Below are positions 1 to 64,000 of a DNA stretch of 64,000 bases, in pieces (positions within the stretch are counted from its first letter, which is position 1; each line of letters starts with the position of its first letter). The DNA comes from Omphiscola glabra (taxonomy: Eukaryota > Mollusca > Gastropoda > Lymnaeidae), in assembly GCA_964017045.1 (NCBI GenBank), contig OZ024799.1:35531736-35595735 (forward strand). The letters are read 5' to 3'. The notes under the pieces were generated by a model, which was not told where the DNA came from, searched no databases, and saw only the letters and a list, made by a program, of their open reading frames with translations. Position numbers and translations under genes: made by a program.

Positions 1-152
1 CCACCTCACATGGCAAGACTTTGTCCTCTATGCCACCACCTCACATGGAAAGCCTTTGTCCTCTATGCCACCACCTCACATGGAAAGCCTTTGTCCTCTA
101 TGCCACAACCTTACGTGGCAAGCCTTTCTCCTCTATTTCACCGCCTACTAAT
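1..152. repeat. 35-bp minisatellite, about 4 copies
   Basis: Copies begin at 1, 36 and 71, with a diverged fourth copy. The unit contains CACATGG and TTTGTCCTCTATG. The array is cut by the window edge, so its real length is unknown. The open frame across it is repeat translation. Confidence 0.85.
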
Positions 153-2446
153 ACTTCTATGGTCTATTAAATTACCACTCGTGGACCTGTTTATAACCAG
201 ATTCGGATGTATTAAAGTTTCAAGGACTCGCCGAGTCTGATCTGATCAAATCGACGCGATCGTAACAAAGAAATATCTCCTCTATGGCTACTCTCATCTC
301 AGACGATAATGCGATGTGACGTTTAGTCTTGCAACCCGGATGTTACGTATATTCTTATTACCCGTTGATGACCTGGTCGGCGAATTAAGAGATTACAGAT
401 ATCCCTTGGTGGCCAGACCAACTCATTATTTAAACACTGTTTATGAATTTAGTTATTTGGAATTCTATACTAATTACTTACGTCTTCCTAGCACACTACA
501 GACCTAATATAAAATTATATGGCTTATCGGGGGCAGTTTCGTTTGAGAAAATACCCTTTTGGTCAAAATGTGTTAAAAAAAAAAGAGCGAACGAAATCTA
601 CTGCCCTATTTCGTAGTGAGAGTGCATTGCCTTCGTCAACCTTTTTTGTCAAGAAATAGTCCACTGATTAGAACAGGCAGATGCCGGACCTCGTAATAGA
701 GATGACGTTGTAAAAGAAGATACTGTCGTTCGTTTTATAACAAAGGCTTAAGAAACAACAGTCGCTGTATAACGAAAACAGCATCCTATTTACGTTGCGC
801 ATAAAGTTCGCCGTGTGACAGAGGAACACGAACAGTAACAACACCGAATAATAGTCGCATCCCCCTAAAGAAGAAAAAAAGAATTCAACATACTTCCCGG
901 AGTTCATGAAGCTCGCTGCGGGGCAGCATTTATTTTTCACCCAGTACTATTAATATAAAACATGTGGGGATAGGAGGGGCACGGTTTTGAAGAGGAAGCA
1001 GGACGCACCAGAAGTAAAATGTATAGAAGATATGCAGGATACAGGAAATGGTGTTATTATAAAATCTTTTTTTCTAGAATATTTTCTTGGTTGCATGATC
1101 GACTACTTCTTGACAGCTTATATAAATGCTATTTGGATGACTCGAAGAAAAAAGTAAAACTCGAACACTACATTCGATAAAAGTGAACGGCCGTAACAAA
1201 ATTCGTTATTAAATTTGTCTGAAATAACTTTACTTAAATTAAAGTTAACCTCCTTATGTGTAGCAGCATCCCCAAAAGTCGAGTCCTGGGGAAATATCCT
1301 GGAATCCGCCTCACAGAGACAACACCACCCCTATCGTTTGGCTAACCTTGTTTTACGGATACTCTCTGTGTTCAAACACCAGGGTCTCACTTTTAAGTCC
1401 AACAGCAGAGGTCCCTTAACTTGTTAGTGGGTCGGTGGGTCAATAATTTTACATTTGTTTATCGACTAGGAATCTTTTGGGATGCTCCAAGTTCCCAATC
1501 GGCCATCACAGCGAGTTTAATATTTACTTAAAGGGTTGAGTCCCCCACAGGCATGCCCGCCCCCTTGTCCCAAATTGTGTTTGACTGTAGTTCAATTGAC
1601 CAGACTTTAACGGGAAACACAATTTGTGAAAATAGTTTTTTATTCCAACGATTTGTTTTCCTGAAAACTTTATAACGAGGGATCCTCGGATTGTACAGCA
1701 ATGGGAATCTTGTGAGACTTATTTTTTTCTCTTTTTCTCAGATATATAGTTATTATTAGGGGTTTAATTTAAATTATACCTTTCCACTTATATTGTTTAA
1801 TAATTAAACTCAGATCACTGTCAAGCACCAAGTGTCACAGTGGTTTGTGCTACCCACACTTAGAACTCACCACTATAACGCTCGTGACGTTGTACCTGTT
1901 CACATAGGCAGGTGATAAACTGTAAGATGATAAGGGACAACACATTTTAATCAAATACTGCGTTGAAGCTGCGTGGAGGAAATAGAAGAACTGGGTACGT
2001 GGAAGCTTGAGATAAACAATTTGGTTCCAACTTCCGGCAATAACATTAATATGCGTGGCGATCACTTGAGGTTTTAAAAATAGCTTCTTTTTCTTGTTAC
2101 TTCTTCATGTGTCCTGTCTGTTGAGGAAGGCTCGTAGCCTTCCTCTTCTAGCGTTCTTATCTTATGTTCCTGTCTTTCTATTTCAAACTGCCACATCGCT
2201 TCTTCTTCCATTTCATTCATAAATTGTAGTTTTGAGAAGCTTTACTTTCAAAATGGCCGAGATTCAAATTTCATTGAGTTGTGCAACGTCATGGATTTTT
2301 TTCCTTTGTATTGTGCTAATACGTTTTGTAAAGGAGACCTGCCTTCATCATTCTTCGAAAGCTGAGTATCAGACCAAATGTTTCAGTAGAGGGACGGAGA
2401 GCTTTGGTGGGAGAGAAAGGGATAGAGGGTGAGAGAGAAGAATTTT
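153..2446. other. Unassigned AT-rich sequence
   Basis: No exon with plausible splice sites and family similarity was recognised. Short open frames lack codon structure or matches. A diverged retroelement-end motif lies at about 2108-2190 (listed separately). Sequence around 1260-1420 is somewhat less AT-rich but not recognised. Confidence 0.4.
2108..2190 (+). repeat. Dispersed repeat end with hammerhead-like core, degenerate copy
   Basis: Shares GTCCTGTCTG, an AGGCTC...AGCC hairpin and a later CCTGTCTTTC with the copies at 41568 and 50217. The GAAAC element is mutated here. Confidence 0.5.
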
Positions 2447-3532
2447 GGGAACTAGATGTTGAGTGAAACATCGTTGATGTGAGATGTTGAGGTAAACATT
2501 GTGGATGTGAGATCTTGAAGGAAACATCGTGGATGTGAGATGTTGAGGGAAACATTGTGGATGTGAAATGTTGATTGAAACATCGTAAATGTGAGATGTT
2601 CATTGAAACATCGTGGATGTGAGATGTTGAGGGAAACATTGTGGATGTGAGATGTTGAGTGAAACATCGTGGATGTGAGATCTTGAAGGAAACCTCGTGG
2701 ATGTGAGATGTTGAGTCAAACATTGTGGATGTGAGATCTTGAAGGATACATCGTGGATGTGAGATGTTGAGTAAAACATTGTGGATGTGAGATGTTGAGT
2801 GAAACACTCTGGATGTGAGATGTTGAGTGAAACATTATGGATGTGAGATCTTGAGTGAAACATTGTGGATGTGAGATCTTGAGTGAAACATCGTAGATGT
2901 GAGATGTTGAGGAAAGCATTGTGGATGTGAGATGTTGAGTGAAACATTGTGGATGTGAGATGTTGAGTGAAACATCGTGGATGTGAGATGTTGAGGCAAA
3001 CATTGTGGATGTGAGATGTTGAGGGAAACACTCTGGATGTGAGATGTTGAGTGAAACATTGTGAATGTGAGATCTTGAGTGAAACATCGGGGATGTGAGA
3101 TGTTGAGTGCAACATTGTGAATGTGAGATGTTGAGTGAAACAACGTGGAAGTGAGATCTTGAGTGAAACATCGGGGATGAGAGATGTTGAGAGAAACATC
3201 GTGGATGTGAGATCTTGAGTGAAACATCCTGGATGTGAGATGTTGATTGAAACATCGTGGATGTGAAATGTTGATTGAAACATCGTGGATGTGAAATGTT
3301 GATTGAAACATCGTGGATGTGAAATGTTGTTTGAAACATCGTGGATGTGAAATGTTGATTGAAACATCGTGTATGTGAGATGTTGAGTGAAACATCGTGG
3401 ATGTGAGATGTTGATTGAAACATCGTGGATGTGAAATGTTGATTGAAACATCGTGGATGTGAGATGTTGAGTGAAACATTGTGAATTTGAGATGTTGAGT
3501 GAAATATTGTGGATGTGAGATTTTGAGTGAAC
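2447..3532. repeat. 28-bp minisatellite, about 38 copies
   Basis: Core on the + strand is GTGAGATGTTGAGTGAAACA. Because 28 is not a multiple of 3 and no minus frame has a stop in the consensus, three overlapping minus-strand open frames of 163 to 286 residues arise; these are repeat artefacts. Its core is the reverse complement of the core of the next array. Confidence 0.93.
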
Positions 3533-3564
3533 AATGAAAGAGTAAAGAAATATTTAGTTATTAG

Positions 3565-4295
3565 AGACCATCTCACATCTCACCATCACAACATCTCACC
3601 ATTTCAACATCTCACTATCTCACCATCACAACATCTCACCATCCCAACATCTCACCATCACAACATCTCACCATCACAATATCTCACCATCACAACATCT
3701 CACCATCACAACATCTCACTATCTCACAATCTCACTATCTCACTATCTCACCATCCCAACATCTCACCATCACAACATCTCACAATCTCACCATCACAAC
3801 ATCTCACTATCTCACCATCCCAACATCTCACCATCACAACATCTCACTATCTCACCATCACAACATCTCACCATCACAACATCTCACTATCTCACCATCA
3901 CAACATCTCACTATCTCACCATCTCAAAATCTCACTATCTCACCATCACAACATCTCAACATCTCACTATATCACATCACAACATCTCACCATCACAGCA
4001 TCTCAATATCTCACCATCACAACATCTCACCATCTCAACATCTCACACCTCAACATTACAACATCTCACCATCACAACATCTCACCATCTCAACATCTCA
4101 CTATCTCACCATCACAACATCTCACCATCACAACATCTCACCATCTCAACATCTCACTATCTCACCATCACAACATCTCAACATCACAACATCTCACCAT
4201 CACAACATCTCACCATCACAACATCTCACCATCTCAACATCTCACTATCTCACCATCACAACATCTCACCATCACAACATCTCACCATCTCTCCA
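3565..4295. repeat. 16-bp minisatellite, about 45 copies, inverted relative to its neighbour
   Basis: Units are built on CAACATCTCACCATCA with CTATCTCAC variants. CAACATCTCAC is the exact reverse complement of GTGAGATGTTG in the preceding array. The 288-residue open frame is repeat translation. Confidence 0.9.
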
Positions 4296-4518
4296 GGCAT
4301 TTGGGGATCGTTCTAAATGGTCTCAGATGTGTACGTAAAGGCGGTGAGGTTGGGTGGAAATGGTACATCATAGTAGGCAACATATGTTCATAAATTTTTA
4401 AAGAAAAATTTCAAGTTGGAAATAAACAAAAGCTAGTGCAACATATTTATGTTTGTTTATTGAGATGTAGTGAGATCTAGTGGACACTTCGGTATACCTG
4501 GGGCGACAGGGCGCTGGT

Positions 4519-4878
4519 TAAACTCACGGGCGCTAGGCTGGTCAAACTCACTCACGCTAGTCTGTTTAAACTCACCGACTCTTGCCCTGTTAAACTTACC
4601 GACTCTTGCCTGGTTAAACTCACCGACTCTTGCCCGGTTAAACTCACCGACTCTTGCCCGGTTAAACTCACCGACGCTTGCCTCGTTAAACTCACCGACG
4701 CTTGCCTGGTTAAACTCACCGACGCTTGTCCGGTTAAACTCACCGACTCTTGCCCGGCTAAAATCACTGACGCTTGCCTGGTTAAACTCACCGACTCTTG
4801 CCCGGTTAAAATCACTGACGCTTGCCTGGTTAAACTCACCGACACTTGCCTGGTTAAACTCACCGACTCTGGCCTGTT
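4519..4878. repeat. 24-bp minisatellite, about 15 copies
   Basis: Unit contains GGTTAAACTCACCGACTCTT. A multiple of 3, so open on both strands, which explains the apparent proteins of SPTLARLN and TRQASVSL repeats. Confidence 0.9.
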
Positions 4879-5177
4879 ATATACTTGTTGAAATCGCCTC
4901 TGGTATCTTCGGGCCACCTTACCTCTCCCTCTGGTATCTTCGGGCCACCCTACCTCTCCCCCTCTCTCTCTGTTCGCATATCACGCACGCCTCTGTAAAC
5001 ACAGAGCTGTCGGAGGGCTAACTGGAGTGGACATTGAGTGGTCAGCAAGTAACCTGTAGTGACCATTGATGGGGATCTTATCTGCCCCCAAGGGCTGGTC
5101 TGGCGTGTTGTGTTTCGGTAGATCCTAGTGATGTGCTGCATCTGGATGTGTAGACCTTCCTGGTTACATTAGACTTG

Positions 5178-5655
5178 GTTTAGATTTTAACTTGAGTTTG
5201 AGAGTTTACCTTGAGGTTTAACTTGAGGTTTAACTTGAGTTTAACTTGAGGTTTAATTTGAGGTTTAACTTGAGGTTTAACCTGAGGGTTTAACTTGAGG
5301 TGTAACTTGAGGTTTAACTTGAGGTTTAACTTGAGGTTTAACTTGAGGGTTTAACTTGAGGTTTAACTTGAGGTTTAACTTGAGGTTTAGCTTGATGTTT
5401 AACTTGAGGTTTACCTTGATGTTTAACTTGAGGTTTAACTTGATGTTTTACTTGAGGTTTAGCTTGATGTTTAACTTGAGGTTTAACTTGAGGTTTAGCT
5501 TGATGTTTAACTTGAGGTTTAACTTGAGGTTTAACTTGAGGTTTAACTTGAGGGTTTAACTTGAGGTTTAACTTGAGGTTTAACTTGAGGTTTAACTTGA
5601 GGGTTTAACTTGAAGCTTAACTTGAGGTTTAACTTGAGGTTTAACTTGATGTTTA
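5178..5655. repeat. 12-bp minisatellite, about 40 copies
   Basis: Unit TTTAACTTGAGG with occasional extra G and ACTTGATG variants. Confidence 0.92.
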
Positions 5656-5734
5656 ACGCCCAACTCCCTAAAACAAACAAGATCAAATGTTTGATTATTT
5701 TATTAACCCGTCCACGAAAGCGGGAATAAAACAT

Positions 5735-5985
5735 ACAATTTTGTTTTTAGAACAACATACAATTTTGTTTGTTTTTTGAACAAAAAACAACTTTGTTTAT
5801 AGAACATACAACTTTTTATTAAATCATACAACTTTTTATTAGATCAACAAACAACTTTGTTTATAGAACAACATACAACTTTTTATAGAACAACATACAG
5901 CCTTGTTTTTGGAAAAGCATAAAACTTTGTGTTTAGAACAACAAACAACTTTGTGTTTAGAACAACATTCACTTATGTTTTCAAA
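5735..5985. repeat. Irregular short-period repeat
   Basis: Repeated ACATACAACTTT and GTTTATAGAACAAC segments with variable spacing, about 10 copies. Confidence 0.7.
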
Positions 5986-6825
5986 ATGATATCAAATTTT
6001 TTTTTTTCACATTTGTAAAAGTGCAAAGTGCAGAGCTTAGTGATTCCAATGCTTACAATCCACAGCCCAGCTCGATTCTGCCTTTAACAAATCGACAGCT
6101 ACAGGGACCCGAACTGTCGGCATTGTACCCTAATATCCCAAAACAGAGGACCACGTGGTTCAAGCATAACCTTATGGAAGCTAGACTGGAGAGTGGGTTC
6201 AACATTACAGATATGATGAATACACAGATCCACGAATCCACAGATCCACCAGAACCATTCTACGGAGCAGAAAAAAGTGTAAACTAAGATCACTAAATCT
6301 GTTTCTATAACATTCAAGCTGGAGTTGGTGCGAAGAAATATATAATTAAATTGTCACCTAAAACCATATGCTTTACGATTCCAATGCTGCCCCCCCCCCC
6401 CTTCCACTTTTTCCGACTCCTTCTTCATGGCCTTAATCTGACAAGCAGATTCTCAATTATAATTTATAATGATGTCTCCCTGGGTGCTTGTTTCTTCCAC
6501 TGTATCTGATCAATAGTGTTTGTTTATCATTAGCTCCTGCCTCATCGACACCAGCAACACTTGGTGCGCGGCAGGACATCATGCGAGGGGCCCATACATT
6601 CTGGCGGGCTTGTCATTCCGTTAGCGTGGTAATGTTTTCCCCTCGAAGGAAGAGGATGCCGTTAAAGCACGATCTCCCCATTCGTTGGATAACTTGGCTA
6701 AAATAAAGAGCCGACGCCTGGACGTGTGGAGAAATCTGTAAATTAAATGGATGCTCGCCGGTCGCGTGCCTTACAGAGATGTGTCAGGGAATTTTACGGG
6801 CCTGTTGTTTTTGTGTGGTGGGTCC

Positions 6826-7416
6826 ACTGGTTGGAGGCTCACTGTTTGAAGGTCCTCTGTTTGGAGGCCATCTGTTTGGAGGCCCACCGTTTGGCCGTCC
6901 ACTGTTAGGCGTTCCACTGTTTGGAGGCCCACTGTTTTATGGTCCACTGTTTTGAGGCCCATTGTTTTGAGGCCAACTGTTTGGAGGCCCACTGTTTGGA
7001 GACCCACTCTTTGGAGGCTCACTGTTTGGCGGGCCACTGTTTGGAGGCCCACTATTTGATGGTACACTCTTTGGAGGCCAACTGTTGGGATGCCATCTGT
7101 TTGGGGCCCACCGTTTGGAGACCCACTTTTAGGCGTTCCTCTGTTTGAAGGTTCACTGTTTTATGGTCCACTGTTTTGAGGCCCATTGCATGGAGGCTAA
7201 CTCTTTGGAGGCTCACTGTTTTGCGGTCCACTGTTTGGAGGCTCACTGTTTGATGGTCCACTGTTTTGAGGTCGATTTGTTTGGAGGCCAACTGTTTGGA
7301 GACCGACTTTTTGGAGGCCCACTGTTTGGAGGCCCATGGTTTGGCTGTCTACTGTTAGGTGGTCCACTGTTTGGAGGCCCACTGTTTGGTGGTCCACTGT
7401 TTGGACGTCCATTGTT
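6826..7416. repeat. 16-bp minisatellite, about 37 copies
   Basis: Unit TTTGGAGGCCCACTGT with GGTCCACTG variants. Open frames on both strands across it are artefacts. Confidence 0.92.
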
Positions 7417-7514
7417 TTGACGGCAGCCAGTGGTATTTAGAGATGAATCCCAATTCGCTTTGAACTGTAATACTTAAAGCAAAGAATATACTGTCGTATT
7501 AATTTGACTTGAGC

Positions 7515-8011
7515 GCCAATGAATCTGAATGTCATTGTGTAAAGGCAGGGGCTGGTTTGCCTATAATCTGGTAGCCGAAGAGAGGGCCAATGAATCTGAA
7601 TGTCATTGTGTAAAGGCAGGGGCTGGTTTGCCTATAATCTGGTAGCCGAAGAGAGGGCCAATGAATCTGAATTTCATTGTGTAAAGGCAGGGGCTGGTTT
7701 GCCTATAATCTGGTAGCCGAAGAGAGGGCCAATGAATCTGAATGTCATTGTGTAAAGGCAGGGGCTGGTTTGCCTATAATCTGGTAGCCGAAGAGAGGGC
7801 CAATGACTCTGAGTGTCATTGTGTAAAGGCAGGGGCTGGTTTGCCTATAATCTGGTAGCAGAAGAGAGGGCCAATGAATCTGAATGTCATTGTGTAAAGG
7901 CAGGGGCTGGTTTGCCTATAATCTGGTAGCCGAAGAGAGGGCCAATGACTCTGAATGTCATTGTGTAAAGGCAGGGGCTGGTTTGCCTATAATCTGATAG
8001 CCGAAGAGAGG
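7515..8011. repeat. 71-bp minisatellite, exactly 7 nearly identical copies
   Basis: 497 bp equals 7 x 71 with no indels. Copies differ at only a few bases. Unit begins GCCAATGAATCTGAATGTCA and ends GCCGAAGAGAGG. Confidence 0.95.
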
Positions 8012-8296
8012 CTTTTACTAAATGAGATGTTTTCTAAAAAGTAGATGAATAGAATAGCAAGACATTGGATGACATCACAAGTCATTGGATGACATCACAA
8101 GTCACTAATAGCTTTGTACTGATGCCAATAATGAAGCGTTATAAATGACCCCCCCCCCCCCACTTTTTTCCCCCACACTATCCCGTGTTTTCCCCGCCAA
8201 AAATTCAAGTGACGTCACAATGCTTTTTAGAATGACTCCGCTTTAAGACTACTGTGAAAATGGGGGGATGAGGCCATGAGGAGAGGATAGGCTATT

Positions 8297-8975
8297 AAAA
8301 ATATGACTGGGATGACTTGGGGATAGGTCAGTAATATATGAATGTGATGACTTGGGGGTAGGTCAGTAATATATGAATGTGATGACTTGGGGGTAGGTCA
8401 GTAATATATGACTGGGATGACATGGGGATAGGTCAGTAATATTTGACTGGGATGACATGGGGATAGGTCAGTAATATATGACTGGGATGACATGGGGATA
8501 GGTCAGTATTATTTGACTGGGATGACATGGGGATAGGTCAGTAATATATGACTGGGATGACATGGGGATAGGTCAGTAATATATGAATGTGATGACTTGG
8601 GGGTAGGTCAGTAATATATGAATGTGATGACTTGGGGGTAGGTCAGTAATATATGACTGGGATGAAATGGGGATAGGTCAGTAATATTTGACTGGGATGA
8701 CATGGGGATAGGTCAGTAATATATGACTGGGATGACATGGGGATAGGTCAGTAATATATGACTGGGATGACATGGGGATAGGTCAGTAATATATGAATGT
8801 GATGACTTGGGGGTAGGTCAGTAATATATGACTGGGATGACATGGGGATAGGTCAGTAATATTTGACTAGATTGACATGGCGATAGGTCAGTAATATTTG
8901 ATTGGGTTGATGTAGGGATAGGTCAGTAATATATGACTGGGTTGATTTGGGGATAGGTCTGTCATATATAAATGT
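8297..8975. repeat. 35-bp minisatellite, about 19 copies, two interleaved variants
   Basis: One variant reads GACTGGGATGACATGGGGAT and the other GAATGTGATGACTTGGGGGT; both end with AGGTCAGTAATAT. Variant blocks alternate along the array. Confidence 0.92.
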
Positions 8976-9399
8976 TTTTTTTTTACCTGAGCATTGAAGA
9001 AACTATTGATTTCCGAAAAAGGGGTGGGGGGGAGTGAAACTTTTCATTTGAACTATGAAGGCGAATATCGACTCCGACTCCCATTATGCCGTTGTAGCTT
9101 GAACTCGCACACTCCACAAGATTAATGGACAATACAGATAAAGCTATATTTGAGAACCACTCATCCACAAGCATTGCGGGAATCCCCCCACTCCCTTTTT
9201 CCCCCACAAACAGCCACCACCCCAATATTGCCTGATCTGTCCAAACAACGACTCGCAGGGGAATTGAATGACTAAGTGGCTTTGATGAAGACCAGAACGG
9301 AACAGGGCTCTCAATTAATTCATCTACCCACAATAATCCCTTCACCACCCTTTCCCGCTTTTACTTCTGGCCTCTTTGGAAAGTCATTTCTTTTAGTGT

Positions 9400-9790
9400 C
9401 CATTTCTCCATTGCTATCCACTGTACGTTGTACCCCTACCGCTTCATTGTCCATTTCCCCATTGCTATCCACTGTACTTTGTACCCCTACCGCTTCATTG
9501 TCCATTTCTCCATTGCTATCCACTGTACTTTGTACCCCTACCGCTTCATTGTCCATTTCTCCATTGCTATCCATTGTACTTTGTACCCTTACCGCTTCAT
9601 TGTCCATTTCTCCATTGCTATCCACTGTACTTTGTACCCTTACCGCTTCATTGTCCATTTCTCCATTGATATCCACTGTACGCTGTACCATTACTGCTCT
9701 AAATGTCCATTTCTCTATTGTAATCCCTTATACGTTGTACCCTTAGTGCTATAATGTCCATTTCTACTTGCAATCGCCTGTACGCTGTGC
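9400..9790. repeat. 51-bp minisatellite, about 7.5 copies
   Basis: Unit contains CCATTGCTATCCACTGTACT and CCGCTTCATTGTCC. 51 is a multiple of 3, hence open frames in several phases. Confidence 0.9.
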
Positions 9791-11569
9791 CCCTATTGAT
9801 CCGTAAATAATTTTTATCAATACACTGAAGGGGCTTTATTCAAATGCCGCCCCTTTATCGATCCCCCCCCCACGCTTTCATCGTCCGTTCTAACAAGTCT
9901 CAAAGAGGAAACTAATTTCAGATCTCATTCTAACAGTTAAGTCCCTGCAATGCTAGATGTCACAGATGATTTACATTACATGTTGTTTGATATTACATTA
10001 GTTTGTGGCATTAGGACTACCGTTAGGGCATTTTCACCCTACATAGATGAGTATGTCAATTTTTAATGATATTTGGAAACATTACCAAAATGTCATTTGT
10101 ACATGATATATTTTAATAAAATTGGATTTAAACCAGGGGCGAACTCGGGCACATATTGGCCACTTCATTATTGCGTGGACATGACGGGGTCAGGGAGGTA
10201 GATTGGTGATCGACAGTTCTCTCACGAGACCCAAAAGAAGTTGATACTTTTTTTCCCCATCTAAGGAGATATTTCTTTTTTCTACGACTCAATTACCTTT
10301 TTTTCAAAAAAAAATCCGATAAGAATTGCTTAATGCAAATACTAAATTTTCTAAACAACAAGTGCCAGAGAAAAAAAAACGTTCAACTTCAAAGGCCTAC
10401 TCCAAAATTTGAGAGCCCTTATCAAAACGTAAATTAACACGCCACGGGACAAAAATGAAAATATTCTAAATTGAAATTGCGTGGCATGACCTACGAACCA
10501 TGACCTACGAACCATGACCTACGAGCCATGACCCATGCAACAGTACTCCTCAAGCAATGAGAATGCATCAAACCACGTTGCTGGGTTTATGAAAATAATC
10601 TGTTAGAGTAAATGCTTGTTGAAAGATATCGGATTGCGTCTACATTGCATTGTTAAGAAATTCATTTATTTAATATGTGTTGGTGGGGATGCTAGATTTA
10701 TTCACGATTTGAACATAGGACATTTGCTCTATTCATGTAAAATGATATCATATTATTTCCAGATACTGTAAAATAATATCGTATTATTTCCAGATATAAA
10801 ATCTTCTAAATGTAGATAATTTAAAGCAAGATAACAAACTTTAAAAAAAATATTTAGATTTTGGCTAATACACATAATAGGATAGCTTTTTTTCGGATTA
10901 TTATCTTCAGATCCTTGCTAATTCATTTTAAAAAATCAACAACTTGCTTTAAGTAGGTCATTGTTATAAAATATACTAGCATTTTTCAATATATATTTTA
11001 AGCGTTGGAAAAAAATATTCGTTTATCTTACAATTGGATTTATGATACATATATCGAACAGGATCAGCCTAAGAGTTGTTGTGGAGGGGTTAGAGAAACA
11101 AAAATTATTTTTCCCCCCATTTTTTAAGAGTTGAAAAATTGTCCGATATTTTCTGACGTCGTGCATTGTTCACATCTGTTTTAAAACACTTGGCGGCGTG
11201 TTGTCTGTTTCAGAGTTCCTGAAATTACGTCATTTCCGGTTCTTCTTGTTTGATAATGTGAGAGAAGTACTGACTTTTTTATCCTGACTAATTTCGCTGA
11301 TACTGCGGCAATTTCAGTCAATATATCCATTGAAAATGTCCGCCTTGGTATCTGTGTATTGATTGGACAACAGGAGGGGGACACAAAGTAGGATCTTCCC
11401 CAAAAGTTATGTCAAAGGTGAATATCTGGGATGTTCATTGTTGATTCTGCTGGTATCCACAACGAGGCTTGGCAGACGTGAGACCATTGATTTTGCTGCG
11501 TTTTCTTTTTAGTAGTTTTTCATTTAATTAGTTTTCCCCCGAGAGCTTTCTTTTTTCTTACTGGCATTC
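9791..11569. other. Unassigned AT-rich sequence with one small tandem block
   Basis: A four-copy 14-bp repeat (CATGACCTACGAAC) lies at about 10482-10535 and a two-copy AT-rich duplication at 10737-10800. CAGGGGCGAACTCGGG at about 10134 looks like one end of a DNA transposon but no partner end was found. No gene seen. Confidence 0.4.
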
Positions 11570-11752
11570 TTCTGTGTGTGTGTGTGTGTACAAGTGTGTA
11601 TGCGTGTGTGTGTGTGTGTAAGAGTATGTGTGTGTGTGTACAAGTGTGTATGCGTGTGTGTGTGTGTAAGAGTATGTGTGTGTGTGTACGACTGTGTGTG
11701 TGTACGTGTGTGTGTGTACGATTGTGTGTGTATGTGTGTGTATGAGTGTGTG
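11570..11752. repeat. GT-rich microsatellite/minisatellite
   Basis: TG runs separated by TACAAGTGTGTATGCG and TAAGAGTATG interruptions, themselves repeated. Confidence 0.92.
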
Positions 11753-11783
11753 TGAATCAAGGACATTTCAGGATAAATTAGGA

Positions 11784-11998
11784 CAGTGGTTCCCACAAAT
11801 TTGCATGTATTGTGCCTTTGCTGAACCCTTGTTTACCCACGGTTGCCCACGTGTCAAATTCTAATACAAAATTATTTTAGTTTTTTAATAAGTGCTGTAT
11901 TGATTTCCACGTGTCCCGTCAGATATCTAATCCTATCACATTCAATCAAAAATAAAATATAAATAGGAAATATGTCGCGGTCACTCTGGGAACAACTG
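11784..11998. mobile_element. hAT-type MITE, 215 bp
   Basis: Terminal inverted repeats are CAGTGGTTCCCA on the left and CAGTTGTTCCCA (reverse complement) on the right, matching 11 of 12. The 8-bp flanks AATTAGGA and GTCTAGGA share the last five bases, consistent with a decayed hAT target duplication. No coding capacity. Confidence 0.6.
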
Positions 11999-12282
11999 GT
12001 CTAGGATAAATAGATGGCACACCGAAAAAAATAAAAAACAAAATACAGAAAAAGAAAATGAATTATTTCTCGCTCCTCTTTTCCATGGGAATCGATTAGC
12101 CTACTTTCGTTTATAGTGTAAACGAGGATAGATCATGTTGGAAGCGGTTCGTGTTATACACTAGTTACCCCCATTTAAATGTGTTGTGTTTTTAAGGATA
12201 TATTTAATGAAATGGCTAAACGCTCAAAATGTTATAAAAATATGTTTAACATAGAGTGATCTGTGCTAGGCGGGAGGAGTAC

Positions 12283-12560
12283 AAGCTCATCATCATGATC
12301 ATCATTATGTCCCTTAGTCCCGTTGGGGCGCCACAGCTGACATGAAAACTATCCTTCTCCATTCCTCTCTGTCTTCTGCACCACGCAGAGCATCGAATAG
12401 TTTTAGTCCCGTCCACGCTTTGATGTTATCTTCCCATATTTTTCTCTGTCTTCCTCTTCTTCTTTCTCCTCTAGTTGTGCCCGACATGATTTCTTTGACG
12501 AGCCCTTGTTTTCTGGTAACGTGGCCATACTACCCTCGTTTGCGCATTTTTATAGACACC
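12283..12560 (-). pseudogene. 3' end of a non-LTR retrotransposon ORF
   Basis: On the minus strand about 78 codons read from YGHVTRKQGLVKEI through RRRGRQRKIWEDNI to VAPQRD and a TAA at 12314-12316. A YGHVxR...GRQRxxWxDNI pattern followed by an AEDREEWR segment is typical of the C-terminal end of LINE reverse-transcriptase ORFs. An in-frame TAG lies just upstream. The ATGATG-rich tail at about 12283-12310 is typical of such 3' ends. Confidence 0.75.
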
Positions 12561-12610
12561 AGTACAAGCATTGCAATTTCCTGGGTTTTATTTAAACTAA
12601 TTATATACTA

Positions 12611-14310
12611 CTAGCGAGAACACGGCATGCGTGGCATTTCCACTCAATGAAAAAAGTGTTTGTGTTTTAATTAAGTTTTAAAGTAATTTTTAAATAGAAA
12701 ATATTTATTATTTTTCCTTCTGGTGTGTACACAATAAAATAAGACGTTTTTTCGACGCGTGAGCAGGCAACAACGTGAGAAGCATGGATTTTCAAAATTT
12801 AGTCCACGCACTTGTGCGCCATTGACGCACACATGCAGTAGCTCTGTTTTAAATTTATTTAGATAGCTCAAATATTATTTTTTTTAAATAAGCCCCCTGC
12901 CTCCAAACGCATAGTTATAAAATTGTTGTACTTATGTCATACACAAACAGAAATGTCGCTAGTATTTCATTCATTTCCATCCAACCATGCAATAGCACTG
13001 ATTGAAATTATATTTGTATAGCTCATATGAGAAAAATAATTTAGGGCCCCCGGCCTCAAAAGGAATATTTCAAAATAGATAAGTTAATTCAGAAACCTTT
13101 GCTGCGCACAACAACTTACAAATGTGTTATCGCAATCGGATGAATGGTATAGGAACGAATACGGAAATTATCTTTAGCTCATAAAAGGGGGAAAAAGGAA
13201 TTGAGGGCCTCGATCCCAAAACGGAATATTGTAAAATGTGTGTAATCATTCAGAAACATTTGCGGGCGTGTGTACAACAAAGCACAAAATTTTCATCACT
13301 TTTGGATTAATGGTATAGTTTACCGAATAAAGATAACTTGACACTTGACTCATTTGCGTCTCTTGCCTCGGGCCTTCCAACCCTTAGTGCATGATAACCT
13401 CAAACAGTTACTCTTGTAACCAGTGAAATATCCTCATCAACACCAGGCACAGAGACATTGCAAATCCCATCTACATTTATAGGAGCCATAATGATCAATA
13501 AATTGATCCTGGGCCCTTAACATATAGAAGAAGAAGAAGGATGAGTGATAAGTTAATTAGTAAATGCTTTTTGGTTATGTTGTTTCGCTTTACTGATTGA
13601 ATTAAACAGCAATTTTTTCAATTAAAGGTAGATTTAAAGGTTACTTTTTACTACTTTATACATTTCATAACAGTATATTTTTGGAATGAATAAAAAGTAA
13701 AAACTTAATAAATGTTAAAAAACAAAGCTAAAGTTGTATTTAATTGCAGCAAATTTTAGCAACTTAAGAAGCAAAGTTATTTATTAATTTTGTTTTAAAG
13801 AAGGGGAAAATACATTATCAGTTTTGTCATGCACGGCTACTAAATAAAAGAAACGTAGAGCTGTGGCTAAAGTAGGCAATTGTGCAATGACGTCATTTGT
13901 GTATTTATTTAAATCAAATTAATTTTATTTTTATTTCGCATTATTAACAACGCAATAAAGAAAGCACTAAAAATAACAGATGTTTGGGCTTTCCCGATAA
14001 ATGTGATTTTGGTGCAATTCTTAGATCCAAATTTTTTATTAATAATTTTTTTCATAACATTTACATTCGGATAAAATGTTTAAAATTGTTCCATAGTTGT
14101 TACTTGAAATGTTTTTGTAATTTATAATAATAATACTTATATTTTTACTAAATTAAAAACGGATGTATAATATTTTTTGCGCATTTAATTTTTTTCGATT
14201 TCCGTAATATAATTAAAAATAACTATAATTGTTTTTAAGAATCCAAATGTATCAAAATATTTCGGTTCTTTGGAGTTACGGTCAGTATAGATCCTTCTTA
14301 TATATTTAGA
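12611..14310 (-). mobile_element. Non-autonomous Helitron, copy 1 (about 1.7 kb, 3' end on the left)
   Basis: Read on the minus strand the element starts TCTAAATATATAAGAAGG and ends with a hairpin segment (GCATGCC arm) shortly before CTAG followed by T. Same structure and order as the copy at 59952-61751, including the shared segment with GGTTCTTTGGAGTTACGGTC near the right end. Internal units with GGGCCCCCGGCC-like blocks recur at about 12890, 13044 and 13206. A SPIN-like element abuts its right end. Confidence 0.75.
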
Positions 14311-14311
14311 A

Positions 14312-14507
14312 CTGCGGTTCTCAACCTGTGGGTCGCAACCCCTTTGGGGTGGAATGATCCTTTCAAAAGGGTCGCCAAAGACCATCGGAAAACACTTATA
14401 CTCAACTGTTATGAAGAAACAATGAAAATAATCTTTTGGTTTGGAGTCGCCACAACATGAGAAACTGTATTAAAGGGTCGCTGCATTCGGAAGGCTGAGA
14501 ACCACTG
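14312..14507. mobile_element. SPIN-like hAT MITE, 196 bp
   Basis: Left end CTGCGGTTCTCAACCT and right end (reverse complement) CAGTGGTTCTCAGCCT match 13 of 16. Internal blocks GGGTCGCAACCCCTTTGGGG, AAGACCATCGGAAAACAC, CACAACATGAGAAACTGT and ATTAAAGGGTCGC follow the SPIN (hAT, Space Invaders) non-autonomous order as I know it. Flanks ATTTAGAA and CTATAGAA agree at 6 of 8, as expected for a slightly decayed 8-bp hAT target duplication. It sits 133 bp upstream of exon A. Confidence 0.85.
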
Positions 14508-14640
14508 CTATAGAATATTATAATAAGACTCTTTCCCACTATGGGTAGCTCATACCATTAATGCCTATTCAAGGTGAGATGGCGTGTACAGTGGCCATTG
14601 ATTCATTTCAGTGCTGACTTTGTTCCTTTTGTGTTTACAG

Positions 14641-14722
14641 GATTCTCAATGGGGCCGAGACTTTCCAGCGGTTCTTCCTCACCTTGGCCAAAACTGTAAC
14701 GGGCACCGGCATTTTCAACAGT
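14641..14722 (+). CDS. CACNA2D: Alpha-2/delta exon A (start of VWA_N region)
   Basis: The acceptor is a pyrimidine-rich stretch ending TTTACAG; the donor is AGT|GTAAGT. One base completes a split codon, followed by 27 codons that include FFLTLAKTVTG. LTLAKT is a shared landmark just downstream of the signal peptide in the family (alpha-2/delta-1 has VTLAKT). An alternative donor two bases upstream (CAG|GTGTAAG) is possible, but it would break the phase-0 junction with exon B. GC content and codon use differ clearly from the AT-rich flanks. No stop occurs in frame. The preceding exon with signal peptide was not found in the 14.6 kb upstream, so it is either small or outside the window. Confidence 0.85.
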
Positions 14723-14780
14723 GTAAGTAAACAATAAATATCTAGTTGTTAGTTCTCAATGGTTTCTCCATTGCAACCCA

Positions 14781-15310
14781 GCATTGCCTTCTTACCTCAG
14801 TTAGGGTGACTATACCATCTTACCTCAGTTGGGGTTGGCGTTCCCATCTTACCTCAGTTGGTGGTGGCGTTCCCATCATACAACCGTTAGGGTGACAATA
14901 CCATCTTACCTCAGTTGGGGTTGGCGTTCCCATCTTACCTCAGTTGGGGTTGGCGTTCCCATCTTACCTCAGTTGGGGTTGGCGTTCCCATCTTACCTCA
15001 GTTGGGGTTGGCGTTCCCATCTTACCTCAGTTGGTAGTGGCGTTCCCATCATACCTCCGTTAGGGTGACAATCCCATCTTACCTCAGTTAAGGTTGGCGT
15101 TCCCATCATACCTCAGTTAGAGTGACAATCCCATCTTACCTCAGTCGGGGTTGGCATTCCCATCTTACCTCAGTTAGAGTGACAATCCCATCTTACCTCA
15201 GTCGGGGTTGGCATTCCCATCTTACCTCAGTCGGGGTTGGCGTTCCCATCTTACCTCAGTCGGGGTTGACATTCCCGAAATACCTTAGTTGGGGCCGTCA
15301 GCACCTCCCT
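14781..15310. repeat. 30-bp minisatellite, about 18 copies, just after exon A
   Basis: Unit contains CCCATCTTACCTCAGTTGGG and TTGGCGTTC. Each copy carries CTTACCTCAG, which on the minus strand reads CTGAG|GTAAG (donor-like) and on the + strand resembles a pyrimidine-rich AG acceptor. Begins about 58 bp after the exon A donor. Confidence 0.9.
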
Positions 15311-15929
15311 TGGTAATGTTATAAAAATATAAATATTTATTTTACCCTGAAAAAATCTTTTCCACTGTAAAATTTGACAACAAATTTTTAACTGAAGACA
15401 TTATTTACACCTTTAGCTGCATCTGAGTTTTTAAAAGCATAATTCTGAAATGCATTAAATTGCTCTCGGAATGGTAATGAACTCAGGAAACTCTTTTGGG
15501 TCTTATTAATCGTGATACAGATATTCTTTGATAATTTTATTGTCATGTTGTATTCCTAAAAGAAACGATCGAAAGCAGATTATGCACGGTTGAGCTCAGT
15601 TGTTAAGATTTACAATGTGTTCGTTGATATCACCAGTGAGCTAAAGCACGCAAAGAAGATGGGATAAACACTATTTTACCCTTAAAAATAAAAAAAATTT
15701 CAACCTAAATGTATTCGAAATTTTTTTTTCTTATTTATGCCTGAGTTATAATATTATTGTTCAAATTTCGATGGTATAATGTTAGGCCTATTTATTAATT
15801 TTATTTTGTATTTATAACACGCTTCCAGTAATTATAGTGATGGGCCGTGGTGGAAATAGGTTCAAATAGAGTGAAAGTAATTTCTTTTTTTTAAGGTGCT
15901 TTCTTAATCGTTCGTTTAAACAAAATTAC
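15311..15929. other. Intronic AT-rich sequence, nothing recognised
   Basis: No repeat unit, exon or transposon end seen. Confidence 0.4.
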
Positions 15930-17352
15930 TGGTCATCTCACACTGGTCATCTCACACTGGTCATCTCACCCTGGTCATCTCACACTGGTCATCTCACACT
16001 GGTCATCTCACACTGGTCATCTCACACTGGTCATCTCACACTGGTCATCTCACACTGGTCATCTCACACTGGTCATCTCACACTGGTTATCTCACACTGG
16101 TCATCTCACACTGGTTATCTCACACTAGTCATCTCACACTGGTCATCTCACACTGGTCATCTCACACTGGTCATCTCACACTGGTCATCTCACACTGGTC
16201 ATCTCAAACTGGTCATCTCACACTGGTCATCTCACACTGGTTATCTCACACTGGTCATCTCACACTGGTCATCTCACACTGGTCATCTCACACTGGTTAT
16301 CTCACACTGGTCATCTCACACTGGCCATCTCACACTGGTCATCTCACACTGGTCATCTCACACTGGTCATCTCACACTGGTCATCTCACACTGGTCATCT
16401 CACACTGGTCATCTCACACTGGTCATCTCACACTGGTCATCTCACACTGGTCATCTCACACTGGTCATCTCACACTGGTCATCTCACACTGGTCATCTCA
16501 CACTGGTCATCTCACACTGGTTATCTCACACTGGTCATCTCACACTGGTCATCTCACACAGGTCATCTCACACTGTTAATCTCACACTGGTCATCTCACA
16601 CTGTTCATATCACACTGGTCATCTCACACTGGGCGTCTCACACTTGTCATCTCGCACTGGTCATCTCACACTGTTCATCTCACACTGGTCATCTCACACT
16701 GGGCGTCTCACACTGGTCATCTCACACTGGTCATCTCAAACTGGTCATCTCACACTGGTCATCTCACACTGGTCATCTCACACTGGTCATCTCACACTGG
16801 TCATCTCACACTGGTAATCTCACACTGGTCATCTCACACTGTTCATCTCACACTGGTCATCTCACACTGTTCATCTCACACTGGTCATCTCACACTGGGC
16901 GTCTCACACTGGTCATCTCGCACTGGTCATCTCACACTTTTCATCTCACACTGGTCATCTCACACTGGGCGTCTCACACTGGTCATCTCACACTGGCCAT
17001 CTCACACCGGTCATCTCACACTGGTCATCTAAAACTGGTCATCTCACACTGGTCATCTCACACTGGTCATCTCACACTGGTCATCTCACACTGGCCATCT
17101 CACACTGGTCATCTCACACTGGTCATCTCAAACTGGTCATCTCACACTGGTCATCTCACACTGGTCATCTCACACTGGTCATCTCACACTGGTCATCTCA
17201 CACTGGTCATCTCACACTGGTCGTCTCACACTGGCCATCTCACACCGGCCATCTCACACTGGTCATCTCACACTGGTCATCTCACACTGGTCATCTCACA
17301 CTGGTCATCTCACACTGGGCGTCTCACACTGGTCACCTCGCACTGGTCATCT
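15930..17352. repeat. 14-bp minisatellite, about 100 copies (among the longest arrays)
   Basis: Unit ACTGGTCATCTCAC. Variants with TTATCTCAC, GGGCGTCTCAC and GGCCATCTCAC recur in blocks, suggesting larger-scale duplications within the array. CATCTCAC is also the core of the array at 3565-4295. Confidence 0.95.
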
Positions 17353-17604
17353 GTGTTCAAGAACGCACTTTATAAGATTCCCAATGACTGTTACATCCCA
17401 CCCTTTTTTTCGTGCTCCACCGCCCCTGAACTATATTGGTTTTTCCATGTCTCACAGCCGTTAGACACCCCAGATTCATTACACCATTTCCGTAAAGCAA
17501 AAGAAAATATTAAGCAGCAAATACATTTGCAATATTTTTAAGAACATTTTTTGCGCATTTATCGGATATTTTATTTTGGTCACAATTAAAGTTTAGCGTT
17601 ATTG

Positions 17605-18095
17605 GCAGACATTGTTACATAGAGAATAGTGTATGAGGATGTTAGTGACAGACATTGTTACATAGATTATTGTGTATGAGGATGTTTGTGACATTCTTAC
17701 ATATAGAATTGTGTATGTTTTTGACAGACATGATTACATAGTGAATTGTGTAAGGGAATGTTAGTGACAGACATTGTTATATAGAGAAATGTGTATGAGG
17801 ATTTTAGTGACAGACATTGTTACAAAAAGAATTGAGTATGTGGATGTTAGTAACAGACATTATTACAAAGAGAATTGAGTATGAGGATTTTAGTGACAGA
17901 CATTGTTACAAAGAGAATTGAGTATGAGGATTTTAGTGACAGACATTGTTACAAAGAGAATTGATAATGCGCATGTAAGTGACAGACATTGTTACAAAGA
18001 GAATTGAGTTTGCGCATGTAAGTGACAGACATTGTTACAAAGAGAATTGAGTATGAGGATTTTAGTGACAGACATTGTTACATAGACACTTATGT
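17605..18095. repeat. 43-bp minisatellite, about 11 copies
   Basis: Unit contains GTGACAGACATTGTTACA and GAATTGAGTATGAGGATT, with length variants. Confidence 0.88.
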
Positions 18096-19664
18096 ATGGG
18101 GATGTTTGTGCTATTATTTTAAGTCGCTGTTCGAAACAAAAATTCCTCCGAATGATTCCTCATTTGCGCCAGGAAACAATTCCGATCCATCTTTCACAGA
18201 ACTTTGTCATTACATTTCTAAAAGATCTTGTCTGGAACGAAAACTATGTAACACTGAACACGCGTCCAGCAGAGCATGTCGTCTGATGCTCCCAGTTTTC
18301 ACTCACCATCAGTCGATACAATTGTTGGCCTGCCACTACCACCATCCCATTTAATAACGGCGGCCTGGCATTGATCCACGTGGTCTTTTCCAGTAAACCC
18401 CACCCCCGTGAACCCCCCTCCCCCTACTGCACTCTTCTTTTCCCACCCTTCCTTACATCTCTAGTTTTGTACGTCCGGACTTGTCCTGTCAGAGTTGCTG
18501 ACCCCCCCCCCTTTTCTTTTGTTCTGGGCACGCTCTTCAGATGTCGTCCATCTTTCCTGCAGGCCCGCTCAACTGTACCACAGTCTGCCAAATATTTCCC
18601 TAAACTTCTACGTCTAACCCCCCGCCCACCCAATCCGACAGGCCACTAATATTGAGGGCAGGGATGGGGGAGTGTGTCATGATATAATGAAATATTCATG
18701 AACCTCCACTTATCCTGCTCTAATCGTTAAGTACTAGAGATTTTAAAAAATCCATTTTTTTTTCATTTTTACATTAGCCGGCGAGCTGTGGAAAACATAA
18801 ATTGCTAGTTAATATTTTACTGAACACATAATCATAGTCATGTTACTATTTTAATCTTTTTTTTCTTTTTCATAATAATTTATATTACTTCGCCTTTGTT
18901 GGTGTGTTTCCTTCTGGCTGGGTGTGTGGCACAATCTTTGGGCGGCTAATCGGCCCAGTTTCCAACGGCCTATCGGGCTAAAACTTGGCCGATAGATTTG
19001 ATGTTGATGACACATTCTATCAAATCTTCAGCCCAAGGCCCCACCCCAACCACAAAAATCAGTTTAGACGCTACCACATAACACCGATTTCACGAAATTA
19101 AATTCACATCGTTGCGCTAAATATGATTTTTAAAAAAAATATCGCAAGTGCATTTGGTGCGCAATCTTTCCTTATTTTAACGAGAATAATTAATGCAATA
19201 AATTTGCGGTGTAAAACCGGGTGGGACACAGTCTCGTTGCATTAGACAACACGCTATTTTCAATTTTCAGCCCCATCCGCCACCCCCACACCGCCCCCCC
19301 CCCGAATCCCCAAACTCAGTTTTTCCTGTTTTTTAAGAGAGAGCTAATTGACCCAGTGAGCGTCATCCTATTGTTCTGAAACTTGGCACATATACTGTTT
19401 GCCAATGACAACATATTCTATCAAATTTGCAACTCCATGCATAGAACTCAGTTTTTTCCCTTTGTATTTCATGGGAGGGGAGAATGTTCATCATCATTTT
19501 CAATGGGTGATTGTTTTGGTTTGGAGACTGATCGTGCAGCTGTTGCCATGTGCTTGGCTTTAGTGACGTATTTGGCTATGAAGTAAAAATAAAATGTATT
19601 TTTGAAAAGGAAAGTGAAGGCAACTGGTTTTCGCCAGAAGTTCACCCGTTCACATATCCGCCTT
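18096..19664. other. Intronic sequence with two diverged copies of a dispersed repeat
   Basis: Segments at about 18950-19090 and 19340-19460 share a CTAAAACTTGGC/CTGAAACTTGGC stretch, then ATTCTATCAAAT, then CCCC-rich sequence, suggesting two old copies of one interspersed repeat. Two poly(C) tracts (18502, 19294). The open frame at 18022-18354 starts in the preceding array and has no recognisable domain. Confidence 0.45.
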
Positions 19665-19828
19665 TCATCAATGATGAATCACGTACACGTACATCAATGA
19701 TGAATCAAGTACAAGTACATCAATGATGAATCAAGTACAAGTACATCAATGATGAATCAAGTACAAGTACATCAATGATGAATCACGTACACGTACATCA
19801 ATGATGAATCAAGTACAAGTACATCAAT
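19665..19828. repeat. 26-bp minisatellite, 6 copies
   Basis: Unit ACATCAATGATGAATCAAGT plus ACAAGT; two copies have the CACGTACACGT variant. Confidence 0.9.
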
Positions 19829-20328
19829 GCAAAACAAAAAAATACGAAAAACATTGTTTCCAGGGGTTGTTTGAAGATGTGCTAAATTAGATGTTCTAAC
19901 ACAAAAAGAAAAAAAAAGTACAGAACCATAGTGCACACAATTATAATGTACATGGTTAAGTTGAACAAATAGACTGAACACAATCATCATCTCTGTATCT
20001 CCATATATCCCCCGACTAAAACACAAATAAAACGAGTAAAAAATAGCATTTCGCTTCTCACAGTTTTCACAAATTCCTCTAACCAATACCATCTCAACAC
20101 AGTGGAGCTCTCCTCTTCTCCCCCTCTCTTTCTCTCTCTCTCTCACTCTCTGTATCTCGCTCGTATACACACACCAAATCACTTTTACGTGTATGAAGCG
20201 TCGACTTGGAGTGTACCGGACAAGTAGTTTGGTCTTTCTACCGTATCCAGAAACTAGTTTCACTATTTTAAAAAAATGTGTTTCCTTAAGAAACAAAAAC
20301 AATAAGATCCCCGTTTCAGAATTTTGAA

Positions 20329-20818
20329 CTCTGCGTCACTAAGGTAACACTGTGCGTAGTTCTCTGCGTCACTAAGGAAACACTGTGCGTAGTTCTCTGC
20401 GTCACTAAGGTAACACTGTGCGTAGTTCTCTGCCTCACCACCATAACACTGTGCGTAGTTCTCTGCTTCACCACCATAACACTGTGCGTAGTTCTCTGCT
20501 TCACCACCGTAACACTGTGCGTATTTCTCTGCCTCACCACCGTAACACTGTGCGTAGTTCTCTGCTTCACCACCGTAACACTGTGTGTAGTTCTCTGCCT
20601 CACCACCTTAACACTGTGCGTAGTTCTCTGCCTCACCACCGTAACACTGTGCGTATTTCTCTGCCTCAATACCGTAACACTGTGCGTATTTCTCTGCTTC
20701 ATCACTGTAACACTGTGCGTATTTCTCTGCTTCACCACCGTAACACTGTGTGTATTTCTCTGCCTCACCACCGTAACACTGTGCGTATTTCTCTGCCTCA
20801 CCACCGTAACGCAGAATA
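20329..20818. repeat. 33-bp minisatellite, about 15 copies
   Basis: Unit contains CCACCGTAACACTGTGCGTA and TTCTCTGCCTCA. A multiple of 3, so long open frames appear on both strands. Confidence 0.93.
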
Positions 20819-21642
20819 GAGACATTGCCGCGATGTTGGGGCGGGGGTGTGGGAAGGAGCCTTGATAGCGGTTTATTGATCTTGGCAGGGGTGCACGAGT
20901 TCTGATGTATCTGCCCCCATCCCCCCCCCCCCCCAAACAAAGGACTTGGGTATTGTTCGATTTGAAGGACGTCTGGTTCTCTCTTCACTGGGCTCTTCCG
21001 AAATCGGTCCAAAGTGCTGGGTATATTGTACGCCGGTCTCTTGAACCCGGCTGAATGTACCGCCAAGTGTTCTTACCCTTGGATATCTTGGAGATGAAGG
21101 GCTGATAGCAGCCTCAGCCTCAATGTTATGTTTAAGATTTGAATTGGACCAGCACAGGATATGGTTTTACGGGATCTTTGAATATGACGTTTATCACTTG
21201 TACCTCCTCGATAAAATCATCGTTGATATTTGTTTCAGCGTTTTTTGTTTTTATTGTTGTTGTTGCCTAACAGCAAGGGGCGTAACACGTGGCGGAGATG
21301 AGATAAACATGTATGTGTAAACTTAAAGGCTGCGCCGATAGGGACACGGGTACCAGAATTGAGATGTTGGGATTAAAAAACTATTTAAAATATTATTGTT
21401 GGGTTTGTAAGACCGAATGAGGTACCAAATGAAAGATAATTGAATGTACTATACGCTTGTAAACTTAAATTTTCATTTTAAATAAAAATAAACTACTACA
21501 AATGACATCCGAATAGCATTAGTCAAAATGTACACGGACACGCAGCGTCCCCTTTCGGACCCGGGACACATTAAACTCATTGTTCATCAAATAACTAAAC
21601 CAAATCATTTTGAATTTAAACTTTTCCAAAGGTCCCTTTCCC

Positions 21643-22000
21643 GTGCACACGTCCACGTATTGTCCATCCTCCCTCGCCCGTGCACATGACCACGCATTGT
21701 CCATTTTCCCTCGCCCGTGCACAGGACCACGCATTGTCCATCCTCCTTCGCCCGTGCACAGGACCACGCATTGTCCATCCTCCCTCGCCCGTGCACAGGA
21801 ACACGCATTGTAAATCCTCCCTCGCCCGTGCACACGACCACGCATAGTCCATCCTCCCTCGCCAGTGCACAGGAACACGCATTGTCCATTCTCCCTCGCC
21901 CATGCACATTACCACGCATTGTCCATTCTCCCTCACCCGTGCACAGGACCACGCATTGTCCATCCTCCCTCACCCTTGCACATGACCACACATTGTCCAT
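21643..22000. repeat. 37-bp minisatellite, about 10 copies
   Basis: Unit contains CCACGCATTGTCCATCCTCC and CTCGCCCGTGCACAGG. 37 mod 3 = 1, giving overlapping open frames in all phases. Confidence 0.92.
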
Positions 22001-23089
22001 CAAATATCTTTTGTTTCAAATCGTCTAAATGTCTTTTCCTGCCCTCCTCCCCAAGTCGTGTTAAACCACTTTCTCCCGGAGAAGCTAAAACTGGACACGC
22101 GGCTTAGTCTTGCGAAATACTGTCATCTATTAAATTTGACCTTTCCGTTACAAAATTGTCAAAATCATGGGCGTAGAATGATTTAGGTTCTGGGAATCGT
22201 CCGCATTTTCAATCCATTTCTTATGATAAATACATGACTAATGCTTAATTATGTTTGCGATTTCTTGAATGGGGGAGCCGGTGTTGATTTGGGGGGGGGG
22301 GGGGTGCAAAGTGAAAGAGTGCCCCGGGCAATATGAACTCCGGCTACTGAAATGTCTCATTAGAAAATGGCGTCAGCGAGCCTTTTCTCCGGCTACTCGA
22401 GTGGTCTTTTTAAAATTTTATTTCAAACTTCAACAAACAAAACCAACCCCCACAAAAAAAAGTGGGGGGAGGGGCGGAAACCGTGCGATTCATTTCTGTT
22501 CATGCCAACGTTTAAATAAAAGGTTAAATCACACACGCGCACAAAAATAATATTTTCTATTCTGTATAAATTCTTGTCTCTTATATGACAATGAAGTACT
22601 CTCTAACCCACATTTTACTTGGCCTCTTCCTGATCTAAGAAAATTCCAAGATTTTTCTTCGACTTACTAATGACGCCACTGACGTAAGCTTCTAATTTAA
22701 TCATTGTGCATTTCCAGTTGCTCAATTTTTTTTTCTTTCCTATTTTCTTCTCAAACGGCATGGAATATTTTTCTTTACTTAAAAAAGGTCTGGTTTTTCA
22801 GGGGCGGAGTCAGATCTGAGAAAAGGGTTTAATTGAGACGCAGCGAGAACGTAAAAACAAAACTTACTGTGTTTCTTTACACACAGAGAAAAGAAGTTAA
22901 ATTATCTTTTAGGAGCTTGTGGAGAGATCAGCCCCTTCCACATCTTCACCCCATTATGGCAACGATGCTGAATATTGCAAGGGATAATAAGGGGGGACAA
23001 ACTTGCAATCAGGTTAGACAACAAAGTTTTGAAATATTTTTACGAAATTTATTTTTAAATCAGGAATAATCAGCAGGCGCGCAGCTTCC
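22001..23089. other. Intronic sequence, no gene recognised
   Basis: Contains a 14-base poly(G) tract at 22291-22304 and a less AT-rich block at about 22310-22400 that may be repeat-derived; nothing identifiable. Confidence 0.35.
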
Positions 23090-23562
23090 TTGCCATTTGT
23101 GATGATTTCTTCCATGTCCTTTGTGATGATTTCTTCCTTATCCTTTGTGATGATTTCTTCCTTGTCATTTGTGATGATTTCTTCCTTGTCATTTGCGATG
23201 ATTTCTTCCATGTCCTTTGTGATGATTTCTTCCATGTCATTTGTGATGATTTCTTCCATGTCATTTGCGATGATTTCTTCCATGTCCTTTGTGATGATTT
23301 CTTCCATGTCCTTTGTGATGATTTCTTCCATGTCCTTTGTGATGATTTCTTCCTTGTCCTTTGTGATGATTTCTTCCATGTCCTTTGTGATGATTTCTTC
23401 CTTGTCATTTGTGATGATTTCTTCCATGTCCTTTGCGATGATTTCTTCCATGTCCTTTGTGATGATTTCTTCCTTGTCATTTGTGATGATTTCTTCCAAG
23501 TCCTTTGTGATGATTTCTTCCATGTCCTTTGTGATGATCTCTTCCTTGTCATTTGTCATTTC
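23090..23562. repeat. 24-bp minisatellite, about 19 copies
   Basis: Unit TGATGATTTCTTCCATGTCC plus TTTG. Minus-strand translation gives an EEIITKDM acidic repeat; a multiple of 3 keeps frames open. No flanking splice sites or independent coding evidence. Confidence 0.93.
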
Positions 23563-23722
23563 TTGTTACCCGGACAATTTATATAAAAGAAATATATATT
23601 TACAAAAATAAAGACTAAAAAAAATTTAATAAACGATCTAAAAATATATTTAAGGCTAGAAGTTACATTTCCGTCATCTAATTTTGTCAGGTCAATGATA
23701 CAGAAAGCTGGGAAAATAATAA

Positions 23723-23726
<4 letters not shown>

Positions 23727-23772
<46 letters not shown>
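23727..23772. repeat. (AT)n microsatellite
   Basis: Uninterrupted alternating AT over about 46 bases. Confidence 0.95.
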
Positions 23773-23777
<5 letters not shown>

Positions 23778-24904
23778 AACGCCAATTTACGCTATTGATC
23801 AAGTTACACTTGTAGTAATAAGATGGCAATATCATTCGATTTTAAGATAATGGAACGTTAATTTTAGGGCCTTTTTTTAAAAAAAAATACGAATATATTT
23901 TCATATATACATATACACCTGAAATTAACATTTCAATTTAAATATCCAAGTAATATCCATTCAGCATGATGATAACTGAAGATAAGATAGATTTTCAGAT
24001 GAACCTCTTTTTTTTTTAGTTCATTTGAAATAAATTAGAAAGAATGTTAGTACACACAAGTCGTTGTGGGACCTTGTTCAACTGTAATTGTCTCTTCTTA
24101 TTTTACACACTAAGTTTAACATTAAAAGGACAGGCATTTTGGGGGGGGGGGGGGGGTTAAAATAGAAAGATGTGTTTATGTTCTGATGTCGTGTATCGTT
24201 AAAATTGCATTGAACAATATTTCAAGAAGAGATACGTAGAAAAGATGAATGGTCGGGAAATGAAAGTTTTGTTGAACACGTTGAGCGGCGGGTATTTTGC
24301 CAGTAGCCCTCTCCGCTGCAGCAAGAAGTGACACATATGTTTTTGAAATACTGTATGTGAATATGGTAATAAATGCATATGAAACAAACACAAAGCAGAG
24401 AAACGAATGCCTTCCTCAAATAGAACGTAGAACCCTGAAGTTAAAGTGTGTTAGAATCTCCCGGCAGGTCACAAATAAATAATTAAATGTGCTTTTTAAT
24501 GACGCCCAAGAAATCTGGGCACATTTTTTACCGGGAAATTCCTTGCCGGGGGGCATTCATTTGTTTTCTCATAGGAACCGACAGAATAATTCTGGCTAAT
24601 ATGGCTAAAAGATGTATTGTTTCGAAAGAAAAGACTGGTCTTTTCGAAGTTGTAATTTGTTAAAACAAGGGTTCTCAAAATGTGTTATATTCTGGATCAA
24701 GTCCAACACAAGGATAAATTCAGAAAATACGATGTGTTGAAATTTGTGGGTGCAGGCTCATAGACAAATGTAACTTGTGATAGCTTCTTTTTTCTTTTTT
24801 TCGTTTTTGAGGGATGGGGTACGTCATCAATTTTCGTGTCTTAATGTCTGGACATAACTTGATGGGTGTCTATGTATATAAATGACGATAAGCCATTCTC
24901 TTTG
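23773..24904. other. Intronic AT-rich sequence, no gene recognised
   Basis: A 16-base poly(G) tract lies at 24141-24156. No exon or transposon ends identified with confidence. Confidence 0.35.
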
Positions 24905-25416
24905 CGGCACCAGTTCAAAGCAAGGTCACCAGTTAAACGCTAGGTCACCAGTTCAACGCTAGGTCACCAGTTATATGCTAGGTCACCAGTTCAACGCTAG
25001 GTCACCAGTTATATGCTAGGTCACCAGTTCAACGCTAGGTCACCAGTTCAACGCTAGGTTACCATTGATACGCTAGGCCGCCAGTTCAACGCTAGGTCAC
25101 CAGTTATATGCAAGGTCACCAGTTATACGTTAGGTCACCAGTTCAACGCTAGGTCACCAGTTCAACGCTAGGTCACCAGTGCAGCGGTATGACACCAGCT
25201 ATACGCAAAGTCGCCAGTTCAACGCTAGGTCATCAGTTCAACGCTAGGTCACCAGTTCAACGCTAGGTCACCAGTTCAACGCTAGGTCACCAGTTCAACG
25301 TTAGGTCACCAGTGAAAGGCTAGGTCACCAGATCAATGTTATGGCACCAGTTCAATGTTATGTGACCAGTTCAACGCTATAACACCAGTTCAACGCTAAG
25401 GCACCAGTTCAACGGA
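24905..25416. repeat. 19-bp minisatellite, about 27 copies
   Basis: Unit CCAGTTCAACGCTAGGTCA with TATATG and other variants; diverges toward the right end. Confidence 0.92.
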
Positions 25417-26211
25417 AGCTTCCTGGATTCATCCTATGACGATTAAAAATACTTTCAGTTGCCTGTTCTGTCAAAATAATAATTTTAATGTCTAGTATCA
25501 TTCCTGGCTCCCGTCAAAGTGTTTTTTATAAAGTTATGAACATATTCATATGACTAATGCAGGGATTATGTCTATCCTATTTCAGTACAAGACAAAAATA
25601 TCCTCCTCGTTAGCTCTCAAAAAACAACGCCATCAATCAGACTTGCAGTGATGAGATCCATTTTTTACGAAACAATCACGAAGATCGAGATGACCACCAC
25701 GTCGTGGTTAAACAAGAGAAAAATGGCAGGAAGACAGAATCTTTACGATCTCGTCACTTCCTGTTTTCGCAACACGTTTTTCAAGGATCAGCAGCTTTAA
25801 ACGTACACTTTTGTTACATCCACTAAAATCAATTGTTCACTTTGTGTGATGTCTTAAAAAGACAACTTGATTCTCCCCTTTACAACTGAAATTGTTGTTA
25901 TGTTCTTGGAAAGCAAACAAATAAATTTGGGGTTTTCTTAGTTTAAAATAATGAAAAGTTCTTCAACAAACGCTATTAAAAAAATTCAATTTGGTGTTTG
26001 TTGTCTCATGCTGTGTTTTAGACTCCTTAGTTTGACGCGAATGTGGATTTATAGCTCTCGGGACATATGAACCGAAAGCATTTGTCATATGACTTCCGCC
26101 TAGTTTCAAGTTAGAAACGGGAATTTCCATTTAAACGAAAACGAAGCGGACATATTTGGTTTTCTGTTTAAGGTTCCCTTTCAAGTATTGGAATAGACCA
26201 AACGTTTTGTA
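25417..26211. other. Intronic sequence, nothing recognised
   Basis: A somewhat richer block at about 25600-25800 has no recognisable coding or repeat identity. Confidence 0.35.
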
Positions 26212-26426
26212 ATCTAACAGTAATGTAGTCCAACAGTTACGTCATTTAACAGTAATGTAGTCCAACAGTTACGTCGTTTAACAGTAATGTAGACCAACAG
26301 TTAAATCGTTGGACAGTAATTTAGTGCAGCAGTAATGTAGTTCAGCAGTATTGTAGAAAAAGAGTAATATAATCCAACACTACTTTGGTACAAGAGTGAT
26401 TTAGTCTAAAAGTAATGTAGTCAAAA
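26212..26426. repeat. Short-period repeat (about 16 bp, imperfect)
   Basis: Repeats of AACAGTAATGTAGTCC and CAACAGTTACGTCGTT, decaying rightward; interrupted at 26427 by a hAT element. Confidence 0.8.
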
Positions 26427-26778
26427 TAGTGACCGACAGAATTTCGGTTTTGGCTTTGTTTTCGGCACCGAAAGTTTCCATTTGATTAATTTCGGCCTGG
26501 TTTCGGTTACGGCCGGAACAGAAAAGTTAACTTTCGGTTTTATTTCATTTTCGGCCGAAAGTGAATGAGACTTTCGGCCATCTGGCCGAAAGTGACTGAT
26601 GTTTTCAGTCATCTACCAGAAGTCAGACTGTCTGTCTCTAGGCAGGCAATCCGATATTCATTACTGCTCGACGTCTTGCTGTCATCGTATGTTCTATGAG
26701 TAATACTCAGTCATTTTTAACTTTCGGCTTAGTTTCCGATTCGGCCAAAAACAGAAAATCGCTTTCAGTCGGTCTCTA
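26427..26778. mobile_element. hAT-type element, 352 bp, non-autonomous
   Basis: Inverted ends TAGTGACCGAC and (reverse complement) TAGAGACCGAC. The 8-bp flanks AGTCAAAA and AGTCAAAG match 7 of 8. The interior has repeated CTTTCGG/CCGAAAG motifs that form extra inverted pairs. No ORF. Confidence 0.82.
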
Positions 26779-26999
26779 AGTCAAAGGAAGGTAGTCGTGC
26801 GCTAAGTTTATAGAAAAGTAAGGTAGGCCTACAGTAATATATTTAAAAGTGAATGTCACATAACTAATAACAACTAATAGTTTGACTTAAGATTAACAGT
26901 GATGACCTTGACTCCAACTCTAGGTTGGGCTGTAGAAAAAAAAGTCTCAAGAAATGTATTTGATAGCCTTCATCTAAGCTACAGCGCCACAAGCATTGT

Positions 27000-27118
27000 A
27001 CTTAACAGCCTTGATCTAAACAATAGTGATACAAGTACTTTATTTATTAATGGCCTTGATCTAAACAATAGTGATACAAGTACTTTATTTATTAATGGCC
27101 TTGATCTAAACAATATCG
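27000..27118. repeat. 45-bp repeat, about 2.5 copies
   Basis: Unit contains AATGGCCTTGATCTAAACAA and TAGTGATACAAGTAC. Confidence 0.9.
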
Positions 27119-27218
27119 CAAGACTTTTAAATTCATAAACAAAATGTTTGTATGAATATCTAAAATTTTGGACACTTGCTCCATTTTTATCTTAATGTTT
27201 AATTATTATTTCTTGTCC

Positions 27219-27800
27219 AGGTGTTGTTCCAGGTCTTGTTCCATGTTTTGTTCCATATCTTATGCCAGGTCTTGTTCCAGGTGATGTTCCGTGCCTTGTT
27301 TCAGGTCTTGTTCCAGGTCTTGTTCCAGGTCTTCTTCCAGGTAATGTTCCAGGTGATGTTCCAGGCGATGTCCCAGGTGATGTACCAGGTGTTGGTCTAG
27401 TGTTCCAGGTTTTTTTCCAGGTGATGTTCCAGGTGATGTTCCAGGTGATGTTCCAGGTCTTGTTCCAGGTCTTGCTCCAGGTGTTGTTCCAGGTGATGTT
27501 CCAGGTCTTGTTCCAGGTGTTGGTCTAGGTGTTGTTTCAGGTGTTGTTCTAGGTCTTGTTCCAGGTCTTGTTTCAGGTGATGTTCCATTTCTTGTTCCAG
27601 GTCTTGTTCCAGGTGATGTTCCATTTCTTTTTCCAGGTCTTGTTTCAGTGTTGTTCCAGGTGATGTTCCATTTCTTTTTCCAGGTCTTGTTTCAGTGTTG
27701 TTCCAGGTGATGTTCCATGTGATGTTCCAGGTCTTGTTCAAGTGCTTGTTCCTGTTCTTGTTCTGTGTCTTGTTCTTGGTCTTATTCTAGGTCTTATTCC
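27219..27800. repeat. 12-bp minisatellite, about 48 copies
   Basis: Unit TTCCAGGTCTTG / TTCCAGGTGATG. Every unit carries CAG|GT on the gene's sense strand, with TTCCAG acceptor-like and CAGGT donor-like overlap. Confidence 0.93.
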
Positions 27801-29059
27801 GGGCTCATTTCAAGGGCGGAAAAAGAAACAGAAAAATAACCGACGGGAAATTATTACGATAAATATCTAAACTTTAAAAAAAATATATTTTATCGTTTTT
27901 TCATTCTTTTCGGTAAAAGCATATTTGTTTAAATTGTTATTTAGTTAAATCTAACTTTTTCTTTTAATCTGGTTGTTCTACTTCATTCATCGACCTAAAT
28001 CTGAATTGAGACTTTACACAGTGGCATAGTAATATTTGTTCATTTAAAAAAAAAAACTTCAGGATAGTAACATAGTTTTTGTCACAGCGAGCTCTTTAAT
28101 CGGAGTTTTACTATTTCACCAACCTTCTCATAAACGTCACAACCCGTCTCAAGGAAGGTCATCAGAGTGCTGACGCCTGGTCCATAGGTTCATCTGCAAA
28201 ACGCAGACAGTCCGCCGACGAAATGAGAAAAATAATTGCTTCCGTGTGATGTCGGTTTAATGTCGGTGATGTCGGTTTGAGTTGGATGTAGACATAAGAG
28301 GTTCAAACCAAGAATGTCATTTTTTCCTCTGTTGTTTGTTCGCTGATGAATGCTTCCTGCCGACACGTTCGTCGTTTTGTTGCGTTACTTTTTCTTTCGT
28401 AGGTTTTCCCGATACTTTGTTTCGCTCATTTCCTTTTTTATAGGCTATTGTGTTTGAGACTCTGATGACGTAAGACCAACACAGGGTCACTTAACGCAGG
28501 TCCTACACATCTAATTAATCTTTTCATCATAAAACTTAACTTCAGAATGGATTTTTAATTGTTAATCTGGAGTCGACGGTACTACTGTCAATTATTCCTG
28601 CAAAAACAATTGACACTCAGTAACACAGCTTTACGGCGGAACAACATTCTATTACAAATGTATATTTTTTTTTAAGCTGTAGCCAGAAATAATGTTACTG
28701 TCAAAGTTGGGAGCCTTTGTTTCAATCAACACTTAAAAATGTAAAAAGTTTGAGCGAAAGCTTTTGACTTTTATATCTTATTTATGAGCACCTCCAAGAA
28801 ACAAGTATTGTCATTAGATTGTACGAATTCATTATGTAAATTTAAGAGATTCTTTTTTAAAAATTTAAACAAATATTATCGTTGAAAAAACTAATAATAT
28901 CTAAGCTGTTTCCAACATTGTATCCTTTATCAAGCATTTTTAGGGCCGAAATTAACAATAGCAACAGAATTGCAGTATACAAAATATAATATCCAAATAT
29001 TTTGTTAGTCCTTCGCACGCTAAGATGACCCTTCATTTTAGACTGAGCTGTATTTTGTT
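27801..29059. other. Intronic sequence with one retroelement-end motif
   Basis: Holds the motif listed at 28337-28420. Otherwise AT-rich with nothing recognised. Confidence 0.4.
28337..28420 (+). repeat. Dispersed repeat end with hammerhead-like core
   Basis: CTGATGA at 28343-28349 is followed by a TGCTTCCTGCC segment and GACACG (GAAACG with one change). Resembles the copy at 32003. Confidence 0.5.
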
Positions 29060-29390
29060 TAAAGTGAAGTTGAGCTGCTCAATTCGACAGCATCACTCTC
29101 TCGTCCTTGCCTGTTTCATGGCAAGACTTGGTCAAGACGACTGGAAATAGACCAGGATGCACTGTGCTATTAATGCGTTCTACGTCGCAAGAGGTTTTGG
29201 AATTTTTCATGTCATACCGCCCGTGGGACTCCATCTCCGGGTTTGATTTCAGAGTTTTTCTTCGCTTAGATGAGTTGCCATCCAAGGTTAAAGCATCCCA
29301 TCCACCCGGGGTCCTGGTGTTGTTGTTGTTTTTTTTTTTTCTAGGCGTTTTCTGGGGATTGAACTAGATCTTACTCCAATCCACTAGCTT
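29060..29390 (+). mobile_element. SINE-like dispersed repeat, copy 1
   Basis: The segment GATGAGTTGCCATCCAAGG ... CCCATCCACCCGGGGT matches 57024-57066. Upstream GGGTTTGATTTC resembles a tRNA-type B box. Confidence 0.6.
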
Positions 29391-29904
29391 AGGATTGCAT
29401 CAGTGCCTCAGTTTAGGCCTCTCGGCCATGCACCACCCGATAAAACGACCTGTCTGTATGGACACTTAGAAGACACGCTATAGGATTGCCTCAGTGCCTC
29501 AGTTTAGGCCTCTCGGCCACGCACCACCCGATAAAACGACCTGTCTGTGTGGACACTTAGAAGACACGCTATAGCATTGCCTCAGTTTAGGCCTCTCGGC
29601 CACGCACCACCCGATAAAACGACCTGTCTGTGTGGACACTTAGAAGACACGCTATAGGATTGCCTCAGTGCCTCAGTTTAGGCCTCTCGGCCACGCACCA
29701 CCCGATAAAACGACCTTTATGTAAAATAGCAGCCGTGGTCTTTCTGATAAAACTTTTAGACATGTCTTACTCTCTAACGGATTTCTCTCGTTCCCTACAC
29801 CGTGCCTGGGAAGAAAGTTTTCGAAAATTGAATCCTTTTGATAACATTTTATCTACTGGAAGCGTGTCCTGAAGTCTGTGTGGACACTTAGAAGACACGC
29901 TATA
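29391..29904. repeat. 91-bp minisatellite, 4 copies plus a unit split by an insertion
   Basis: Units start at 29391, 29482, 29573 (8 bp shorter) and 29656. The fourth unit stops at CGACCT (29716) and resumes with GTCTGTGTGG at 29874, so 157 bp lie inserted without loss of unit sequence. Confidence 0.88.
29717..29873 (+). other. Insertion of unknown origin inside the 91-bp array
   Basis: No inverted ends or clear target duplication. The + strand is open for about 50 codons, including MSYSLTDFSRSLHRAW, with codon texture unlike the repeats. Identity unknown; it could be a fragment of a transposon or of a processed transcript. Confidence 0.45.
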
Positions 29905-30014
29905 GTTTGATCAAGTGTAAGTTAGAATTAAAATGAGTTTTAGAATTTAAACATTTCATCAACAGTGACCATTATTTTTCATGATAAAAGTTGATACCTT
30001 TTTTCTGGACACAT

Positions 30015-30215
30015 TGTAGATGTTGGTATGTTAACAGAACGCTTTTGATTGTTCTGTGTTTATTGGTATGTCAAAAGAACTCTTGTGTTTGTTCTGTATG
30101 TATTTGTATGTTAACAGAACTCTTGCTCTGTATGTATTGCTATGTTAGCACATCCCTCTTGTTCTGTATGTATTGCTATGTTATCAGATCTCTCTTGATA
30201 TGTTTATGCTAACGA
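30015..30215. repeat. About 40-bp imperfect repeat, about 5 copies
   Basis: Repeats of TTGTTCTGTATGTATTGCTA and TGTTAACAGAACTCT. Confidence 0.8.
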
Positions 30216-30604
30216 ACTTGTGTTTCTGTTTGCCCTTCCTTCCTATTTACCATCATTTTTTTACAGTCACGCTCCTACTCATGACATCACAGATATCAAA
30301 GTCACCATAAATTCAACGTATTTGGGACCCTTTCAAAATGCGTTACCGGAATTAAAGTGTCGTTTTTAACACTCCAATTCCTGCCAATAATTTTTCACCC
30401 ATCAGTTTCAATTTATTATTCTATTTACAAACACAATATAATTATAATCATTTGTTCACATCGGTTTGGTTTCATAAACTGAAATGAGTGGACTGAGTAT
30501 ATTTTGGAAGGTTTCATCGATGGCAGATATGATTTCAAACATTTTAATTTAAAACCTCAAAGAACAAATAATTTCTGACGTTAAGTCAACAAAAACACAG
30601 ACCA

Positions 30605-30830
30605 TACGCATATACACACAAACGTGCGCGCACGCACACAAAACCACACACGTACACACACACACGTACACACACACACACGTACACACACACGCACACA
30701 CGTTCACACACACACGTACCCACACACACACGTACACACACACGCACACACACACGCGCACACGTTCACACACACACACGTACCCACACACATGTACCTA
30801 CACACACGTACACACGCACGCACACAAAAC
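30605..30830. repeat. CA-rich microsatellite
   Basis: ACACAC runs with CACGTACACA and CGCACACA interruptions. Open frames are artefacts. Confidence 0.93.
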
Positions 30831-32490
30831 ACTAGAAAATGTCTTGATAAATTCGGGTCGTAATTTTAATGATAATTGCATAATTTTAAAAACATCCTTC
30901 AGAAATGTCTCAGACAATGATCCTGTTCGCTTAGGAGACCAGGACAAATGTCCAGTTAATTTATCTCCATCAAAGATAGGAACATAATTCCTAATGTACG
31001 GTAAAAAAAATGTTTTGTAAGTTGTTAACGGAAATCTGAAATGTGGTCCATTTGTGTTTTAATGTACAGAGGGAAGATCCTGATAATTGCTTGTGATGGT
31101 TCCGGTGGGGCCTCAGTTGCCCGTTAAGCGAAATAGGATCTGGATATTACTTATAATTGGCTGTCGATTATATTTTTTTTTTTCGAAGACCGCGGGAGTA
31201 AAAAGATTTTTAGTGAAAGGAGAATGTTATGAATAGATTTCTACCAGAAAGATTTATTAAATATATTTATGAAAAGGAATATAACATGCGTCGTTTGAAG
31301 AGAAATTTAAAATTGTGACTGTCTCAGCTGGCATGTAGGTGCTATTAAATACATTTTTAAACCCACATTTTCGATAATGTTTTTAATGAATTTTATTAAC
31401 CGAATTGTGAAGTCTTTCTAAAAGCATTAAAAAATACGAACTTAAAATATTATTTATTTTTTATTTATTTCTGTACTCATTGATAGTAGTAAATAAAGTA
31501 TCTCCCATTACTTTATTATTTAAAAGGCCGCGGTGTAAACATAACATTGGCGATGGATGATGCCATAAAGTCTGAAAGAAGTTTTAAATTATTATTTTTT
31601 TACAAAATATTAAGAAGAAAACAATCGGATAAAGAGAATTCTGAGCAGGTCACAGTTTAAAAAGTGTAATTAGGACCAACGGGAAATATGAAACAAAATA
31701 TTTTTATGAAAAAATGAAGCAAAATAAGACAAATAATTTTCAACCCATTTAAGGGTTGAATGGAATGAAACAAGCTGGGGCTAGCAGTTACAGAGAGGAT
31801 TCGAATATAGAAGAAAAATCGCGAAATGCATACAGAAACTATGTGGACTCACTTCTCTTTCCTTTCCCTCTTCCGTATTTAACCTTTCTCCCACTTACTT
31901 TCTGTCACAAATCTTTTGCTGAACTCTTGGACACTACTTCTAAGCTAAGTGCTACATTATAATTTGTTGATACATTATTTTATTTTATTCGTTTTTCTGT
32001 TTGTTTGCTGATGAAGTCTTCCTGCCGCGTTGTTTTGTTGCGTTCCTTTTATCAGGTTTAACCTTACCGTGTTTTACTAATTTACTATTGTGCTAACCTG
32101 ATTGCAGTCTCCCCCATTATTACCCAGAAACTATGTGCACTATGTTGTGGATTGATGGCTTCGTTAAAGGAAGAATTCCGCCCAGATTCTAACAATTATA
32201 ACACAGCGAAAGACACTGTAGGATGTCACAAGTAGCAATTATTCAAATCTCAACAGACATATTGTTCCCCCCGATCCACCCCCCCCCACTCCCCCCGGCC
32301 TCGATGTCATCATCTCTCAGCCAATAAATACTGGGCAACGTCAAACCTCAGGATCTGTTTTTCATCTTTTTTTTATTAATTCCAAAATCCATCGTGTGCA
32401 ACTCCTCCCTCGTATTTTGAAATGTTTCATTGGAACATTCCCTATAGGAATAGAAATATGTTCCTTACATGTATGCCTCAAACCTTTTGA
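30831..32490. other. Intronic AT-rich sequence, one retroelement-end motif
   Basis: No exon recognised. The motif at 32003-32075 is listed separately. Short poly(C) tracts at about 32270-32300. Confidence 0.4.
32003..32075 (+). repeat. Dispersed repeat end with partial hammerhead-like core
   Basis: CTGATGA at 32008-32014 then TCTTCCTGCCG and GTTGTTTTGTTGCG, shared with 28343-28402. The GAAAC box is deleted. Confidence 0.45.
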
Positions 32491-33310
32491 AATAAGCTTC
32501 CAACTTACAGACATAAGCTTCCAACCTACAGACATAAGCTTCCAACCTACAGACATAAGCTTCCAACCTACAGACATAAGCTTCAAACCTACAGACATAA
32601 GCTTCCAAACTGCAGACATAAGCTTCCAACCTACAGACATAAGCTTCCAACCTACAGACATAAGCTTCCAACCTACAGACATAAGGTTCCAACATACAGA
32701 CATAAGCTTGCAACCTACAGACATAAGCTTCCAACCTACAGACATAAGCTTCCAACCTACAGACATAAGCTTCCAACCTACAGACATAAGGTTCCAACCT
32801 ACAGACATAAGGTTCCAACCTACAGACATAAGCTTCCAACCTACAGACATAAGGTTCCAACATACAGACATAAGCTTCCAACCTACAGACATAAGGTTCC
32901 AACCTACAGACATAAGCTTCCAACCTACAGACATAAGGTTCCAACCTACAGACATAAGGTTCCAACCTACAGACATAAGCTTCCAACCTACAGACATAAG
33001 GTTCCAACATACAGACATAAGGTTCCAACCTACAGACATGAGGTTCCAACCTACAGACATAAGGTTCCAAACTAAATGTATAAGCCTCGAACCAACTATG
33101 CTTCCAACTAACCGACACACGCTTCTAACCCACTTATATAAATTTCCAACATACAGACATACGCTTCTAACCTACTTATATAAATTTCCAACATACAGAC
33201 ATATGCTTCTACCCTAAAGACATATGCTTTTACAAACATATGCCTCCAACCCAAAGCCATATTATGTTTCCAACCTGGAGACATAAGCCTCTAACCTACA
33301 TGTATAAACT
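32491..33310. repeat. 21-bp minisatellite, about 28 copies plus decayed tail
   Basis: Unit CATAAGCTTCCAACCTACAG plus A. Many copies carry the HindIII hexamer AAGCTT; others have AAGGTT. A multiple of 3, giving 217- to 273-residue open frames that are artefacts. Decays after 33080. Confidence 0.93.
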
Positions 33311-33324
33311 TCCAACCTAATCTT

Positions 33325-33910
33325 CTGCTGTAGGATTGCTCAATCCACCACATCCCCTGTAGTAAGATTGCTCAATCCGCTTGATCCACTGCAGTAAGAT
33401 TGCTTAATCCACCACATCCCCTGCAGTAAGATTGCTCATTCCGCTTCATCCACTGCAGTAAGATTGCTCAATCCACCACATCCCCTGCAGTAAGATTGCT
33501 CAATCAACTTAATCCACTGCAGTAATATTGCTCAATCCAACACATCCCCTGCAGTAAGATTGCTCAATCCACCTCATCCCCTGCAGTAAGATTGCTCAAT
33601 CCACCTCAACCCCTGAAGTAAGATTGCTCAATCCACCTCATCCCCTGCAGTAAGATTGCTCAATCCACCTCATCCCCTGCATAAAGATTGCTCAATCCAC
33701 CTCATCCCTTGCAGTAAGATTGCTCAATCCACCTCACCCCTTGCAGTAAGATTGCTCAATCCACATCATCCCCTGCATAAAGTTGCTCAATCCACCTCAT
33801 CCCCTGCAGTAAGATTGCTCAATCCACCTCATCCCCTGCATAAATTTGCTCAATCCACCTCATCCCTTGCAGTAAGATTGCTCAATCCACATCATCCCCT
33901 GCATAAAGAT
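33325..33910. repeat. 32-bp minisatellite, about 18 copies
   Basis: Unit contains ATTGCTCAATCCACCTCATC and CCCTGCAGTAAG, with PstI sites in most copies. Confidence 0.93.
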
Positions 33911-34124
33911 GATGTGTGAAGGCTTGCGTTCTTTTCTGAGTCGCATCAGACTTGTTGTCATCCTGATGTATCATTGATTTCATTCCCTGAAATATGTCAC
34001 AAATTTTTTCTTTGTCAGGAAATCGAAAGACCCGTAGATACGTATATTGCGAATTATTGTTCGTTGTAAAGAAATCTATTTACACAGAAATTTGTGTTAT
34101 ATTAAGTAAACCTATTTACGTTCA

Positions 34125-34385
34125 TACTTTTCGTTAAATAAAACTATTTTCTACATACTTTTTGTTACATAAAACTATTTTCTACATACTTTTCGTTACA
34201 TAAAACTATTTTCTACATACTTTTCGTTACATAAAACTATTTTCTACATACTTTTCGTTACATAAAACAATTTTCTACATACTTTTCGTGACATAAAACT
34301 ATTTTCTACATACTTTTCGTGACATAAAACTATTTTCTACATACTTATCGTTACATAAAACTATTTTCTAAATACTTTTCATTTT
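34125..34385. repeat. 31-bp minisatellite, about 8 copies
   Basis: Unit contains CATAAAACTATTTTCTACAT and ACTTTTCGTTA. Confidence 0.93.
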
Positions 34386-35019
34386 AAAGAAGCATATTTG
34401 CAGCCCCCCTCCTCCCCCCACACACACTTCCTGGTATTTACCAATATGTTGTAAGAAAGGAGAGCCAACAAATTTGTCTACTCACTGTTGTTCGTGTGAT
34501 GTCTTGCCCAGACAAAGGGACTTAACTTACAATTAAGGTATGTTGTTTGATTACAAATTCCGCCCCAAGTTATTTTTGGCTGAATGACAACTTTTAGACC
34601 AATTATCCCCCTCCCAGAAAACTACATAAACATTGTGTAGTCGTTATTTAGACTCACAGGGGTAACGCTATTCCTAACCTGTTTATCAAATGAGTTTTCG
34701 TTAAATTTCATGCAACATTTAATTTATCTATGAAACGTACATCATTCTTCTGTAACTGTAATTTATAGTTATTATACCGAACACTGCAATCATAAGAAAA
34801 ATCTCCCACCGAAACTTATTTATCTTGCTTTTGTTAAGTAATTGTTGAAAAAACTAACCCACGTAAATAAAAAAAACTTTGTTGGTATTATTCAGAGACA
34901 GGTGAAGATATCTTGTAAAAACAGTTTCAATCTCCACCATTTCGCCTTACAATCCCCTAAAACGACCCCTTACGCGCCCCTCACATCAAAATCTTATTCA
35001 AAAATAGCATGTGTCGTAT
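34386..35019. other. Intronic sequence, nothing recognised
   Basis: AT-rich; no repeat or exon seen. Confidence 0.35.
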
Positions 35020-35630
35020 ATTAAGTATCCCTATAAAACATGTGACTATATAATGTAGTTTTACAAAACATGTGACTATATAAAGTATTTTTATAAAACA
35101 TGTGACTATATAATGTATTTTTATAAAACATGTGACTATATAATGTATCTCTATAAAACATGTGAATATATAATGTATTTTTATAAGACATGTGACTATA
35201 TAATGTATCTCTATAAAACATGTGACTATATAATGTATTTTTATAAAACATGTGACTATATAATGTATCTCTATAACACATGTGACTATATAATGTATCT
35301 CTATAAAAAATGTGACTATATAATGTATCTCTATAAAACATGGAGCTATATATTGTATCTTTATAAAACATGTAACTATATAATGTATCTCTATAAAACA
35401 TGTGACTATATAAAATATTTTTACAAAACATGTGACTATTTATGTGTTTCTATAAAACGTGTGACTATATAATGTATCTATATAAAACATATAACTATAT
35501 ATTGTATCTTTATAAACATGTAACTATTATTATAATGTATCTTTATAAAACATGTGAATATATAATGTTTTTTTATAAAACATATAACTATATAATTTAT
35601 CTTTATAAGACATGTAACTCTATAATGTAT
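35020..35630. repeat. 30-bp minisatellite, about 20 copies
   Basis: Unit contains AAAACATGTGACTATATAAT and GTATCTCTAT. Open on both strands (MFYRDTLYSH and LYKTCDYIMY repeats), artefactual. Confidence 0.93.
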
Positions 35631-35704
35631 CGCACGTATGAAACAGTCGATGTAATTTTAGGAAGGTAAAGAGGTGGGCAGTCGTAACTGATTAAACATG
35701 TTGT

Positions 35705-36060
35705 ATATTTTAATATAGGAATCAAGCTGTCTATGTTAATAAAGGAATTAGGCTGTCTATGTTAATAAAAGAACCAGGCTGTCAATGTTAATAAAGGAAT
35801 CAGGCTGTCTATGTTAATAAAGGAATCAGGCTGTCAATGTTAATAAAGGAATCAGGCTGTCTATGTTAATAAAGGAATCAGGCTGTCCATGTTAATAAAG
35901 GAAGTATGCTGTCTATGTTAATAAAGGAATCAGGCAGTCTATGTTAATAAAGGAATTTGGCTGTCTATGTTAATAAAGGAATCAGGCTGTCTATGTTAAT
36001 AATGGAATCAGGCTGTCTATGTTAACATAGGAAACATTTTGTCTGTGTTAACATTAGAAA
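35705..36060. repeat. 26-bp minisatellite, about 13 copies
   Basis: Unit AATCAGGCTGTCTATGTTAA plus TAAAGG. Confidence 0.93.
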
Positions 36061-36237
36061 CATTTTTCTATATTTTAACATAGAATTGATTAACCGATTT
36101 CTATGGAGAAATGGAAATATAACTTTCTCTCAACTCGAAAGATGAGTGCGCTGAATCAAAATTTTGAGATGAAAAGGAAATACTGTCTAAGCAAGTATTA
36201 TTGTATCAATAGAACTGGAATCGACACAGTGGAACAA

Positions 36238-37692
36238 ATTTATAGACAGTGATGGACAGGAGTGCCCATGAGAACAAAGTTAAATGCGGTGATGGACTGG
36301 ACAGCCCATGATAACAAAGTTATAAAGCAGTGATGGACTGGACAGCCCATGAGAACAAAGTTATAAAGCAGTGATGGACTGGAGCCCATGAGAACAAGGT
36401 TATAAAGCGGTGATACTGGACAGCCCATGAGAACAAAGTTATAAAGCGGTGATGGAATGGACAGCCCATGAGAACAAAATTAAATGCGGTGATGGACTGG
36501 ACAGCCTATGAGAACAAAGTTATAAAGCAGTGATGGACTGGACAGCCCATGAGAACAAAGTTATAAAGCGGTGATGAACTGGACAGCCCATGAGAACAAA
36601 GTTATAAAGCAGTGATGGACTGGACAGCCCATGAGAACAAAGTTATAAAGCAGTGATGGACTGGACAGCCCATGAGAACAAAGTTATAAAGCGGTGATGG
36701 ACTGGACAGCCCATGAGAACAAAGTTATAAAGCGGTGATGGACTGGACAGCCCATGAGAACAAAGTTATAAAGCGGTGATGGACTGGACAGCCCATGAGA
36801 ACAAAGTTATAAAGCAGTGATGGACTGGAAAGCCCATGAGAACAAAGTTATAAAGCGGTGATGGACTGAACAGCCCATGAGAACAAAGTTATAAAGCGGT
36901 GATGAACTGGACAGCCCATGAGAACAAAGTTATAAAGCAGCGATGGACTGGACAGCCCATGAGAACAAAGTTAAATGCGGTGATGGACTGGACAGCCCAT
37001 GAGAACAAAGTTATAAAGCAGTGATGGACTGGAAAGCCCATGAGAACAAAGTTATAAAGCGGTGATGGACTGAACAGCCCATGAGAACAAAGGTAAATGC
37101 GGTGATGGACTGGACAGCCCATGAGAACAAAGTTATAAAGCAGTGATGGACTGGACAGCCCATGAGAACAAAGTTATAAAGCAGTGATGGACTGGACAGC
37201 CCATGAGAACAAAGTTATAAAGAACTGATGGACTGGACAGCCCATGAGAACAAAGTTATAAAGCGGTGATAGACTGGACAGCCTATGAGAACAAAGTTAT
37301 AAAGCAGTGATGGACTGGACAGCCCATGAGAACAAAGTTATAAAGCAGTGATGAACTGGACAGCCCATGAGAACAAAGTTATAAAGCGGTGATGAACTGG
37401 ACAGCCCATGAGAACAAAGTTATAAAGCGGTGATGGACTGGACAGCCCTTGAGAACAAAGTTATAAAGCGGTGATGAACTGGACAGCCATTGAGAACAAA
37501 GTTATAAAGCGGTGATGTACTGGACAGCCCAGGAGAACAAAGTTATAAAGCAGTGATGGACTGGACAGCCCATGAGAACAAAGTTATAAAGCGGTGATGA
37601 ACTGGACAGCCCATGAGAACAAAGTTATAAAGCGGTGATGGACTGGACAGCCCATGAGAACAAAGTTATAAAGCGGTGATGGACTGGAATGC
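36238..37692. repeat. 41-bp minisatellite, about 35 copies
   Basis: Unit contains GATGGACTGGACAGCCCATG and AGAACAAAGTTATAAAGCGG. Variants (GCAGT/GCGGT, TTAAATGC, GAACTGG) are mixed along the array. The longest array in the window by span. Confidence 0.95.
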
Positions 37693-38480
37693 CCATTCGG
37701 CACGATACCTAAACTTTACATCGAGATTCAACACGCATGGCTTATTGTAAATGTGGCAGCGGCCCAGGCGGCTTTTAAATATCATCGGTCCTTGCGGCCC
37801 ACCGGAAATTTTACCGGTATCTCGGTGGCCCAATCCACCCTTATTTATTGCTGAATCTGCTGCCAATTTCTATAACCGGGCATGGCAGGTTTTTCTAGCG
37901 AGACAAATCTTTATAATAATTATAATAAAATGCGTCCGTTTTTTTTTTTCATTTTTTCCTTTTCATCCCAAATATTATGGAGAAGAACTAAGAGACTAAT
38001 GAACCACAGAGACCGGATTATCACCGGAAAATAGCTAGGATTCGTTGGAGTTTCCGAGGGTGAAAATTGATGATTTAAATTATAGAGAAGCAGTGACCTC
38101 ATGTATTGATTATTATGTCGGCGGAAGCAGCTCACGACCTGGTTTAAGAACCTGTGACGGATGAGAGCTTTTGTGTGTATCAGGGAATCGAATGGAGTCT
38201 GAAATGTGCAGTTTTAAATCACAGTGAATGAAAAAAAAAAGTGCTTACTAATCTCTTAAAACCTGTTCCATGTCCGGCGAAGTAGCTGTATCTGAGGTAG
38301 TTGATTGTCATAACAAGTTAGCAAGATATATTGGGTAAGCTCCATCTTTTCGCTTGGACCGATTCTTAAACAAAGCTAATTTGCTTCTTGGGCAATTCTT
38401 ACTACTTATTTTATTATAACGATTGAAACCACGGACTGTGAACTATCAGCGCGTGCCGTGCCGATTTTTTGGGTTCGGAT
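37693..38480. other. Intronic sequence with a possible transposon end
   Basis: At about 37745-37845 repeated GGCCCA and CCGGTATCTCGGTGGCCC blocks resemble one end of a hAT-like element, but no partner end or target duplication was found. Confidence 0.35.
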
Positions 38481-38915
38481 ATCGGTTTCCACACACCGAT
38501 GAAATTAACACGGCCATAATTACAAAACGCCAATGAAATTAATATGAACATGAAATTAACACGCCCGTAATTACAACACGCCCATGGAATTAACACGCCC
38601 ATAATTACAACATGACAATGAAATTAATACGCACATGAAATTAACACGCCCAGAATTACAACACGCCAATGAAATTTAATACGCCCATGAAATTAACACG
38701 CCCATAATTACAACACGCCCATGAAATTAACACATCCATAATTACAACACACCCATGAAATTAATACGCCCATGAAATTAACACGCCCAACGAATTAACA
38801 CGCCCATAAATACAACACGCCCATGAAATTAACACGCCCATAATTACAACACGACAATAAGTACAAATTGCCCATGAAATCAACACGCCCATGAATACAA
38901 CACGCTCATGAATAC
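38481..38915. repeat. 17/34-bp minisatellite
   Basis: Units built from ACACGCCCATGAAATTA and ACACGCCCATAATTACA, about 24 half-units in mixed order. Confidence 0.88.
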
Positions 38916-39368
38916 GAAACTTCATGGTTGACATATTAAAAAGCAGGATACCATTTCTGGTCACAATGCCTGGCACCATTTTATTCTTTGCCAGATTGTG
39001 ATCTATCATGTTTATCAGTCATATTTGGTAACTACAAGAACAAGCATCACTCTGATTATTTGACTCCCTTATTGGACTACAATTTCTTTACACTAGAAAT
39101 GCTGTTGCGTAGCTAGGGTTAGACTTGCCATGTAAGTATCAACATGCTTTCCGCCAACGTTTGGCGGAAAAAAAACACTTTTATTCGGCCGAAAATTCCG
39201 CACTTCCTTAAAATAAAAAAATCGTCACCCGGGGTGGACCGCGCCCTCGACACAGCCCGACTTCCTAACCACCCGATTCAAAGAAAATGCAAGAATAATA
39301 ACAAATAATTTTTGAAAACTTAAAATAAAAATGCTCATGTTTTAATATACGTGATGCTAACATCCAAT

Positions 39369-39556
39369 CAGCCGGCACCTAAAAAAGTGTGGGGGGGGGG
39401 GGGGGGGGTGCAACCATGGCACTTGTAAGGAGCAAGAATTAGATAGGGGCCCGCCCTTATTCGAGATTTTTTTTTATCGAAAGGTCCTTTATTATCAAGA
39501 AGGAACCCGAACTCTGTCAGCTGCCTGGGGCCCAGAATTTCCTAGGTGCGGCCCTG
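39369..39556. mobile_element. hAT-type MITE containing an 18-base poly(G) tract
   Basis: Left end CAGCCGGCACCTA and right end (reverse complement) CAGGGCCGCACCTAGG align with small gaps. Flanks ATCCAATC (39362-39369) and ATCCAACT (39557-39564) match at 6 of 8, with the left boundary uncertain by one base. Confidence 0.55.
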
Positions 39557-40446
39557 ATCCAACTGAGAAAGGTACATGCCGAGCGCTAAATTACATTAAA
39601 ATTCATATTACCAAAAGGGAACAGGTGGTGGCAACGATGTTCCAATCTCATCAATGTTCATCTCCATCATTGGGTAAATAATGCGGCCTTTCTTAGTGGG
39701 GGGGGGGGGGGGGCTTGAGAAAACCTTATCAATTTCAGAATTTGAATGACAAAATCCAACTTAGCATGCATGGAATTAAAATAAAACCACTAGGAAAATT
39801 GTTTGTGTTCCTGTAAGTTCAGCAAACAATTCAACAAATCTGGAAAGCCAAAAACGTCAATCGTTACTTTTAAAGAAACCGGGTCGCAGATAAGTTGTCT
39901 TTGATTATGAGTTGTTCAAACTGTATCTCATAGACTTACATATATATATGTTTACATATGTGTGTATATATATATATATATATAAAGTCATTCTGTAATT
40001 GTTCAAGATATATTGTTCTCCTCTTTGCATGCCTTTCAGGTGTTTCGGAACAAACGGTTGAAACTCAGTAATGTAAGCCAATGTTTTAATGTCTTGTGTG
40101 TCTGTAGACAGCTTTTTAAACATTTCATAGACAAAGTTATCCGTTACTGTCTCGTTCTATTGTAACACAACGTGTCGAAGGGAAGAGTCTAGATAGAAAT
40201 GAGAGAGATCCATGGACTGGAGCAATTAACTTCACGTGAAAAACGCGAGGATTGCCAAAAACGGCTCTGTAAATTGGCGACGAGCAAAAAGTAAGCAAGA
40301 TAACGGAGATGTAAAAGAAAAAAAACATGTATTTCACACTATTAGTGCCCAGCGTGATTGTTTAGGGTTCAGGTTAGGTTTAGGGATACATTTAGGAAAT
40401 TTTTTCATTATGATTTAACATTTTATTCTTAATTTTACGGGTCGCG

Positions 40447-40470
40447 GCAACCAAGATGGCGGCCGTGTGA
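40447..40470 (+). promoter_or_regulatory. YY1-like motif
   Basis: CAACCAAGATGGCGGCCGTG contains the strong YY1 consensus CAAGATGGCGGC within AT-rich intron. No other promoter evidence; possibly a relic of a retroelement 5' end. Confidence 0.3.
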
Positions 40471-40714
40471 GACATCGCGGAACTAATTCTTGGAATGTTC
40501 AAAAAAAAAAAGCGTAGTGTTGTTGAATATCGGAATAAATAATTTAGTTTTGCACATCGGTTCACGCAGATAAATAATAGACTTCCTCAGCTTTAGTTCA
40601 GATGGACAGAGAATGCTTTTTTTGTTGTTTTTTTGTTGTTTTTTTTTTTGGGGGGGGGGGGGGGCGCTAGTAAAAGGTAAACACTGACTAAAAGAAAAGC
40701 TTGTTTCATTATAC

Positions 40715-40802
40715 ATAATGAGTCTATGAAATGAGTCTATGAAATGAGTCTATGAAATGAGTCTATGAAATGAGTCTATGAAATGAGTCTATGAAATGAG
40801 TT
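40715..40802. repeat. 13-bp repeat, 6-7 copies
   Basis: Unit GAGTCTATGAAAT. Confidence 0.93.
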
Positions 40803-42639
40803 GAGGATTACAGTTATATCTATAAAAAAAAAGGGGGGGGGGCTAATTTTTTTCGTTTTGAAATGTCATTTGTAATATTAAAGGAATTGTCTCATAAATT
40901 TCAAGAGATTTTCTAAACAAATAGTAGGACAAATTCATTATTTTTGGAAAGAAAAATATGCGGACAGTATTGGTAACATTCCTATTAATCCGTCTCAAAT
41001 TCCATCTGGACTTCGTTTATAAGGTTCATGAACATTTCCATGCAGCCATCATTAAAAAAAAAATTTGAAACACAATCTAAACATTTGTATCTTGGCCTCT
41101 CTCTCTCTATCAAGCAATTTATGAGTAACCGATAACTCTTTGTGTAATGGTCTTGGTCGTGATTGTCTCCCCACCCAAACACACTTATTGTAGATTGTAG
41201 ATTTTCGTATCCCCTTTTTATTGTCATGTTAAAATTTTCCCCTACTTGTGTGAACGTGTATATTAACCACTTACTAACATGCACATTAAAACAATTGCAT
41301 GTTGGTGGCGACGTGACCTACATCTTTCTTGTGCACGCCCTTTGTAGTTTTGTACAAACTAACAATTAATTTTGTCCCAGCAACACACATTTTCAGATTT
41401 GTATAAACTTTGAAGTGTTCGTGACTGATCATTATTTGGGCGAAACATCTAGTTTTTAAAACGTAAATCTATCCTTACATATCATCTTCCGTTAATAACA
41501 ATGGCAAACACTTTCGTTGTTGTTTTTTTTTTTTGGAACTCGTTTCTATTTCTTTGCGTCTTTTCATTTGTCCTGTCTGCCGACGAAGGCTCTTAGCCGA
41601 AACCCTTTTCTTTCATGGACCTGTCTTTCGAATTAAGCTGCAACATTCCTTGTTCTGCTATTTCCTTCTGAGTCTTGGAATATCAGATTCTTGGAGTGAG
41701 TCTTGGAGTGACTCTTGGAGTGAGTCTTGGAGTCCCCCCGTAATGAACGTCTTCTTTACACCATTGGCACATGTCGTTCCAGTTGTAATGAAACCAAAAC
41801 GAAATTTCTGAAGACAAAATAATGACGTCATTTGTAAACACTTTAACCAGCTAGTCTAAAACTACAGCAGCTACCTACTCATTCACTGTGAATGTACATT
41901 GCTGACTGGCTGAAACCAACTCTTTTAATTATTCGATCCACATATTCTGTTCGACACAGGGCCCATCACTAGGATATTTTTTTTGAAATTCTATCTGTTG
42001 GGCGGGGGGGGGGGGGGGTTGTGTGGCCCTGTTAAAATTTCAACTTAGGGGGCTTCTAACTCGGGGCACACACGCATCTGATAAGAATTCACACGGGTTC
42101 CTCTTTTAGACAAACGGATGCTAGCATCTTTCAAGTTGAACGAACCTGATTAGCGGGTGTTTAAAAAAACTCAATGCATCCATCTTTCCGTCACACTCAA
42201 TTACTCCAATATCTTTTCATCTGAATCACTTCTCTACACATCGTATTTATTTAAGACAAAGATTAATTATTTATTTCAAAGAAATGCTTTTTTTTAATTT
42301 TTAAAACAAAATTAATATAAATAAATAAAAAAAAATTAAAAGAAAACAAACAAAAAATTAAAACATTGCAAGTGGTGAAAACTAGCAGAAAATGTTATCC
42401 GTGAATTGCTTCCTATTGCACCCATGAAAAGATAACAGGAAGGCTTGTTACGTCAATTATTCAGACTCGCTGATATTTTTAGTCTGAAGTTATCTCTCAT
42501 CGGACGCTGCTTGAAATCAATTTCCCAGTGTGCGAGGGCTTTCATATCTTCTTGTATTTATCATTTCCCATCTTTGTTTCATGCAGGAATTCTTTAAGAG
42601 TGGGTCTGGCGAGATTTTTTATGGTGGGGTGAGCTGGGG
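40803..42639. other. Intronic sequence, nothing gene-like
   Basis: Contains the motif at 41568, a 15-bp TCTTGGAGTGAG repeat at 41692-41733, and poly(G) at 42004-42018. No exon seen. Confidence 0.35.
41568..41660 (+). repeat. Dispersed repeat end with hammerhead-like core
   Basis: GTCCTGTCTG, then CCGACGA (one change from CTGACGA), hairpin AGGCTCTTAGCC, and GAAAC, followed by GACCTGTCTTTCG. Aligns well with 50217-50300. Confidence 0.6.
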
Positions 42640-42890
42640 ATTAGTGGGATAACTGGGGACTGGGCATTAGAGAATTAAATGCTTGTACTGGGCATTAAGG
42701 GTTAACTGCTGGTACTGGGAATTAGTTGGTTAGTTGGAGGGTACTCGGCATTAGCAGTTAACTGGGAGTTACTAGGCATTAGGGGTTAACTGAGGGGTAC
42801 TAGGCATTAGGGGTTAACTGAGGGGTACTAGGCATTAGGGGTTAACTGAGGGGTACTAGGCATTAGGGGTTAACTGGTGTGTAATGCTGG
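42640..42890. repeat. About 28-bp imperfect repeat
   Basis: Units of AGGGGTTAACTGAGGGGTAC and TAGGCATT; shares GGCATTAG and GTTAACTG with the next two arrays. Confidence 0.85.
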
Positions 42891-43400
42891 TATTGGGAAT
42901 TAGTGGCTTAACTGGTGGTAATGGGCATTAGAAGTTAACATGTGGGGCCAGGCATCAGTGGGTTAACTGGTGGTAATGGGCATTAGAAGTTAACATGTGG
43001 GGCCAGGCATCAGTGGGTTAACTGGTGGTAATGGGCATTAGAAGTTAACATGTGGGGCCAGGCATCAGTGGGTTAACTGGTGTGTAATGCTGGTATTGGG
43101 AATTAGTGGCTTAACTGGTGGTAATGGGCATTAGAAGTTAACATGTGGGGCCAGGCATCAGTGGGTTAACTGGTGGTAATGGGCATTAGAAGTTAACATG
43201 TGGGGCCAGGCATCAGTGGGTTAACTGGTGGTAATGGGCATTAGAAGTTAACATGTGGGGCCAGGCATCAGTGGGTTAACTGGTGGTAATAGGCATTAGA
43301 AGTTAACATGTGGGGCCAGGCATCAGTGGGTTAACTGGTGGTAATGGGCATTAGAAGTTAACATGTGGGGCCAGGCATCAGTGGGTTAACTGATGCGGAT
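42880..43400. repeat. 55-bp minisatellite, about 9 copies
   Basis: Unit joins TAACTGGTGGTAATGGGCAT to a second half with TTAACATGTGGGGCCAGGCA; looks like a fused dimer of the 28-bp type. Confidence 0.9.
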
Positions 43401-43500
43401 GGGCTTTAATTGGCTAAGTAACTAGTGGGACTTTGGATTAGTGGGTTAACTGGTTGGAGGCTGGGCATTTGTGAGTTACTTGGTGTAGGGCTTGGGCATT

Positions 43501-44404
43501 TGTGGGTTAACTGGTGACGTTTGGCATTAGTGGGTTAACTGGTGACGTTTGGCATTAGTGGGTTAACTGGTGACGTCTGGCATTAGTGGGTTAACTGGTG
43601 ACGTCTGACATTAGTGGGTTAACTGGTGACGTCTGGCATTAGTGGGTTAACTGGTGACGTCTGGCATTAGTGGGTTAACTGGTGACGTCTGGCATTAGTG
43701 GGTTAACTGGTGACGTCTGGCATTAGTGGGTTAACTGGTGACGTCTGACATTAGTGGGTTAACTGGTGACGTCTGGCATTAGTGGGTTAACTGGTGACGT
43801 CTGGCATTAGTGGGTTAACTGGTGACGTCTGGCATTAGTGGGTTAACTGGTGACGTCTGGCATTAGTGGGTTAACTGGTGACGTCTGACATTAGTGGGTT
43901 AACTGGTGACGTCTGGCATTAGTGGGTTAACTGGTGACGTCTGACATTAGTGGGTTAACTGGTGACGTTTGGCATTAGTGGGTTAACTGGTGACGTCTGG
44001 CATTAGTGGGTTAACTGGTGACGTTTGGCATTAGTGGGTTAACTGGTGACGTTTGGCATTAGTGGGTTAACTGGTGACGTCTGGCATTAGTGGGTTAACT
44101 GGTGACGTCTGACATTAGTGGGTTAACTGGTGACGTCTGGCATTAGTGGGTTAACTGGTGACGTCTGGCATTAGTGGGTTAACTGGTGACGTCTGGCATT
44201 AGTGGGTTAACTGGTGAGGTCTGGCATTAGTGGGTTAACTGGTGACGTCTGACATTAGTGGGTTAACTGGTGACGTCTGGCATTAGTGGGTTAACTGGTG
44301 ACGTTTGGCATTAGTGGGTTAACTGGTGACGTCTGGCATTAGTGGGTTAACTGGTGACGTCTGGCATTAGTGGGTTAACTGGTGACGTCTGGCATTAGTG
44401 GGTC
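43501..44404. repeat. 28-bp minisatellite, 32 copies with no indels, CRE-like motif in nearly every unit
   Basis: TGACGT begins at 43515 and recurs at exact 28-bp steps to 44383 (31 intervals); one unit at 44215 has TGAGGT. The unit is TGACGTCTGGCATTAGTGGG plus TTAACTGG. Confidence 0.95.
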
Positions 44405-44737
44405 TTATTGTATTCTTTTGTCGGCGTCACTCAAGTTTCTTTACCTTATGGTATTTACTTTGATTTTTATGTATTCCCTACATAAACATTTAAAGAAACC
44501 TTTTTTTTTTTCAATTACCAGATGATAGAAAATTCAAACGATATAGACTTTCTGAATATAAATAACGTTAAGAGTTCCCAGAATAGTTTCAAAACTGTAA
44601 TCTCCTTTGCTTTTTCTTTTTGTTTTATTGATTTAGTTGTTGTTTTAAAATTTTCTGTTTTCATAGATAAAACTGTTTTACTATTGGTTCTTCTCAAAAC
44701 ACGCCTTGCACTATACCTTACTGCACTGTGCACTTTA

Positions 44738-45070
44738 GAATATGTATTTGATATTTCGAATTATTTATTTCACATTTCAAAATATGTATTTGACATTTTG
44801 AAATATGTATTTGACATTTCAAAATATGTATTTGACATTTCAAAATACTTATTTCACATTTCAAAATATGTATTTGACATTTTGAAATATGTATTTGACA
44901 TTTCAAAATATGTATTTGACATTTCAAAATACTTATTTCACATTTCAAAATATCTATTTGACATTTTGAAATATGAATTTGACATTTTTGAAATTTGTAT
45001 TTGAAATTTATAGTTATGTATTTGACATTTTTAAAATAAGTATGTGACATGTTCAAATATTTTTCATTGA
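44738..45070. repeat. 21-bp minisatellite, about 15 copies
   Basis: Unit ATATGTATTTGACATTTCAA plus A; larger blocks are duplicated. Open frames on both strands are artefacts. Confidence 0.9.
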
Positions 45071-46598
45071 CATTTTACAATAAAAATTAAAAATAATTAT
45101 GTGTGCACGGTTCCTGAATTGCTCATTCAAAAGAAAACGTTCGTTCCCTTCCTCGGGCTATGTTCTCGATATAAAAATCATTAGAATTTAACCTACATAT
45201 GTTTTGAAACACTCTTCATTTAAGTTAAGTTGGAAAATGATAGAAATAGAAAGATGAACGAAATTCTGTCGAACCGTGCCGTCAAATTATGTATGAAATA
45301 GAATCCATTCCACTGTTATTAGCTATTTTGTACGTCACTTCAGCCTTCATTCTATTGTAGCAGCTGGCTCTTCTATCTAACATGGAACCATTGTGTATGC
45401 CACTTCAACATTCATTCCCTTGTAAAACTCTCCAACCTTTAACCCTTTAATATCCAACGCTTATGACGCATGTATAAGCATAATGGATTCTCAAACTGTT
45501 GGTTACGACCACCAAAAAGGGTCGTTATGAATCTCATGGCATTACGCAAATTCAATTTGAGATGCGCGCGCATTTCTGAAGAAAATCTCGACAATGTTTC
45601 ATTTAATTTCAATATAGCAGCTATTTTTGTAACATTCTCTTAGTTAATCACTACGCCTTTTTACGATCAGGCACTTAGGAATAGCACAAAATAAAGTTGT
45701 ATATAAGTAAGGCAGAATTTATTCCTTTTAAATAGTTTCCCATCCCCTCAGATATGTCGTTGACATCACTGCCCAGAGTCCTCACTATATGAAGGCGACC
45801 TGCATCGCATTAACCTCACCCTTGGTAAATATTTAAGGATTGGTGAGGCGCTATGACCTGATCCTATGGGAAAAGTTTTGCACCAAAACACAGCAGCAGC
45901 ACAAGCATCATAAGAAGTCGCACCTGAATTGGTGGAACCTATTTTGTTCCGAATCAGAGAAGCGGCCAATTCCCCCTGGCTTATGAAGCTGGTCAATTTT
46001 ATCCTTTGTTCATCCAGTAAGATAAGACGGTAACTAAATACTTCTGTCAATAACCTTTTTCTGAGACACATTTCAGACGTGTATATATACGTAAAAAAAA
46101 ACAAGATCTGAACGATAAGAATCCATCCCATCGGTTTCTATTCACCTTGACTAACCCACAAAAAAAACGTAAATGCATCTTCTTATTTTAATCTCTCGTG
46201 AGCTCTATGCGTTTCTGTCCATTTAAAAAAGATTGGTCTAAAATATTTTAGGCAATTTCTTTTTATTAAAATGCGTTAGTTTTATAAGTGCCATGTAAAA
46301 TAAAATATTTATTATTTATAAAGTGCTAAATAACAATATATTTTTCATGTATAATACGGATGCAAATGTTCAAATTGAATAATACAACATTTATTTGTCC
46401 TTATATTATATTCTTTACATTTGACTTCACCACCCTCCTGTAGCTGAGAACTCAAGAACTCTAAGAATTCTGTGTTTGTTAAAATAAATTTGTTCCCAAA
46501 AGGTTACAGGTGATAAAATGGAAGGTCCTTCATTTACTTTGTGCAATCTTACCTATTTCGACCATACTATTTTAACACTGACCCTTCCCTCTCCCCAG
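45071..46598. other. Intronic sequence leading to exon B
   Basis: At about 45484-45620 GGATTCTCAAACTG and AAAAAGGGTCGTTATGAATC resemble a decayed hAT MITE without a clear right end. The minus-strand open frame at 45766-46131 has no recognised domain. Confidence 0.4.
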
Positions 46599-46712
46599 CG
46601 CCACCCTGTCATGAGTGTGACACCGAGGACGCCAGTGGACGTCAAAGTCATGTTGGCAGACGTGAAGAGAAAGATGGAGAGACTGCTCACGGAGAAAGAG
46701 GTTGCTGTTAAG
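46599..46712 (+). CDS. CACNA2D: Alpha-2/delta exon B (VWA_N helix)
   Basis: Exactly 38 codons, phase 0 at both ends, between a CTCTCCCCAG acceptor and an AAG|GTGATT donor. It encodes a charged helix containing VMLADVKRKMERLL and EKEVAVK. The equivalent family segment reads ARDIEKLL in alpha-2/delta-1 and MEEMF...EAVRRL in alpha-2/delta-3 as I recall them. The donor is weak (GTGATT rather than GTAAGT). An apparent open frame runs on upstream and downstream of the exon, but no family similarity is seen there. A 32-bp minisatellite begins about 75 bp after the donor. Confidence 0.88.
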
Positions 46713-46754
46713 GTGATTGCGACATTTCTTTTTTTTTTTTACAATGTTATTCTA

Positions 46755-47870
46755 TTTATTGATTGATTGATTGGATATTTATAAAGCGCTGGTATCCATG
46801 CTACTTTAGCATGCTCACTGCTGGTATCCATGCTACTTTAGCATGCTCACTGCTGGTATCCATGCTACTTTAGCATGCTCACTGCTGGTATCCGTGCTAC
46901 TTTAGCATGCTCACTGCTGGTATCCATGCCACTTTAGCATGCTCCCTGCTGGTATCCATGCCACTTTAGCATGCTCACTGCTGGTATCCATGCTACTTTA
47001 GCATGCTCACTGCTGGTATCCATGCCACTTTAGCATGCTCACTGCTGGTATCCATGCTACTTTAGCATGCTCACTGCTGGTATCCGTGCCACTTTAGCAT
47101 GCTCACTGCTGGTATCCATGCTACTTTAGCATGCTCACTGCTGGTATCCGTGCTACTTTAGCATGCTCACTGCTGGTATCCATGCTACTTTAGCATGCTC
47201 ACTGCTGGTATCCATGCTACTTTAGCATGCTCACTGCGCTCTGGTTTTCTTTAATCTATTTAAACAAAAAAGTCTTTAAATTTTTCTTAATTATTTTTTA
47301 TCCTTTTCAATACCCCTCAAAGATTGAGGCAAACTATTCCATAATTTTGGCGCCATCGCTTCAAAAGAGCGCACTCCGTAAGACTTTTTTCTGTGTTCAT
47401 CCACACTGGCAATTGTCAGTAAGGACTGAGTTGAGGACCTCAGGTTCTTTAAGGATACGTGTTTATGAATTAGTTCTTTAAGATATTCCGGTGCGGAGCC
47501 TTCTATGCAGCTATACGCCAGGGATAGAATTTTGTGGTTATGCGCTCACTCACAGGAACCCAGTGGAGATCTCGTAGAACTGGGGTGATGTGGTCTATAA
47601 TTGAACCATGCAGTTGCCCTCAGTAAGTACCACTCACACATGTCTTGATCTAAACTCATGTGCTTCCATAACAGTAACAATGTAGCAATCCAATATTTTA
47701 TCCTGATAACATTTGAGTTACATCTTGCTAACGAATGAGTATAAATAGATTTACTTGTTATATATCTGCCCCAAGAGCAGCTGCATAAAAGGGATATAGG
47801 CGTCCAGTCCATCAGGTTATCGGACTCTGGACTTGTGAGAAACAAAAAGGCCACAAAGGCTTCTACCTCG
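46755..47870 (+). mobile_element. Interspersed element carrying an internal hairpin minisatellite
   Basis: GATTGATTGATTGG, then ATATTTATAAAGCGC, then the 32-bp array, then a less AT-rich tract (47330-47600) containing AAAAGAGCGCACTCCGTAAG and AACTGGGGTGATGTGGTC. The TATAAAGCGC edge is typical of some dispersed animal repeats. The class is not established and the boundaries are approximate. Confidence 0.45.
46787..47236. repeat. 32-bp minisatellite, 14 copies, each unit a hairpin
   Basis: Unit contains TCCATGCTACTTTAGCATGC; CATGCTA and TAGCATG are inverted with a 3-base spacer. Begins about 75 bp after the exon B donor. Confidence 0.93.
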
Positions 47871-47996
47871 GTGTTTAACTAAATTTGTAAATATATATTA
47901 ACCATTCAGATTGAAAGTAAGAAGGTATTTGTTTTAAAAGTTTGTTTATTTAAGTGGTATGTCGTTTTCCTGTCTTATAATAAACTACATCTTTGG

Positions 47997-48100
47997 GGTT
48001 ACGATAGGGTTGATATTATGGAGGTCAAGATAGGGTTGATATCATGGAGGTCAAGATAGGGTTGATATCATGGAGGTCAAGATAGGGTTGATATCATTAC
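47997..48100. repeat. 26-bp repeat, 4 copies
   Basis: Unit GGTTGATATCATGGAGGTCA plus AGATAG. Confidence 0.92.
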
Positions 48101-48429
48101 TCTGACATCTGTTTTCTTTCCTTTTTTCAATCAAATCCTTGTGCAAGGTCGTGGATATAAAATCACCTTTGATTAGCCGTTGCTTTCTATTAGGGACACT
48201 TAGTCTTTCAATACTGGGGTTAAATCAGTTCTGCGGGATACTTCGAAGGAAAGATAAATCTGTTCCCATATTAAACGTAGACGGTTGGTCTCAATGGATA
48301 AGTAGAAAATGATTGATGCCTCGTTGTTATTTTGGAAAGTTTCCAAGGCCCCAATGTTGTCACTGTGTCATCTTCAAATTGATGTCTTCTGTAGGATGTT
48401 TTGTGTAATCAATAACAGCTTTACAGTAG

Positions 48430-48560
48430 TTAGGCTATCGGTTGCACTGTCGGCTAGACTATAAGCTAGACTATCTGTTAAACTATCGGCTAAACAATCT
48501 GTTCGACTGTCTGTTAGACTATCGGTTAGATTATCAGTTAGAATATCGGTTAGACTATTA
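48430..48560. repeat. Short-period repeat, left block
   Basis: Imperfect GTTAGACTATCG units, about 12 bp. The same motif resumes at 49155, after about 600 bp of unrelated sequence. Confidence 0.8.
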
Positions 48561-49154
48561 TTACGGACCGCTATAAATGGAGAATTTAATATCTTATCTT
48601 TTGTCTATCGCTCGTTCTAAGAACAGTCCATAATAAAGGACGATACCAAAGTTTAAAAATAATAACAAATAATAGGACACACAAAGCCAGAGCTAATTAC
48701 AATTAATACGTTTTTAATGTATGAATTTCAATTAAATTACAACAGCAAAAGAATGTGATTAAAAATCATTAACTTACAGTTTGCAGGTACCGGTACTGTA
48801 TAAAAAAATACAATGAGCCCAAAATTGTACAACGAGGAAATAGAAAAATCTACACACAACAAAGTATTGAATAATGACACTTAGCACATCTCGTGATAAA
48901 TGAAAAATCGTTTTCTTAATTTAATCTTAGCCCTTTTATACCATGTTCCAGATGATCATTCTCGAAATGGAATACGCAATCTTACTGCTTCCCGCATTCT
49001 CGAGATCATTCTATCATCTTCGACTGAAACGGGCGATAGTAAACTAAAATGTCAACAAAGTGATATTTTTCTAGCCACCCCCAAAACGGCCTTGACTGAA
49101 AAGAGGTCATGCACGTGGATTGCGGGCTTAACGCGTATCAAAACACGTCATCCT
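48561..49154. other. Sequence separating two blocks of one minisatellite
   Basis: AT-rich, starting ACGGACCGC after GACTATTATT. No inverted ends recognised. Either an insertion or independent spacing. Confidence 0.35.
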
Positions 49155-49470
49155 TCATAACACTATCTGTAAGGCTATCTTTTAGACTATCGGCTAGACC
49201 AGTGGTCGGCAAACTCATTTGTCAAAGGGCCACATATAAGCAGCAGGACGATTTCAATTTTTTTGAGAGCCACATTCTTTCCAAGAACCTTGTTTTCCGT
49301 AGTCAAAACCTATTTGTGGCCGACTGGCCGAGCCGCACTCAGGTCGTTAAAAAGCCGCATGCAGCTCGCGAACCCCGACTTGCCGACCACTGGGCTAGAC
49401 CATCTTTTAGACAATCTGTTAGAATATCTGTTAGACTATCGGTTAGACTGTCGGTTAGAATATCTCGGGC
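49155..49470. repeat. Short-period repeat, right block, split by a hAT MITE
   Basis: TTTAGACTATCGG and GTTAGACTATCGG units on both sides of the element at 49200-49392. Confidence 0.8.
49200..49392. mobile_element. hAT-type MITE, 193 bp, with perfect target duplication
   Basis: Inverted ends CAGTGGTCGGCAA identical over 13 bases. Flanks 49192-49199 and 49393-49400 are both GGCTAGAC. The central CTAG fits the target preference of the Buster-type hAT branch. Interior has GAGAGCCACATT and AAGCCGCATGCAGCTCGCG blocks typical of this widespread MITE type. Confidence 0.92.
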
Positions 49471-49514
49471 CATTAATATTTTATTCTAATCCATGACCAT
49501 GTTTCCATGGGTTA

Positions 49515-49606
49515 CCGGAAATTTGATCGAAAGAAATTTCCGTTCGATCAAATTTCCGTCGATCAAATTTTCCGTCGACGAATTTTCTTTCGATCAAATT
49601 TCCGGA
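49515..49606. repeat. 22-bp perfect inverted repeat (foldback)
   Basis: Arms 49515-49536 and 49585-49606 are perfect reverse complements (GGAAATTTGATCGAAAGAAA plus two outer bases), with a 48-bp spacer itself rich in GATCAAATTT. GTTTCCATG flanks both sides in direct orientation. Confidence 0.85.
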
Positions 49607-50017
49607 AACGGTTTCCATGAGACATATTTTTTAACAAGCGTGATTTACGGGGGCAGTCATTGATAAAACGTGTTTGACAATATATAGAGTAAGAAATCCT
49701 CAACTTTCACTCATTCACGTCAATGTAACCCTGTAGGTTAGTAAATAATTTTTCCTGGTTGTGTTATGAATTTCAGCTGATGAATGTTTAGAGATTAGTC
49801 TCAACTGCCTGTATGTCCTCATTGCCGTCATTCTATCATCGCCGTTTCCATGGTTGTTATTATTATTGGTAGTAATTATAACATTGTTTTTCTGTATCGT
49901 TTTTACCTTATTTTAACAATAACAATATATATATTCTTTCACTTCCTGTAATTTTTCTTCCGGCAACAACAAATGAGATCTCTAAAGTTTTTTTTTTACT
50001 GTGCGCTGTTTCTTGTC

Positions 50018-50209
50018 TAAGGGTCGGTTCACACGATCAAAGTTTCCTTCAAGCATATGATGCAATTCGTGTATGAAGCCTTGTCACAGCTTTCAAATTA
50101 CTATTTGATCAAACTCCCCCCCCCCCCCCCCCCAAAAAAAAACCACGCACAAAATAGTGTGTTCATACAACAATTTGACGTGAAATTCGAACGTGTGAAC
50201 TGACGCTTA
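50018..50209. mobile_element. MITE, family 2, copy 1 (192 bp)
   Basis: Ends TAAGGGTCGGTTCACACG and (reverse complement) TAAGCGTCAGTTCACACG match 16 of 18. The middle CTTTCAAATTACTATTTG is shared with 51860-52076. Contains an 18-base poly(C) tract. Confidence 0.75.
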
Positions 50210-50216
50210 CTTCTAT

Positions 50217-50310
50217 TTGTCCTGTTCGCTGAAGAAGGCTTTAAGCCGAAACGTTCACATCTTATTGTCCTGTCTTTGGACTCAAGCTTCAACATACCTT
50301 GTTTTACAGT
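50217..50310 (+). repeat. Dispersed repeat end with the most complete hammerhead-like core
   Basis: CTGAAGA at 50229-50235, hairpin AGGCTTTAAGCC, and GAAAC at 50248-50252 match the hammerhead core CUGANGA-stem II-GAAAC. Convincing stems I and III were not found by eye. Followed by GTCCTGTCTTTGG. Confidence 0.6.
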
Positions 50311-50879
50311 TTCATTCACAACGCTTGAATGCAATCCTTCAGTTATTATAACGTAAAACATATCAGTGTACCTAATCTAAGTCGAAAGGATCTATTCTAA
50401 TTGCAGCCACTGCAAGTCATCTTGAGGAACCATTGACATATCACCACACACACACTCACAAATATTGCGAATTCTTTTTCTTTCAAGTCTCAAATAATCA
50501 AGTTTGAGCGATTTCGAAGCATTCCGTCCATTGAAGAGTTGATATTTCAGGACGTTTCGCAAACTTCTTCTTCTCATTTTAATTTAATTTATAAAGATAT
50601 TTTTTTTCTATAGATTAAGATGCTTGGGTGTTCTCTACTGGGTCAGGCTGGCTTGACCTTGCCCTTCACAGAGCATATCGGTCAGACCTGTCGACCTTCG
50701 GAAACATTCAAAGGTTTTGTCCCATTCCACGTGTTAATATTAGATGAATGATGACACCACTCCCCCCCCCCCTTTTTTAAACCTGCTTGAAATGTTCATA
50801 ACGGCTTACCCCAACGATGTTCAGTTTCTTTATTTTGACTCTCTGCTTTCGTCTCCCGTGCCACTATTTTTTTTCTGTT

Positions 50880-51620
50880 TGAGTCTCAGCTTTATTCTCT
50901 CGGGTCAGTATTTCCTCTCTCAATCTCAGCTTCATTCTCTCGGGTCAGTACTTCCTCTCTCAATCTCAGCTTTATTCTCTCGGGTCAGTATTTCCTCTCT
51001 CAATCTCAGCTTTATTCTCTCGGGTCAGTATTTCCTCTCTCAATCTCAGCTTTATTCTCTCAGGTCAATATTTCCTCTCTCAATCTCAGCTTTATTCTCT
51101 CAGGTCAGTATTTCCTCTCTCAATCTCAGCTTTATTCTCTCGGGTCAATATTTCCTCTCTCAATCTCAGCTTTATTCTCTCAGGTCAGTATTTCCTCTCT
51201 CAATCTCAGCTTTATTCTCTCGGGTCAATATTTCCTCTCTCAATCTCAGCTTTATTCTCTCGGGTCAATATTTCCTCTCTCAATTTCAGCTTTATTCTCT
51301 CGGGTCAATATTTCCTCTCTCAATCTCAGCTTTATTCTCTCGGGTCAATATTTCCTCTCTCAATCTCAGCTTTATTCTCTCAGGTCAATATTTCCTCTCT
51401 CAATCTCAGCTTTATTCTCTCGGGTCAATATTTCCTCTCTCAATCTCAGCTTTATTCTCTCGGGTCAATATTTCCTCTCTCAATCTCAGCTTTATTCTCT
51501 CGGGTCAATATTTCCTCTCTCAATCTCAGCTTTATTCTCTCGGGTCAATATTTCCTCTCTCAATCTCAGCTTTATTCTCTCGGGTCAATATTTCCTCTCT
51601 CAATCTCAGCTTTATTCCCA
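50880..51620. repeat. 40-bp minisatellite, about 18 copies, pyrimidine-rich
   Basis: Unit contains TTTCCTCTCTCAATCTCAGC and TTTATTCTCTCGGGTCAATA. On the sense strand each unit carries a strong polypyrimidine-CAG; some units have CTCAG|GTCAGT. The 304-residue open frame is the repeat translation. Confidence 0.94.
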
Positions 51621-51859
51621 CGGGACAAAATTTCTTAAAAGTAATACCCTTCATTTAGTTTATTTTTCAAATGGAGTGGTGGGTTACTTATCTATTTTGT
51701 AAATATTCTATTTTATTCACAAAATGATACAGGCGGCCAGCGCATGGTCATAGGCCAGGTTCTCAACATTGAACAATGCATTGACCTCATTTGCGTACAT
51801 ACAATTTCGAGTTGAGATTACAACGTAAACTTGTGCTTCACTATCTTATAAGTACCTGT

Positions 51860-52076
51860 ATAGTGTCAGATCAAATTCCTTTCAAATTTTCATTCAAAAA
51901 TTGTATGCAATTTTTTTATGATGCCTTGTCGCACCTTTCAAATTACTATTTGTTCAAATTTTCATTTTTGTCCACTAAAAAAAAAAAAAGAAACCACGCA
52001 TAAAAAGTGCGTTTATACAAAAATCTAACGCAAATTTGAAACTAATTTGAAAGGAATTTGATCGTTTGAACTCTTA
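51860..52076. mobile_element. MITE, family 2, copy 2
   Basis: Inverted ends GATCAAATTCCTTTCAAATT (left, from 51869) and its reverse complement on the right (52044-52062). Shares the central CTTTCAAATTACTATTTG with copy 1. Confidence 0.65.
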
Positions 52077-53489
52077 GGCGTCTTGACTTTCCCTACAGAG
52101 ACATGAGCCTTAATCATAACCCAAATCTTCTCTGGAAAGACAAGGCAAACCTTAAAATAAAACTAAACATTATCTTTACCCTGGCCTTAGCACAATGTTT
52201 GATCCCAACACCAAGCCCTAGCACTTAATCAAACCCTAGTCTTAGCTCTAGTCTTCACACTAACCCTAAATCAAACCCTAGTCTTAGCTCTAGTCTTCAC
52301 ACTAACCCTAACTCCAAGCCGTAGCTCTAAACCTAACCTAACCCTTAGCTCTAGTCTTAACCCTAACCCTCACTCACGTTTAAAGAGACTGACGGCGACG
52401 AGCATAAAATGTTTACCGGTCTTCTAAAACACACACACAAAGCCATCATTTAAAGTGGAGTGACAATAAACTTTACCCCCACAAAGCTCTTTTTTTAACA
52501 ATATCTCCTCTTTCTCCATCATAATGAAAATAATTATGCTAAACTCATTCCCATCATGGACCAACTTTTCATATAATTACTAGAAATAACCCTGAAATAA
52601 ATGGCGCCGGCAACGCATGAACTTCCATTAACTAAAGTTACTTGACAAAACAAGCATTCAAGTTACGCACTACGTAAGAATCCCAAGTAGGGCTAACTTC
52701 TTGGGGTTTTAATTTTGCGCACCTGTCAAACACAGCGTTACGGCCACACGTACATAACTAGATAATTATTATGTCGGATTGTCAGAGCATTGTAATGGGT
52801 TTTCAAAAATACCATATCGCCATTGCTATTTACGGCCAGCCCTCGTGATGTCGACGACGAGGCTCAGCGGAACCCTAACCGGACAACATTGTTGTCACCC
52901 GGTGATTTATGGCGTTCAGACATGCGTGGTGCCCGTCGTGGAGATGGGCCATGAATATTTCATTGGCTCGGAGATTCTCACTGGACAATTTGCAGTTGCA
53001 CGTCACTCCAGAAGTCACTGCTTCTTGTCTCCGGGCCTTTAGCTAGAATAATTTAAATATAAATTTACATATGTAATGATGTGTGGGAGGTAAGGAGAAC
53101 TAAAATAAATATGAAGAGATGTGGAAGGAAGGGGAAATAGAATACCGATGAGTGCATAAGAAGGGAAGAGAAATAGAGTTTGAGGCTGAGATAGCAAGGT
53201 TGTGGGTATTATAGTGTGTAGCTGTTATTGGTGGGGAACGATCGATGTAAATGGGGGGGGGGGTGGAGCGCCCCCTTTAATTTGAGTCTTACTGCAGCCC
53301 TCTGATGAAGTTCATATTTGAGAAAGAAAATCTACGATGCCCTGATGTAAGATGATATGATCGTCTCTTTCTGTCTTTCCTAACATATAATCTTGCAATA
53401 ATAATTAAATAAAGCCTCGAAATGATAGAACAACAAAATGCAAGACTACAGGATAGAACAGGATAACTTAGGCCACGTCCTGTGATATT
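52077..53489. other. Intronic sequence with telomere-like repeats and a GC-richer block
   Basis: Degenerate CCCTAA-type repeats at 52215-52378. A less AT-rich segment at 52590-53040 is not repetitive within the window and not recognised as coding. Confidence 0.4.
52215..52378. repeat. Degenerate interstitial telomere-like repeat
   Basis: ACTAACCCTAA, AACCCTAGTCTTAGCTC and TTAACCCTAACCCTCACTC occur in an irregular series; the canonical metazoan hexamer is CCCTAA. Confidence 0.6.
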
Positions 53490-53725
53490 ACCTATAAGTT
53501 ACAGCAGATGATGTGACCATCTTCACACTTAGCCACGAGTTACAGAAGATGATGTGACCATCTTCACACTTAGTCACGAGTTACTGCACAACAGATGCTT
53601 GGACCACCTTTACATTCAGCTCAACTTACAACAGATAATGCGACCACTTCCACACGTAGGTCACAAACAACAGCAGTTGATTCTCGACCACATTCACACG
53701 TAGCCACAAGTTATAGCAAATGCTC
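53490..53725. repeat. About 45-bp imperfect repeat, about 5 copies
   Basis: Repeats of GATGATGTGACCATCTTCAC and ACTTAGCCACGAGTTAC, decaying rightward. Confidence 0.85.
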
Positions 53726-54827
53726 ACATCCTCATAAAAACGAGTTAAAACAATCAATATTCATCCAAATAGCTCAGTACCTTTCACCTACTCCTCACTG
53801 CCCACCCGACCTCACACCCCCTCCATCATGCCCCTCGCATGCAAAAAAGCTATCAATGATGCGCTGCATAAGCAGCTTTTCTACAGAAGACAAACAACTT
53901 TTTTTAACGCCTCTAGTTTCCCGCCACATGTTAAGTTATGTGTCGCCCAACCAATTGAATTATTAATGCTTTTATTGATATCCTACCACCCATCGATTTA
54001 TTAACTTAGTTTACTTTGTGGGCGATCAAAAAATAGTCAAAGTCTTTTAGCTTCAAAGAGGGGTGAATAGGAAATCAATTTACCAAACTATTTACCAAAC
54101 TTTTTACCAATCTATTTACCAAAACTGGTGAAATCAGTATAAAGATAAAGGGCATTTGTACATGTGTTTAAATAAGTTATTTCAAAATTTTACCTTATTT
54201 TGGACTTGGTTCCAATGATTGTATTATCATTTATAGCATTATCTCAAACATGTAAGAAACGATTCAAGACAATCTGCTGAAATGACTGTCTTGAAATAGA
54301 GGTGCTAAAATGTCCCTTTAAAATTAATAAATATATGTTACACCATTTAAAGAAAAGTACATTTCAAGGTCGTTGACAAACAGTGGGTACAGTTACGAAA
54401 GTATACCCGTACCTCAGGGGAAAATGTGTCTACGCCCAATTGTTTTACACTTGTAAAATTTAATCTTAAAAAGCGAGTTATATTTTTTTTCATCCCTGTT
54501 TCACGGCGTGAAAAAAGATGGCTTAAAGATGAACTTTCAAAAGATGAGAATTTTGTTTTGTTTCCGATTGCGAAAACTGAACTTCATGGACACATAGGTG
54601 TGGTTTTATGAGATTAAAAATATTTCTCAAGGCTGTTACAGATGTGAAAATTGGTTAAGAGATTCATCTTTAGAAAGAAGAATTCTATGTTTTCCGACTA
54701 TCCCATACTACAGTATAGAATCAAGTCAAAAGTTTGATTAAATTGTTAATGAGGTACCAATACACCAAATTAAGTTAATCTAAAAGATATTAAATTTTTT
54801 TTAATTTTTAATTCAATGACATCTTGT
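53726..54827. other. Intronic AT-rich sequence, nothing gene-like
   Basis: A short CTATTTACCAAA repeat lies at 54080-54124. Confidence 0.35.
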
Positions 54828-55472
54828 GTGTGCGCGTGGTTGTGTGTGTGTGTTTGTGAATGTATGTGTGTTTGTGTGTCTGTGTGTTAGTGGGTTTGTG
54901 TGGTTGTGTGTGGGTGAGGGTGTTTGGGTGTGTTTGGGTGTGTGTATGTGTGTGTGGGTGTGTGTGTTTGTGTGTGGGTGGGTGGGTTTGTGCGCATTGT
55001 TGTGTGTGTGTGTTTGTGGGTGGTGTGGGTTTGTGTGTGTGTGGGTGTGTGTGTTTGTGTGTGGGTGGGTGGGTTTGTGCGCATTGTTGTGTGTGTGTAT
55101 GTTTGTGGGTGGTGTGGGTGTGTGTGTGTGTGTGGGTGTGTGTGTTTGTGTGTGGGTGGGTGGGTTTGTGCGCATTGTTGTGTGTGTGTGTTTGTGGGTG
55201 GTGTGGGGTTTGTGTGGGTGTGTGTGTTTGTGTGTGGGTGGGTGGGTTTGTGCGCATTGTTGTGTGTTTGTGGGTGGTGTAAGGTTTGTGTGTGTGTGTG
55301 GGTGTGTGTGTTTGTGGGTGGTGTGGGGTTTGTGTGTGTGTGTGGGTGTGTGTGTTTGTTGGTGGTGTGGGGTTTGTGTGTGTGTGTGTGTTTGTGTGTG
55401 GGTGGGTGGGTTTGTGCGCATTGTTGTGTGTGTGTGTTTGTGGGTGGTGTGGGGTGTGTGTGTGTGTGTGGG
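54828..55472. repeat. GT-rich array with higher-order units
   Basis: TG runs are organised in blocks of about 80-160 bp containing GGGTGGGTGGGTTTGTGCGC and ATTGTTGTGTG, repeated about five times. Six-frame proteins here are artefacts. Confidence 0.93.
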
Positions 55473-55515
55473 GCTCAAATGTCCTAAATTAATGAGCAGA
55501 TAATTCTTTCTTTAA

Positions 55516-55546
55516 ACTAAATTATGTTACAAGCCTAAGCATCAAT
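55516..55546. repeat. Target-site duplication of a LINE, left copy
   Basis: 31 bp matching 56510-56540 with one mismatch (G/T); contains TAAATTATGTTACAAGCC. Confidence 0.93.
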
Positions 55547-56509
55547 CTTTTTTCGCCTTTTAGTCCTCGAGGAACAGCAGCCGATCTTCATCGACGTCTG
55601 TGATTAGGACATATGCCGCCTACAAGAGCCCTCCAGGCATCACGATCCTGAGCCAATCTCTCCAGCCTCCCCCAAGTGTGGCCAAGTTTCTTGGTATCCG
55701 CCTCCACTTCACGGCGCCAAGTGTTCTTAGGCCTGCCTCTTTTCCGTTTTCCTTGAGGGTTCCAGTTCAAGGCTTGTCTAATTATGCTGGAGGCAGGTTT
55801 CCTGAGCGTGTGGCCAATCCATCTCCATCTTCTCTGGAGGATCTCTTGTTCTACTGGTTCTTGCTTTGTCCGCTGCCACAGTTTCTGGTTGCTGATTCTG
55901 TCGGGCCAATGAATCCCGAGAATCCTTCTTAAGCAGTTACTGATGAAGGACTGGATTCTCTTCATATTCCCAGCAATGATTCTCCATGTTTCTGCACCAT
56001 ACAGTAGAACAGGTTTCACCATTGTGTTGAAGGTTCTGATCTTCAGTTTGGTATTTAGGTGTTTGGAGGCCCAGACATTTTTTTTTTATTGGAAGGCTGC
56101 CCGTGCCTTTCCTACCCTTATTTTGATGTCAGCATCTGTCCCACCTTGCTTGTCCACGATGCTGCCAAGGTAGACAAAGCTCTCTACCTCTTCGAGCGCT
56201 TCCTCTTTGAGCCTGATGGGTGCTGTATTGGTAGCGGCATTGACCTTGAGGACCTTGCTCTTCCCCTTGTGAATATTAAGACCAATACGTGCAGAAGTGT
56301 CTGCAATATTTCTGGTCTTCTCCTGCATCTGTTGTTGGGTATGGGAGAGAAGGGCAAGATCGTCAGCAAAATCGAGGTCATCAAGCTGGTCCCACAAGGT
56401 CCATTGAATACCATTCCGCTTCTGCTGTGTGGAAGTTTTCATCACCCAGTCAATGGCCACTAGGAACAGGAAAGGCGAAAGCAAACATCCCTGCCTCACA
56501 CCGGTCTTC
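55547..56509 (-). pseudogene. 5'-truncated RTE-like non-LTR retrotransposon, frameshifted
   Basis: Minus strand. From the right the first frame reads TGVRQGCLLSPF, then the catalytic FADDLALLSH, then YLGSIVDKQGGTDADI. A second frame continues with [33 protein letters not shown] and [14 protein letters not shown] to the end. At least one frameshift separates them near 56085. These are reverse-transcriptase motifs from the B/C palm region to the C-terminus; the endonuclease and N-terminal parts are absent. The 3' tail is short and A/G-rich. Flanked by a 31-bp direct duplication, so it is an intact 5'-truncated insertion. Assignment to RTE is from motif wording. Confidence 0.92.
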
Positions 56510-56540
56510 ACTAAATTATGTTACAAGCCTAATCATCAAT
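56510..56540. repeat. Target-site duplication of a LINE, right copy
   Basis: 31 bp, 30 identical to 55516-55546. Confidence 0.93.
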
Positions 56541-56901
56541 ACATAAATAATTATTTTTTTTTATTTTTAAAATAAGTAAAGTCTGATTAATAAATATCAC
56601 CTTAACATACATTTAATGGGTGTGGATTATTACTTTATTTGCGTTTTAACATTTTATTTTTAGGATACAAAACATCGAAACCCGATTATGTTATACACGT
56701 AAACATTTGATGCTGAGTCTCCGGGTATCAGGGAGAAAGCTTCCAAAATATATTCTATTATTATCACGACGATAACATCGGGCCAAATCTTCTAGTTAAA
56801 TATATAATGTGCTGTTGTAATTCTACCGACAAAACAGAAACTGTGACGAAATGGCAGTCGCTATTTTCCCATCAAACAAGAATTAGTGTAACTTAGTCTG
56901 G
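56541..56901. other. Intronic AT-rich sequence, nothing recognised
   Basis: No repeat unit or exon seen. Confidence 0.35.
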
Positions 56902-57145
56902 TGCACTGGATTCGGGAGCTCAGTAAGGCGACAACTGTTCCACTCCTAACATTTTGAGTGCCCACGATCAATTCATTAATCATTCTGGCTCCTGGTTTGA
57001 TTTCATAGTTTGCCTTTTCTTAGATGAGTTGCCGTCCAAGGCTAACGAGTCCCATCCACCCGGGGTGCTTGGGATGAGTTTGCTTGTCTCGGCTTTTGGG
57101 CGGATTGAACTCAAAACCACTTTTCAAGGGGACGAGAAAACATGA
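56902..57145 (+). mobile_element. tRNA-derived SINE-like element, copy 2
   Basis: GGGAGCTCAGTAAGGCG resembles an A box and TCCTGGTTTGATTTC a B box, about 75 bp apart. The body GATGAGTTGCCGTCCAAGG ... CCCATCCACCCGGGGTGC is shared with 29269-29312. Confidence 0.65.
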
Positions 57146-57285
57146 GAGTAGAATAGATCTCCGGTCATTATGTCGTATGTACAGACTTGACCTAGGACCA
57201 GGAAGAGGATAGCTTAAAGAAGTACGGGGGACCTCTTCGACTCAACACTTTGTAAAGCAGAGCTGCCGTAAAATATACTTTAAAA

Positions 57286-57466
57286 CAGACGTTCACAATT
57301 CAAAATGTAAGGCGGGCCGTAATACATCATGACAATCATTTGCGGGCTGAAAAACATAGGACAATGCGGAAAGCTATTAAGAAAATAATAATAAAAAAGA
57401 ATATTTCGCTAGTTGTTGCTGGCGGGCCGCATGCGACCCCCCTGGGCAGTATGTTGTGCAGGCCTA
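57286..57466. mobile_element. hAT-type MITE, 181 bp
   Basis: Left end CAGACGTTCACAA and right end (reverse complement) TAGGCCTGCACAA align. Flanks CTTTAAAA and CTTGAAAA match 7 of 8. Interior GCGGGCCGCATGCGACCCC is typical of hAT MITEs. Confidence 0.75.
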
Positions 57467-57733
57467 CTTGAAAAAAATAAATAAAACAAAACTTTAATTT
57501 CAGTCACCAACATACAAATATGCAACAACAACAAAATTTCCCCTTACCGAATAAATCCGTAAAAGAACATCGGTAAAAGCTAAAATGACAGCAGCAAAAC
57601 AAAACAAAAAGGGTGGGGGGGGGGGGGTTGAATCAGTTACCCGATGTATTAATGAAAACGCTTTTTTTAATGATTTTCCCCTTCTTGTGACGATCTCGTC
57701 ATTTTTTAATGAATGCATTTGTTCTTATTCCAG

Positions 57734-57802
57734 AGATTGAAGGAGGCAGCACAACAAGCGATCAAAAACTACGGACCTTATAAAGAGCCGATAGACTTTA
57801 AG
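57734..57802 (+). CDS. CACNA2D: Alpha-2/delta exon C (VWA_N helix end)
   Basis: Exactly 23 codons, phase 0 at both ends, between a TTATTCCAG acceptor and an AAG|GTGAAT donor. It encodes RLKEAAQQA and ends with EPIDFK; the RLxEAAxxA pattern is close to the alpha-2/delta-3 class. The last 10 bases of the exon plus the donor are the start of a 63-bp tandem repeat that runs into the intron. Splicing at a later copy of the donor would insert codons V-N-N followed by TGA, so only the first donor preserves the reading frame. Confidence 0.88.
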
Positions 57803-58300
57803 GTGAATAATTGAATAATTGGCATCGATGTCATTTTTGTGTCTGTGAGTGATGTAGACTTTAAGGTGAATAATTGAATAATTGGCATCAATGTCATTTT
57901 TGTGTCTGTGAGCGATGTAGACTTTAAGGTGAATGATTGAATAATTGGCATCAATGCCATTTTTTTTTTTTGCGTGTGTGTGATGTAGACTTTAAGGTGG
58001 TTAACTGAATTATTGGCACCAATGTCATTTCATTCTTGTGATTACTTGACTTACATGTATAGCTCTTGTGTCCATGCTATTTTAGCATGCTCACATCACG
58101 TGAGCTGTAAGAGACTTAAAAGGTAAATAATTAAATTATTATCATGCATGTCCTTCATTCTTGTGAATTATACAGACTTTAAGGTATATAATTGAATTTA
58201 ATTGCTGACATGAATCTCATTTCATAATTGTGAGTTGTGGACAGACACTTCAAAAAACAAAAACTATGGGTTTTAATTGCTTTAAAGGTAAACTATTGAG
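57793..58300 (+). repeat. 63-bp tandem array that includes the exon C end and its 5' splice site
   Basis: The unit starts with the final exon C bases AGACTTTAAG and the donor GTGAAT. Near-identical GT positions lie at 57803 (genuine), 57866 and 57929, exactly 63 bp apart, and a fourth lies at 57997. More diverged copies with AAG|GT or similar occur at 58123, 58183 and 58288. Divergence and spacing irregularity grow with distance from the exon. Each early copy carries in-frame stops just after the donor. Confidence 0.9.
58058..58110. repeat. Single hairpin related to the 32-bp array unit
   Basis: TCCATGCTATTTTAGCATGC differs by one base from the core of the array at 46787-47236. Outer AGCTC/GAGCT extends the palindrome. 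Confidence 0.75.
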
Positions 58301-58570
58301 TTGGAGAACTATTTCTTGCTATTTGGCTCTTCAAAACACCTAACTCTACTTTGAAACCAGCCATTGCAGGCGTTAACGTTAAGATGACTAATTCCATGAT
58401 TTGCGCAACTGGACAACATTTTTATGGATCTGGTGGTTAAAATAACTGCAGTTTTATAATACTCATGTATTTCTTTCTAAGGTTTGTGCAGTGCTAACAA
58501 TGATTTGCCTAAAATATTTGATTAATAAAAATTTCTGTAAGTCTCACATTTCAAAGTTGTTTGTTTATAC

Positions 58571-59092
58571 CAGTGATTCCCAAAGTGGTCTATATCGACC
58601 CCCAAGGGTCGACGACAACTTGCAAGGGGTCTATGTCAGTGAAAATAAAAATTGGGGGTCCATGAAATGAAAATGGGGGTCAACGATAGGTGATCTGATG
58701 TAAGCAGGTCCTGACTTCTATTTTGGCATTCCATGAATGGAATAATCCCCATACACAGAAAGTACCAATTTACTTATATAATATTACCTTATAATATAAA
58801 GACATACATCTTCCTACATAAATTATAAAAGTATGAAGTAAACATTGTAAAAAACATAAATGTTCATGAAACGTGATGAAGAATCATATTAAAATTTAAG
58901 TTCTTAGGTATATTTTCTGATATATGAATATAAATTTTAATCTTTCAAAGTGAGTAGCACTATACCGGCTGTCAAAATTACATATGAAGTTAATGAATTT
59001 GCAAAAAATCATTATCAGGTAAGCAGGGGGTCTACCCAAAACCGAAATACATGGCAAGTGGTCTACGGGCCAAAAAGGTTTGGGGACATAAA
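58571..59092. mobile_element. Probable hAT-type element, about 520 bp, decayed
   Basis: Left end CAGTGATTCCCAAAGTGG; right end GGTTTGGGGAC reads GTCCCCAAACC on the other strand. Inner GGTCTATATCGACC and GTGGTCTACGGGCC also correspond in inverted orientation. No target duplication recovered. Lies 232 bp before exon D. Confidence 0.5.
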
Positions 59093-59324
59093 TTTTAGAA
59101 TTGGTTTAGAAGAATTGACATGTATTTCGTAAATTTTAAAATAATGAAAAGTGAAAGTCAAATTCTTGTCGATAAAATCACTAGTTTTTTATACATTGAA
59201 AAGAATTATCATATCAATAAGCTGTATAGTCCCTTTGTGCCGTACATTGCAAACACCTTCTTTAAATATTGCCCGATCATTTTGTGAAATAAACACTATT
59301 TAAATAAGCCATATCTATGTCTAG

Positions 59325-59526
59325 GAAGTCGACTACTTTAATGCCAAGAAACTGGTGACCGATAAGGACATCGCGGACATGGACGAGCAGCTGAAGGAGG
59401 ACATAAAGAAAACCATCACCTACCTGCCCACGGAGCCGACCTGGGACTTCAAGGAAGACGACAAGAAGCCGTTGCTGAACAGTAACACCAGCTCCATTCA
59501 CGTGCCGACCAACATATACGATAAAT
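59325..59526 (+). CDS. CACNA2D: Alpha-2/delta exon D (YFNA to NIYDK segment)
   Basis: 202 bases, entering in phase 0 after a TATGTCTAG acceptor and leaving in phase 1 at AAAT|GTAAGT. It begins EVDYFNAKKL and ends SSIHVPTNIYDK. The family equivalents are Y(Y/F)NA early in this segment and (H/Q)(I/V)PT(D/N)(I/M)Y at its end, which directly precedes the region leading into the VWA domain. This is the strongest family match in the window. Reading through the donor meets a TAG within 11 codons, so retention would truncate the protein. The donor hexamer is repeated downstream every 24 bp. Confidence 0.92.
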
Positions 59527-59690
59527 GTAAGTACATAATCTATGTAAGTGCTTACTAGGTGGTCTTTGTAAGTACTTGTTAGGTGGTCTATGTAAGTACT
59601 TACTAGGTGGTCTATGTAAGTACTTACTAGGTGGTCTATGTAAGTACTTACTAGGTGGTCTGTGTAAGTATTTTTTGGGTGGTCTATGAA
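59527..59690 (+). repeat. 24-bp tandem array of GTAAGT donors starting at the exon D splice site
   Basis: GTAAGT hexamers begin at 59527 (the genuine donor), 59544, 59568, 59592, 59616, 59640 and 59664. From 59544 onward the spacing is exactly 24 bp; the first interval is shortened to 17 bp. The unit also carries CTTACTAGGTGG. The final copy is degenerate. Confidence 0.9.
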
Positions 59691-59951
59691 TTCTGAACTA
59701 ACAATACATATTAGTAAATCGATCGTATCGAATCGGTAAAATAGAAATCAGAGGAAAATTTACGAAGTATATTATTGCAGAACGTGGACATTTTATTTTG
59801 CTATTTTTGTATCTTACATATCATGATTGCGTTCTTACATTCTTTTTAAACATACATGATAAATAAAAACATACATGATGAATATAAACATGCATGATGA
59901 ATATAAACATACAAGATAATTATAAACATGCGTGATAAATATAAATTTAAA
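59691..59951. other. Short AT-rich intron segment
   Basis: Contains an imperfect repeat of ATAAACATACATGATGAA at 59848-59945; otherwise nothing. Confidence 0.5.
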
Positions 59952-61751
59952 CTAGCGATTACCCGGCATGCGTTGCAATGCCACTCATCGAAATAAAGTG
60001 TCTGTGTTTTAATAATTTTTTTGTAAGTTCTTCTAATAACCACCTTTTTTTAACCGTCTGGTGCGTATTCGAATTAATTAGAAGGTTTTAAGAAGTGTCA
60101 GCAGACCACACGCAGCTTTCCGTGTGGGAAGCTTGGATTTTCCAAATTTAGTCCCAAAACATATAGCGATTGATCCCCCCATGCAATAGCTATGTTTGAA
60201 ATTATATTTATATGGCTCATTTATTACATATAAACAAATTTAGGGCCCCCGGCCCCAAAAGTAATATTGTGAAATATTTGTACTAAATCAGAAACCTATT
60301 TATTAAGTCACATATTCAAAATGAAATGTCACAGTTTATATTTAATGTAATTCCACCCACTTATGCAATAGCTCTGCTTGACGTTATATTTACATAGCTC
60401 ATATAAGAAAAAAAAGAATTTAAGGCCCCCGGCCCAAAGCGGAATATTGTAAAATATTTGCACTTCTTTAGAAACCTAATGCGGCCTGCACACAACAACT
60501 CACTGAAAGTTTATCGCATTCAGATGAATAGTATAGGAACTCATACGGAAATTATATTTAAATAGCTCATATTAGAAAGAAAAACTACTATAGGGCCCCG
60601 GTCCAAAACTGGTAATTCTTTGTAAAATGAATGGGTTTTGATATTCATGGATATACTTTTGTAAATGTACTTACGTTGTGTTAACGTCATTGCTTTTCTT
60701 AATTCGTAAAATGAGAATATAGCATCTATTTTTCACAACAGTAATATCATTGGATTTAAAGAAATAAAATTGTACACACCCTATTTCCTAACCCCCATAT
60801 ATATGTACCTAAGAAGGCAAATTATTTGTCAAATTCATTTTGTCAACTTCCCCATACCCCAAACAGAGTTTTAAAGAAATTAATAAAATCATCCACGGGA
60901 TTGTACTCCACTTACTTACGCAAAAACAATTTTTTTGCATTTCAAATGCTTTGTTCTTATTTAAATGAGTGATAAGTGCATTAGTGGATGCTATTTGGAT
61001 ATGTAGTTTCGCTGCACTGATTGCATTAAACGGCATTTTCGTATTAAAAGTATATTTAAAGGTTAGGGGTTTTTTTTTTTTTTTTTTTTTTATTAATTTA
61101 TAAATTTTATAAATGTATATTTTTGGAAAGAATAAAAGTAAAAATTTATTAAACGTTAAAAATAAAAAGCAAAAATTTTATTTCATTTTTTAAATTGTAG
61201 CAATTTAAAAAGCAATCTATTATATTTATTAATTTTACTTTTAGGAAGGGGGAAATACATTATCAATTTTATTAGGCGCGGTTATTAAATCAGATAAATT
61301 TTTGCATTGAATAAATAGACAATTTGAGTTCTGACGTCATTTGCGTTATTATTTAGAACAAATTAGTTTTACTTTTATTACGCAATATTTGGAACGTACT
61401 TAAAAAATGCATTAAAATCAACAGATGTTTCGGTTTCCCCGATAAATGTGATTACAGTGTAATTCTTTGATTATAATTTGTTTTACTAATTTTCATAACT
61501 TTCAACCACATATAAAATGTTTAAAATAGTTCCTTAGTTGTTACTCCAAATTTATTTGTAATTTATATTATTAATACTTAAAATTTTATTAAAATTAAAG
61601 CGAATATACAATATATTTTTCGCATTACCATTGATTCGAGTTCCTTACAATAATAGAAGAAAACTATGATTGTTTTAAAAAATGGGAACGTATTTAAATC
61701 GTATCGGTTCTTTGGAGTTACGGTCAGAATAGATCATTCTTATATAATAGA
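59952..61751 (-). mobile_element. Non-autonomous Helitron, copy 2 (1800 bp, 3' end on the left)
   Basis: Minus strand: 5' TCTATTATATAAGAATGATC; 3' end has a hairpin GGCATTGC-AAC-GCATGCC, then GGGTAATCG and CTAG. The insertion lies between A (59951) and T (61752), as Helitrons require. Interior carries about three tandem units of roughly 170-180 bp marked by GGGCCCCCGGCC at about 60242, 60423 and 60593. Confidence 0.85.
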
Positions 61752-61752
61752 T

Positions 61753-61998
61753 GTATTACGACATCATTGCTATTCAAAATCACAACACATTTACAAAGCT
61801 ATATCCGATTCTAAAATACGTCACAAAATTCAAGCTTATATATAAAAACAACAAAATACTCTACACTAAACATGCAAAAACGTGTTTTCTCTGCTCTTGC
61901 TACAAATTGATGTCTGTTGGCATTTGTTCAAGGGCGGTTGAGTTGATAGCTCTGTTTGAAATTATTTTGATAAAGTTTGTTAAAGAAACCAAAACGAA
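61753..61998 (-). mobile_element. Left part of a third Helitron-type repeat (interrupted)
   Basis: TGATAGCTCTGTTTGAAATT (61941) resembles the interior of copy 2 near 60187. Continues after the TTAA element at 63709. Its left boundary is not clear. Confidence 0.5.
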
Positions 61999-62002
61999 TT
62001 TA

Positions 62003-63704
62003 AGGGGGGAGGTACACCCAGAACATAGGTCGACTACTAAAAAATTCACCAAAATAAAACTATTGAAGTTACAAATGTCAAATTTGCACTGAAGCTAGAG
62101 GAATAGCCATTCTACCACAATAACACAAAAAATAACCATTACAAAGTAATACATAATAGTTTGCTTATATTGGAAAAAAAAAAGAAAAATGGGATGTTGA
62201 AAATTGGCATGTCAGACTAAAAAAATTAGATAGAATGTTTTAAGCTCAAATTTATTATACTTTTTTAACCATATAGAAATATGGATTAGCTATGGCATGA
62301 ACTAAGAAAAATGTGAGAAATTGAATACTTTTGATATCACAGGATCCCAAAGTAACCTAATTTTGAAATTTTAAAATCAAATTTTGATAAATTGTAAAAT
62401 GTGAAATTATTAATATATTGTAATATGCTTAGTTGCTGCCATAGACAATTATATTATAAAGCATCATGCAAAATTTCAAACAATTTGGTTGACATTTAAA
62501 AAAGTTATCATTTTTTATGTGAAATAAATGTCGAAATTTTGTGAATGAACACGCATTAATTTTGTTCATAAAGTACATGAATTCTTTAATTTTAATGACC
62601 CCCTGAAAGATAAGGATATCATTTAGCTTCAACTTTTGACTCTTCTAACCCTAATTTAAGCCTTCTTCTGGTTCTTTTAGCTTCTAAGGACTTGCTTTTT
62701 TTGTTTTTGTGCTTTCGATCCGCATAGCGCCCATCGTAATAAAATAATTGAAAGTAAACAGACCAAGGGAAAGCTGTAAAAATCTTAGAGGAGCCTCCTA
62801 TTTTGTGGATCCATCATTTAAAAGAAGGCTTGCTAATGCCACATCAATGTTGACAGCTCTTAAACCATTATATTTGTTCTTAGGGCACATTTTCAATATA
62901 GTACTATTCATCGATTCGTTCGTATTTTGATTACAACTATCTAGATATTTACTAAATATACTTGGATGTGAAAGGTATACAAAATTGGCCTAATTAAATT
63001 CATTGCTGACTACTGATACTGATTCACTTTGTTTATAATAAACATTTAAAATTAATCTTCACTTTAATCTAAATGAGAATCATTTAATCCATAGATGTCT
63101 TTCAATTTAATTTCTGCCCTGTTCTGGGTGGGCGTGGCATATGGTGTTTCAAGAACACTACACTTGGGTATTTTAATTTTAGTCAAGCCAAGGGTAATTC
63201 ATCTTGAACTTGAACGATTGAATCAATTCAGATTGTTTTATTTTATTTCCATTTTAAATCTCCACATTGGGACCAATATTAGGCTTAATATATCTATTTT
63301 TATGAAACATTCGTTTCTTTGAATATTTGCTATCACTAGGCATTGTATAAACAAATTATAAACAAATATTAAGACAATTATAATGTTCACAAATTTTTTT
63401 TGTTTATTTCTATGGAAGCTGCCATATTTAAAAGGACTGATCATTGTATTAAACAATTATTGGGGAGGTCATCATTTGTTTTAAAATAATTAATTCAGAA
63501 AAAGTATAATGATTTTTATTTTTTTGGGGTAATTTCTGATACTACCCCTTCTAATAAAAAATTCATAGCTCAAGAACTATTTAACATAAATTAAAAATAA
63601 TTACACGTAATTGTGCAGAATTGAATACACTTTAATTTGATATCAATGATTATTGCTAAATCGAAAATTAGCCTTTTTCCGTTTTTCTCGGTGTACCTCC
63701 CCCC
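62003..63704. mobile_element. Non-autonomous TTAA-target DNA transposon (Kolobok-like), 1702 bp
   Basis: Perfect inverted ends GGGGGGAGGTACACC flanked by TTAA at 61999-62002 and 63705-63708. The outer sequence GAATTTAAGG is seen uninterrupted in the related repeat at 60417-60426, giving an empty-site comparison. Purine-rich ends with TTAA suggest Kolobok rather than piggyBac. No transposase ORF. Confidence 0.88.
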
Positions 63705-63708
63705 TTAA

Positions 63709-64000
63709 GGACATCGGCCCATGCGAAATATTGTAAAATGTTGTTCTAATTTAGAAACATTTGCGGGAGCGCGCATATCAATTCACCAAAGTTTTTATCG
63801 CAATCGGATGAATGGTATAGGAATGCATACGATAATTATATAGATAATATAGGGGTGGAAAACGAATTAAGGCCCCCGGCCACAAACGGAATATTGTAGA
63901 ATTGTTGTATTACTTCAGAAACCTACTTATTATATCACAAAATTAAAAAAAGAGAAACATATTACTGAAGTTGTATCGCATTCAGATAAATGGTACAGGA
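63709..64000 (-). mobile_element. Continuation of the third Helitron-type repeat, cut by the window edge
   Basis: CGGAATATTGTAGAATTG, TATCGCAATCGGATGAATGG and AAGGCCCCCGGCC match the internal units of both Helitron copies. Confidence 0.75.

Follow-up and report, generated by a model that had tools for sequence, protein, structure and literature searches.

How does a snail gene come to carry, at the end of one exon, a splice donor that is repeated together with the exon end into the following intron, and what would the splicing machinery make of the copies? The exon, named C here, lies in a window of 64,000 bases (the whole stretch of DNA analysed, C7:35531736-35595735 of a 745-Mb assembly), and the next 200 kb downstream were added to the analysis. 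A sequence-only reading had proposed a minisatellite with a functional donor inside its unit; our analysis supports that claim, and the observation as a whole was largely right. We think it probable, at roughly three chances in four, that the array is a minisatellite of the mirage type, which would have begun as a duplication of the boundary, expanded recently on its exon side and decayed neutrally in the intron while splicing stayed mostly normal. In the accessible text of the lancelet reports, mirages are tandem repeats across exon-intron boundaries, at the donor or the acceptor (PMC3087553, PMC3902484).

Judged by homology, the host is a gastropod voltage-gated calcium-channel alpha2/delta-3-like subunit gene. 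Of 699 candidates searched with the peptides of the window exons, four proteins reached E <= 0.01, all of them gastropod: those of Biomphalaria glabrata (62% identity), Physella acuta (52%) and Plakobranchus ocellatus (56% over 59% of the query), each named voltage-dependent calcium channel alpha-2/delta-3 or -3-like, and that of Elysia crispata (56% over 52% of the query). The alpha2/delta homology runs through 33 collinear matches to protein P0001 over the window and the downstream DNA; the Pfam VWA_N match alone is below its cut-off (31.8 vs 34.7 bits). Human alpha2/delta-1 gave weak tblastn matches that serve as a lead only, and the joined peptide of exons C and D had no match among solved structures. 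Four exons in the window fit the Biomphalaria protein end to end:

14641..14722, plus strand: exon A, donor at 14723, residues 45-69 of the Biomphalaria protein (tblastn)
46599..46712, plus strand: exon B, donor at 46713, residues 71-108 of the Biomphalaria protein (tblastn)
57734..57802, plus strand: exon C, donor GT at 57803, residues 109-131 (tblastn with P0001-P0003, junction fit)
59325..59526, plus strand: exon D, donor GT at 59527, residues 133-204, the alignment overrunning the donor by a few residues

The repeat lies across the donor of exon C and encloses one slot of other sequence:

57792..58236, plus strand: array C, a 63-bp minisatellite across the exon C donor, with copies starting at 57792, 57855, 57918, 57986, 58112 and 58172
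58050..58111, plus strand: a unit-length slot between copies 4 and 5, unlike the array C unit and part of a dispersed repeat

The unit begins 11 bases upstream of the end of exon C and consists of these 11 exonic bases (TAGACTTTAAG, from 57792), the 5' splice site and 52 intronic bases, so that it includes AAG|GTGAAT. Tandem Repeats Finder delimited the array at 57792-58030 with a period of 63, and a direct-repeat search placed copies at 57792, 57855, 57918 and 57986, at steps of 63, 63 and 68. The exon end and its GT do recur, as had been claimed, at exact 63-bp steps (57803, 57866, 57929); the sharing of coding bases also stands, but it extends over 11 of them and not 10. As for the decayed copies that had been listed, those with donors at 57997 (after the step of 68) and 58123 are real, and so is the one given at 58183, except that its GT lies one base further on, at 58184. 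The two older copies to which these last donors belong, at 58112 and 58172, each scored higher than all 500 dinucleotide shuffles. The remaining listed copy, at 58288, is near chance, being matched by 36/500 and 19/500 shuffles with two versions of the unit, and was not counted; a site at 58371, with a score of 15 where the next best site elsewhere reached 13, was likewise left out. Array C therefore has six real copies. The slot at 58050-58111, which the earlier reading had missed, is not among them, since 288/500 and 315/500 shuffles resemble the unit as well as it does.

Identity to copy 1 is 61/63, 56/63, 47/62, 38/60 and 43/59 for copies 2 to 6. A divergence that rises away from the exon, as had been suggested, is present as a trend in the aligned copies (Spearman -0.9, n=5) but not as a strictly monotonic order, copy 6 being nearer to copy 1 than copy 5 is. 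The companion suggestion, that the newest copies lie at the exon side, agrees with what we found: copies 1 and 2 are the same at 50/52 intronic bases, and copies 4-6 have in common an older tail that is absent from copies 1-3. Together with a tree of the form (c1,c2),(c3),(c4,(c5,c6)), with supports of 0.74-0.90, this tail and the near-identity of the first two copies indicate that the latest growth involved the exon-side copies, and the array probably grew next to the exon.

It could be argued that the exon-side copies were multiplied by the assembler, considering that copies 1 and 2 differ at 2/63 bases and that a supplementary legend in the accessible part of a lancelet report speaks of a mirage misassembled in the draft genome (PMC3087553). 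However, pairwise differences among copies 3-6 amount to 25-42% of aligned sites, beyond what assembly error would make, and we regard such an artefact as highly improbable. If the array is instead of the mirage type, the 63-bp piece of the alpha2/delta-3-like gene, with its 11 exonic bases, its splice site and its 52 intronic bases, would have been duplicated in tandem; the exon-side copies would have expanded again recently, older copies would be decaying deeper in the intron, and selection on the protein would hold the exon part of copy 1 while the remainder drifts.

Near-identical donors in series had been described at this exon, and the first three copies indeed share both the nonamer from -3 to +6 and a computed U1 pairing energy of -6.9 kcal/mol. 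Copies 4, 5 and 6 come to -5.9, -6.8 and -5.7, and the exon A, B and D donors to -8.0, -6.7 and -6.8. The GT survives in every one of the five later real copies. Sites that equal copy 1 for U1 make up 3.4% of the 3942 GU sites in the window, and in the remainder of the exon C intron 3/55 GU sites equal or beat it (best -11.0), so good-looking sites also occur outside array C.

With regard to reading frame, 57803 had been singled out as the donor that keeps it, and the later ones as donors that would truncate the protein. Exon C joined at 57803 meets exon D gap-free in the orthologues P0002 (125|126) and P0003 (35|36), which makes 57803 the donor consistent with the conserved protein. As that account had said, V-N-N-stop is read from all six later donors that it named, an addition that the orthologous proteins do not have. 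The first donor would accordingly make the conserved protein and any later one a truncated product. A message with V-N-N-stop would be open to nonsense-mediated decay, or would give a short N-terminal fragment.

What use the spliceosome makes of these donors can be anticipated in part from known arrays. Mainly normal splicing is to be expected at exon C, given that lancelet mirages of 10-160 bp are reported, in the accessible text, not to interfere with regular splicing (PMC3087553, PMC3902484). We would expect unproductive splicing at copies 2 and 3 to be low and variable, with the first donor dominant. Sizeable decoy use is possible as well, since the copy donors equal the true one for U1 and since the accessible text on human IFI6 reports two downstream units of its repeat as donors, with three mRNAs (PMC4526556).

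Such use might even be regulated: the repeated donors would compete for U1, splicing at copies 2-6 would yield unproductive mRNA that tunes alpha2/delta dosage, and array length would set the level. The identity of the first three donors, the GT kept in the five later real copies and the stop behind all six later donors speak for this proposal, and the IFI6 units show, as far as the accessible report goes, that such units are usable (PMC4526556). However, donor bases in copies 4-6 are kept no better than the rest (22/27 vs 106/162 elsewhere, Fisher p 0.07), and other 9-base windows in these copies are kept as well or better. A special preservation of decoy donors in the decaying copies is thus unsupported, and these figures give no evidence that the decoys are kept for a purpose. 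Furthermore, the other mirages of this gene, described below, are mostly dead as decoys, with 3/8 copies live at exon AB and none at exon AA, and those of lancelet are reported in the accessible text to be silent (PMC3087553, PMC3902484). We consider a regulated decoy unlikely; as a mirage-type array, array C probably has no selected function.

Arrays also lie beyond the other three exons of the window:

14790..15294, plus strand: array starting 68 bases past exon A, unrelated to the exon border
46788..47237, plus strand: 32-bp array starting 76 bases past exon B, unrelated to the exon border
59539..59688, plus strand: 24-bp array abutting the exon D donor, unit TCTATGTAAGTACTTACTAGGTGG

The last of these, array D, holds six extra GTAAGT sites (59544, 59568, 59592, 59616, 59640 and 59664), and its unit shares ATGTAAGTAC with the exon D border, whose four flanking bases occur at 0/25 of the other GTAAGT sites in the window. 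All six of its later GTAAGT sites are frame-shifted, the first adding six residues before the shift and the other five running into a stop. Array D contains GTAAGTACTTAC, which is its own reverse complement, and its RNA is much more strongly folded than shuffled versions (z -4.60), whereas the folding of array C is not unusual (z -0.10); RNA structure that sequesters the copies was therefore rejected as a general explanation. In each array the true donor is predicted to be the most open (0.065 in C, 0.027 in D), as an end copy, having fewer partners, would be anyway.

Within the slot in array C, 23 nt at 58072-58094 exactly match the core of the array that follows exon B. The dispersed repeat to which the slot belongs has at least 59 other matches in the genome, and the same search found no other match for the remainder of array C. 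At 58039-58111 and at 46788-47237 this dispersed repeat has a palindrome-like core, CATGCTATTTTAGCATG, and it is tandem at C5 and C9. Two minus-strand arrays of the window, at 4514-4876 and 20329-20810, contain 14 and 6 donor-like GTRAGK sites, and a fragment of a retroelement reverse transcriptase (RVT_1 and DUF6451 matches) lies on the minus strand at 55588-56520.

Array C is not a single case: unrelated arrays built in the same way occur at other exon borders of this gene and at one border of a cadherin-like gene nearby. Fit to P0001 placed 29 junctions, the introns after S, AC and AE being unplaced and outside all counts. Unrelated arrays run across four of the 29 donors (C, E, AA and AB) and abut three more (D, H and V), those at H and V starting 3 and 7 bases past the exon; one acceptor, that of exon I, is spanned. 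Outside the window these arrays and that of the cadherin-like gene are:

L010:1873-1983: exon E donor array, 55 bp, 2 copies, 7 exon bases, 49/55 identity
L013:631-890: exon AA donor array, 40 bp, about 6 copies, 3 exon bases, GT lost in the copies
L013:1598-1924: exon AB donor array, 35 bp, about 9 copies, 18 exon bases, AATGTAAG kept in 3/8 copies
L011:948-1275 (C7:35615947-35616274): exon I acceptor array, 98-bp unit, 32 exon bases
L026:2961-3189, minus strand: cadherin-like exon with a 37-bp unit repeated six times at its end

Exon, splice site and intron are combined in one unit, as in a mirage, at C, E, AB and the acceptor of I, and the unit lengths (63 bp in C; 55, 40, 35, 98 and 37 bp in the others) all lie within 10-160 bp. 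The three upstream copies at exon I keep 24, 31 and 26 of the 32 exon bases, and all three keep the AG. In the cadherin-like array, whose copies include 29 exon bases and are identical to the first at 33-37 of 37 positions, ACAG|GTGAGA stands in each of six strong donors, and reading past the first meets an immediate stop. This exon has a Pfam Cadherin score of 23.8 bits, below the cut-off of 28.8, with 59.5 bits in a neighbouring frame; it was found via its arrays and not in a blind count.

Could arrays and exon borders have met by chance in a gene so rich in arrays that some are bound to end at exons, where selection on the exon holds them? Array coverage is high (about 20-54% of every 10-kb stretch between 1 and 140 kb), and exons cannot hold arrays. 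Taken alone, the count of donors that an array spans with 3-40 exon bases exceeds simulation only weakly, 4/29 being reached in 54, 33 and 12 of 1000 runs with three array definitions; in these 1000 runs arrays were placed at random in the same gene, with exon entry allowed up to 40 bases. However, as counted from the sequence, the copies at C, E, AB and I hold 11, 7, 18 and 32 exon bases, and those of the cadherin-like exon 29, which argues that the border itself was the source of these units. Array starts lie within -35..+76 of 13/29 donors vs 4.07 expected (0/1000 simulations) and within -35..+15 of 7/29 vs 1.88 (1/1000), with no excess at acceptors (5/29 vs 4.06, 384/1000, and 1 vs 1.86 in the narrow range); under stricter array definitions the donor excess is sharper and the acceptors stay flat. 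A chance meeting is in our view improbable.

How far the donor excess can be taken depends on how it was counted. The first count, on the four window donors, was framed post hoc, and its cuts of 75 and 12 were each missed by one base. An earlier count over 23 donors, with AB left out, gave 7 where the background was 0.13 (P 0.024, and 0.006 and 0.003 when arrays were defined more strictly), and within 150 bases of those donors there was no clear excess (7/23, P 0.25 and 0.10; 6/23, P 0.049). The lower bound of -35 was chosen after AB had been seen at -18. For the 25 donors outside the window it gives 9 vs 3.44 (2/1000) in the wide range and 5 vs 1.58 (21/1000) in the narrow one, and with the original bound of -15 a hand count finds 8 of the 25. 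The excess as a whole comes from one array-rich gene.

It is conceivable that minisatellites arise again and again at 5' splice sites in this snail genome, as unrelated arrays at or beside donor after donor, the flat acceptors and the cadherin-like gene would suggest. We rate this as less likely than not, its support having grown with the out-of-sample donor count and the cadherin-like case. If it is true, there would be a donor-linked source of tandem duplication, for example breakage linked to the nascent transcript or to R-loops at intron 5' ends, and if the donor excess holds in other genes it would tell where some minisatellites are born. An exon with identical copies behind its true donor is also a natural experiment on donor choice by the spliceosome when the candidates are equal.

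Related systems have been described elsewhere. Mirages of amphioxus Adh3 were reportedly presented by Canestro et al. in 2002, and a minisatellite with several donors in IFI6 (6-16) is said to have been described by Turri et al. in 1995. According to the accessible text of later reports, the amphioxus cases comprise Adh3 (units of 10-72 bp), the globins BflGb6 and BflGb9 (150-160 bp), troponin C and PGBD5 (60 and 108 bp), and many of their copies retain splice signals (PMC3087553, PMC3902484). Array C resembles them in being a minisatellite-like repeat over a boundary and in its range of unit length; unlike them, it belongs to a mollusc, to a gene with several independent cases and to one with a donor excess of array starts. 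As in IFI6, one exon receives several donors from a minisatellite, but where the downstream units of IFI6 are reported as used, the later donors of array C would, if used, truncate the protein. Intron gain by tandem duplication likewise starts, in the accessible text, with a duplicated segment that bears splice signals (PMC4974935, PMC3087553), whereas the snail copies lie inside an existing intron with no new exon between them; this class was rejected, all copies being in one intron and exons C and D gap-free against the orthologues. The literature searched, with most subscription papers outside its reach, held no described example of a mirage in a mollusc or gastropod, and the accessible parts of papers on Conus, earthworm and sea bream mention intron minisatellites or cite the term with no donor-spanning unit. 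The present arrays extend the mirage type to a mollusc, the reports found being only those for lancelet and for one human minisatellite of similar effect.

Further downstream, array coverage is about 1% from 150 to 200 kb. Among the 18 placed junctions of G6PD and TBC1D22 in this part, no array starts within 150 bases of a donor, the nearest at 192; these genes say little on donors, as there are almost no arrays there. The drop to about 1% over some 50 kb with G6PD and TBC1D22 gives the impression that arrays keep to one domain. In the piece searched, a nearby gene shares 94% identity with a Lymnaea stagnalis protein. Finally, the last coding part of G6PD has two matches about 2.6 kb apart, at L018 near 9714 and L019 near 2294, which may represent a duplicated last exon.
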